A stretch of DNA of 42,253 nucleotides from Bacteroidales bacterium (GTDB taxonomy: Bacteria > Bacteroidota > Bacteroidia > Bacteroidales > VadinHA17): NCBI GenBank assembly GCA_024762655.1, contig JANTHB010000024.1:1-42253 (forward strand), written 5' to 3'. Every line of letters begins with the position of its first letter. The stretch's first letter is position 1. Positions 1 to 42,253 of this stretch are shown piece after piece. Position numbers and translations under genes: made by a program. Below the pieces are notes generated by a model. That model was not told the origin of the DNA, searched no databases, and saw only the letters and a program-made list of their open reading frames with translations.

Positions 1-2
1 TG

Positions 3-1028
3 CTGCAGGATGAAAATATCAGGAGGAAAATCATCCGGGAAACCTGTTTGCGCGAGACGGCAGCAACACTTATGGAGGATATGATGAACCAATCTGCTGA
101 GAAATTGGTATCCTGTCTGATCAAAGGGGCTAAGAAACCGCACGATTCCCTGACACATTTTTTAAGTAAAGACCGCTATGCGCTAAGACCTTTGCATAAC
201 TTATTTTTTACCCGTGATTCCGGTTTTACTGTTTTCGACCGGTTGTTTACCAGCAGGATGGCGACGATGGTACGTTCCAGGGAGTCGGTTATTATGGAAT
301 TGATTTTCCGGCATCATCCTCTTTTCCATCAGGAAAAGCTGGTCTCCGGGAGTTTGTTACCGGGAGAAGATGTGCGCATTGAGGGAGGCGATGTACTGGT
401 AGCCCGAAAAGACATTCTGGTTATCGGGAACGGCATAAGGACCTCCACACATGCTATTGACGGTCTTATTAAGGAAATCGGAAAATTCAGAAAAGAGCCT
501 TTTCATGTGCTGGTACAGGAGTTGCCTTCTCAACCGGAGTCTTTTATCCATCTGGATATGGTTTTTACGCTGCTGGATCAGGAATATTGCATGGTGTTTG
601 AACCCATTATCCTGAGACCCTCCCGGTATCAGACGGTTATGATCTCGGTGGGAAACGGTAAAGTTACGGGGATACGGTATGTTGATAATCTGATTAAAGG
701 GCTGAAGGAGTTAGGGATGGAGTTGAAGCCCTTGCTTTGCGGAGGGGAAAATGATATCTGGATACAGGAACGGGAGCAATGGCACAGCGGCGCCAATTTT
801 TTTGCGCTTGCTCCGGGACGTGTTATGGGATATGCCAGGAATGTTTATACCATTGAGGAAATGAGCCGCCATGGTTTTGAGGTGATGGATGCCGGAGAGG
901 TAGCTGCCGGGACAAGAGAACCGGAACAATACGGGCGTTGTGTGATCACCATTGACGGGTCGGAATTGCCCAGAGGAGGAGGAGGGGCCCGGTGTATGAC
1001 CTTGCCCGTATTCAGAAAGGAAGAATAA
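3..1028 (+). CDS. arcA: Arginine deiminase, 5' end missing
   Basis: This protein would hydrolyse L-arginine to L-citrulline and ammonia, the first step of the arginine deiminase pathway. The frame is open from base 3, so the true start lies before the window; about 340 of the roughly 410 family residues are visible. Motifs in order are FTRDSGF, the IEGGDVLV strand that carries the substrate-binding acidic pair, GNGIRTS, the HLDMVFTLLD segment with the catalytic histidine, and the C-terminal GGGARCMTLP with the cysteine nucleophile. Together these identify the family and suggest an active enzyme. No carbamate kinase or ornithine carbamoyltransferase gene follows, because the next gene is convergent. 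An internal TTG at 48 is in frame but lies within conserved sequence, so it is not a real start. Confidence 0.87.
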   Translation: MQDENIRRKIIRETCLRETAATLMEDMMNQSAEKLVSCLIKGAKKPHDSLTHFLSKDRYALRPLHNLFFTRDSGFTVFDRLFTSRMATMVRSRESVIMELIFRHHPLFHQEKLVSGSLLPGEDVRIEGGDVLVARKDILVIGNGIRTSTHAIDGLIKEIGKFRKEPFHVLVQELPSQPESFIHLDMVFTLLDQEYCMVFEPIILRPSRYQTVMISVGNGKVTGIRYVDNLIKGLKELGMELKPLLCGGENDIWIQEREQWHSGANFFALAPGRVMGYARNVYTIEEMSRHGFEVMDAGEVAAGTREPEQYGRCVITIDGSELPRGGGGARCMTLPVFRKEE

Positions 1029-1062
1029 CGATCATAGATTGGTTAACAGGACAGAAAAGAAG

Positions 1063-1094
1063 AAAAAAATCCTGCTACGGAAGCAGGATTTTGT
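1063..1094. terminator. Bidirectional terminator between arcA and sucC
   Basis: An 8-bp stem ATCCTGCT/AGCAGGAT (1069-1076 and 1082-1089) encloses a 5-nt loop. It is flanked by an A-run on the left and a T-rich run on the right. It can therefore end transcription from both convergent genes. Confidence 0.75.
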
Positions 1095-1115
1095 TAAGGT
1101 TTGTGGGGAATTTAT

Positions 1116-2306
1116 TTATCCAACCAGCTCTTTCACTTTATCAGCGGCTTCCTGAAGGGTGATGGCCGAATACACTTTCAATCCTGAGTCATCAATCAGT
1201 TTTTTGCCTTCTTCGGCGTTGGTCCCCTGCAACCTGACAATAACCGGGACGGTGATATCCCCCACAGAGTGATAAGCATCTACCACCCCCTGGGCGACGC
1301 GGTCACAGCGCACGATTCCTCCGAAGATATTGATAAGGATTGCTTCTACGTTTGGGTCTTTGAGGATAATGCGGAAGCCTGCTTCCACGGTTTCGGCATT
1401 GGCCGTTCCTCCCACGTCCAGGAAATTGGCTGGTTGTCCGCCGGAGAGTTTGATAATGTCCATGGTGGCCATGGCCAGGCCGGCGCCATTAACCATACAT
1501 CCTACATTTCCGTCGAGTTTAATAAAGTTCAGATCGTGTTTGCTGGCTTCCACCTCGGCGGGGTCTTCTTCGGCCAGATCGCGGAGTTCCATGTAATCCT
1601 TATGCCGGAACAGGGCATTGTCATCCAGGTTTACTTTACAATCGACAGCCAGGATGCGGTCATCGGAAGTTTTAAGTACCGGATTTATCTCAAACAGGGA
1701 GCTGTCGGTTTTTACATAGGCAGTATAGAGGGCACTAACAAAGCGTACCATTTCTTTGAAAGCTTTTCCGCTCAGTCCCAGGTTAAAGGCTATACGGCGA
1801 GCCTGGAAGCCCAGCAAACCTACGGCAGGGTCAACTTCTTCCCTGAATATCAGATGGGGTGTTTTCTCAGCCACAGCTTCAATGTCCATTCCTCCTTCGG
1901 TGGAATACATGATCACATTCCTGCCGGTCTGGCGGTTCAGGAGCACGCTCATGTAATATTCTTTTATCTCCGATTCGCCGGGATAGTAAACATCCTCAGC
2001 AACCAGGACCTTATGCACTACTTTCCCTTCAGGACCTGTCTGGTGAGTGACCAGGGTCATACCGATCATTTTTTTTGCCAGGTCTTTCACGTCATCAATG
2101 TTCCTGGCCAGTTTAACGCCTCCGCCCTTGCCGCGACCGCCGGCATGGATCTGAGCCTTGATAACCCACAGCTTTGTACCGGTATGTTTGCTAAGTTCCT
2201 TGGCTGCTTCAACTGCTTTCTCCGGGGTTTCGGCAACGATTCCCTCCTGAATGGCTACCCCGTAACTTTTCAGAATATTTTTCCCTTGATACTCATGTAT
2301 ATTCAT
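1116..2306 (-). CDS. sucC: Succinyl-CoA synthetase (ADP-forming), beta subunit
   Basis: This is the beta subunit of succinyl-CoA ligase, which interconverts succinyl-CoA and succinate with formation of ATP or GTP in the cytoplasm. The 396-residue length is normal. The N-terminus NIHEYQGKNIL opens the ATP-grasp domain, with the nucleotide-binding stretch IHAGGRGKGGG near residues 53-63. The C-terminal CoA-ligase domain carries NGAGLAMATMD and IFGGIVRCD, typical of SucC. The alpha subunit gene sucD, often adjacent, is not next to it: the upstream neighbour is a divergent methyltransferase gene. A well-formed Bacteroidota promoter lies about 25 bp upstream of the ATG. Confidence 0.96.
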   Translation of the reverse strand: MNIHEYQGKNILKSYGVAIQEGIVAETPEKAVEAAKELSKHTGTKLWVIKAQIHAGGRGKGGGVKLARNIDDVKDLAKKMIGMTLVTHQTGPEGKVVHKVLVAEDVYYPGESEIKEYYMSVLLNRQTGRNVIMYSTEGGMDIEAVAEKTPHLIFREEVDPAVGLLGFQARRIAFNLGLSGKAFKEMVRFVSALYTAYVKTDSSLFEINPVLKTSDDRILAVDCKVNLDDNALFRHKDYMELRDLAEEDPAEVEASKHDLNFIKLDGNVGCMVNGAGLAMATMDIIKLSGGQPANFLDVGGTANAETVEAGFRIILKDPNVEAILINIFGGIVRCDRVAQGVVDAYHSVGDITVPVIVRLQGTNAEEGKKLIDDSGLKVYSAITLQEAADKVKELVG

Positions 2307-2331
2307 CGAATGTGCTGTTTAAAATGAGTTT

Positions 2332-2362
2332 CAAAAGTAATTTTTTTCAAATAGAAATCAAA
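2332..2362 (-). promoter_or_regulatory. Bacteroidota housekeeping promoter of sucC
   Basis: On the minus strand a -33 TTTG (2359-2362) is followed after exactly 19 nt by a -7 TACTTTTG (2332-2339). This matches the Bacteroidetes primary sigma consensus TTTG-N19-TAnnTTTG in full. The implied leader is only about 20 nt. Confidence 0.65.
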
Positions 2363-2432
2363 TATGTTTTTCAGCGTGTCGGTTTTTTCCTTTCCCTTCC
2401 GGTGAGAATGTCCGGGATGACAGATTTATACC

Positions 2433-2440
2433 TATTTTTG
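2433..2440 (+). promoter_or_regulatory. Candidate -7 box for the trmH-type gene
   Basis: TATTTTTG matches TAnnTTTG, but no convincing TTTG lies 19-21 nt upstream. Its closeness to the ATG implies a leader of only a few bases. Confidence 0.3.
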
Positions 2441-2453
2441 TAAACAAGCATCC

Positions 2454-3005
2454 ATGGATATGGCCGTGAAAAAATTCAGGAAATTAAAAAACGAAGAGCT
2501 TGGACGGAAGAGTGTTGACGAGTACCGGGAGGCACAAAAGTTTCCGGTGGTCATCGTCCTCGACAATATACGGAGCCTTCATAATATCGGATCGGTTTTC
2601 AGGACGGCAGACGGGTTTCTTGCCGAGGCGGTGTATCTATGCGGGATAACGGCTTGTCCGCCTCACCGGGAAATCAGGAAAACAGCCCTTGGTGCTGCCG
2701 AATCGGTGCCCTGGCAATATTTTGAACATACGGAGGAGGCTGTAATTCAACTCCGGAAGGACGGATATACTATCCTGTCCATTGAGCAGGCTGAAGGAAG
2801 CATCCCGCTTGACCGGTTTCAGCCGGACAGAAACAACCGCTATGCACTGATTTTCGGTCATGAGGTAAAAGGGGTTGCTCAGGAGATCGTCGACCTCAGT
2901 GACTATTGTCTTGAGATTCCTCAATTTGGCACAAAACACTCCTTCAATATATCTGTGAGTGCAGGGATTGTTTTATGGGATTTCTTTCTTAAGATAAAAG
3001 AGTAA
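2454..3005 (+). CDS. TrmH (SpoU)-family RNA 2'-O-methyltransferase
   Basis: This SPOUT-fold methyltransferase is predicted to transfer a methyl group from S-adenosylmethionine to a ribose 2'-OH in tRNA or rRNA. The three SpoU motifs are clear: NIRSLHNIGSVFRTAD near residue 38, FGHEVKGV near 131, and IPQFGTKHSFNISVSAGI near 152. The last two form the trefoil-knot cofactor site. At 183 residues it is a short version without an N-terminal L30e-like substrate-binding domain, so the RNA target cannot be named. The ATG at 2454 and one two codons later (2460) are both possible starts. It stands alone on the plus strand between two minus-strand genes. Confidence 0.87.
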   Translation: MDMAVKKFRKLKNEELGRKSVDEYREAQKFPVVIVLDNIRSLHNIGSVFRTADGFLAEAVYLCGITACPPHREIRKTALGAAESVPWQYFEHTEEAVIQLRKDGYTILSIEQAEGSIPLDRFQPDRNNRYALIFGHEVKGVAQEIVDLSDYCLEIPQFGTKHSFNISVSAGIVLWDFFLKIKE

Positions 3006-3022
3006 TTATCAAAAGATACGCA

Positions 3023-3056
3023 CAAAAAAAAAGCGGCAGTAAGCCGCTTTTTTTTT
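3023..3056. terminator. Bidirectional terminator
   Basis: The stem AGCGGC/GCCGCT (3032-3037 and 3043-3048) has loop AGTAA. A long A-run precedes it and a long T-run follows, which extend the pairing. It serves the methyltransferase gene on the plus strand and the OmpA/TPR gene on the minus strand. Confidence 0.85.
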
Positions 3057-3075
3057 TATTTACAATATTATTCAT

Positions 3076-4785
3076 TTACTGTACAATGGCCTTAAATTGG
3101 TCGTTTTCAAAGTATTTGGCAAATTCCATGTCGGTTTTGGCTTCTTCTTTCAGTTTAGGATCCATTCCGACAGCTTTTTTCAGGCTTTCGAGAACGCCGT
3201 TGTCATTACCCAACCGGGCGTTTACGACAGCTTTCAAATACTCTTTCCATTTGCATACATGATCGATAGCGTCCAGTGTGCTCTTGGCTCCTTGTGCATC
3301 GCCGTTGAGTAATTTGGCCAGTGCTGCATTGAAGGAAGGTTCGGTACCAAAATAGTTGACGGCATCCTGATATTTCGCATTGATAATAGCGATGGTTCCC
3401 AGCCCGAAGTTGGACTCTTTGGTGGGTTTCTGCATGGATGTAAAGTACTCGGATGCTTTATCCAGGTTTCCTTTCATGAGTTCGACAAAACCGAGGTTGC
3501 TTTTGACCGGGTCGATGTCTTTTAATGCCTGGGCTTGTTTGAGTGCTTTTTCGGCATTGGCGATATCGCCTTTCTGGAGATAAGCAGCTCCGACATTGTT
3601 GATGGCACGGATGCACCGCGGTTCTTTATCGAAAGCCATTTGATAATATTTCAGCTTTTTGTCAAGATCTTTCACAAGACCTGCAGCATGCAGCATAGCT
3701 TCGAGGGAAACGGTGTCCGGTTTAGTTTCAATATAATTCAGGATTTCATCATCCGACAATCCGACCAGGTCGGCATTGACACGAATGACCGAACGACGTA
3801 ATTCGGGAAGGATATCCTTTTTTAGTTGGTCATAAGCTTCTGCCATATTTTTGATTTCTTTTTCCCGTACATCGGGATCCGAGTACATGGAAAGAACACG
3901 CAGGATAAGATCTTTGTCTTTCATGTTAGAAGCGGCGACCAGCTTTTTGAACCCTTCCCAGTCTTCAGCCGTGGAATGATCTGTAAATTTTGCGTCGCCT
4001 TTTGGCAAAACCTTATCGGATTTGAATGTCTTCTTCATAAATTTATCCACTACTTCAGCACGCTTCTTACTAAGTTTATCATTAAACTTGTAAGGTCCGT
4101 CGGGAGAAGCATAACCGTGGATTTCGCTTCCGGTATATTTCAGGTTCGGCGTTTCCGGCAATTGCTGGATAAAACCGAACAGGTCTTTGACATCTTCAGC
4201 TTTCAGCTCCGAACGGCGGATATTGTAACGGTTAATTACAAAGTTAATGTCCGCTTCGCCTGTTTTGGGAACGACTCTTTGATAATGATCGGGTATGTAA
4301 GTCGGCCGGGGCATTTTTTTCACCAGCGTGGGGGTGGCAATCACTCCGTCGGCCAGCGGAACGGGTTCGAAGTCAACAGACTTGGTTTTGATAGAAGCGG
4401 TAGATCTTAATACCAGATGAGAAATTCTCATGCTGTCAGAGAAATCCACTACTCCGTTGTAGGTAAACTTACCGCCTGTATAACTTATGGTTTTGTTATT
4501 GGCTTCTACGCTTTCACCCTGCAAGGTAACAGGGGTATAAGCTTGTTCACCACCATTGTAAACCAGAACCGGGGTGGCCGTAACCGTGGCCTTTTTGTTG
4601 AAATATTTTTCAGGAAACTGTCCGGTAATGGTAACTTTCACTTGTCCGGCATGTTCTTCCAATACTTTCGGGGTAACCTGATAACTAATATTCCCGGCTT
4701 CTTTTTTCATTTTATTCAGACCACTACAACTGCTAAAAACAGCAGCAGTAACAATCACGAGAGATACATAAATTAGTCTTTTCAT
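3076..4785 (-). CDS. OmpA-like/TPR outer-membrane lipoprotein
   Basis: This is a 569-residue exported protein. Residues 1-19 form a signal peptide ending in a plausible lipobox, FSSC, with the acylated cysteine at position 20. A beta-rich N-terminal region follows. An OmpA-like domain lies around residues 175-275, with the segment SEIHGYASPDGPYKFNDKLS followed by KKRAEVVDKFM; this fold normally binds peptidoglycan. The C-terminal third (about 360-540) consists of tetratricopeptide helices, such as NVGAAYLQKGDIANAEKALKQA. The family is common in Bacteroidales, and the likely role is structural, linking outer membrane and cell wall. The exact function is unknown. The gene is monocistronic, with an A-tract upstream. 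Confidence 0.78.
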   Translation of the reverse strand: MKRLIYVSLVIVTAAVFSSCSGLNKMKKEAGNISYQVTPKVLEEHAGQVKVTITGQFPEKYFNKKATVTATPVLVYNGGEQAYTPVTLQGESVEANNKTISYTGGKFTYNGVVDFSDSMRISHLVLRSTASIKTKSVDFEPVPLADGVIATPTLVKKMPRPTYIPDHYQRVVPKTGEADINFVINRYNIRRSELKAEDVKDLFGFIQQLPETPNLKYTGSEIHGYASPDGPYKFNDKLSKKRAEVVDKFMKKTFKSDKVLPKGDAKFTDHSTAEDWEGFKKLVAASNMKDKDLILRVLSMYSDPDVREKEIKNMAEAYDQLKKDILPELRRSVIRVNADLVGLSDDEILNYIETKPDTVSLEAMLHAAGLVKDLDKKLKYYQMAFDKEPRCIRAINNVGAAYLQKGDIANAEKALKQAQALKDIDPVKSNLGFVELMKGNLDKASEYFTSMQKPTKESNFGLGTIAIINAKYQDAVNYFGTEPSFNAALAKLLNGDAQGAKSTLDAIDHVCKWKEYLKAVVNARLGNDNGVLESLKKAVGMDPKLKEEAKTDMEFAKYFENDQFKAIVQ

Positions 4786-4835
4786 AATTTAATCTGTTAT
4801 TTGAGTTATGTTAACAATCTTTTCAGATGCTATCA

Positions 4836-4843
4836 CAAAACTA
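4836..4843 (-). promoter_or_regulatory. Candidate -7 box of the OmpA/TPR lipoprotein gene
   Basis: The minus-strand TAGTTTTG matches TAnnTTTG. The -33 zone falls in a 13-bp A-tract (T on the coding strand), an upstream A/T element rather than a clean TTTG. Confidence 0.4.
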
Positions 4844-4932
4844 CGAAGTTTTGCAAAAAAAAAAAAAAATCCTTATGTTTTTTGTGTAAAAAGTGGAAAT
4901 AACTGCATTTCAGCGTTTCGGACAGGGCAAAG

Positions 4933-5577
4933 TCAGAGTAATTTGCGTGTTATTCCGGGGGTATAGTCCCCGGAAAAGATCAAACGGGCTAGTTTCTTGT
5001 AATCCTCGCTGTTTTTTACAAAGTCGATGTTGTTAATATCTATTACCAGGAAGGGGATGTCTTTTTCCTGACGCATAAATCTGAAATAGCCGTTTTGAAT
5101 CTTTTCAAGGTATCCTGCATGGATATTTTTTTCATAATCCCTGCCTCGCAGGTCAATATTTTTCAGCAGGCGTTGGATAGACACATGCAGGTACACATAA
5201 AGATCCGGGCGTGGAAGCGTATCGTAGATAATAGAGAAGATCTGTTGATATAGGTTATACTCATCCCTGCCCAGGTTGTTTTGAGCAAAGATCAGGGATT
5301 TTGAAAAATAATAGTCTGCGATGGTGAAACTGGTAAACAGCTCGGGATGGGCCAGTTCGTGTTTTAACTGATTGTATCTTTCCGCCAGAAATGACATTTC
5401 CAGGGGGAAAGCATATCTCTCGGGCTGGGCATAGAATTTTGCGAGGAAAGGATTGTCTGCAAATTGTTCCAGGATAAGACGTGCCCCGTAATCCTTCGCA
5501 ATCATAGAGGCCAGGGAGGTCTTGCCGGCCCCGATATTTCCTTCGATTACGATATAGTTATATTTTATTTTCTTCAT
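4933..5577 (-). CDS. Deoxynucleoside kinase
   Basis: This cytoplasmic salvage enzyme phosphorylates deoxynucleosides (deoxyadenosine/deoxycytidine type) using ATP. The P-loop GNIGAGKT is at residues 13-20. The EQFADNPFL segment and IADYYFSKSLIFA match the substrate-pocket helices of the dCK/dGK family. RGRDYEKN near residue 144 is the arginine-rich LID. The length of 214 is typical for a stand-alone bacterial dNK, and no pterin kinase domain is fused to it. It lies 28 bp downstream of the prolyl oligopeptidase gene on the same strand and is probably co-transcribed. Base specificity cannot be read from the sequence. Confidence 0.87.
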   Translation of the reverse strand: MKKIKYNYIVIEGNIGAGKTSLASMIAKDYGARLILEQFADNPFLAKFYAQPERYAFPLEMSFLAERYNQLKHELAHPELFTSFTIADYYFSKSLIFAQNNLGRDEYNLYQQIFSIIYDTLPRPDLYVYLHVSIQRLLKNIDLRGRDYEKNIHAGYLEKIQNGYFRFMRQEKDIPFLVIDINNIDFVKNSEDYKKLARLIFSGDYTPGITRKLL

Positions 5578-5605
5578 GCAGGAAAGAAGGAAATGGGTGT
5601 TAAAA

Positions 5606-7732
5606 TTAATAGTTTGGAGTTATCCCGATATTATAAAAAGTAAAAGCATATAAATCGGCAGCTTCTTCGATTTGTTTAGTGGTAGGTTTGCCTCCACCGT
5701 GGCCTGCTTTTGTTTCGATCCTGATGAGGATAGGATTTTCCCCTTTGTAGACAGCCTGCAGGGTAGCTGCATATTTGAAACTGTGCGCCGGGACCACTCT
5801 GTCATCATGGTCGGCTGTGGTGATCATCATGGCCGGATAAGGTTTTCCCGCTCTGATGTTGTGCAGGGGAGAGTAGTGGTACAGGTATTCGAACATCTCT
5901 TTACTGTCTTCGCTGGTCCCGTAATCGGAGGCCCAGTAGCGGCCAATGGTAAACTTATGATATCTCAGCATGTCCATCACTCCGACAGCAGGCAGGGCCA
6001 CCCGGAATAATTCCGGTGCCTGGTTGACGACAGCGCCTATCAGCAGGCCTCCGTTGGACCCTCCCTGGATGGCCAGGTAGTCGGGCGAGGTGTATTTTTC
6101 ATGAATCAGATATTTGGCCGCATAGATAAAATCGTCAAATACATTTTGTTTATGCATTTTTGTGCCGGCCCGGTGCCATTCTTCTCCGTATTCCCCTCCG
6201 CCCCGCAGATTGGCCATGGCATACACTCCTCCGTTTTCCAGCCATATAAGCCGGGAGATCCTGAAAGACGGGGTAAGACTGATATTGAATCCACCATATC
6301 CGTAAAGTAGTGTAGGGTTTTTTCCGTTCATTTTAAGGTCTTTGCGATGAACAATGAACATGGGAATACGCGTGCTGTCTTTGCTGAAATAAAAGACCTG
6401 TTTGGTAACATAATTATCGAAATCAAAGTCAATGTCAGGCTTGAAGAAAACTTCCGAGCGGTTGGCGGCAATATCATATTTATACACCACCGAGGGGAAG
6501 GTAAAGGAAGTAAACGTATAGAAAGCGAGATTTTCCCCCGGTCTGGCATGGAACCCTCCTACCGAACCTAACCCCGGCAGGGAGACCTCATGGAGAAAAT
6601 GTCCCTGCCCGTCATACACACGTAACAGGGAATGGGCATCTTTGAGATATTCTGCAATCAGCTTATCTCCTCCCAAAACAACGCCGGTGAGCACTTCCTT
6701 CTCATTTTCCGGTAAGACCACCATGGCATGATCCATATTCAGGTCATTATCTTTTAAGGCAATAAGTTTATAGCGGGGTGCCTGATTATTGGTCATGATC
6801 AACAGTCGGTTGCCGGAATGATCAACCACCCAGTAATCATGGTCGAAGTTTTCAACCACTTTAACCAGCGGAGCATCTTTTTGTGTAAGATCTTTCAGAT
6901 ACAGGGCATTTCCGCTGGTAGAACGGGTCACGGATATGATCAGATAATGCTGGTCATCGGTGACACCGGGAGAAAAGCTCCAGTCGGGATGTTCAGGATC
7001 CTCATAGATCAGCCGGTCTTCTTCCTGGGGAGTGCCTGTCTTGTGATAGTACACTTTGCTGTTGCGATTGGAAGCGATCAGTTCCTGTCCTTTGGAGGGT
7101 TTGACATACCGGCTGTAATAAAAGCCTTTTCCATGCCATGCCAGGCCCGAAAATTTGATCCATTTCAGATGGTCTGGCAGGTCTTTTTTGGTTTGTATGT
7201 CCCTGACAAAGAACTCCTGCCAGTCGGAGCCGCTGCGGGAAATGCCGTAGCCCAGATACTTCCCGTCTTTGGAAACGGAGAAATTGCTCAACGCCACGGT
7301 GCCGTCGCCGGATAACTTATTGGGATCGAGGATCACCTGTGGTTTGCTTTTCAGGTCTTTCTGGATGTAGTAGACACTCTGGTTCTGCAATCCGTTGTTT
7401 TTTGCAAAGAAATAATATCCTCCTTCTTTCCACGGTGAAGACATTTTTGGGTAATTCCACAACTCTTCCAGTCGGTTTTTTATTTTACCCCTGTAGGGGA
7501 TCTTGTCCAGATAAGCAAAGGTTACGCTATTCTCTGCCTTAACCCAGGCTTCCGTTTCTTTTGAGGTATCATTTTCCAGCCATCGATACGGGTCCTGAAC
7601 CTTGACCCCGAAATAGTCATCCACCTGGTTCAGTTTCCTGGTTACGGGGTAATGGATGCGACCTGAATTACAGGAAACAGTACTCATAATAAGTCCTGCA
7701 AGAAGTAACAGAATCGGGAAATTTGCTTTCAT
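5606..7732 (-). CDS. Prolyl oligopeptidase family serine peptidase (S9A), lipoprotein
   Basis: This enzyme cleaves after proline in short peptides. It has an N-terminal export signal ending in STVSC, a lipobox with the cysteine near residue 21, so it is probably anchored in the periplasm or outer membrane. The start of the mature protein, PVTRKLNQVDDYFGVKVQDPYRWLEN, is the hallmark S9A opening. A seven-bladed propeller occupies the middle. The catalytic domain holds GGSNGGLL (Ser559), TTADHDDRVVP (catalytic Asp) and AGHGGGKP (catalytic His), so the triad is intact. At 708 residues it is full length. It heads a likely two-gene transcript with the deoxynucleoside kinase; no functional link between the two is evident. 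Confidence 0.93.
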   Translation of the reverse strand: MKANFPILLLLAGLIMSTVSCNSGRIHYPVTRKLNQVDDYFGVKVQDPYRWLENDTSKETEAWVKAENSVTFAYLDKIPYRGKIKNRLEELWNYPKMSSPWKEGGYYFFAKNNGLQNQSVYYIQKDLKSKPQVILDPNKLSGDGTVALSNFSVSKDGKYLGYGISRSGSDWQEFFVRDIQTKKDLPDHLKWIKFSGLAWHGKGFYYSRYVKPSKGQELIASNRNSKVYYHKTGTPQEEDRLIYEDPEHPDWSFSPGVTDDQHYLIISVTRSTSGNALYLKDLTQKDAPLVKVVENFDHDYWVVDHSGNRLLIMTNNQAPRYKLIALKDNDLNMDHAMVVLPENEKEVLTGVVLGGDKLIAEYLKDAHSLLRVYDGQGHFLHEVSLPGLGSVGGFHARPGENLAFYTFTSFTFPSVVYKYDIAANRSEVFFKPDIDFDFDNYVTKQVFYFSKDSTRIPMFIVHRKDLKMNGKNPTLLYGYGGFNISLTPSFRISRLIWLENGGVYAMANLRGGGEYGEEWHRAGTKMHKQNVFDDFIYAAKYLIHEKYTSPDYLAIQGGSNGGLLIGAVVNQAPELFRVALPAVGVMDMLRYHKFTIGRYWASDYGTSEDSKEMFEYLYHYSPLHNIRAGKPYPAMMITTADHDDRVVPAHSFKYAATLQAVYKGENPILIRIETKAGHGGGKPTTKQIEEAADLYAFTFYNIGITPNY

Positions 7733-7801
7733 AGGTGTTTTTTTTATTGGGTGATAAGGATTTTGTGGTACGGTTCACTTTTTATCTTTTAAAGTAATTT
7801 T

Positions 7802-8296
7802 TCAATAGAGGTTTCTGTGTTCATGTTCCATCTGTTTGTCTTTGCGATGTCCTGATATTCTCCCGATGGCAAGGCCGGTGACAAAACCGAGCAATCCTCC
7901 GATTTCATAGCTCCATTTTCCGAAATTACCGGTGCGTCCCAGATAAACGACAAACAGGCCTGCCAGTATCCCCACGATAGTATAAAGCAGGGTATAAAGG
8001 GAAATAAAGTAATTAGGGATACGGTACCCGTGAGAAATTTTCAGATGTTCATTGATCTTTCCAAAGAGATTCATGTACCGTATTTCAAACTGCTGGAAAT
8101 CTTTTTCCGTTTGGATGGTTTGTCTTGAAAGTTGTTCTGCCTCTTCGGCCAAGGATTGGCAATCAGGGCAATAAGGCTGGCGGTCCAGATTGTCCGTCAT
8201 GCGCAAAAAACGGTCCAGACGCAAAAACCGCGCTTTCATTCCGGGAAACTTCATTTTCCGGAACCCGGAAGTCATTTTATCTGAACGTTTTTCCAT
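7802..8296 (-). CDS. Small membrane protein of unknown function with a CxxC motif
   Basis: I do not recognise the family. The 164-residue product starts with a strongly basic, soluble region. A CPDC motif near residue 49 could bind metal or form a disulfide. A helical stretch follows, then two probable membrane helices close together near the C-terminus, around YTLLYTIVGILAGLFVVYLG and IGGLLGFVTGLAIGRI, and a charged tail ends HEHRNLY. The glycine-rich second helix could pack tightly. The pnp terminator separates it from the gene upstream, and the peptidase gene follows on the same strand. The ATG at 8296 is the first in frame; a later Met at codon 8 is also possible. Confidence 0.6.
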   Translation of the reverse strand: MEKRSDKMTSGFRKMKFPGMKARFLRLDRFLRMTDNLDRQPYCPDCQSLAEEAEQLSRQTIQTEKDFQQFEIRYMNLFGKINEHLKISHGYRIPNYFISLYTLLYTIVGILAGLFVVYLGRTGNFGKWSYEIGGLLGFVTGLAIGRISGHRKDKQMEHEHRNLY

Positions 8297-8334
8297 TTTT
8301 ACGGCGGGCTGATAAACGAGGTTGAAAGATACAA

Positions 8335-8365
8335 AAAAAGGTCATGAAATCTCATGACCTTTTTG
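8335..8365 (-). terminator. Terminator downstream of pnp
   Basis: A long stem, AAAAAGGTCATGA/TCATGACCTTTTT, closes on a 4-nt loop (8348-8351). Its minus-strand 3' side ends in a T-run just after the pnp stop. The symmetry would allow it to work on both strands. Confidence 0.8.
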
Positions 8366-8381
8366 GTATCATCCGTAAAAA

Positions 8382-10625
8382 TTATTCGGAATCTTTGGGG
8401 CTATCCTGCCGGTGAGAAGATCCGTGGGGTCTTCTTTGATCGCGATGATTGCGGTTGTCCCGGTGATCCCGGTGGGGGCGTTGTCTCCTGTGTTCTTCTT
8501 CATAATTTTCGGGCTTGGGTTGAAGCGCTCTCATGGAAAGCTTCATTTTCCCGTTTTTCTCATCCTGACCGATCAGTTTGACTTCAATCTCCTCTCCTTC
8601 TTTCAAAACATCATTGACGTCGTTGATTCTTTTCCAGGCGATCTCGGAGATATGCAAAAGGCCTTCTTTTCCGGGCATGATCTCAACAAAAGCGCCAAAG
8701 GGAACGATAGACTTTACAATCCCTTTATAGGTAGCGCCGACTTCCGGCAGGGCGACAATGTCGTTCACTCTTTTTACCGCATTATCAATGGCTTCTTTGT
8801 TCTCGCCATAGATATCCACCACTCCTACATCGCTGATCTCTTCAATTACGATGGTCGTATTGGTTTCGCGCTGTATTTCCTGAACGATTTTCCCTCCGGG
8901 GCCGATCAGCGGACCGATCATTTCTTTCGGGATGGTCATTTGGATAATTCTGGGGGCGTGCGGTTTCAGGTCGGGTCTGGGTTTGTCAATGGTTTGCTCC
9001 ATGATGTCGAGGATGTGCATTCTGCCTCTTTTAGCCTGGTCGAGAGCTTTCTCCAGGATTTCATAAGGAAGGCCGTCCACCTTGATGTCCATCTGGGTCG
9101 CGGTGATTCCGTCGCGCGTCCCGGTAACCTTGAAGTCCATATCCCCCAGGTGATCTTCGTCGCCCAGGATATCTGACAGCACGGCAAATTTATCACTGTC
9201 TTTGTCTGTGATCAGGCCCATGGCAATCCCTGAGACCGGTTTTTTGATCTGGATCCCGGCGTCCATCAGGGCCAGCGTTCCTGCACATACGGTAGCCATA
9301 GAAGAAGATCCGTTGGATTCGAGGATATCGGATACCACCCGGACGGCGTAAGGAACTTCACTTTCCGGCGGCAACATATTTTTCAGAGCCCGGTGGGCCA
9401 GGTTGCCATGTCCTACCTCGCGGCGGCTTACCCCTCTGTTTGGACGGGCATCGCCGGTAGAAAACGGCGGGAAATTATAATGCAGGACAAATTTTTCGGT
9501 GCCCTGTACCAACACTTCATCGATGATCTTTTCATCCAGCTTGGTGCCCAGGGTTACGGTAGTAAGCGACTGGGTCTCGCCTCTTGTAAACAACGCCGAG
9601 CCATGAGCTGCAGGCAGAAAATCCACTTCGCAGGAGATCGGCCTTATTTCATCCAGTTTCCGACCGTCAAGCCGTACACTCTCATCCAGGATCAGACGGC
9701 GGACAGCTTCTTTGTGCACATCATGGAAATATCGTTTTACCAGCGATACCACTTCTTCGCGCTCTTCTTCACTGTATTGGGACAGAAATTCATCCCTGAC
9801 CCGGTCAAATTCTTCGGATCGTTTATGTTTATCGGGGATGCCCTGCTTGGCGATGGCATAAACCTTATCGTAGGTTTCTTTTAACACTTTTTTCTTCAGG
9901 GCTTCGTCTTCGACATCTCCGGTATATTCCCGTTTGATGATGTTCAGGTCCTTCATCATTTCTTCCTGGGCCTGACATTGTTTTTTGATTGCCTCATGGG
10001 CAAATTTCATGGCCTCAAGCATATCCCCTTCGGAAACTTCTTTCATTTCTCCCTCCACCATCATGATATTGTCTTTGGTAGCCCCCACGATAATATCAAT
10101 ATCACATTCCTCCAGTTGGGAGAAGGAAGGGTTGATAATGAGTTCACCGTTGAGTCTGCCCACGCGAACTTCGGAGATCGGTTCCTGGATAGGAACGTCC
10201 GAGACAGCCAGGGCAGCAGAGGCGGCCAGTCCGGCCAGTGCATCAGGCATGGTGTCTTTATCAGCCGAGATAAGATTAATGTTGACAAAAGTGTCGGCAT
10301 GATAATCTTCCGGGAACAGCGGTCTTAATACCCGGTCCACAAGACGGGCTACCAGGATTTCGTAGTCGGAGGGACGGGCTTCTCTTTTCATAAAGCCGCC
10401 GGGGATACGTCCCAGGCTGGCAAATTTTTCTTTGTAATCGACAGAGAGGGGCATAAAGTCCACATCCTCTCTGGCTTCTTTAGCGGATACGACGGTAGCT
10501 AATAACATGGTACGTCCCATTTTCAATAAGACGGAACCATCTGCCTGTCTGGCAAGTTTTCCTGTTTCCAGAACAATCTCACGGCCGTCACCCAGATCGA
10601 TTGTTTTTGTATAAATATTTGACAT
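8382..10625 (-). CDS. pnp: Polyribonucleotide nucleotidyltransferase (PNPase)
   Basis: This phosphorolytic 3'-5' exoribonuclease degrades mRNA, forms a homotrimer, and can add tails. Two RNase PH domains are evident: the first opens [23 protein letters not shown], and the second has [14 protein letters not shown] and [26 protein letters not shown] domain ([20 protein letters not shown]) and an S1 domain ([26 protein letters not shown]) follow. The last 40 residues are a His/Arg/Asp-rich low-complexity tail. The frame runs upstream to 10688, but the extra residues are not conserved in type, and [13 protein letters not shown] begins at the ATG at 10625, giving 747 residues. It follows rpsO, the classic rpsO-pnp arrangement. 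Confidence 0.96.
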
Positions 10626-10671
10626 TGTAATAAATAAATTAAATCGTGGTTGATTACATACAATACAAAAA

Positions 10672-10695
10672 GAGGCAATCGGTATCAATTGCCTC
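10672..10695 (-). terminator. rpsO-pnp intergenic attenuator
   Basis: The stem GAGGCAAT/ATTGCCTC (10672-10679 and 10688-10695) has an 8-nt loop and is followed on the minus strand by a short U-run (TTTTTG). It lies 9 bp past the rpsO stop and before pnp. Partial read-through would set the rpsO:pnp ratio, and the stem could also be an RNase III site, as it is in E. coli. Confidence 0.65.
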
Positions 10696-10703
10696 CCCTT
10701 TGT

Positions 10704-10973
10704 TTATTTTCTGATCTTAAGATCCTTGATGATAGTCCTGTAGCGTTCGATATCCCTTTGTTTCAGGTAATCAAGCAGCCTGCGGCGTTTCCCGACAAGC
10801 TTAAGCAATGCCCGCTGTGTGGAATAATCTTTTTTGTTCATTTTCAGATGTTCTGTCAGGTGCGCAATCCTGTAGGTAAACAGGGCAATCTGTGCTTCTA
10901 TTGAGCCGGTATCCTCTGCCGACTTTCCATACTTACCAAAAAACTCTTTTTTCTTTTCTGCCGTTAAATACAT
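10704..10973 (-). CDS. rpsO: 30S ribosomal protein S15
   Basis: S15 binds the central domain of 16S rRNA early in 30S assembly and contacts 23S rRNA in a bridge. The 89-residue length is exact for the family. The signature region GSIEAQIALFTYRIAHLTEHLKMNKKDYSTQRALLKLVGKRRRLLDYLK is complete. It is the promoter-proximal gene of the rpsO-pnp unit, with a matching housekeeping promoter about 50 bp upstream. Confidence 0.97.
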   Translation of the reverse strand: MYLTAEKKKEFFGKYGKSAEDTGSIEAQIALFTYRIAHLTEHLKMNKKDYSTQRALLKLVGKRRRLLDYLKQRDIERYRTIIKDLKIRK

Positions 10974-11021
10974 AATTCTTCTACTGGTTAAACAATTTAT
11001 AGACCCTATCTAAAAGATTTG

Positions 11022-11052
11022 CAAAATTACGGTTTTTTTTAATTAAACCAAC
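11022..11052 (-). promoter_or_regulatory. Bacteroidota promoter of rpsO-pnp
   Basis: The minus-strand -7 box TAATTTTG (11022-11029) matches TAnnTTTG. GTTG (11049-11052) sits 19 nt upstream, keeping the TTG core of the -33 box. The leader is about 40 nt, long enough for S15 autoregulation, although no pseudoknot was worked out. Confidence 0.55.
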
Positions 11053-11114
11053 ACCCCGGATAAATTTTATTCATTTTATTTGAAAAACAAGAGATTGAAC
11101 AGATATCCCCGGGC

Positions 11115-12155
11115 TCATATTTCTCCTTTCTGCAAAAGCTTTTTCATCAGGGAAATCTGGTCGGGTCGTCCCAGCACGAAAAGTTTATCGGATTTGTCCA
11201 GAAGCACATCGGGGTCCGGATTAAAGAGATAATCCTCTTTTTTCTTCATCCCGATAATATTGGCTCCGGATTTATTCCGAATGCCCAGGTCCCTGATGGA
11301 TTTATGATTAAACAGGTCGCACATTGCCTCACAGGAGATCTCTTCCAGGTTGACATCGGATGAACTCTGCAGCATGATCTTTTCGAGGAATTCCACCACA
11401 TCCGGCTGTACTACCAGCTTGGCCATTCTTTGGCCGCCGATCTTGTCCGACATGATGACGTTGGTAGCTCCGGCGCGTTTCAGTTTTTTCTCGGCTTTTT
11501 CGTCAGAAGCCCTGCTGATAATTTTCATGCCGGGATTAAACTGCCGGGCCGTAATTACGATCAGCAGATTGTCTGCATCGTTGGGCAGGGTGGTTATGAG
11601 GGCGCCTGCCTTTTCCACTCCTGCTTCCAGAAGGGTTTCCTCCTGGGTGGCATCTCCCTCAATTACCAGAAAACTATGCTCATCTTCCAGGTCTTCAAGA
11701 TGCAGCGGGTTGTTTTCAATGATCACAAAATCTCTTCCGTGATCCGAGAGCTCTTTGGCGGACTGTCTGCCATTCCGGCCATATCCGCATAAAATGGTGT
11801 GATTTTCCAATTTCTTAATTTTGTTTTTGATTCTTTTTAAATAAAAGGTGTTTCTGAAAATTCCTTCCAGCAGATAACGTGTCAGGTTGGACAATGCAAA
11901 GACGAAAGTCCCAAGGCTGAGGATAATCAACAGAATCGTAAAAATTTTACCGGAGTCCGAGAGGGTCCGGACTTCCCTGAAGCCGACCGTAGAGACCGTG
12001 ATAATAGTCATATAGAAGGCGTCAAGAAGAGAATAGCCTTCCAGGATCATATAGCCCGAAACCCCGAGAGCGACAAGGGTGACCAGCAAAATAACAGCCA
12101 GGCGTAAGGAAACTTTGCTGTTTGCTGTTTCGGATGTAATAAACGACCTGTGCAT
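11115..12155 (-). CDS. Two-TM potassium channel with RCK (TrkA-N/TrkA-C) domain
   Basis: This is a predicted inner-membrane ion channel gated by a cytoplasmic ligand-binding ring. TM1 spans about residues 17-37. The pore loop reads MTIITVSTVGFREV, with the filter TVGF at 56-59. TM2 spans about 70-92. An RCK domain begins at HTILCGYGRNGRQ (119-131), a Rossmann NAD-type glycine motif. The C-terminal RCK-C/TrkA-C domain covers about 265-346. The architecture matches MthK/Kch-type channels. One point is odd: the canonical filter TVGYG is TVGFR here, so the second glycine is replaced by Arg60. The upstream region is an octamer satellite with a candidate -7 box. Confidence 0.8.
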   Translation of the reverse strand: MHRSFITSETANSKVSLRLAVILLVTLVALGVSGYMILEGYSLLDAFYMTIITVSTVGFREVRTLSDSGKIFTILLIILSLGTFVFALSNLTRYLLEGIFRNTFYLKRIKNKIKKLENHTILCGYGRNGRQSAKELSDHGRDFVIIENNPLHLEDLEDEHSFLVIEGDATQEETLLEAGVEKAGALITTLPNDADNLLIVITARQFNPGMKIISRASDEKAEKKLKRAGATNVIMSDKIGGQRMAKLVVQPDVVEFLEKIMLQSSSDVNLEEISCEAMCDLFNHKSIRDLGIRNKSGANIIGMKKKEDYLFNPDPDVLLDKSDKLFVLGRPDQISLMKKLLQKGEI

Positions 12156-12195
12156 GGATAACCGAAGGAATATATGATCAAAAGAACTGTTGATG

Positions 12196-12203
12196 CAAAT
12201 ATA
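12196..12203 (-). promoter_or_regulatory. Candidate -7 box of the potassium channel gene
   Basis: The minus-strand TATATTTG matches TAnnTTTG about 40 bp upstream of the ATG. Upstream of it on the same strand the satellite offers repeated TTTTGAC words; the best-placed TTTTG lies 22 nt away (12226-12230). Confidence 0.35.
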
Positions 12204-12210
12204 GTTAAAA

Positions 12211-12371
12211 GAAAGGTCAAAAAGTCAAAAGGGCAAAAGGTCAAAGAGTCAAAAGGTCGAAAAGTCAAAAGGTCAAAGAGTCAAAAGGTCGAAAAGTCAA
12301 AAGGTCAAAAAGTCGAAAGGCCAAAGAGGAAGAAGGGTCAAAAAGTCATAAGGTTAAAAGGTCGAAAGGGG
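12211..12371. repeat. Octanucleotide satellite, consensus AAAAGGTC
   Basis: About 20 head-to-tail 8-bp units of the form RAAARGTC fill this interval, with one 9-bp unit at 12331-12339. Units 4-7 (12235-12266) are repeated exactly as units 8-11 (12267-12298), a 32-bp higher-order repeat: AAAAGGTC, AAAGAGTC, AAAAGGTC, GAAAAGTC. Similarity decays to the right. The plus strand is almost all purine apart from the TC closing most units. It fills most of the gap between the potassium channel gene and DUF2851. Open frames in it are low-complexity and not genes. Confidence 0.93.
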
Positions 12372-12437
12372 TACGGGTTTTATGGGATATTATTAAGGAG
12401 GGGGATCTTATCCGGAGGTACATTGCCCGGGCAGGTT

Positions 12438-13718
12438 TTACCGGGGAAGGTCAAGGGTCATAACTTTCATGCCGATCCGGCAGTCGAGGCATCGTCCCGG
12501 ATTGCAATACGCATTTTTCAGTTGCAGTAAAGCCTGCGAATAAAAAGCGTTGTCGGCATGGATGCCGGTATCTTCCCAGAGGCGGATGATCCGGTTTTTC
12601 TCGGCAGGCAGTTTTTCAAGTATATCCAGCGCTTTTTCCCTGAGCTCATCATTTCCGGTGATCTTCCCATGGATAAAATATAAAGGGATAATCACATTGA
12701 TCAATAATGTCTGAAAAGCCTGTTTTCCGAAGCTCTTTTTTTGTTTTTTTGCAGGTTTGTTGAAAAGATAATGGGTATCCCAGTATCCGTCAGTTGCGAT
12801 GTTGAATAAAGATTCCAGTTCGGGAAGTGAAGGCTTTTGCATGATCCGGGAAAAGACGTGTTCATGCTGGTGAATAAAACGGGCAAACTCTGCGATGCGT
12901 ATGGTTGGGAAAGAAGAAGGACGCATGCGCATCTGTCGCCAGTAGGGGCCGGCAACAGGGGTCAGGGAGAATTTTTTTTGCAGGTAGTGGTATTCTTTTT
13001 TCAGTGCTTCATAATACTCGTCGCCGAACAGATTGGTATCCAGCAGTCCTGCCTGTCCGAACAACATGGCTTCCACCTGCATCAGGTTATCCCGGTGTTT
13101 GGCAAGATATTTCAGGGGCAGTGAGCGGGCGGTAAGATAAAAAGGCCGTGCATTTACTTTGAGTCCAAACCCCCGGGCCAGAAAACGGTACAATACTTCT
13201 TCCCAGTTGTTGTCTGTTTCTTCGAGCTCCTTTTTAATTTCTACGGTGTGTTGTTCAAGTCTCTCGATCACAAGGCTTCCCAGCCAGTGCTTGATCACGA
13301 ACGGGTCGATACGATGAAGATGATCGCTGCAAGCCACCCAACTGTGTTTATGCATCAGGGTTTCATAATTGTCCTGCAAGGCCGGATCAAAAGAGAGTTC
13401 TGACACCGGGATTGTCTCCCCATTGGTGCGGGTGACCGGATTGTCATGGTGAGTTACCACATGCAGGATGACCGAATCATACAAGGGATCCTGGAAATGA
13501 CCGTGCCGGAACCAGTCGGATGATTTTTTATGAATCTCTACATTTCCGGCCCACAACATGTTTCCGATCCTGATTCTGGCGTCCAGGAAATCAGGACCTT
13601 CATCTCTGTTGGGGCGACCCGGGGAGAGCACTTCCACAGGCTCTCCCTCTGCGGTGATCAGTTTGTCAGGGTCGAACAGCCGCTGGTGCCAGATAAAATG
13701 TAATAGCGCTTCTTTCAA
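12438..13718 (-). CDS. DUF2851 family protein
   Basis: This is a conserved Bacteroidota protein of unknown function. The N-terminal block LLHFIWHQRLFDPDKLITAEGEPVEVLSPGRPNRDEGPDFLDARIRIGNMLWAGNVEIH is diagnostic of DUF2851; its D/E-x-K-like acidic layout (GPDFLDA, GNVEIHKKSSDW) recalls a nuclease fold, but that is inference. The C-terminus has CNPGRCLDCRIG, a possible metal-binding cysteine cluster. The frame is open to 13835, but that stretch overlaps pyrF and is not family-like. I chose the TTG at 13718, 16 bp after the pyrF stop, which puts KEALLHFIW at the start. It is the last gene of the porE-like/purM/prfA/pyrF run. Confidence 0.72.
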   Translation of the reverse strand: MKEALLHFIWHQRLFDPDKLITAEGEPVEVLSPGRPNRDEGPDFLDARIRIGNMLWAGNVEIHKKSSDWFRHGHFQDPLYDSVILHVVTHHDNPVTRTNGETIPVSELSFDPALQDNYETLMHKHSWVACSDHLHRIDPFVIKHWLGSLVIERLEQHTVEIKKELEETDNNWEEVLYRFLARGFGLKVNARPFYLTARSLPLKYLAKHRDNLMQVEAMLFGQAGLLDTNLFGDEYYEALKKEYHYLQKKFSLTPVAGPYWRQMRMRPSSFPTIRIAEFARFIHQHEHVFSRIMQKPSLPELESLFNIATDGYWDTHYLFNKPAKKQKKSFGKQAFQTLLINVIIPLYFIHGKITGNDELREKALDILEKLPAEKNRIIRLWEDTGIHADNAFYSQALLQLKNAYCNPGRCLDCRIGMKVMTLDLPR

Positions 13719-13734
13719 GAAAGTTATGATAAGG

Positions 13735-14568
13735 TCATACGATCCCTTTTTGTTCCAGGAGGTGTTCCATTTTTTGCTGCAGAGCGTAGGCTTCGCGCGC
13801 TGCCTCATGTGCAAAATCCTTGTCTTTTCCCGCATAGATAATGCCCCGGGAAGAGTTTACCAGCAATCCGCACCGGTCGTTCATGCCATGACGGGCCACC
13901 TCTTCCAGGCTCCCCCCCTGTGCCCCTACGCCGGGAACCAGCAGAAAATGATCCGGCACCCATTTCCGGATGTCTTTCAGTTTCTCAGCCCGGGTGGCTC
14001 CTGTCACAAACATCAGGTTGTCGGGGGAAGCCCATGTGGCAGCTTCCTGCAACACTTTCTGGTATAGGAACTTTTGTTCTTTCCCGCTGTAGAAAAACTG
14101 AAAATCCTCTGCACCGGGGTTGGAGGTGAGCGCCAGCAGGATTACCCATTTATCCTTGTATTCCAGAAAAGGAAGTACGGAATCATGGCCCATGTATGGA
14201 GCTACGGTGAGTGCATCTGCGCCGAGGGTTTCAAAAAAAGCGCGGGCATACAGGCGTGAGGTATTTCCGATATCGCCGCGTTTGGCATCTGCAATAATGA
14301 AAACCGAAGGATCCGTTTTCCGGATATAATCCACCGTTTTTTCCAACGACCGCCATCCGGAATCCCCGTATACTTCATAAAAAGCGATATTCGGCTTATA
14401 GGCTACGGCAAAAGAACGGGTAGCCTCAATGATTTGCCTGTTAAACGCAAATACAGGATCCTCTTCTTTGAGCAGATGGGCCGGGATTTTCCTTCTATCC
14501 GTATCAAGACCTATACACAGAAAACTTTTTTTTCTGCGTATATGATCAAATAACGCATCACGGTTCAT
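13735..14568 (-). CDS. pyrF: Orotidine 5'-phosphate decarboxylase (type 2)
   Basis: This enzyme decarboxylates OMP to UMP, the last step of de novo pyrimidine synthesis. The 277-residue size and the motifs mark the longer type 2 form: FLCIGLDTD near residue 15, the catalytic [13 protein letters not shown] near residue 91 with its Asp-Lys-Asp array, APYMGHDSV, and the C-terminal phosphate-binding VPGVGAQGG. It sits 19 bp downstream of the sugar isomerase-like lipoprotein gene and directly upstream of DUF2851, so the three are probably one transcript. In several Bacteroidales pyrF directly follows prfA; here one gene lies between them. Confidence 0.95.
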
Positions 14569-14587
14569 CCGGGAGCTTTTTCAGGAA

Positions 14588-15475
14588 TCAAAGTTGCGAG
14601 ACGATCTTGTTGAAATTTTTGATGGATTCTTCCAGCTCGGGCATGGATGTTTTCCAGTGGTATTCATATTCGATACTGAAAACCCCCTTGAATCCCTGGT
14701 CTTTCAGAACCTTCAACATGGCCGGTACATCGGATATGCCTGTTCCCCAAGGGACATCATGGGCCTCCCTGGATTTTTCATTGAGGTCCTTGAAGTGTAA
14801 TGAGATGATACGCCCATCCAGTTTTTTCAGACATTCAACCGGATCGAGGCCTGAACGTACCCAGTGTCCCACATCGGCACAGGCTCCGATTCTTTTGGAA
14901 CGGCCATCCACATATTTCAGCACGGTATCCGGGCTCCAGTAAAAGGAGGGTTTGGGATGATTGTGAATGGCAATATTGATCCCGTATTCATCGCATAGTT
15001 TTTCCACATAGTCCAACTGGGCGGGGGTAGGTTCGGCAGTAAGGGTCTGAATCCCCATGTCTTTGGCAAAGTCAAAGATTTGTTTCCATTCTTCATTGTC
15101 TTTTCCATGAACCACTCCGTAATTTACCAGTGTCAGGTTATTTTCCTGCAGCAATTTTTTCATGGCAGCCCGGGCATCCGCATCGGCAGTAAAATGGGTG
15201 GTTCCTTCGTACCCTCCTCCGATTTTTTGTCCGGGATACATTTCAACATATTTCAAGCCCAGTTGTTTGATTTTTTGCAGGGCTTCCGCAAACGTGTACT
15301 CTTTGAAAGTCCAGCACTGAACGCCCAGTTTCCACCCCAGTTTTTCAGGGGTAAGGGCTTCGGTTACGGCTTTTTCATTCTCACTCTTTTTGGTGCCTTT
15401 GGTTTTGCAGGCACTCATACCGGCGGTCATAACGATTCCGGTCAACAGCAGGATAACAAAAAAAGATCTTTTCAT
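14588..15475 (-). CDS. Exported sugar isomerase/epimerase-like TIM-barrel lipoprotein
   Basis: This is a xylose-isomerase-like TIM barrel (AP endonuclease family 2 fold). Residues 1-22 form an export signal with a probable lipobox MSAC, so it is periplasmic or membrane-anchored rather than cytoplasmic. The barrel begins LGWKLGVQCWTFKEYTFAEALQKIKQLGLKYVEMYPG. Metal-site residues expected for the family appear in AIHNHPKP, GACADVGHW, LHFKDLNE and FSIEYE. Such exported proteins are often paired with Gfo/Idh/MocA oxidoreductases in Bacteroidota glycan loci, but here it sits among nucleotide-synthesis genes. The substrate is unknown. Confidence 0.78.
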   Translation of the reverse strand: MKRSFFVILLLTGIVMTAGMSACKTKGTKKSENEKAVTEALTPEKLGWKLGVQCWTFKEYTFAEALQKIKQLGLKYVEMYPGQKIGGGYEGTTHFTADADARAAMKKLLQENNLTLVNYGVVHGKDNEEWKQIFDFAKDMGIQTLTAEPTPAQLDYVEKLCDEYGINIAIHNHPKPSFYWSPDTVLKYVDGRSKRIGACADVGHWVRSGLDPVECLKKLDGRIISLHFKDLNEKSREAHDVPWGTGISDVPAMLKVLKDQGFKGVFSIEYEYHWKTSMPELEESIKNFNKIVSQL

Positions 15476-15573
15476 GGCATAAGTTTTTTTAAATTATTGG
15501 CTTCACAAGGTAATGATTTTTTTCTTTTGGCATAATATCCTGCTATAAAAAAAAGAAAATCAGACAGCAGGAA

Positions 15574-16659
15574 TTAAACTTCATTCTCTTTCAGTCTTTC
15601 TGCATTTTCCGCCATTTGCAGTTTGTCGATCAGTTCCTGGATATCCCCGTTCAGGACAGATTGCAGGTTATACAATGTAAGGTTGATCCGGTGGTCGGTC
15701 ACCCGCCCCTGCGGATAATTGTAGGTGCGAATTTTCGCCGACCGGTCGCCGGTGGAGACCATCGTTCTTCTTTTGGAAGCGATCTCGTCCAGATATTTCT
15801 GGTATTCCAGGTTGTACAAACGGGTACGCAACTCGGACATGGCTTTATCCAGGTTCTTCAACTGGGATTTTTCATCCTGGCAGGTAACCACGATGCCGGT
15901 GGGGATGTGCGTAAGGCGTATGGCGGAATAAGTCGTATTGACCGATTGTCCGCCGGGTCCCGAAGAGCAGTAGGTATCTTTCCGTACATCTTCGGGTTTG
16001 ATCTCTACGTCAAAATCGTCTGCTTCGGGTAATACTGCCACGGTGGCTGCAGAGGTATGAACCCTGCCCTGCGTCTCCGTCTGAGGCACCCGTTGCACAC
16101 GGTGTACGCCCGATTCGTATTTCATAATTCCATATACTCCGTCTCCTCTGAGTGTGAACACAATTTCCTTATATCCTCCGGATGTTCCCTCTGTAAAACG
16201 ATTAATCTCAATTTTCCAGCCTTTGTTTTCGGCAAACTTCGAATACATGCGAAACAGATCGCCCGCGAAGATACTGGCTTCGTCCCCGCCTGTGCCGGCA
16301 CGGATTTCGACAATTGCATCTTTTTTATCCTGCGGATCTGCCGGTACCAGCAATAACTTTATTTTTTCTTCCAGAGGTTCTTTTTTCGACTGCCACTCGT
16401 CCAGCTCCTGCCGGGCCATTTCCCGTATCTCCTCGTCTTTTTCTTCCGACAACATCTGTTTGGCCGTATCAATGTTGCTTAAAAGTTCCTTATATTCCTT
16501 ATAGGTATTGATGATCGGCTCAAGTTCCTTGTATTCTTTGTTCAGTTTGATATAACGCTTCATATCGGACATAACCTGCGGGTCGGATAGTTCACGTGAC
16601 ACGTTATCAAACCGGTCTTTGACACCCTCCAGTTTTTCCAGGATCAGATTCTTACTCAT
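15574..16659 (-). CDS. prfA: Peptide chain release factor 1
   Basis: RF1 reads UAA and UAG stop codons and triggers peptide release on the ribosome. The GGQ catalytic motif appears in [12 protein letters not shown]. The codon-reading tripeptide is PQT in [20 protein letters not shown], which fits the RF1 PxT pattern rather than the RF2 SPF pattern. The C-terminal [21 protein letters not shown] is also typical. No frameshift signal is present, consistent with RF1. Length 361 is normal. It lies 75 bp downstream of purM. Confidence 0.96.
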
Positions 16660-16685
16660 AATGATGACTTTCTTTTTTCAGGATA

Positions 16686-16693
16686 CAAAGGTA
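16686..16693 (-). promoter_or_regulatory. Candidate internal promoter for prfA
   Basis: The minus-strand TACCTTTG matches TAnnTTTG in the purM-prfA gap. A CCTG (16713-16716) lies at the correct 19-nt spacing but is only a partial -33 match. Confidence 0.35.
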
Positions 16694-16734
16694 AGAAATA
16701 AACAGGGTTTTTCAGGACTGCTTCCGGAGGGAAG

Positions 16735-17907
16735 TTAATATTCGAAGGTTCCGTTTGCGGTAACCAATGTCAACCAGCGGCGATCCGATTTTTCGACCCG
16801 GCCCACAATCCGGGCTTTTATATGCCGGGTGTTGGCGATGCGGATAATCTCCTCTGCCAGGGTGGGTGGAACATAGAGTTCCATCCGGTGGCCCATGTTA
16901 AATACCTGGTACATCTCTTTCCAGTCTGTGCCGCTGCTTTGCCGGATGTATCTGAACACCGGCGGTACCGGGAAGAGATTCTCTTTAACGATGTGCAACC
17001 GGTCAATGAAATGAAGTATTTTGGTTTGTCCGCCCCCCGTACAATGAATCATTCCATGAATGTCTTTCCGGAAAAGTCCGAGTATCTCGCGGATTACCGG
17101 GGCGTAAGTCCTTGTGGGGGAAAGAACCATTTTCCCCATGTCCATTCCCGGTATTTCGACAGGGTCGGTAAGGGTATATTTCCCGGAATAAACAAGATCC
17201 TCGGGGATGGCAGGATCCCAGGCTTCGGGATATTTTTTTGCCAGGGCATGAAAAAAGATATCATGACGGGCCGAGGTGAGTCCGTTGCTGCCGATACCGC
17301 TGTTGTATTCTTTTTCGTAGGATGCCTGACCGTAAGAAGCCAGTCCTACGATCACATCCCCGGGAGCAATGCGGTCGTTGGTGATCACCTCTTCTCTTTT
17401 CATGCGGGCAGTGACCGTTGAGTCGACGATGATGGTTCTGACGATGTCTCCGACATCTGCCGTTTCACCGCCGGTAGAGTAGGCTTGTATTCCTTGTTCG
17501 CGAAGAAAAGACAGAAATTTTTCCGTTCCGTGGATAAGGGCAGCAATCACCTCTCCCGGGATCCGTGATTTATTACGGCCGATGGTGGAAGATACCAGGA
17601 TGTTGTCTGTGGCTCCCACACACAGCAAGTCATCGATGTTCATCACCAGCGCATCCTGAGCAATGCCTTCCCACACCGAAAGATCACCGGTTTCTTTCCA
17701 GTAAAGATAAGCCAGTACCGATTTGGTGCCGGCACCGTCGGCATGCATGATAGAACACCATTCTTTATCTCCGGCCAGCAGATCCGGGATGATTTTGCAA
17801 AAAGCCCCGGGGAAAAGCCCCTTATCCACCTGCCGTATGGCAGCATGCACCTCTTCTTTCTGCGAGGAAACGCCCCGGCGGGCATATCTCGATGAACCGG
17901 CGCCCAT
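16735..17907 (-). CDS. purM: Phosphoribosylformylglycinamidine cyclo-ligase (AIR synthetase)
   Basis: This enzyme closes the imidazole ring of 5-aminoimidazole ribonucleotide using ATP in purine synthesis. The N-terminus SSRYARRGVSSQKEEVHAAI leads into the PurM/SelD-type fold. The motifs HADGAGTKSVLAYLYWKETGDLSVWEGIAQDALVMNIDDLLCVGA and TGGETADVGD carry the phosphate- and metal-binding residues. At 390 residues it is longer than the roughly 345-residue enterobacterial enzyme, as seen in Bacteroidales. The start codon lies 2 bp after the stop of the porE-like gene, so translation is probably coupled. prfA follows. Confidence 0.92.
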   Translation of the reverse strand: MGAGSSRYARRGVSSQKEEVHAAIRQVDKGLFPGAFCKIIPDLLAGDKEWCSIMHADGAGTKSVLAYLYWKETGDLSVWEGIAQDALVMNIDDLLCVGATDNILVSSTIGRNKSRIPGEVIAALIHGTEKFLSFLREQGIQAYSTGGETADVGDIVRTIIVDSTVTARMKREEVITNDRIAPGDVIVGLASYGQASYEKEYNSGIGSNGLTSARHDIFFHALAKKYPEAWDPAIPEDLVYSGKYTLTDPVEIPGMDMGKMVLSPTRTYAPVIREILGLFRKDIHGMIHCTGGGQTKILHFIDRLHIVKENLFPVPPVFRYIRQSSGTDWKEMYQVFNMGHRMELYVPPTLAEEIIRIANTRHIKARIVGRVEKSDRRWLTLVTANGTFEY

Positions 17908-17909
17908 AA

Positions 17910-19901
17910 CTACTTCTTGTTGTTTTTTTCCTTCGTAGGGAAATCCGTACGTAACACCTGGAATTCGGTACGACGGTTAATCTGGTGACAGATCTCTTTC
18001 TGATTCTCGTCTGTCAGCGAATTGATAAATTTGTCATCCAGCAGGGTCCCCTCTTTCAGGAAAGGATATTGTTGTGCCAGTTTATTATCTACCACCTTCG
18101 GCATAGATTCACCATATCCTTTGGCGATGAGTCGTTTCGGGTCTATGCCTTTACGGATAAGATAATCTACGACTGCCTGGGCCCTTTTCTGTGAGAGATT
18201 CAGGTTGTACTCTTCCGATGCCCTGGAGTCGGTATGGGATCGCAGTTCAATAACGATATTGGGATTATCATTCAGGATCTCCACCAGGTGATCCAGGGCG
18301 ACCATAGATTCGGGTCGCAAATCCCACTTGCCGAAATCGTAATAAATATTAGGAATCTCAATAGGTTTGGCAATGGATGCCAGTTGTATGGTGGTTTTGA
18401 GTTCGGAGCTTTTTTTCAGGCCTTTGGTGGTTTCCTTGCTTTTCCCGTTCAGATAGCCTTCTTTGGAAGCAATGAAGATATAGTCGGTATTGGGTTTCAG
18501 CATAAAACGGAAGGTTCCTTTAGCATTGGTGCTATCCTGAAGGATCGTTCCGTCGCTGCCGATCATTTTGATCCGGCAATAGGGGATGATCTCGTCGGTT
18601 TGCAGGTTTCGCACGGTACCCAGAATGCTGAACTTCAGGGGAGGCAGGACAAATGCATAGATATCATCCCGCGTTCTTCCTTTGCGTGAAGAGGAGAAAA
18701 AGCCCTTTATTTCATTGTCTTGCATAATAATACCAAAGTCATCGGCCGGGGAATTGATGGGATATCTGAGGTTTTCTACTTTCCAGCGGCCGTTATCGTT
18801 CTGTTTGGCCCGGAAAATATCCAGACCTCCCATCCCCGGCCAGCCGTCAGAAGCAAAATAGAGGGTTCCTTTATGATCGACATAGGGGAACATTTCATTT
18901 CCTTCGGTATTGATATCGGGGCCGAGGTTTTCCGGTTCCCCCCAGGCATCCCCCTCGCTTCCCCGTGTAACTTTCCAGAGATCTTTTTTCCCAAAACCTC
19001 CTGGTTTATCCGAGACAAAAAAGAGGGTCAAACCGTCGGAAGAAATGGCAGGATGAGCCTCCGTCAGACTGTCCGGTACCAGTTTCAGATCTTCGGGTTT
19101 TCCCCATTCTTCCCCGTTTTTTTTAGAAACCATAATGCGGCACCCCAGTTTTCGGTGCTTATCCATTTCGCAACGGGTAAAATACATGGTGTTATAATCG
19201 GAAGAGAGAGAAGGAGTCCCTTCTTCAAAAGGGGTATTTACAGGGCCTTCCAAAGGTACTGGCGTACTCCATTTTCCTTTTCTGTCACGTTTGGAAATGA
19301 AAATATCCGAAAAGTTTTGTCCGGTAGCGCCATGGACTTTATTCCCGGTAGCCTCGTCACGGGATGAGGTGAAATAAACGACCTGATAGTCATCACGGGC
19401 ATATGCCGGAGAAAAATCACTGAAACGCGAATTAAAATAACGCATTTCCTCAATACGATATCCTGTAGGTTGATCCATCCATTTCAGAGCCTGGTCGCAG
19501 GATTGGATTCCTTCGTTGCTGCGCGGATCATTGGGGACGAGTTGCTTGTATTTATTGAATTCCTCGATGGCCTGTTGGTATTCTCCGTTCTTCATCATTT
19601 GCTGGGCATAATAAAGAATGGCCGTAGGATCAGGATAGCCCTTGGTGATGGCTTTTTTATACCAAAGCTCGGCTTTATCAGGTTCGTCGATCAGTTTGTA
19701 ACATTCTGCTATCTTGAATACCACCTCGGTTTTGGCCTCTTTGTTTTTGATAGACGAATACGCATCTTTGAATAAGTCAATGGCATCATAATATTCTCCG
19801 GCCTTTAAAGCTTCTTCGGCTTTGGCCATTTTCTTTTTCTGTCCGTACACTCCCGGGAGGCCGAGAAAAAGAATTATCAGGATGGAAGCACAAGTTCTCA
19901 T
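17910..19901 (-). CDS. PorE-like outer-membrane protein: TPR, PD40, CRD and OmpA domains
   Basis: This is a 663-residue exported protein. A signal peptide covers about 1-20 (ILIILFLGLPGVYGQ). TPR helices follow (about 22-135, e.g. ALKAGEYYDAIDLFKDAY), then a PD40/WD40-type propeller (about 150-400, with repeats such as FSPAYARDDYQVVYFTSSR and HPAISSDGLTLFFVSDKPGG). A carboxypeptidase-regulatory beta-sandwich covers about 405-490, and a C-terminal OmpA domain about 510-655 (RSHTDSRASEEYNLNLSQKRAQAVVDYL). This order matches PorE of the type IX secretion system, which ties the secretion machinery to peptidoglycan; that assignment is inference from architecture. Unlike lipidated PorE, I see no lipobox at the cleavage site. 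Confidence 0.75.
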   Translation of the reverse strand: MRTCASILIILFLGLPGVYGQKKKMAKAEEALKAGEYYDAIDLFKDAYSSIKNKEAKTEVVFKIAECYKLIDEPDKAELWYKKAITKGYPDPTAILYYAQQMMKNGEYQQAIEEFNKYKQLVPNDPRSNEGIQSCDQALKWMDQPTGYRIEEMRYFNSRFSDFSPAYARDDYQVVYFTSSRDEATGNKVHGATGQNFSDIFISKRDRKGKWSTPVPLEGPVNTPFEEGTPSLSSDYNTMYFTRCEMDKHRKLGCRIMVSKKNGEEWGKPEDLKLVPDSLTEAHPAISSDGLTLFFVSDKPGGFGKKDLWKVTRGSEGDAWGEPENLGPDINTEGNEMFPYVDHKGTLYFASDGWPGMGGLDIFRAKQNDNGRWKVENLRYPINSPADDFGIIMQDNEIKGFFSSSRKGRTRDDIYAFVLPPLKFSILGTVRNLQTDEIIPYCRIKMIGSDGTILQDSTNAKGTFRFMLKPNTDYIFIASKEGYLNGKSKETTKGLKKSSELKTTIQLASIAKPIEIPNIYYDFGKWDLRPESMVALDHLVEILNDNPNIVIELRSHTDSRASEEYNLNLSQKRAQAVVDYLIRKGIDPKRLIAKGYGESMPKVVDNKLAQQYPFLKEGTLLDDKFINSLTDENQKEICHQINRRTEFQVLRTDFPTKEKNNKK

Positions 19902-19952
19902 AATATAGCCTTACAACGAGGTTATAAATGTAAATATTTTTTCGGGGCAAAA

Positions 19953-19984
19953 AAAAGTTGTTCCGGAATTCCGGAACAACTTTT
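19953..19984 (-). terminator. Terminator downstream of glnN
   Basis: This is a 32-bp perfect palindrome: a run of four A, GTTGTTCCGGAA, and the exact mirror complement. It lies 54 bp after the glnN stop. On the minus strand it ends in TTTT, giving a very stable hairpin. Confidence 0.8.
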
Positions 19985-20037
19985 CTTACTAACCATAAAA
20001 CCAACAGCTACGGACGGGGCTTTGCGGCTGTTATTTT

Positions 20038-22227
20038 CTATCTTGTGAATAATATTTCGCGGTATTTTGGCAAGGGCCACAACTCGTCGTCTACTATCAG
20101 CTCAAGTTTATCAACATGATACCGGATTTCATCCAGATACGGCCTGACCGTTTTGTTATATGCAAATGCCTTATCCACTTCATCTTCTATTTTATTGGCC
20201 ACTTTTCGGGCGTTGACCATTTCAGTAACCTTACTTTTTATAATTGAGACGTGTCCGGAGATATCCTTGATGATCCCGATCCGGTGGCTGGCCTGTTCTT
20301 CGAATTCCTTTTCTGAAAAAAGATCTTTCAATCCTTTGACATTTTCGATCAGTTTGTTCTGGTATTGTACGGCTGTCGGGACGATGTGGTTGATAACCAG
20401 ATCCCCCAGTACGCGGGCTTCGATCTGGATTTTTTTCGTGAATTTTTCATACTCCACTTCAACACGGCCTTCCAGCTCCCGTTCATCGAAGATACCATTA
20501 TCAATAAGTACTTTCTTAGCCTGAGGAGTGAGATACCTGGCCAGAGACTCAGGTACGCTGGTGATGTTGCTTAACCCACGTTTTTCAGCTTCTTCTTTCC
20601 ACTCGGCACTATAATTATCTCCCTCGAAAAGTATTTTTTTTGATTCTGAAATATATTTTCTAAGCACCTTGAAGATGGCTTCATCCTTTTTAAGGCTGTG
20701 CTTTTCAATCAGGTTATCAACTTCTTTTTTAAATTCTTTCAGTTGATAAGCCAGGGCTCCGTTCAGAACAATCATCGGGGCAGCACAGTTGGCGCTGGAT
20801 CCTACAGCACGGAATTCAAACCGATTTCCGGTAAAGGCAAAGGGAGAGGTTCTGTTCCTGTCGGTATTGTCCAGCAATATTTCCGGTATTTTTCCAATGC
20901 CCAGTTTCAGTTCTGTTTTTTCTTCCGGTGTCATTTTGTTGTTGGGAACATTTTTCTCCAGGTCAACCAGGATTTTTGAAAGGGTTGTTCCCAGGAAAAT
21001 AGAGAGAATGGCGGGAGGGGCTTCGTTGGCGCCCAGGCGGTGTGAGTTACCGGCGGTAAGAATGGAGGCTCTCAGTACGTCCTGGTTGTCATGCACGGTT
21101 TTGATAACATTTACCAGGAAAGTCAGGAATTGCAGGTTCCCCATCGGATTTTTCCCGGGAGATAACAGGTTGACGCCCGTGTCCGTGGCCAGGGACCAGT
21201 TGTTGTGTTTCCCGGAACCGTTGATGCCGGCAAAGGGTTTCTCATGGAAAAGGACCCTGAAGTTGTGCTGGCGTGCTACTCTTTTCATCAGGTCCATGAT
21301 GATCTGGTTATGATCATTGGCCAGGTTTGCTTCTTCGAAGATGGGGGCACATTCGTACTGATTGGGGGCTACTTCATTGTGACGTGTTTTTACGGGAATT
21401 CCCAGTTTGTAAGCCTCAATTTCAAAATCTTCCATAAAAGCTTTTACCCTTTCGGGAATAGAGCTGAAATAATGATCATCCAGTTGCTGATCTTTGGAGG
21501 ACTGGTGTCCCACCAGGGTCCTGCCGGTGAGGATCAGATCGGGGCGGGCATTGTAAAAGGCATCGTCAATCAGGAAATATTCCTGTTCCCATCCCAGGGT
21601 GGCAAAAACCTTATTGACATTTTTATCAAAATAACGGCATACCTCCACAGCGGCTTTATCCAGGATGCTGAGAGCTCGGAGTAAAGGGGCTTTATAATCC
21701 AGGGCTTCACCGGTGTAGGAGACAAAAACCGTCGGGATACATAGGGTCGTTCCTATCAGAAAAGCAGGAGAGGAAACGTCCCAGGCCGTATAACCCCGGG
21801 CTTCGAACGTGTTGCGTATACCGCCGCTGGGGAAACTGGAAGCGTCAGGTTCCTGCTGTACCAGCAGCTCTCCGGAAAAATTCTCCACTACGCCGAAATC
21901 TCCGAAATCAATAAATCCGTCATGTTTTTCTGCCGTACCATCGGTCAGGGGATGAAACCAGTGGGTGTAATGTGTGGCTCCATTGTCAATAGCCCAGTCT
22001 TTCATGCCGGCAGCTACCTGATCGGCCATCTTCCGGTCGATATGTGTACTTTCCCGAATGGCTTGCCTGACACTCTTATAAGCTTCTTTGGAAAGATACT
22101 TCTGCATCTTTACCAGATCAAATACTCTGGAACCGAAGTAAACGGTTACCTCATTGGAAGGAGCCTTGACTTCTACAGGTTGTCTTTTTAAAACTTCCTG
22201 AAATGCAATTGTTCTGAATTGTGCCAT
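20038..22227 (-). CDS. glnN: Glutamine synthetase type III
   Basis: This enzyme makes glutamine from glutamate, ammonia and ATP in the cytoplasm. The length of 729 residues and the N-terminal region around VTVYFGSRVFDLVKMQKYLSKEAYKSV are specific to the GSIII (GlnN) class, a large double-hexamer form common in Bacteroidota. Catalytic-core motifs are present: ATLGWEQEYFLID, KTRHNEVAPNQYECAPIFEEANLANDHNQ, GINGSGKHNNWSLATDTG, and NRTSPFAFTGNRFEFRAVGSSAN. No PII or amt gene is adjacent. The upstream region has G/C-run inverted repeats and a -7 box, a plausible place for nitrogen control. A strong terminator follows. Confidence 0.96.
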   Translation of the reverse strand: MAQFRTIAFQEVLKRQPVEVKAPSNEVTVYFGSRVFDLVKMQKYLSKEAYKSVRQAIRESTHIDRKMADQVAAGMKDWAIDNGATHYTHWFHPLTDGTAEKHDGFIDFGDFGVVENFSGELLVQQEPDASSFPSGGIRNTFEARGYTAWDVSSPAFLIGTTLCIPTVFVSYTGEALDYKAPLLRALSILDKAAVEVCRYFDKNVNKVFATLGWEQEYFLIDDAFYNARPDLILTGRTLVGHQSSKDQQLDDHYFSSIPERVKAFMEDFEIEAYKLGIPVKTRHNEVAPNQYECAPIFEEANLANDHNQIIMDLMKRVARQHNFRVLFHEKPFAGINGSGKHNNWSLATDTGVNLLSPGKNPMGNLQFLTFLVNVIKTVHDNQDVLRASILTAGNSHRLGANEAPPAILSIFLGTTLSKILVDLEKNVPNNKMTPEEKTELKLGIGKIPEILLDNTDRNRTSPFAFTGNRFEFRAVGSSANCAAPMIVLNGALAYQLKEFKKEVDNLIEKHSLKKDEAIFKVLRKYISESKKILFEGDNYSAEWKEEAEKRGLSNITSVPESLARYLTPQAKKVLIDNGIFDERELEGRVEVEYEKFTKKIQIEARVLGDLVINHIVPTAVQYQNKLIENVKGLKDLFSEKEFEEQASHRIGIIKDISGHVSIIKSKVTEMVNARKVANKIEDEVDKAFAYNKTVRPYLDEIRYHVDKLELIVDDELWPLPKYREILFTR

Positions 22228-22250
22228 GATATGTAATTTAAAGTTCGGAA

Positions 22251-22258
22251 CAAATGTA
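22251..22258 (-). promoter_or_regulatory. Candidate -7 box of glnN
   Basis: The minus-strand TACATTTG matches TAnnTTTG about 24 bp upstream of the ATG. No TTTG is found at -33; instead the inverted repeat TTACCCC/GGGGTAA (22271-22277 and 22290-22296) occupies that position. Confidence 0.4.
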
Positions 22259-22432
22259 AATAAAAATTTATTACCCCGTAAAAAAATAGGGGGTAAAAAG
22301 AAAAATACAAAATAAATATTGCGAATACCCCCCTGTTAAGGAGGGGGAAATATGAAAAAATATGCAATAAGTGCATAAGCCAGGCAAATGTGGGAGGAAT
22401 CCGATATCCGGGTCCATACCTTGGCTTACTGT

Positions 22433-23725
22433 CTATTCGTGTTTTTTGAGTTTACGGCTGATTTTTTGAATCGCTTCCTGTATGGATTCTTCGGGCTGGA
22501 TAACGTTATTGGGGCCCCAAAAATCAGGATCTTCAAAAGCACTTACTTCCTCGGTGAAGATTTCATTCCACTTAAAGCTTTCCCGGTATTTTGGTTTTTT
22601 CACATTTTCATAGTCAATATCCGTAACCGCGGCTTCGGATAAAATCGTATAGTTTGATCGAAACCATTTCTTGGCCCATTTGGTTCGAAAATGATTTTCC
22701 AGGCGCATGTAGTTCAAAACCCATTTTCCGTCCAGGTGGCGGTATTTTACCAGGTAGGCTGCACTTAATACATCCACATGCAGACGGGCGGGTTTTTTCA
22801 AAATCAGATACCTGGCAGCCTGGTCAATCTGTTTGGGACTGATCTCATATTCTGCCTGTACGATTGCCAGAGAGCTGGTGTCAAGATACAGGGTGCCGCG
22901 ATACAGCGGAATAGATACCGTATCTTTCTGATCAAAATGGATAACATAGGTGGGCCGGCCGTCAATTTTAACCTGACCACCCATGGAATAATCATAATAA
23001 TCAAATACATATGAAGAGAGTATATCTCCCGGATTTTTTGCAAGATCGAGATAAAAGGCTGTGACAGGGCCTCCCTGTAACTTCACCATTAATGTATCTT
23101 CCCGTTTAACGTAAATGGCTTTTCTGCCTTTATAAACCGACACCCTGTCCATATCCAGGTTGTTGCTGTAAGAAGCCTTATAAACATCCAGCACCGCCTC
23201 TCCTACCGAAAGATATTTGGAAGCGCCCTTTCTCACCGTTTCACGATAAAAAGCCGTCATCATGGCCGGACGTTTGCCATAATTTTCGGAAACTCTTTTC
23301 ATAGCTCCTTTGATCAGGCTTACCGGATCCAACTTTCGAACGACCACGGCAGGGATCGGAATAACATCCGGTTGCAAGCGGATGGTCCTGCTTATATCTT
23401 TCATGGAAGATACCGTCATGAACTTTTGTTTGTACCCCAGACTGCTGAACCCTATTTTGTGATCAAAATAGTCGGACGGAACTTTTAATATAAAACGTCC
23501 TTCCGTATTTGTTACCGTTCCGATATGGGTGCCTTCAATAAAGACGGAAGCAAAAATTACGGGATTTCCGGTTACGGCGTTAAGGACCGTTCCTTCCAGT
23601 TTAATAAAAGAGGCTGTGTCTTTTTGGGCAGAATAAAAAAGGATTTTTCCAAAGGAGATGGTCTGTTGCATAAATAGTAACAGGCCGAGGAAGAGTGTTG
23701 TGCGGATTATGATGCGTTTTTTCAT
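22433..23725 (-). CDS. Exported carboxypeptidase-regulatory-like domain protein
   Basis: Residues 1-25 from the ATG at 23725 (KKRIIIRTTLFLGLLLFMQQTISFG) look like a signal peptide. The longer frame to 23785 adds an atypical N-terminus, so I reject it. A beta-sandwich of the CarboxypepD_reg-like type follows: LEGTVLNAVTGNPVIFASVFIEGTHIGTVTNTEGRFILKVP. These domains often lead TonB-dependent receptors, but no plug or barrel follows. Instead about 280 residues of beta-rich sequence follow (e.g. LIKGAMKRVSENYGKRPAMMTAFYRETV), of the kind seen in Bacteroidota surface or periplasmic proteins. The role is unknown. It diverges from hppA across a 231-bp gap with no obvious promoter for this gene. Confidence 0.72.
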   Translation of the reverse strand: MKKRIIIRTTLFLGLLLFMQQTISFGKILFYSAQKDTASFIKLEGTVLNAVTGNPVIFASVFIEGTHIGTVTNTEGRFILKVPSDYFDHKIGFSSLGYKQKFMTVSSMKDISRTIRLQPDVIPIPAVVVRKLDPVSLIKGAMKRVSENYGKRPAMMTAFYRETVRKGASKYLSVGEAVLDVYKASYSNNLDMDRVSVYKGRKAIYVKREDTLMVKLQGGPVTAFYLDLAKNPGDILSSYVFDYYDYSMGGQVKIDGRPTYVIHFDQKDTVSIPLYRGTLYLDTSSLAIVQAEYEISPKQIDQAARYLILKKPARLHVDVLSAAYLVKYRHLDGKWVLNYMRLENHFRTKWAKKWFRSNYTILSEAAVTDIDYENVKKPKYRESFKWNEIFTEEVSAFEDPDFWGPNNVIQPEESIQEAIQKISRKLKKHE

Positions 23726-23893
23726 GGCTGTTTGATTTTTATTTCCGGTTATCATGTGATTAAGATAACGAAAATTGATGAACAATCATATTTTTTGATC
23801 TGTTTAATGCCAAATATTTTCACTTTCTGATCCGCGCGCAAAGAATTTTTTAAATTCATGAGACAAATAAGGTGTTTCGTATGTCAGAAAATT

Positions 23894-23901
23894 TATATTT
23901 G
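23894..23901 (+). promoter_or_regulatory. Candidate -7 box of hppA
   Basis: TATATTTG matches TAnnTTTG. It lies 55 bp upstream of the chosen ATG (23957) and so also argues against the longer upstream frame as coding. The -33 match is poor. Confidence 0.4.
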
Positions 23902-23956
23902 TGAAAATAATTTTGAACCGGGAATTTTATGTTATGAACATTTAAAATTTATCATT

Positions 23957-26380
23957 ATGAAAAAGAAAGTTTTTTCAGGCCTGCTTTTCTTTTTATTTTT
24001 TCCGTTTTTATCGATGGCCAGTGAGGCCGATCTGAATATCCCGAACATGCGGGAGAGCATATTCCCCAAACTTGGGGGTGTGGACGGATGGGACCTGTTG
24101 TTTTACGGGCTGGTCTTTGTGATCTTCGGATGGGTTTTCGGGATATGGACCTATGCCAAGATCAAAAAGATCCCGGCTCACAAAGCCATGTTGCATGTCT
24201 CGGGCATTATTTATGAAACCTGCAAGACCTATTTGCTACAGCAAGGAAAGTTCCTCTTGATTTTATTCGGGATCGTTGCCGTTGCAATATTTTATTATTT
24301 CTTCGGGTTAAGCCACATGCCCATACCAAAGGTACTGATGGTTATTTTATGGACTATTATAGGTATTTCAGGTTCTTACGGGGTGGCCTGGTATGGCATC
24401 CGGATCAATACCCTGGCCAACAGCCGTACCTCATTTGCTTCTTTGAAAAAGCATCCCTGGGATGTTACTTCCATACCCTTGCGCTCGGGGATGAGTGTCG
24501 GGGTTTTACTGGTAACGGTAGAGCTGTTCATGATGATCTTTATCCTTCTGTTTGTCCCGCGTGACAGTGCAGGAGCCAGTTTCGTTGGTTTTGCAATCGG
24601 TGAGTCACTGGGAGCCAGTGCCCTGCGTGTTGCGGGAGGGATCTTTACCAAGATTGCCGATATCGGGGCCGACCTGATGAAAATCGTATTTAACCTGCCG
24701 GAAGATGACCCGAGAAACCCGGGTGTAATCGCCGATTGTACCGGTGATAATGCCGGTGATAGTGTCGGACCTACCGCCGACGGTTTCGAGACCTATGGCG
24801 TGACCGGCGTAGCCCTTATCTCCTTTATTGTGCTGGCTGTCGTAGGAACAGATTTTCAGGCCAACCTGATCGTGTGGATTTTCGTTATGCGTATCATGAT
24901 GGTGATTACTTCTCTCGTATCATACTGGATCAACGATGTTATCGGAAAGGCCAAGTATGGGAAAGCCGAGGATTATAACTTTGAAGCGCCGCTTACTACC
25001 CTGATCTGGGTCACTTCCTTTGTCTCTATCCTCAGCACTTATATCGTGAGCTATTTCCTGCTCGGGGGCGACATACGGCTTGCCAACGGATTGGTCGTGA
25101 CAGGATTGTGGTGGAAACTATCTACCATTATCAGTGTAGGCACCCTCGCTGCTGCGCTGATTCCTGAGCTGACCAAAGCCTTTACCTCTCCCAACTCGCG
25201 CCATGTGAAAGAGATCGTTACTGCTTCACGTGAGGGAGGAGCTTCCCTGACCATTCTCTCCGGACTGGTCTCCGGAAATTTCTCCGCCTTTTGGGAAGGC
25301 ATTACCATCGTAATCCTGATGGCGCTGGCTTATTTTATCAGTACCCTGGGGCTGGACGGGATCATGATCTATCCTACGGTATTTGCCTTCGGGCTGGTGG
25401 CTTTCGGTTTCCTGGGGATGGGCCCCGTGACGATTGCCGTTGACAGTTTCGGACCGGTAACAGACAATGCCCAGTCGGTATTCGAGCTTTCCCGGATAGA
25501 AAAACTGGATAATATTGAACAGGAAATAGAGGAAGATTTCGGTTTCAAACCTGATTTTGAGAAAGGGAAATACTATCTCGAGTCCAACGATTCGGCCGGG
25601 AACACTTTCAAGGCAACGGCCAAGCCCGTTTTGATCGGCACGGCTGTGATCGGAGCTACCACCATGATCTTTGCGATCATTCTGCTGTTGAAAAAACTCG
25701 GACTTCTGCAGCTTGAATTGCTGGACCCGCAGGTTATCCTCGGGTTTATTACCGGAGGTTTGGTGATCTACTGGTTTACGGGGGCTTCGCTGCAGGCTGT
25801 TACCACCGGAGCTTACCGTGCTACGGCGTTTATCAAGAAAAGCATAAATCTGGATCTGCAGGAGTCCAGCATAGAGGATTCGAAATCCGTCGTAAAGATT
25901 TGCACCAAATATGCACAGAACGGGATGTGGAATATTTTTGCGGTAATCTTTTCATTGACGCTGGCTTTTGCCTTCTTTGATCCCAACTATTTTGTGTCCT
26001 ATCTGATCTCCCTGGCTGTTTTCGGTCTCTTTCAGGCTATTTACATGGCCAATGCGGGAGGGTCCTGGGACAATGCCAAGAAGATTGTTGAGGTGGATCT
26101 CCGGGAAAAGGGAACCCCCTTGCATGAAGCTACCGTGATTGGGGATACCGTTGGAGATCCTTACAAAGACACCTCTTCCGTGGCCATGAATCCGATTATT
26201 AAATTTTCCACTTTGTTTGGTCTGCTGGCCGTGGAAATTGCCGTTCATATGCGGATGAATGCCCATAGTGCCGGCACATTTGACTGGACCGTAGTGATCG
26301 GTGCATTGCTGCTGGTCTTCGGCCTGATCTTTGCCTACAAATCATTTTACGGAATGCGGATCAAAACGGAAAAGGAATAA
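23957..26380 (+). CDS. hppA: Membrane-bound proton/sodium-pumping pyrophosphatase, divergent type
   Basis: This integral membrane pump couples hydrolysis of pyrophosphate to ion export. The chosen ATG gives 807 residues with many hydrophobic helices. Motif region 250-278 reads DDPRNPGVIADCTGDNAGDSV followed by GPTADGFE. It keeps the metal- and substrate-binding Asp260, Asp264, Asp268, Asp275 and Glu278 but differs from the usual DNVGDNVGD...AADLFE. GNTFKA places Lys552 where K+-independent enzymes have lysine and K+-dependent ones alanine. NAGGSWDNAKK and GDTVGDPYKDTS complete the active site. The Glu normally in KVE before IPEDDPRNP is hydrophobic here (KIVFNLPEDD). This combination fits the described divergent, Na+-regulated H+-PPase group; ion specificity is inferred. 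Confidence 0.93.
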   Translation: MKKKVFSGLLFFLFFPFLSMASEADLNIPNMRESIFPKLGGVDGWDLLFYGLVFVIFGWVFGIWTYAKIKKIPAHKAMLHVSGIIYETCKTYLLQQGKFLLILFGIVAVAIFYYFFGLSHMPIPKVLMVILWTIIGISGSYGVAWYGIRINTLANSRTSFASLKKHPWDVTSIPLRSGMSVGVLLVTVELFMMIFILLFVPRDSAGASFVGFAIGESLGASALRVAGGIFTKIADIGADLMKIVFNLPEDDPRNPGVIADCTGDNAGDSVGPTADGFETYGVTGVALISFIVLAVVGTDFQANLIVWIFVMRIMMVITSLVSYWINDVIGKAKYGKAEDYNFEAPLTTLIWVTSFVSILSTYIVSYFLLGGDIRLANGLVVTGLWWKLSTIISVGTLAAALIPELTKAFTSPNSRHVKEIVTASREGGASLTILSGLVSGNFSAFWEGITIVILMALAYFISTLGLDGIMIYPTVFAFGLVAFGFLGMGPVTIAVDSFGPVTDNAQSVFELSRIEKLDNIEQEIEEDFGFKPDFEKGKYYLESNDSAGNTFKATAKPVLIGTAVIGATTMIFAIILLLKKLGLLQLELLDPQVILGFITGGLVIYWFTGASLQAVTTGAYRATAFIKKSINLDLQESSIEDSKSVVKICTKYAQNGMWNIFAVIFSLTLAFAFFDPNYFVSYLISLAVFGLFQAIYMANAGGSWDNAKKIVEVDLREKGTPLHEATVIGDTVGDPYKDTSSVAMNPIIKFSTLFGLLAVEIAVHMRMNAHSAGTFDWTVVIGALLLVFGLIFAYKSFYGMRIKTEKE

Positions 26381-26398
26381 AATTTTCCGGTTGGAAAT

Positions 26399-26427
26399 AA
26401 AAAAGGCTCCGGAAAGGAGCCTTTTTT
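26399..26427. terminator. Terminator downstream of hppA
   Basis: The stem GGCTCC/GGAGCC (26405-26410 and 26416-26421) has loop GGAAA, preceded by an A-run and followed by TTTTTT. It begins 19 bp past the hppA stop. Confidence 0.88.
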
Positions 26428-26560
26428 ATTTCCCTGCGGGGATTATAAGTTATCCTGTTTATCCCGGAGGTGTGTACATAACGAAAGATGCTTTTTCAGG
26501 ATAAGGATATTTTTTACAGTGCCTGTAACCGGGAGGAATGACCTTCTTCCTTAGGAATAT

Positions 26561-27313
26561 CTACCCGTCCTGAGGTTTATATTGATTTAATTTCAGGTCT
26601 TCTCCGTCAAAAACAGCATAGGAGAACAGGGTGATCCAGTCGCCCAGATAGATGATCCGGGCGGTATTGTTGAGCGGGCGGTCCAATACGAGGTGCCGGT
26701 GGCCGTATATGAAGTAATCAATAGGCTCTTTGGTCAGGATTTCTTTTGAATACCGGAACAAGGCCTCTTTTTCTTCTCCCATAAATTCGGAGGGTTCATC
26801 CCCCCGGTCGGCCCGGGACCAGCGATGGGCCAGCCAGGTGGCAAAATTAGGATGCAGACGTTTATACATCCATTGCAGCACTTTGCTGTTGAAGATTCCC
26901 TTCAGGAATTTATAGCCCAAATCTCCGGGACCCAGGCCATCCCCGTGTGCAATATAAAAACGTTTCCCCCCCTGCTCATAGAGGAACGGTTTGGTATGAA
27001 CGGTTATTCCCAATTCTTCCGGGAAATAGTCAAACATCCAGACATCATGGTTGCCGGTGAAAAAATGCACGGGAATGCCACGGTCGGTAAACTCGGCCAT
27101 TTTGCCCAGAAAACGGGTGAATCCTTTTGGGATGACATACTTATATTCAAACCAGTAATCGAAAATATCCCCAACCACAAAAAGCTCAGCCACCGTATCA
27201 CTGATTTCTTCAAGCCAGCGTACAACAAACTTCTCCCGCTCCACTGCAGGAATGTCTGTCGGCAGACCCAGGTGCAGATCAGAAAAAAAATATACTTTCC
27301 GGCCTGTTTTCAA
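26561..27313 (-). CDS. lpxH: UDP-2,3-diacylglucosamine diphosphatase
   Basis: This is a calcineurin-like phosphoesterase that hydrolyses UDP-2,3-diacylglucosamine to lipid X in lipid A synthesis at the inner-membrane face. The metallophosphatase motifs are complete: SDLHLG (Asp12, His14), GDIFDYW, GNHDVW, AHGDGLG and GHRH. The 250-residue length and the GDLGYKFLKGIF segment fit the Bacteroidota LpxH. The start must be TTG at 27313: the preceding gene's TAA lies five codons upstream in the same frame and there is no ATG before SDLHLG. It is the third gene of an operon with two TlpA-like lipoproteins, 12 bp after the second. Confidence 0.88.
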   Translation of the reverse strand: MKTGRKVYFFSDLHLGLPTDIPAVEREKFVVRWLEEISDTVAELFVVGDIFDYWFEYKYVIPKGFTRFLGKMAEFTDRGIPVHFFTGNHDVWMFDYFPEELGITVHTKPFLYEQGGKRFYIAHGDGLGPGDLGYKFLKGIFNSKVLQWMYKRLHPNFATWLAHRWSRADRGDEPSEFMGEEKEALFRYSKEILTKEPIDYFIYGHRHLVLDRPLNNTARIIYLGDWITLFSYAVFDGEDLKLNQYKPQDG

Positions 27314-27325
27314 AACCTGTCTTTT

Positions 27326-28519
27326 TTAGTCGAACAACTGATTCAATTTGATCTGCAGACTACGGCCGTGCAGATTATTGGCAATAACATTCCCTTCAGG
27401 ATCAAAAAGATAATTTGCAGGAGGCTTTTTTACATTGAATTTTTGTGCTGCCTGTGAGTCGGGATAGCTCAGATCGGACACATTGATCCAGGGCAACTCG
27501 TCAAAATGAACCTGTTTGACCCAGGCATCCCTGTTGTTGTCGAGGGAAACGGCATAGACCTCGAACCCATTTTTATGATATTTATTATAAAGACGTTTGA
27601 GTTCCAGGTTTTCGGTGATGCATTCCTGGCACCAGCTGGCCCAGAAAGTCAGCAATACGTAGTATCCTTTTTTTCTCACGGCGGAAAGGCGTACCGTATC
27701 CCCGTGAATATCCGGGAGAGCCAGGTCCAGGTTGATGGTTTTGGCATTTTTTAACATACTGGCAATCTGCAACTGACTGTACTTTGCCAATTCTTTCTGC
27801 AGGTCCGACAACAGAGCTTTTGTCATTTTCGAATCGGGATAATATACTTTCAGGGAATCTGCTACGATTTTTAAATACTGAATATCCCTGATATTGTTTA
27901 AAACATAGGTATTATCATCGATCTTCTGATAAAGAGCTTTTATGGAAGCCAGTGAGTGCATGTGATCGAGGATAAAAGCGATGTTGTACTTACGTTGTTG
28001 GGCGAGGAGCTCTCCGTAGGCTTTGTCAAGTTTGGATTTCAGGGTGTCAAAACCCGGTTTGTCCATCGCCTGCCGGTAAGCCTGAACGATAGAATCCATT
28101 TTATGCACGGTACTCCTGAGATGATCATCCAGTTGTTTTATCTGCAGGGATCCTTCTGAGCCTGCAACATGGTATCCAGCCTGGAGAAACAGGGAATCGG
28201 CTTCGACATGGATCCTTTCGCCCGGTTTGGCCAACAGGGTGATAAAATTCTGATCGGAGCGCTTGAGTAACAAAAAAGTAGGCTCTGTCAGAGAAAGACG
28301 GAACCGGAACTTCCCGGTCCGGTCGGTGAGGGTCGAGTCGAGAGGTTTTGTAATGTTAATGTCCATCTCGTCGAGGTAAACCATTTTCTTTCCGGCGCCA
28401 TGCAGGGTGCCTTTTATGACCACCTCATGACGGTGACAAGAAATAAAAAGAAAAGGGATCGCCAGTAAAACCAGGATTTTCTTCAGGGTTTCTCTCAGGA
28501 AATACTCGGAGCTTTTCAT
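27326..28519 (-). CDS. TlpA-like thioredoxin-fold lipoprotein, CQEC active site
   Basis: This is a periplasm-facing thiol-disulfide protein. The N-terminus has a basic region, a hydrophobic stretch, and a lipobox ending FISC near residue 28. An N-terminal beta domain of the DUF4369 type follows (IKGTLHGAGKKMVYLDEMDI), then a helical middle, then a thioredoxin-fold domain (about 260-397) with LTFWASWCQECITENLELKRLYNKY. The redox pair is Cys297-Cys300, with Gln-Glu between the cysteines instead of Gly-Pro. The cis-Pro loop is KKPPANYLFD. It follows its paralog by 14 bp and precedes lpxH. Probable roles are disulfide reduction or cytochrome maturation; the substrate is unknown. Confidence 0.8.
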   Translation of the reverse strand: MKSSEYFLRETLKKILVLLAIPFLFISCHRHEVVIKGTLHGAGKKMVYLDEMDINITKPLDSTLTDRTGKFRFRLSLTEPTFLLLKRSDQNFITLLAKPGERIHVEADSLFLQAGYHVAGSEGSLQIKQLDDHLRSTVHKMDSIVQAYRQAMDKPGFDTLKSKLDKAYGELLAQQRKYNIAFILDHMHSLASIKALYQKIDDNTYVLNNIRDIQYLKIVADSLKVYYPDSKMTKALLSDLQKELAKYSQLQIASMLKNAKTINLDLALPDIHGDTVRLSAVRKKGYYVLLTFWASWCQECITENLELKRLYNKYHKNGFEVYAVSLDNNRDAWVKQVHFDELPWINVSDLSYPDSQAAQKFNVKKPPANYLFDPEGNVIANNLHGRSLQIKLNQLFD

Positions 28520-28533
28520 GGTTGACGGTTGTA

Positions 28534-29706
28534 TTAATTTCCTAAAATCTCTTCCAGTTTTTGGGCGAGGGCCTGACCACGCAGATTTTTAGCGATAATT
28601 TTCCCGTTTTTATCCAGCAGGTAGTTTGTGGGTATGCCCTGAATATGATACAATTTTACCACTGAAGACTGCCAGTATCCCAAATCACTGACATGGTGCC
28701 ATTGTTCAAGATGATCTTGTTTTATGCCGTTAAGCCAGGCTTCTTTGGTACGATCGAGGGAGACCTGGAAGATATCGAAACCCTTTCGGTGAAAACGGTT
28801 ATATTCTTTTACGAGATTGGGGTTTTCCCTGCGACAGGGTCCGCACCACGAGGCCCAGAAATCCAACAGGACCACTTTTCCGCGCAGGGATGAAAGCTGT
28901 AAGGTGTCTCCATCGGGCGTAGGCAAGGCAATGTCGGGCGGGATCTTTCCGATACCCAGCATACGGTTTATATCATCCTGCTCCCGACGCCGTTCCCTTA
29001 ATCCGGTCATCTGGGCATGGAAGGCAATGACAGGATCAGCTTTGGGATATTCTGCATTCAGGGCCGAATCCACCATCACATAATACTTAAAATCCTGTAC
29101 GGGATCTAAAATATAACGACCGGGAGAGATCTGCTGGTAAAGGACCAGCATACTTGCCAGGGAGTTCAAATGCTCTTCCACGAACTTTTTGGCATACGTT
29201 TGCTGGTCTTTCAGGATCTCTGCGGAACGGCTGTTCAGATTCGCCAGGATGTCGTTGAAACGCGGACTCTTCGCGCTATCCCGGTAAATGCGTTTAAGTT
29301 CATTAAGTTTTTTTGCATTCTCCCGCAGATGGCTCAGAAAATCTTCAAAGAACTGCGTGTCTTCGGATCCTTCAATGCTGTGTTGGTTTTCAATATTTTC
29401 ATAATCGGCGTTTACAGTAATCCGGTCTCCGGGTTTGACAATCAGGGTGATGAAATGGTTTTGCAAAGTCTGCAATAAGGCAAAAGTGGGTTGTTCCACT
29501 TCGGAGGATAAGACAAAATGGTCATTTTTATCCACCTCGGCCGAGTCTGCCGGAGCCCATTTGTTCATGAACAAAGTCCTTACTTCGACTTTTTTTCCTG
29601 CTCCGTTATGTAAGGTTCCTTCTATCCTGAATTCTTTTTTATTACTGCAGGATACAAGCATTACTCCTGTCAGGGCTAAGATCCATACTCTACTGAACAT
29701 TTTCAT
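28534..29706 (-). CDS. TlpA-like thioredoxin-fold lipoprotein, CGPC active site
   Basis: This is the paralog and promoter-proximal partner of the next gene downstream. It has a signal peptide with lipobox MLVSC near residue 20, then a DUF4369-type beta domain (RIEGTLHNGAGKKVEVRTLF), a helical linker, and a C-terminal thioredoxin-fold domain with LLDFWASWCGPCRRENPNLVKEYNRF. The redox pair is Cys288-Cys291 with the canonical Gly-Pro of TlpA/ResA/thioredoxin. The cis-Pro loop is QGIPTNYLLDKNG. Tandem copies with different CxxC dipeptides suggest different redox potentials or partners, which is inference. Confidence 0.83.
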   Translation of the reverse strand: MKMFSRVWILALTGVMLVSCSNKKEFRIEGTLHNGAGKKVEVRTLFMNKWAPADSAEVDKNDHFVLSSEVEQPTFALLQTLQNHFITLIVKPGDRITVNADYENIENQHSIEGSEDTQFFEDFLSHLRENAKKLNELKRIYRDSAKSPRFNDILANLNSRSAEILKDQQTYAKKFVEEHLNSLASMLVLYQQISPGRYILDPVQDFKYYVMVDSALNAEYPKADPVIAFHAQMTGLRERRREQDDINRMLGIGKIPPDIALPTPDGDTLQLSSLRGKVVLLDFWASWCGPCRRENPNLVKEYNRFHRKGFDIFQVSLDRTKEAWLNGIKQDHLEQWHHVSDLGYWQSSVVKLYHIQGIPTNYLLDKNGKIIAKNLRGQALAQKLEEILGN

Positions 29707-29800
29707 TTTTCCGTATTTTAAATATTTGCATTTTCATAATCTTTGTACCGTGGAAAGCTCTGTTTCCGGAAAATCATATTGGTTAGCGGTAAAAGTCCGG

Positions 29801-29808
29801 CAAATTTA
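29801..29808 (-). promoter_or_regulatory. Candidate -7 box of the TlpA-TlpA-lpxH operon
   Basis: The minus-strand TAAATTTG matches TAnnTTTG and implies a leader of about 90 nt. The -33 region is only a weak match. Confidence 0.33.
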
Positions 29809-29875
29809 ATGATAATATTTTGTTTTTCAGCCGGCCTGATTTCCGCGGATTGTTCTTATTACCTCTTAAAATGGA

Positions 29876-30466
29876 TTAAAGATCGGGTTTTCCCTTTTTT
29901 CTTTTTTTTCTGACCGAAAATCCGAAGCGTCCCAGTTTTTCTCCGAGGACATAATAACTACCGTGAAGATAAGCGATAGGGTCGGTCTGACGCAGGTCAA
30001 ATACGCCGGTTTTTTTGTCCAGGTATTGCTCTTCCACGTGTATGGCTACCACTTTGGCCAGGAACAAATCGTGACTGCCCAGCTCAATGATTTGGGTTGT
30101 CCGGCATTCAATATTTACGGGAGATTCCCGGATCAGCGGGGTACTCATTGTTCCGGAAAAGTCGGGCGTCAGGCCGGTTTCCCTGAATTTATCATAGTCC
30201 CGTCCCGATTTTACTCCGCACCAGTCGGTGGCACGGGCCATGTTTCGGGTTGTAAGGTTGATGACGAATTCCCCTGCTTCTTTGATGATAGGATGGGAGT
30301 GCCGTTCTTTCCGGACCGAAATGGAGACCATGGGAGGTTCCGAATTGATCGTACCGGTCCAGGAAAGCGTGATGATGTTATAGTGTTCCGGCCGGGTTCC
30401 GCAGCTGACCATCACTGCCGGAAGGGGATAAAGCATGTTACCGGGTTTCCAGGGTATTTTGGACAT
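29876..30466 (-). CDS. Flavin reductase-like FMN-binding protein
   Basis: This is a split-barrel flavoprotein of the flavin reductase/FlaRed family. The opening PGNMLYPLPAVMVSCG and the FMN-phosphate region ITLSWTGTINSEPPMVSISVRKERHSHPII are typical, as is GEFVINLTTRNMARATDWCGVKSGRDYDKF. The tail is rich in basic residues (KKRKKGKPDL). The partner enzyme or substrate cannot be read. ATG at 30466 is preferred to a TTG two codons upstream. The product has 196 residues, which is normal. It lies on its own between the TlpA operon and carA. Confidence 0.83.
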   Translation of the reverse strand: MSKIPWKPGNMLYPLPAVMVSCGTRPEHYNIITLSWTGTINSEPPMVSISVRKERHSHPIIKEAGEFVINLTTRNMARATDWCGVKSGRDYDKFRETGLTPDFSGTMSTPLIRESPVNIECRTTQIIELGSHDLFLAKVVAIHVEEQYLDKKTGVFDLRQTDPIAYLHGSYYVLGEKLGRFGFSVRKKRKKGKPDL

Positions 30467-30491
30467 AAACAATATATTTTAAGATAAAGGA

Positions 30492-30499
30492 CAAAAGTA
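30492..30499 (-). promoter_or_regulatory. Candidate -7 box of the flavin reductase gene
   Basis: The minus-strand TACTTTTG matches TAnnTTTG about 26 bp upstream of the ATG. No -33 TTTG is seen at the right distance. Confidence 0.38.
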
Positions 30500-30568
30500 A
30501 AAAGAAAAAAGATACCCGCTTAGGATTATTTGTTGTGATGACCGGGGGGTGAATGAGTGTTCAATTAC

Positions 30569-30588
30569 CTACGTAGCTCCCTACGTAG
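30569..30588. other. Perfect hairpin CTACGTAG-CTCC-CTACGTAG
   Basis: Two copies of the self-complementary octamer CTACGTAG are separated by 4 nt, so they form an 8-bp stem with loop CTCC (GGAG on the minus strand). It lies 43 bp past the carA stop. No U-run follows, so it is not a standard intrinsic terminator; it could stabilise the 3' end or bind a dimeric regulator. Confidence 0.6.
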
Positions 30589-30630
30589 AAGTTTTGTAAG
30601 TGGATAAAAAACAGTATATTATGTAAGTTA

Positions 30631-31728
30631 TTATTGAAAGGTTTCTTTGTGTTTTGCGATGGAATCCACAAATACATCGAACAGATAAGCTGTGTCTGTA
30701 GGACCGCCGGAGGCTTCGGGATGAAACTGGGTGGAAAAGAAAGGTTTGGTTTTGTGTCTCATGCCCTCGTTGGTGCCGTCGTTGATGTTTATGAACAACG
30801 GTTCCCATTCTCCCGGAAGGGTGTTATTATCCACTGCATAGCCATGGTTCTGAGCGGTGACGTAAGCTTTGTCGGTGCCTGCCTCCAGCACCGGCTGGTT
30901 GTGGCTGCGGTGACCGTATTTCAGTTTATAGGTATCGGCGCCGGCCGCCAGGGAGAGAAGCTGATTGCCCAGACAGATCCCAAAGACAGGGATATCCTGC
31001 CTGAGGACTCCGGTGAGGTTATTAATGGTGTCGGTACACAATTTCGGATCCCCCGGACCGTTCGAGATGAACAATCCGTCATATTCCTCCGTGTGTATGG
31101 GATGGTTCCACGGCACACGGATGACCGTAGTATCCCGTTGCAGCAGATAACGGATGATATTATATTTTACCCCGCAGTCTACCAGAAGGATTTTGTGTTT
31201 TCCGTTGCCGTAAATATGTTTTTCCGAACAGCTTACCTGTGCCACCAGGTTTTCCCGGGACGGGTCATAGAAATCTACCTTTTCGTTATTAAAAACGATC
31301 TTTCCCAGCATAGTGCCTTTCTCGCGTAGTTTTTTAGTCAACGCGCGGGTATCGATACCGAATATCCCCGGTACTTTGTTGTCTTTCAGCCATTGGGCCA
31401 GACTATTTCTGGCGTTCCAGTGGCTGTATTGAAAAGAATAATCCGACACAACAAGTGCCTGGATGTGAATACGGCTGGATTCATGAAATTTCAGCAGGTC
31501 GTTTTCCATTTCTTCCTGAGGGGCCCCGTAGTTTCCGATCAGCGGATAGGTGAGCACCAGAATCTGGCCTTTATAGGAAGGATCGGTAAGGCTTTCGGGA
31601 TAGCCGGTCATGGCCGTATTGAAAACCACCTCTCCCGATACCGGTTTCTCATAGCCGAACGATTTGCCTTCCAGTACCGTCCCGTCCTCCAGGATCAGCC
31701 GTACCTTACGTGCTTTGAGGGTGTTCAT
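30631..31728 (-). CDS. carA: Carbamoyl-phosphate synthase, small (glutaminase) subunit
   Basis: This subunit releases ammonia from glutamine and passes it to the CarB synthetase subunit, feeding pyrimidine and arginine synthesis. The N-terminal CarA domain reads LILEDGTVLEGKSFGYEKPVSGEVVFNTAMTGYPESLTDPSY. The class I amidotransferase domain has the nucleophile in FGICLGNQ (Cys252), KYGHRSHNQPV, and the His-Glu pair in QFHPEASGGP. The length of 365 is normal. Its ATG overlaps the stop of the upstream aminotransferase gene (ATGA, 4 bp), so the two are translationally coupled. carB is not downstream; the next gene is the flavin reductase. Confidence 0.95.
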   Translation of the reverse strand: MNTLKARKVRLILEDGTVLEGKSFGYEKPVSGEVVFNTAMTGYPESLTDPSYKGQILVLTYPLIGNYGAPQEEMENDLLKFHESSRIHIQALVVSDYSFQYSHWNARNSLAQWLKDNKVPGIFGIDTRALTKKLREKGTMLGKIVFNNEKVDFYDPSRENLVAQVSCSEKHIYGNGKHKILLVDCGVKYNIIRYLLQRDTTVIRVPWNHPIHTEEYDGLFISNGPGDPKLCTDTINNLTGVLRQDIPVFGICLGNQLLSLAAGADTYKLKYGHRSHNQPVLEAGTDKAYVTAQNHGYAVDNNTLPGEWEPLFININDGTNEGMRHKTKPFFSTQFHPEASGGPTDTAYLFDVFVDSIAKHKETFQ

Positions 31729-32906
31729 GATCTTTGTTTTTTCAATGCTTTGTAAATACGTTCAAACGCTTCTTCGACGATCTTCCGCGGGCAGGCCACA
31801 TTGAGCCGTACAAAACCTTCCCCGCCGGGACCGTACATGGCTCCGTCATTTCCCCCCACCTTTGCCTCTTCCGTCATGAATTGCTTCAGCTCTTCCGCGC
31901 CCATCCCTGTTCTCCGGAAATCGAGCCACAGGAGATAGGTGGCTTCGACAGGGGAGAGAGTCACCTCCGGCATCTTTTCCGCCAGGAATGTCCGGGCATA
32001 ATCCACGTTGCCCCGGATATACTCCAGCAGGGCATCCAGCCATTCTTCCCCGTGGTTATAGGCAGCAATGGAGGCTTCCATACCGAAGAGGTTGCCCATG
32101 CCGAGATGCAGGCTTTCGATTACTTCCTTAAAACGTTTCCGCTTTTCAGAATTGCTGATGATCACCGAGGAGGTGCTCAGTCCGGCGAGGTTGAAGGTTT
32201 TGCTCGGAGCCATACAGGTGATGGTGTGAGCCGCGATCTCTTCCGAGAGGCTGGCCAGCGGTGTATGATGATATCCGGGTAGGGTCAGGTCGGCATGGAT
32301 CTCGTCTGAAACAATCAGCACATCGTTGGCTGCACAGATTTCGCCCAGGGTGCGTAGTTCCTCTTCATTCCAGGAACGGCCTACGGGGTTGTGAGGATTG
32401 CTCAGGAGCAACAGCTTTGCTTCTTTGGCTTTTTCTGCCAGATCATCGAAATCGAAGACATACGTTCCGTTTTCTGATTCTTTCAGACGATTGTTGAGCA
32501 ACCTGCGGTGGTTCAGGTTAACGGCATGAAAAAACGGATGATATACCGGCGATTGCAGGATCACCCCGTCACCGGGTTGGGTGATCCCCTGGACCACCAT
32601 GTTGAGCACCGGTACCACGCCGGGACTGTATTGTATCCATTCTTTTTCGATATTCCAGCCATGTCGTTTGTTCATCCAGTTAACAATGCTTGCATAGTAA
32701 GCATCCGGCCGGAAGGTATATCCATAGATGGGGTGTTCAGCCCTCCTGCGGATGGCTTCGCTCACCGCCGGCGGCACGGCAAAGTCCATGTCCGCCACCC
32801 ACATGGGAAGTACATCGTTGGTGCCGAAGACTTTTTCTAATCCGTCGTACTTGAAGGAGTGGGTGCCTTTACGATTGATCACCCGGTCAAAATCAAAATC
32901 TGCCAT
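31725..32906 (-). CDS. MalY/PatB-type PLP-dependent aminotransferase or C-S lyase
   Basis: This is a fold-type I PLP enzyme. The N-terminal block RKGTHSFKYDGLEKVFGTNDVLPMWVADMDFAVPPAV is characteristic of the MalY/PatB group, which cleaves cystathionine or cysteine conjugates (beta-lyase). LLSNPHNPVGRSWNEEEL binds the cofactor, and the Schiff-base lysine is Lys236 in APSKTFNLAGLSTS. The frame extends to 33014, but the extra 36 residues come from the repeat tract; ADFDFDRVINRKG starts at ATG 32906, giving 393 residues. It precedes carA with a 4-bp overlap. The substrate is uncertain, as some members are aminotransferases. Confidence 0.88.
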   Translation of the reverse strand: MADFDFDRVINRKGTHSFKYDGLEKVFGTNDVLPMWVADMDFAVPPAVSEAIRRRAEHPIYGYTFRPDAYYASIVNWMNKRHGWNIEKEWIQYSPGVVPVLNMVVQGITQPGDGVILQSPVYHPFFHAVNLNHRRLLNNRLKESENGTYVFDFDDLAEKAKEAKLLLLSNPHNPVGRSWNEEELRTLGEICAANDVLIVSDEIHADLTLPGYHHTPLASLSEEIAAHTITCMAPSKTFNLAGLSTSSVIISNSEKRKRFKEVIESLHLGMGNLFGMEASIAAYNHGEEWLDALLEYIRGNVDYARTFLAEKMPEVTLSPVEATYLLWLDFRRTGMGAEELKQFMTEEAKVGGNDGAMYGPGGEGFVRLNVACPRKIVEEAFERIYKALKKQRS

Positions 32907-32930
32907 TTCATTCTCAATCAGTATAGGTGG

Positions 32931-32938
32931 CAAAGATA
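32931..32938 (-). promoter_or_regulatory. Candidate -7 box of the malY-carA operon
   Basis: The minus-strand TATCTTTG matches TAnnTTTG about 25 bp upstream of the malY-like ATG. No clear -33 TTTG is present; the satellite mosaic begins 45 bp further upstream. Confidence 0.38.
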
Positions 32939-32982
32939 AGGAAATAAGTAATAAGGGAGAAGGGATGGATACGGGAAGGAAA

Positions 32983-33066
32983 GCTCGATGCTCGAGGCTC
33001 GATGCTCGAGGCACGAAGGAAGTCGAAGGTCAAAAGTCCAAAGCCAAAGGTCAAAGAGCAAAGCGC
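32983..33066. repeat. Two heptamer arrays: GCTCGAK and AAAGGTC-like
   Basis: 32983-33017 is five 7-bp units: GCTCGAT, GCTCGAG, GCTCGAT, GCTCGAG, GCACGAA. The first four form an exact 14-bp repeat. After 7 bp, 33025-33066 is six 7-bp units: GAAGGTC, AAAAGTC, CAAAGCC, AAAGGTC, AAAGAGC, AAAGCGC. The second array uses nearly the same words as the octamer satellite at 12211-12371, one base shorter. Confidence 0.88.
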
Positions 33067-33071
33067 ATCTT

Positions 33072-33180
33072 CTTTGCGCAACTTGGCGGATCCTTGGCGT
33101 ATCTTTGCGTAACAGTTTGGAGGATAATGTAGAAGAGCTATTACGCAAAGTGCCGCGAAGCAGCGCGAAGAACCGCAAAG
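33072..33180. repeat. Foldback of CTTTGCG-type decamers
   Basis: The left arm (33072-33112) is four units, CTTTGCGCAA, CTTGGCGGATC, CTTGGCGTAT and CTTTGCGTAA. The right arm (33141-33180) is four exact decamers that are, read on the opposite strand, CTTTGCGGTT, CTTCGCGCTG, CTTCGCGGCA and CTTTGCGTAA. The innermost 10 bp on each side are perfectly complementary across a 28-nt loop, and the outer units pair at the CTTnGCG cores. The result is a roughly 40-bp imperfect stem built from a tandem array and its inverted copy. Confidence 0.88.
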
Positions 33181-33267
33181 GGCAAAGAGCGTAGAGCGAA
33201 GAGCCAGGAGCCAAGAAAACGATGAGGCGATAAAGCGATGAAGAGATGAAGCGATAATGCGAAGTGC
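33181..33267. repeat. Heptamer array AGCSAAG followed by octamer array GATGAAGC
   Basis: 33181-33215 reads GGCAAAG, AGCGTAG, AGCGAAG, AGCCAGG, AGCCAAG. 33221-33267 reads GATGAGGC, GATAAAGC, GATGAAGA, GATGAAGC, GATAATGC, GAAGTGC. The period changes from 7 to 8 bp within a few bases. Confidence 0.82.
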
Positions 33268-33303
33268 ACAGAGCCCAGAGCAACTCTCAACTAATAACTT
33301 TTA

Positions 33304-33362
33304 ACTTTAGGCACTTTAGGCACTTTTAACTCCCCCCTAAACCCTCATCCCTAAACCCTCAA
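33304..33362. repeat. 9-bp array ACTTTAGGC then heptamer array CCCTAAA
   Basis: 33304-33330 is ACTTTAGGC, ACTTTAGGC, ACTTTTAAC. 33335-33362 is CCCTAAA, CCCTCAT, CCCTAAA, CCCTCAA. The second resembles a plant-type telomere repeat only by chance of composition. A short CTCAAACC doublet follows at 33381-33396. Confidence 0.8.
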
Positions 33363-33364
33363 AC

Positions 33365-33434
33365 GCAGCCGTCAGGCTGCCTCAAACCCTCAAACCCACC
33401 TTCGCCTCCTCCGGAGGCTTCGTCGGGCGAAGCC
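33365..33434. terminator. Cluster of three GC-rich hairpins after the NodB-like gene
   Basis: Hairpin 1 is GCAGCC-GTCA-GGCTGC (33365-33380). Hairpin 2 is GCCTCC-TCC-GGAGGC (33404-33418). Hairpin 3 is GGCTTCG-TCGGG-CGAAGCC (33416-33434). Hairpins 2 and 3 share three bases, so they exclude each other. They lie 36-105 bp downstream of the minus-strand gene that stops at 33470. There is no U-run, so the role as terminator or 3' stabiliser is uncertain. Confidence 0.5.
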
Positions 33435-33469
33435 TTCAAACTACAAACTCCCCACATGCCGGGCAAATT

Positions 33470-35377
33470 TTATCTGAAAGCGACCTCAATCTTATGTTCC
33501 CCTGTGCCGGCAGGGATCACAATGGCAGATACCATTTGTTTCAACGGCGTCTTTTCTCCGTCGACCTCTATGGATGAAATATTCCCTTTCTCTTTCATAA
33601 GCCAATCGGCCATTTCAAAGGTCCACCGGGAAGGGTGATCGCTGAAATAATGGCAGTAATGGGGATCGTAATCGATGCTCAGCAACAGGGACTTTTTCGG
33701 GGCATCCCATTGCCCGGCGGTGGCCGCATGGATATAACCGATAAATTCATTGATCCCGATAAAGCGGGAGCGGGGATATTGTTCAAATATTTTCGCAAAA
33801 GCTTCCGGGTCTTTTGTTATCCCGAAATCATGTCCGTTAGGCAGGGCTCCGGTGATCAAAGGAGCGTCGGGCGTACCGTTAAAGTCCCAGTCCAGAACGA
33901 CCATATCTGTACCGAGATACCCTGCATTCCAGCCAGCCCAACCGAAACCTGCCCGGGCAGCCAGCAGGAAGGTATTGTTCGGATAAGAGAGGGAGACACC
34001 GTTACCCCCTGCACAAAATTCAAGGGGGACAACGCCAAACTGCTCCGTAAGCCACTCTTTACCGGTCCTCAGCCGCCAGAGTTGTTCGGCAGCGGGGATC
34101 TCTCTGTGCCTGCGGGTATCGCCGAATTCACGGTACCAGCCTACTTCGGCTTTTTCCCGATTCAGGGGTGTGCCGTACCATCCTGGTGCCGAGACAAGAT
34201 CCGGCTGCATATGCGTCAGTCCATGACACATCACTTCAAAAACACCCTGTTTAACACCTTTGTCAAATCCTTTTTTGGCAGATACATAATCCTGATGTAT
34301 GCCGAAACCGTCTGTGAAGTTCTGTGTCCAGGAAGGTTCCAGGCGCTGTTTCTCATCGCTGACAAAGGCAGGGACAAAATTGATATTAAGGATCGCGTTC
34401 CTTTCCAGGAGGGGTTTGATCAGATATTTTTCGATCACATCTTCTGTCAACTCCGGATATTGCCAATGTTCGAGATACACGTTCTGAGCTCCTCCGGGAT
34501 CATCCATGATCATGATCACTTCCTTATCCCAGGTTTTATACAAATTATATCCGATGGTCCAGGTAATGGCACGTCGCAACAATGTACGTATCTCCGGAAA
34601 CAGAAAAAGGTATCCGGGATCATTGCCGATCCAGACGGTATGAGCCCCTGATGACAATGTTTTGGCGGTCACCTGCGGCAAAGAACCTTGTTTTACAAGG
34701 GTGACGGTCCCGTTTTTCACTTCCACCTGTTCCCTTTTGAGATGAAGCCCGTAGTTATACCGGGAATCAACCCCTTCATCCAGCACAAACGGGGAAGAGA
34801 GTCCCTTTGTCAGGAAATGTTTTGTTGTAACTTTCATTTTTTTACTGCTCTCCCAGGACCCATCATAGTTTAAACCCAATAAAGACTGGATGGGCTCAGG
34901 GAAGATACGGTCGGTCAGGGCGATCAGGCCTGTTCCGTAATCATTAACTATCTCTTTCAGGATAGTATAATCCGGAGGGATAACCTTCTCACTCTTGTTA
35001 ACATCCCATATAATGGTTCCGTATTTAGGCTTTCCATGCATATCCAGAAACATATATCTGTCAAGTATTTGCTGGTCCAGTCTGATCACATCAAAAGGTA
35101 TAGACCAGGATTTCAACAAGATCATAAGATGATGGAAATCTTCCTGCCCCGGCAGGATGGATTGGGTAAAATAACCGGAATATCCGGGCAGTGGTTTAGG
35201 ATGCGTAACCATATACCCAGCAGGGTCGTCCCATTGATCGCCGATAATCACCAATACCCTGAAAGGTTTTAGCAGGTTTCCACCGGAATCTTTCGCAAGA
35301 ACAGGAGCCCCGGCAACTAAAAAAAGGAATAGTGTTAACATGACAGGAACAACTGGGGTAGAATTTTTTTTGTTCAT
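33470..35377 (-). CDS. Exported polysaccharide deacetylase-like (NodB-fold) protein
   Basis: The chosen ATG (35377) gives 635 residues with a signal peptide (VVPVMLTLFLFLVAGAPVLA). The N-terminal half looks like a flavodoxin/glutamine-amidotransferase-like alpha/beta region (FRVLVIIGDQWDDP; GTGLIALTDRIFPE). The middle carries NodB-type metal-binding motifs: MIMDDPGGAQN (Asp292-Asp293) and CHGLTHMQPD (His385 and His389, spaced H-x3-H). The later sequence includes PLEFCAGGNGVSLSYPN. The family usually removes N- or O-acetyl groups from glycans; this version is large and the substrate is unknown. The frame to 35416 adds 13 non-signal residues and is rejected. It diverges from the GH20 operon. 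Confidence 0.7.
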   Translation of the reverse strand: MNKKNSTPVVPVMLTLFLFLVAGAPVLAKDSGGNLLKPFRVLVIIGDQWDDPAGYMVTHPKPLPGYSGYFTQSILPGQEDFHHLMILLKSWSIPFDVIRLDQQILDRYMFLDMHGKPKYGTIIWDVNKSEKVIPPDYTILKEIVNDYGTGLIALTDRIFPEPIQSLLGLNYDGSWESSKKMKVTTKHFLTKGLSSPFVLDEGVDSRYNYGLHLKREQVEVKNGTVTLVKQGSLPQVTAKTLSSGAHTVWIGNDPGYLFLFPEIRTLLRRAITWTIGYNLYKTWDKEVIMIMDDPGGAQNVYLEHWQYPELTEDVIEKYLIKPLLERNAILNINFVPAFVSDEKQRLEPSWTQNFTDGFGIHQDYVSAKKGFDKGVKQGVFEVMCHGLTHMQPDLVSAPGWYGTPLNREKAEVGWYREFGDTRRHREIPAAEQLWRLRTGKEWLTEQFGVVPLEFCAGGNGVSLSYPNNTFLLAARAGFGWAGWNAGYLGTDMVVLDWDFNGTPDAPLITGALPNGHDFGITKDPEAFAKIFEQYPRSRFIGINEFIGYIHAATAGQWDAPKKSLLLSIDYDPHYCHYFSDHPSRWTFEMADWLMKEKGNISSIEVDGEKTPLKQMVSAIVIPAGTGEHKIEVAFR

Positions 35378-35679
35378 GATTTGTGCTTTTTTGAGAACAG
35401 AACCTAATCTAAACATAAATTATTTCTCCCGTAACAATATTAGCGACAGGTCATTTCAAGTCGTTTTCATTTAAGGGTAAATTTCACTAAAAATATTTGT
35501 AACTTTTGAATATACATTTTTTTTCACTAATATAACACTATTATTCATGAATTTAACTGTAAGATATGAAACCATAGTGGAAATAGGGCACAGCAGGAGA
35601 AACATCCGGTGATTCGATCCTGAAACCATAAATCATAATATCCTGGATATTTTTAAAACGCTTCGTGAAGCAACCAGAA
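35378..35679. promoter_or_regulatory. Divergent promoter region with a spaced direct repeat
   Basis: This AT-rich gap of about 300 bp separates two divergent exported-enzyme genes. The nonamer TTTCACTAA occurs at 35482-35490 and 35522-35530, exactly 40 bp apart (about four helical turns), each followed by A/T. It could be a paired operator. A TTTG (35505-35508) followed 19 nt later by TAATATAA is a weak plus-strand promoter match. No RNA gene or small coding region was seen. Confidence 0.4.
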
Positions 35680-37896
35680 ATGGGGGGAAAAATAAGACAA
35701 GTCTTCAAGTATACGGCATATCATTTATTGCATAAATGGCTGTTTTTCTTTTTTCTGTTGATCTGTTTACCGGAGAACAACTTTGCTTCTGATCCGGTTT
35801 CTTATGGGATCCACGTGATCCCTTATCCTCAGGAAGTTTCTTTCGGTGGGGAAGATTTTTCTTTTCATAAAAAGTTAACCATCGTTCTGGACAGGGATCG
35901 TTCCCAATCCGACCTGTTCACGGCAGAGGAGCTGATCAGGGATCTGAAAGCGTCATGGGGCATTGCCGCAGAAATATCGAAAAAAAAAGGGTGTCATACG
36001 ATCCGGCTGACCCGTCATCATGCTCCGGAAAAGACCGGGATGCAGGGATACCGGTTGATATCCGGAGGGAATACACTGGTCATCAGGGCCAAGGGTGAAG
36101 CAGGCCTTTTTTACGGCACCCGGACCTTATTGCAATTGATACAAAGGACTGCAAATGGTTATAAGATCCAGGGCTTGGAGATCACGGACTGGCCGGACAT
36201 CAAAAAAAGAGCCATTCATTATGATACAAAACATCATCAGGATAAAGCGTCCTATGTAAAAGATTTTATAAAAGATCTGTCAAGGTATAAGATAAATATA
36301 CTGGTCTGGGAATGGGAAGACAAATTTGCCTATCCCAGCCATCCTGAGATTGGGGCACCGGGGGCTTTTACCCTGGAAGAAATGCAGGGTTTCACCCGTT
36401 ATGCCCGGAAATATCATATCCAGATCGTCCCGCTGGTGCAGGGACTCGGTCATGCCAGTTATATCCTGAAGTGGCCCCAATACGCGGATCTCAGAGAGAT
36501 AGGAGCATCAAACTGGGAATTCTGCCCCCTGAAAGAAGGCTCGTATGATCTGCTTTTTGATCTGTGGGATGATGCCATAAAAGCCACGCCGGGATCTGAA
36601 TACATCCATATCGGATCGGATGAGACCTATGAGCTGGGGAGCTGCGTACTATGTAAAGAGAAAGCAAAGGAGATCGGGAAAAGCGGTCTTTACCAGTTGT
36701 TTGTTAATAAAGCGGCAGAACATCTTCAGGCCGAAGGACGCAAGGTCATGGTATGGGAACGGCCCATGCAATGGGAAAGGGGGCCTGCTGTACCCAAAAG
36801 GGTCCTGCCCGTGAAAGGGCTGGTCCTGTCGGAAAGTTACAACTACGAGACCCCTGACTATACATATGCCCGGGAAGCCCGGTCAGCGGGCTTTGAGGTT
36901 TTTGCCTATGATCCCAACCCGGGGACGGAGGCCTTGTTCCTGCCCTATCTCTACAGGATCCGGGAAAATAAAAAACAACCCGGCGCTCTGGAAAATTCTT
37001 ATGATTTTGTGAACGCTGCCGCACGCTCAGGGGCTTATGACGGGGTGATCTGTACATCCTGGGATGATGCCGGTCTGCATAACCAGATGTGGATGTTACG
37101 TTTTATCAACGCAGCAGAATATGCATGGAGCGGCAGTAAGCCCGGCCTGCAGGAATTCATGGCATCTTTTTTTAAGAATTATTATGGCGACTCCGTGAGA
37201 AATATGGAGAGACTTTTTTATTTACTGAACGACGGAGCCTACTTTTATATGTCATCCTTTGAGCGCAACGTATGGCATTACGGAGAGATCGGAAAAACCC
37301 ATCTCCCCGATCTGCCGAGGGGACAGATCATCGAATTTGACCCTTACTGGAATACAAGATACAGAACGATGATCGAACGGTCCGGGAAGGAAATACAAGA
37401 AATGAACAACGCCATACAGATCATAGATCATAACTGGCAACGGGCAGAACGGCATCTGTATGATTTTGAGATTTTCAGGACGATAGCCATGCTGGTCCGG
37501 CACACAGCACTGACCTGGCAGGATCTCTCTGCCGTGGAACATGCCATCTCCCGGGCAAACAGTAAAACGTTTATAAGCCACAAAGAAGCATGTGATAACC
37601 TGCTTACAGCCCAACACATCCTGGAAAAGAGCCTGGAAAGAAGGGATACTGTGTTTAACGATCTGGTCGGCAAATGGGAGGTCACAAGATGGCCCAAAGG
37701 GATGTCCACACGCGATAAGAACTACTTCTGGCAACAGGACAGAGCCCGTCATTTTGCCAACCGGCGACCGGATATGACCTTCCTGATCTACGATGAACAA
37801 CTGCTGGATATGGAAGGGTACCTGGAGAAGCTTAAAGCATATATCCGCTATTATAAAAACTTCTATAAGATTTCAGATAATAACGAGAACAACTGA
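35680..37896 (+). CDS. Secreted glycoside hydrolase family 20 (beta-N-acetylhexosaminidase-like)
   Basis: This is a predicted retaining hexosaminidase that removes terminal GlcNAc or GalNAc by substrate-assisted catalysis. A signal peptide includes HKWLFFFFLLICLPENNFAS. A GH20b-type domain follows (HVIPYPQEVSFGGEDFSF, about residues 45-170), then the TIM barrel starting DWPDIKKRAIHYDTKHHQDKASY. The catalytic Asp-Glu pair is Asp314-Glu315 in HIGSDETYE; most relatives have HIGGDE. The C-terminal 200 residues are extra and helical. ATG 35680 is preferred over GTG 35665. It is the first gene of a three-gene operon; the next gene begins 35 bp after its stop. The exact glycan is unknown. Confidence 0.82.
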   Translation: MGGKIRQVFKYTAYHLLHKWLFFFFLLICLPENNFASDPVSYGIHVIPYPQEVSFGGEDFSFHKKLTIVLDRDRSQSDLFTAEELIRDLKASWGIAAEISKKKGCHTIRLTRHHAPEKTGMQGYRLISGGNTLVIRAKGEAGLFYGTRTLLQLIQRTANGYKIQGLEITDWPDIKKRAIHYDTKHHQDKASYVKDFIKDLSRYKINILVWEWEDKFAYPSHPEIGAPGAFTLEEMQGFTRYARKYHIQIVPLVQGLGHASYILKWPQYADLREIGASNWEFCPLKEGSYDLLFDLWDDAIKATPGSEYIHIGSDETYELGSCVLCKEKAKEIGKSGLYQLFVNKAAEHLQAEGRKVMVWERPMQWERGPAVPKRVLPVKGLVLSESYNYETPDYTYAREARSAGFEVFAYDPNPGTEALFLPYLYRIRENKKQPGALENSYDFVNAAARSGAYDGVICTSWDDAGLHNQMWMLRFINAAEYAWSGSKPGLQEFMASFFKNYYGDSVRNMERLFYLLNDGAYFYMSSFERNVWHYGEIGKTHLPDLPRGQIIEFDPYWNTRYRTMIERSGKEIQEMNNAIQIIDHNWQRAERHLYDFEIFRTIAMLVRHTALTWQDLSAVEHAISRANSKTFISHKEACDNLLTAQHILEKSLERRDTVFNDLVGKWEVTRWPKGMSTRDKNYFWQQDRARHFANRRPDMTFLIYDEQLLDMEGYLEKLKAYIRYYKNFYKISDNNENN

Positions 37897-37931
37897 GAAT
37901 CACAGGTTTTACTCATTTTAAAGAAAGTGCA

Positions 37932-39518
37932 ATGCCAACGGAAAAAGAACCACAAGGAAAACCGGAAGCCGGGGAAGAAAAGAAGGTGAAACGCAGAACG
38001 CTCCTGAAAGCGCTGGCAGGTGTCCCTGTATTAGGCGTTTTTGCCTTTGAGTTCTGGAAAAAACAGTCTTATGAACAGGGCCGGAAGAAGAAGATCATGC
38101 AGGAGCTGGGCCTGACAAACCAACAGGCTCCGGTGGTATTAAAACGCACCACGGGCTCAAAAGGGGAGGTGCTGCGTATCGGGATCATAGGTTTCGGAAG
38201 CCGGGCCAACGCCCATGCCAACGGGCTGGGGTTCATCCATCCGGAGGATGAAAAAAGCAGAAAGAAGAACGGAACCCTCGACGACTGGCTGGCCCAGGAT
38301 AATCTGAACGTGGCCATAACAGGGATATGCGATGTCTTTGATCTTCATGCGGAAAGGGGTCTGGAGACTGCCCGGAACAAGTTCGGTCCCGGAGGTGGCT
38401 CCGGCATTGACCTGCCCGTGAAAAGGTACCTTCATTACCAGGATATGCTGGCGGATAAGGACATCGATGCAGTGATGATCGCCACACCGGATTTTCACCA
38501 TGCCCGCATGGCCATAGATGCGGCCCGGGCAAAAAAACACATCTACCTGGAGAAAAGTGTGGCCATGACAGAAAAAGACCTCAACGACCTGTATACTGCC
38601 GTCAAAGAAAACGGAGTGACCTTCCAGCTGGGGCATCAGATCACCCACAGCACGGTTTTTCAGCAGGCCCAAGAGATCATTGACAAAAATATTCTGGGGA
38701 AGATCACCCTGATCGAGACAACGACCAACCGCAACACCGCCCACGGTGCCTGGATACGCCACCTGGACGCCGACGGCCGCCCCAAACCCGGCAGTGAGAA
38801 AACCATCGACTGGGATCAGTGGCTCGACGGGACACCGCCCGTACCCTTCAGCATCGACCGTTATTACAACTGGACCAAATGGTTTGCTTATGATATGGGG
38901 ATGATCGGTCAGCTTTTCACCCACGAGTATGATGCGGTCAACCAGCTGCTCCACATCGGCATTCCGAAGTCCGCCATAGCCTCAGGAGGTATCTATTACT
39001 GGAAAGACAACCGGGAGATACCCGACATCCTGCAATGTGTATGGGAATATCCGGACAAAGACCTTACGTTGATGTACAGCGCCTCCCTCGCCTCCAGTCA
39101 CAACCGGGGCCGCGTCTTCATGGGACATGATGCTTCCATGGAGCTGGGAAACACTTTGAAAGTTACCGTGGATTATGATTCCACCCGTTTTAAAAAGGCC
39201 ATTGATAAAGGCATCATTGAAACGGACCGGCCCATGATCTTCTCCACTGCCGGCACCGGGAAAGTGGATGCCGTCACCTCTGCAACAGAACAATATTATG
39301 CTTCCCGGGGACTGATCAACACCCGCATCAACGGAAGGAATGTTGATCTGACCTATCTGCATATCAAAGAGTGGATCGATTGCATCCGCGACGGCAACAC
39401 CCCCAGGGCCAATATCGACCGGGCCTATGAGGAAGGGATCACCTGCATCATGGCCAACAAGGCCTATCAGGAAAAACGCCGCGTGGAATGGGATCCGGTA
39501 AATAAAAAAATCGTGTAG
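37932..39518 (+). CDS. Gfo/Idh/MocA oxidoreductase with twin-arginine signal
   Basis: This is an NAD(P)-dependent sugar oxidoreductase-type protein. Residues 20-26 are KRRTLLK, a twin-arginine motif ahead of a hydrophobic stretch (ALAGVPVLGVFAFEFW), so it is probably exported folded with its cofactor by the Tat route and may stay membrane-anchored. The Rossmann domain opens LRIGIIGFGSRANAHANG. The usual EKP motif is EKS here (Glu207-Lys208-Ser209), keeping the catalytic lysine. The C-terminal beta-sheet domain has WIRHLDADGRPKPGSEKTIDWDQWLDG. It is the second gene of the GH20 operon. Periplasmic members oxidise glycosides, for example at C3; that role here is inference. Confidence 0.82.
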   Translation: MPTEKEPQGKPEAGEEKKVKRRTLLKALAGVPVLGVFAFEFWKKQSYEQGRKKKIMQELGLTNQQAPVVLKRTTGSKGEVLRIGIIGFGSRANAHANGLGFIHPEDEKSRKKNGTLDDWLAQDNLNVAITGICDVFDLHAERGLETARNKFGPGGGSGIDLPVKRYLHYQDMLADKDIDAVMIATPDFHHARMAIDAARAKKHIYLEKSVAMTEKDLNDLYTAVKENGVTFQLGHQITHSTVFQQAQEIIDKNILGKITLIETTTNRNTAHGAWIRHLDADGRPKPGSEKTIDWDQWLDGTPPVPFSIDRYYNWTKWFAYDMGMIGQLFTHEYDAVNQLLHIGIPKSAIASGGIYYWKDNREIPDILQCVWEYPDKDLTLMYSASLASSHNRGRVFMGHDASMELGNTLKVTVDYDSTRFKKAIDKGIIETDRPMIFSTAGTGKVDAVTSATEQYYASRGLINTRINGRNVDLTYLHIKEWIDCIRDGNTPRANIDRAYEEGITCIMANKAYQEKRRVEWDPVNKKIV

Positions 39519-39548
39519 TACCTTTTTTAATTTTATTATACACTTATC

Positions 39549-41567
39549 ATGAAAAAAATATTGAAAACAGGTATTTTATTTTTTCTTATCGGGATACTTA
39601 CCCCTGCACTGCAGGCACAGGATATTCCTTTCCTGACCCGGCCCGAGACCGACCCGTGCAACAACATCCGGTTGTATCTGGAGGAAGCGGCGGCGCAGAT
39701 CACCGATCAGGACCTTGCCGGTATCCAGACTTTACACGACTGGCAAAAGATCAGGGAGGAGCGGTATAATGAGCTGGCAGAGATGCTCAGCCTGGAAGAT
39801 GTGCCGTGGAACAGGAAGAGGGAAAAACCCAAGGTGAAGATCACCGGCGTTCTCCATGAAAAAGGGTACCGCATCGAAAAGCTCTATTATGAGTCCCTCC
39901 CCTCGCTGTATGTCCCGGCCAACCTCTATATCCCTGATCATGCCCGGAAAAAAGCCACCCCTGCCATTTTATATGTCTGCGGACACGCGCCCACACAAAA
40001 GGTCCATTACCAGGCCCATGCCAGGAAATTTGCCCAACTGGGCTTCGTTTGTCTGATCATTGAGACCATACAATGGGGGGAGGTAAGGGGAGAGCACTGG
40101 GGCGCCTATGCCAGAGGGTGGTTCCATTGGTACAGCCGTGGATACGATCCTGCCGGCGTGGAGGTATGGAACGCCATGCGGGGGCTGGACCTCCTCGCGG
40201 CGAGGCCGGAGGTGAACCCGGAAAAAATGGGAGTGACCGGCATCTCGGGAGGAGGCTCCCAGAGCTGGTATATCGCTGCCCTCGACCCGCGGATCAAAGC
40301 AGCCGCCGCCGTATGCGGCGCCAGCACCCTCAAATCCCATATCCTCACACGTACCATCGACGGACATTGTGACTGTATGATGCCGGTAAATACCTACCGA
40401 AGGGATTTTAAAACCATAGGCGCCCTCATCGCTCCCAGACCTTTTCTTATCGCACAGGCCGACCGCGACGGTCTCAACACCATCGAATCGGTTCGTGAGC
40501 TCTACGGAGACATAAAAAAGATATATGATCTTTACGGGAAATGTGATCAGATCACCCTGGTGGAAACGCCGGGGGGCCATTCTTATCATCAAACTTCCAG
40601 GGAAAAAATATTTTCTTTCTTTATCAGGAACCTGATGGGAAAAGATATCCCTCCGGAAAAGGCAGGAGATATCGATATGTCCCCGGCAGAACAATTGTCA
40701 GAAGAAGCGTTGCGGGTATATGCGAACGGACCGCCGGAAGATGATCTCACCACAAAAATCCAGGATTTTTTCGTCAGGCTCCCTGCACCGCCCGTGATCT
40801 CCGATAAGGAAGAGCTGTTTTCCTTCAGGGATTCGGTGAAAAGATTTCTTGTGCGGGAGAGCTTCGGTGCTTTCCCTGAAGATCCGGTGCCATTTGACCC
40901 CGGACATATCTATCGTACGGCCGACGGGGCAAAATACGGCAGCGATATTTTCAGTTTCATTTCGGAAAAAGGATGGCGGATGAAGGTGGATATCCGTTGG
41001 AACGAAGACCCCAAGCGGGAAAATCCTTTATTGATCGTTCTGCGCAGTCCGGACGAAGATCGCTGGGCATCTGAAAGTTTTGTGAATGAAATACATCCCG
41101 GCAGTAATGTAGCCTACCTGGAGGTGCGGGGTGTGGGTGAGAATGGATGGGACCCCGGTCTGCAGTGGCATATACGCCGGGCCTCTGTCTGGACAGGAAG
41201 GACGGTTGCCTCCATGCAGGTCTATGATCTGTTGCGCTGCATGCAGTTTTGTCGTACCCTCCCGGGGGTGGATCAGAAAAAAATAAGCATCGCAGCCCGG
41301 GATGGTCTGGGAGCAGTGGCTTTATACGCCGCCCTCCTCGACAGGAATTGCCAAAAGGTCATCCTGAAAAACCCGCCCGCCACACAGGATACCCCGAGCC
41401 GTCCCGATGGCAGGGGAACCGCCCTGGAGATGCTTAATTGCCTGAGGGTGACCGATGTTTATCAGTTGCCCGCATTGATCTATCCGACAGAAACGGTGGT
41501 TACGGGAATACGCCCGGATACCTATCGCTGGTCGGAAGAGGTGTTGAAAAAGCTCGGGGGAAAATAA
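39549..41567 (+). CDS. Secreted two-domain alpha/beta hydrolase (acetyl xylan esterase-like)
   Basis: A signal peptide (ILKTGILFFLIGILTPALQAQ) leads to an AXE1/dienelactone-type hydrolase domain (about 60-365). The nucleophile is Ser233 in GVTGISGGGSQSW, the acid lies in AQADRDGLNT, and the histidine in GGHSYHQT. It probably removes acyl groups from glycans. The second half (about 390-672) resembles another alpha/beta-hydrolase domain, but its nucleophile elbow reads IAARDGLGAVALYAAL, with no serine, so it looks inactive. It starts 30 bp after the oxidoreductase stop and ends the operon. Its stop is 4 bp from the convergent tail-fibre gene, with no separate terminator. Confidence 0.75.
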   Translation: MKKILKTGILFFLIGILTPALQAQDIPFLTRPETDPCNNIRLYLEEAAAQITDQDLAGIQTLHDWQKIREERYNELAEMLSLEDVPWNRKREKPKVKITGVLHEKGYRIEKLYYESLPSLYVPANLYIPDHARKKATPAILYVCGHAPTQKVHYQAHARKFAQLGFVCLIIETIQWGEVRGEHWGAYARGWFHWYSRGYDPAGVEVWNAMRGLDLLAARPEVNPEKMGVTGISGGGSQSWYIAALDPRIKAAAAVCGASTLKSHILTRTIDGHCDCMMPVNTYRRDFKTIGALIAPRPFLIAQADRDGLNTIESVRELYGDIKKIYDLYGKCDQITLVETPGGHSYHQTSREKIFSFFIRNLMGKDIPPEKAGDIDMSPAEQLSEEALRVYANGPPEDDLTTKIQDFFVRLPAPPVISDKEELFSFRDSVKRFLVRESFGAFPEDPVPFDPGHIYRTADGAKYGSDIFSFISEKGWRMKVDIRWNEDPKRENPLLIVLRSPDEDRWASESFVNEIHPGSNVAYLEVRGVGENGWDPGLQWHIRRASVWTGRTVASMQVYDLLRCMQFCRTLPGVDQKKISIAARDGLGAVALYAALLDRNCQKVILKNPPATQDTPSRPDGRGTALEMLNCLRVTDVYQLPALIYPTETVVTGIRPDTYRWSEEVLKKLGGK

Positions 41568-41571
41568 TCAA

Positions 41572-42253
41572 CTACTTGTTCTTCAACGCATCAATCTGTT
41601 GTTGCAGCAATTTGTTCTGCTCTTTCAGCGCTTCGATCTCGGCCTGCTGCTCCTGGACGGCCTTGACAAGCGGCACCACGAATTCGGCATAACGCAGGTT
41701 GTAATAGTCGTGCTCGTTTTTTGGCGGATCGATGCCGCTGAAATCAAATCCGATCTCCTGGGCCGCCTTTTCCACCTCCTGGGCAATGAAGCCGGTCTCG
41801 GTCATCTGCTCCCGCTTCAGCTCTTTTTCCCTGTCACGCCGGCTGTCCGGGACCTGCAGGAAGCTGTTCAGCTTGTCCAGGTCGAGATGGTACATCACCG
41901 GCCGCAGCTTCATGATAAAGGCCAGTCCCGGCACCCCCGCCTTGATCTCGGTCTTGAACCGTCCGTCGGAGAGATTGGACCAGCCGGTATAGCCTCCGAT
42001 ACTGGTAACATCCCTGTTGCCAATTCGAACCTGATTGGAAGCCGTTACTAGGGTAAAATAACCTATGGCAGTACTGTTTATAATCCCTTGATCAGATGAA
42101 GAAGAGACATCTGCAAAACAACCAACTGCCGTATTTGCTGTTCCTGTTTTTAGAATGTATAAAGCATCATTTCCTACAGCCGTATTAAAGCCTGCTTCCT
42201 TATTTAGGTCACCATAATCAAACATCGCGTCATTTCCTATAGCTACATTACCA
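41572..42253 (-). CDS. Tail-fibre-like protein with S74 chaperone domain, 5' end missing
   Basis: The frame is open to the right edge, so the N-terminus lies outside; an internal ATG at 42225 falls within repeats and is not a start. The visible N-terminal part has beta-helix-type repeats, VAIGNDAMF, TAVGNDALY, TAVGCF and TAIGYF, as in trimeric adhesin heads and tail fibres. A C-terminal peptidase S74 (chaperone of endosialidase) domain follows: NLSDGRFKTEIK, ETGFIAQEVEKAAQEIG, YNLRYAEFVVPLVKAVQEQ. The last 30 residues form a coiled coil (QQAEIEALKEQNKLLQQQID). The domain drives trimer folding and self-cleaves. Such proteins occur in phage tails and as Bacteroidota surface proteins; no other phage genes are visible. 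Confidence 0.82.
   Translation of the reverse strand, partial: GNVAIGNDAMFDYGDLNKEAGFNTAVGNDALYILKTGTANTAVGCFADVSSSSDQGIINSTAIGYFTLVTASNQVRIGNRDVTSIGGYTGWSNLSDGRFKTEIKAGVPGLAFIMKLRPVMYHLDLDKLNSFLQVPDSRRDREKELKREQMTETGFIAQEVEKAAQEIGFDFSGIDPPKNEHDYYNLRYAEFVVPLVKAVQEQQAEIEALKEQNKLLQQQIDALKNK

Follow-up and report, generated by a model that had tools for sequence, protein, structure and literature searches.

How does one bacterial intergenic gap come to hold a succession of short tandem arrays that differ in both period and sequence? The question is raised by a gap in the window, by which we mean the whole stretch of 42,253 nucleotides that was analysed, taken from a draft genome of a Bacteroidales bacterium. 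An initial annotation had described the gap as a mosaic of unrelated satellites with almost no spacer, and had suggested either a process that writes short repeats de novo or a site that collects them, possibly with a boundary or 3'-end role. We compared the gap with its own genome, with other members of the genus and with known repeat systems. We consider it rather probable that the gap is a tolerated slot, in which about 480 bp of repeats dispersed in the genus have gathered.

Layout of the gap and clumping of tandem arrays

Both flanking genes lie on the minus strand, in agreement with the initial annotation; reading frames are crude calls throughout. The 648-aa protein has no Pfam or NCBIfam match, so that the function of this neighbour gives no clue to the mosaic. 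The features are as follows.

32907..33469, no strand: whole intergenic gap, 563 bp, separating the 648-aa gene from the aminotransferase gene
33470-35416, minus: 648-aa gene, one flank of the gap
ATG taken at 32906, minus: class I/II aminotransferase gene (Pfam PF00155), the other flank
32929..32964, minus: promoter-side block containing TATCTTTG, kept in the related genome G003 (alignment with G003)
32983..33016, plus: (GCTCGAK)n array, period 7/14 (TRF), with look-alikes in sister loci L226 and L227
33020..33056, plus: (AAAGGTC)n array, period 7/14 (TRF)
33052..33059, plus: CAAAGAGC left of the decamer module, a possible target duplication or a chance product of the heptamer array
33072..33180, no strand: decamer module, about 110 bp (own-genome copies and decamer motif)
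33072-33109: decamer arm, four CTYNGYG units at 33072, 33082, 33093 and 33103
33082-33107: period-11 array inside the decamers (TRF)
33144-33180: inverted decamer arm, four CRCNRAG units at 33144, 33154, 33164 and 33174
33183..33190, plus: CAAAGAGC right of the module, with the same two possible readings
33185..33216, plus: (AAGAGCG)n heptamer array, period 7 (TRF)
33216..33262, plus: (GATGAAGN/GATAAAGN)n octamer array, period 8/16 (TRF)
33304..33326, plus: (ACTTTAGGC)n array, period 9 (TRF)
33335..33362, plus: (CCCTAAA/CCCTCAT)n array, period 7/14 (TRF)
33354..33397, plus: CCTCAAAC words on either side of a small hairpin, GCAGCCGTCAGGCTGC, at 33365-33380 (TRF, folding)
33380-33397: period-8 array (TRF)
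33415..33435, no strand: hairpin AGGCTTCG-TCGGG-CGAAGCCT, directly 3' of the 648-aa gene (fold of 33296-33440)

TRF recovered the arrays where the initial annotation had placed them, and the inverted decamers follow a regular pattern, with a unit spacing of 10-11 bp, inside the 9-11 bp looked for, and inverted order; the mosaic is thus confirmed as real. Spacer is small, as had been claimed, yet present, for example at 33263-33303 and as the 34-base middle between the decamer arms. Seven tandem arrays were found outside the inverted decamer block. The arrays of the gap are individually short (each <50 bp) and mostly imperfect, with TRF scores of 35-61; they are weak one by one, but their number in a single gap is not.

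The chance level was estimated with a fixed array count (TRF score of at least 34, period 5-20) in a 442-kb sample, made of twenty 20-kb stretches and the window itself, from a genome of 3,438,369 bases in 165 contigs. Each of 146 gaps was resampled five times, giving 730 first-order Markov gaps. By this rule the gap counts seven arrays, including the one inside the decamers and missing the one at 32983, since the crude gap starts at 33014. The Markov gaps held none, one or two arrays in 681, 45 and 4 cases, with two as the maximum, so that shuffled sequence does not equal the gap, which the initial annotation had named as an outcome that would speak against the mosaic if it did. Shuffled gaps had about 291 array-covered bases out of 36,195.

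Among the sampled gaps, 0, 1, 2, 3, 4 and 7 arrays occurred in 118, 17, 5, 3, 1 and 2 cases (n = 146), with a mean of 0.37 per gap. With the gap of the window included, at least three arrays were present in 6 of the 146, against 0.9 expected at random (variance/mean 2.9), and in the whole sample 4.1% of the bases crudely called intergenic and 0.4% of those crudely called coding lie in arrays. The second seven-array gap (L104:6709-7364) is likewise a patchwork of unlike words. A gap with seven arrays is therefore not unique in this genome, and arrays clump.

The region 33296-33440 folds better than its shuffles (DNA z -2.80), through two local hairpins; this excess is absent in the other arrays (z -1.27 for 32975-33056, +1.67 for 33183-33300). 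No Rfam family reached its gathering score in the whole window. Elsewhere in the window, the (AAAGGTC)n family also appears as a 158-bp AAAGGTCA array at 12212-12369, which shows higher-order repetition every 16 bp and separates the gene for a TrkA-domain ion channel from a DUF2851 gene.

Array vocabulary and the same gene pair in related genomes

One alternative is that each array arose in place from random seeds in an unconstrained gap, by local slippage and nothing else. Imperfect short arrays with periods of 7-9 do occur in gaps of the same genome, and the array at 12212-12369, with its periods of 8 and 16, looks like a product of unequal exchange. However, GATGAAGN-type units stand at many unrelated sites in the genus: three in a row (pattern GATGAAGNGATGAAGNGATGAAG) were found in five of seven genomes of the genus and in none of the 53 others among the 60 searched, and the reversed-pattern control gave 0. 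The core of GATGAAGN is kept while its eighth base varies, the pattern being designed to let only N vary. In addition, a gene end is present twice together with its array, as a 103-bp segment with 83% identity on contig C6 of the same genome, and the decamer module, about 110 bp long, forms an inverted family. Such dispersal of arrays together with their flanks is not expected from isolated slippage, which as the whole explanation we regard as unlikely. That slippage lengthened the single arrays locally is, on the other hand, likely.

The sister genomes combine the same pieces in other ways. Among 34 loci with a GATGAAG array (35 of a larger number of array sites were fetched; L212, lacking an array by the pattern, was left out), 31 have at least one further array within 300 bp. 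The density near the GATGAAG arrays is 4.1 per kb (86 arrays); at a greater distance in these loci it is 0.58 per kb, a contrast exaggerated by a far zone that is mostly coding. In G003 one gap joins a decamer half-module, CCCTAAACCCTAAT heptamers and GATGAAG octamers, and a (CCCTAAA/CCCTCAT)n array is also found there, beside the half-module and GATGAAG (L193); another G003 locus holds a composite similar to that at 33354..33397 (L201). At L196 two GATGAAG arrays surround a decamer half-module. In G001, GATGAAG is followed by ATAACTTTTAACTTTAGGCACTTTAG, in the same order as in the window, and by AACTTTTAACTTTAGGCACTTTAG, matching the surroundings of the (ACTTTAGGC)n array (L202), and in G004 a heptamer array precedes GATGAAG, as in the gap (L213). 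By eye, words like those of the (ACTTTAGGC)n array adjoin decamer modules at L229, L230 and L231.

De novo writing is accordingly a poor fit as the whole story, given that unrelated sites in the genus carry the same units and that one array lies within the copied 103-bp segment. The term unrelated satellites needs qualifying, since the decamers form an inverted module with a link to GxxExxY genes (see below) and most of the other pieces have look-alikes in sister gaps. As judged by these sequence comparisons, the pieces are not fresh local inventions. On contig C6, the gene 3' end with its GATGAAG array was seen again behind another gene 1.6 kb away (L011 / L098:8460-8700, L022).

The 648-aa gene is patchy in its distribution (6 of 40 genomes searched, its own included). 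In G003, which belongs to the same genus, this gene ends at position 4574 and the aminotransferase gene begins at 4657 of one contig, leaving a gap of 82 bp. The well-conserved part of the alignment between the two gaps is the promoter-side block, which reads CTTATTAC.TATTTCCTTATCTTTGCC on the coding strand; it contains TATCTTTG, which we take to resemble the Bacteroidota -7 box, and its role as a promoter is putative. What differs between the two species is about 480 bp, from close behind one stop codon to just ahead of this block. No patchwork precedes the aminotransferase gene in five other members of the genus (L032 to L036, printed bases read by eye, with only some 70 and 190 bp of upstream sequence visible at L033 and L036). 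Since short gaps are common and the extra DNA consists of repeats, the difference would most simply be a gain in the lineage of the window, a direction read from a single syntenic relative, G003; a loss in G003 is possible. What had appeared as a gap of unlike satellites thus becomes a traceable difference: the same genes stand 82 bp or 563 bp apart, and the parts belong to a vocabulary of the genus. The proposal of a site that collects repeats fits these data, the G003 gap having no patchwork and unlike arrays clustering in sister genomes.

Might the mosaic instead be a selected element at gene boundaries, such as a terminator, an insulator, an mRNA-end or a protein-binding region? Among 44 GATGAAG-type arrays, 11 start within 25 bp of the end of a sense reading frame or overlap it, and 20 are located in gaps that follow a sense frame (the next frame being convergent for 12 and codirectional for 8, all crude). 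The hairpin at 33415..33435 adjoins the stop of the upstream 648-aa gene, and TAACTGA heptamers have been proposed as translational sites in Beggiatoaceae (PMC4679880). Yet array orientation is mixed over the 44, that of the window being antisense to both neighbours, and the mosaic is absent from the same gap in G003. That G003 lacks it but retains the promoter-side sequence speaks against an essential role as boundary or 3' end, and this suggestion of the initial annotation is not supported by the one syntenic relative. We rate a selected element as slightly less likely even than slippage on its own; for its two neighbours the mosaic is probably not functional, but tolerated clutter.

The decamer module and GxxExxY genes

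The comparison of the gap with its own genome gave 53 matched places, many of them for the decamer block or for GATGAAG. Copies of the module with 72-82% identity over 108-112 bp (L231, L229, L228, L002, L004) stand at other sites in the same genome, in G001 and in G004, and partial copies were found at L225 and L230. The module is multi-copy and non-coding and has inverted arms, as a MITE does. It folds weakly better than its shuffles (z -1.74; 12 of 200 shuffles were as good). The CAAAGAGC copies on its two sides both lie in heptamer arrays, and no clean target duplication was found for a solo module.

At one site in the same genome, on contig C123, two copies of the module bracket a 125-aa gene, which encodes a GxxExxY protein (TIGR04256, E 6.6e-43; PF13366). 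Three PF13366 genes were found in this genome, on contigs C123, C139 and C86 and none on C24, the contig of the window; we call the module of the gap a solo module, and not a GxxExxY element, because no such gene lies beside it. The other two GxxExxY genes are flanked by short inverted words, one at a contig edge and the other with CACGAATG-type hairpins. The C123 site exists in three states: module, gene and module in the genome of the window, a decayed module without the gene in G004, and a 26-bp imperfect palindrome, CTGTTTCGCGAAG-CTTAACGTAACAG, in G001. Solo module and gene-bearing form can therefore share one place. The module of the window is inside out relative to those of C123, with the CTYNGYG arm first and the CRCNRAG arm second; Mangrovibacterium marinum has this same order immediately in front of its GxxExxY gene (L113), where it may represent a junction of two ends. 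On contig C86, the GxxExxY gene is followed by more copies of its hairpin repeats, which enclose decayed gene pieces (L063, by eye).

Flank words were read in 25 of 29 loci of relatives and in 80 loci, the best of a larger number, from a scan of 84,980 species, each represented by a single genome. Most GxxExxY flanks among the matches listed carry inverted decamer-like words that differ by locus (CACAGAG, CGCAAAG, CACGGAT, CACGAAG and others). For scoring, the 200 bp downstream were reverse-complemented and compared with the 200 bp upstream. A threshold of 24 was chosen once the score distribution was known, and the motif CRCNRAG once the flanks had been read; the threshold was left unchanged for a second set. 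From the 32 loci of the genome and its relatives 28 were taken, leaving out L082 (stop), L090 and L091 (partial) and L092 (contig end); with the 80 they make 108, of which 102 were scored and six dropped (no 150-bp flanks, or N).

Among the matches listed, 71 of the 102 GxxExxY loci have inverted flanks at or above the threshold and 31 lie below it, compared with 3 of 303 sample ORFs of the own genome and 7 of 93 control ORFs from the same loci. When loci with homologous neighbours were merged, again among the matches listed, the median exceeded the threshold at 46 of 72 sites, and at 36 of 62 single-locus sites. For the 75 genome-scan loci, among the matches listed, matched flanks have a median score of 29 against 19 for flanks of different loci, showing that the inverted arms agree more within a locus than between loci. 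A wider score that also counted hairpins within a flank was rejected: it separated cases (71/102) poorly from controls (86/303 and 34/93), and only the between-flank score was relied on.

The second set came from 249 genomes of the phylum of the L191 genome (Methylobacter) and comprised 28 of the 29 loci fetched from the matches (L244, with an internal stop, was dropped). The threshold was reached by 15 of the 28, and 13 remained below it; among the controls it was reached by 10.7% of the mismatched pairs, by 1 of 280 shuffles and by 1 of only 8 drawn from the same loci. By their neighbours these loci form nine sites, six of them with a median over the threshold (3 of 4 among single-locus sites); with only nine independent sites, this set is a weak replication. 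In the 60 genomes, a PF13366 gene was present in 11 of the 13 with a triple decamer and in 18 of the 47 others (p 0.003, uncorrected for kinship).

Several Flavobacterium genomes have GxxExxY genes at the same neighbours (L119, L130, L131, L143, L180; by eye), and one cluster in the second set unites 13 of the 28 loci with the same neighbours. To judge from gene order, such repeated sites may be either ancestral or favoured.

The AlphaFold2 model of the GxxExxY protein has a mean pLDDT of 95.4 (38 aligned proteins). Foldseek gave no solved match at E <= 0.001; the best, at E 1.9e-3 and probability 1.00, is lambda exonuclease (6m9k), followed by the Cas4-like 4ic1 (Cas4-type protein SSO0001). 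VIA-align gave Z 10.1 and rmsd 4.3 over 100 aligned residues for 4ic1_G, and all other listed rows are below 8, which may mean only a common arrangement. E27, D67, E77, K79, Q91 and Y95 are invariant in the GxxExxY alignment A2. A sequence search of the PDB gave a single match, a ribosomal protein at E 0.46. Given the fold matches, the Pfam name PDDEXK_3 and the invariance of E, D, E-x-K and Q...Y, the protein is likely a PD-(D/E)XK nuclease, as predicted from the model. The open-licence literature, searched by titles and abstract openings, contained no link between such a nuclease and decamers, nor did we find there a role for the GxxExxY family; the association may be new.

We propose, as a tentative possibility, that the inverted decamers found across many bacterial genomes (CACAGAG, CGCAAAG, CACGAAG and their kin) are ends and solo relics of a mobile element with GxxExxY as its only gene, whose nuclease would recognise them, drive breakage and copying, and, in making gaps recombinogenic, seed mosaics of several periods. 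The most interesting part of the mosaic is in this respect a pointer to a gene family of predicted nucleases with decamer ends, and the tie gives a testable prediction on how bacterial intergenic repeats spread.

A further repeat of 261-268 bp, with TAAAGTTTCGCAC-type inverted ends, contains decamers (own-genome matches L010, L015, L019, L028). At L010 it is flanked on either side by GTTATTAAT, and at L015 by TTAATGAT; a clear duplication was not found at L019 and L028. The repeat also occurs at the contig-end loci L012, L013, L014, L017 and L018; as several copies end contigs, they probably break the assembly.

Origin of the mosaic and comparison with known systems

A single composite mobile element, inserted once with all arrays as cargo, would agree with the order of pieces that the window has in common with L202 or L213. 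However, the genome holds no second full mosaic but only pieces, the longest of 109 bases, and the combinations of pieces differ among the loci seen, which makes this origin quite improbable. Least credible of all is an artefact of assembly or binning. The draft has 165 contigs, and several decamer copies lie at contig ends, but the copy in the window is separated by about 9 kb from the nearer end of its 42-kb contig, no array in the gap reaches 50 bp and the sister genomes have the same array vocabulary.

We thus return to the tolerated slot, situated behind one gene's stop codon and ahead of the next gene's promoter. The region 33072-33180 would be a gene-less derivative, or an end junction, of GxxExxY-type elements, and the 7-, 8- and 9-mer arrays would belong to short-repeat families of the genus. 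Seeds may arrive as short segments copied between gaps, by recombination or template switching, with nesting and movement of pieces, and may then grow and drift through slippage and unequal exchange. A gap that already holds repeats would be a better partner for further copying, so that arrays would clump.

Comparable repeats are known in other bacteria. The STRR repeats of cyanobacteria are short intergenic heptamer arrays dispersed over the genome. Three reports describe related cases. Intergenic direct heptamers, TAACTGA and others, with several units per gap, were described by MacGregor (2015; PMC4679880); in Gramella and Aequorivita other heptamer arrays lie beside TAACTGA, and relatives with the same neighbours have shorter gaps and no obvious repeats, while Elizabethkingia has 'larger assemblages of heptamer repeats' (PMC4679880). 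The phenomenon of heptamer assemblages is hence already in print for other units. The gap resembles them in holding several short direct arrays beyond chance and in the short G003 gap between the same neighbours; its units are different, and it also contains 8-mers, 9-mers and a module of inverted decamers tied to a family of predicted nucleases. Rehm (2015; PMC4692102) reported dispersed heptameric SSRs of Xanthomonas and Nostoc and cited their over-representation. These are, like ours, short intergenic heptamer arrays scattered over the genome, but as described they form one G-rich family with quadruplex potential, whereas the gap joins many unlike units. BrickBuilt of Porphyromonas gingivalis is a MITE of Bacteroidota with a minisatellite (PMC4596501). 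It shares with the decamer module an intergenic location in Bacteroidota, inverted ends combined with tandem repeats and many copies; it has a 23-bp unit inside, whereas the module consists of two arms of four decamers related to GxxExxY flanks.

The GxxExxY loci themselves (TIGR04256 / PF13366) are often bracketed by decamers of the type seen in the window; the gap has no such gene. Small inverted elements in gaps, apparently coupled to one lone enzyme gene, are also a feature of REP/REPIN-RAYT systems. There the enzyme, RAYT, is a transposase of the Y1 type, whereas the gene linked to the decamers has a predicted PD-(D/E)XK-like fold. A link of RAYT to the decamers was considered and is not supported: none of the six Y1_Tnp loci of the genome has three decamers in a row, two of the six lying within 70 bases of a contig start, and one run of two decamers was found (L281). 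Two of the Y1 transposase genes (L279, L280) have near-identical flanks with palindromes of their own.
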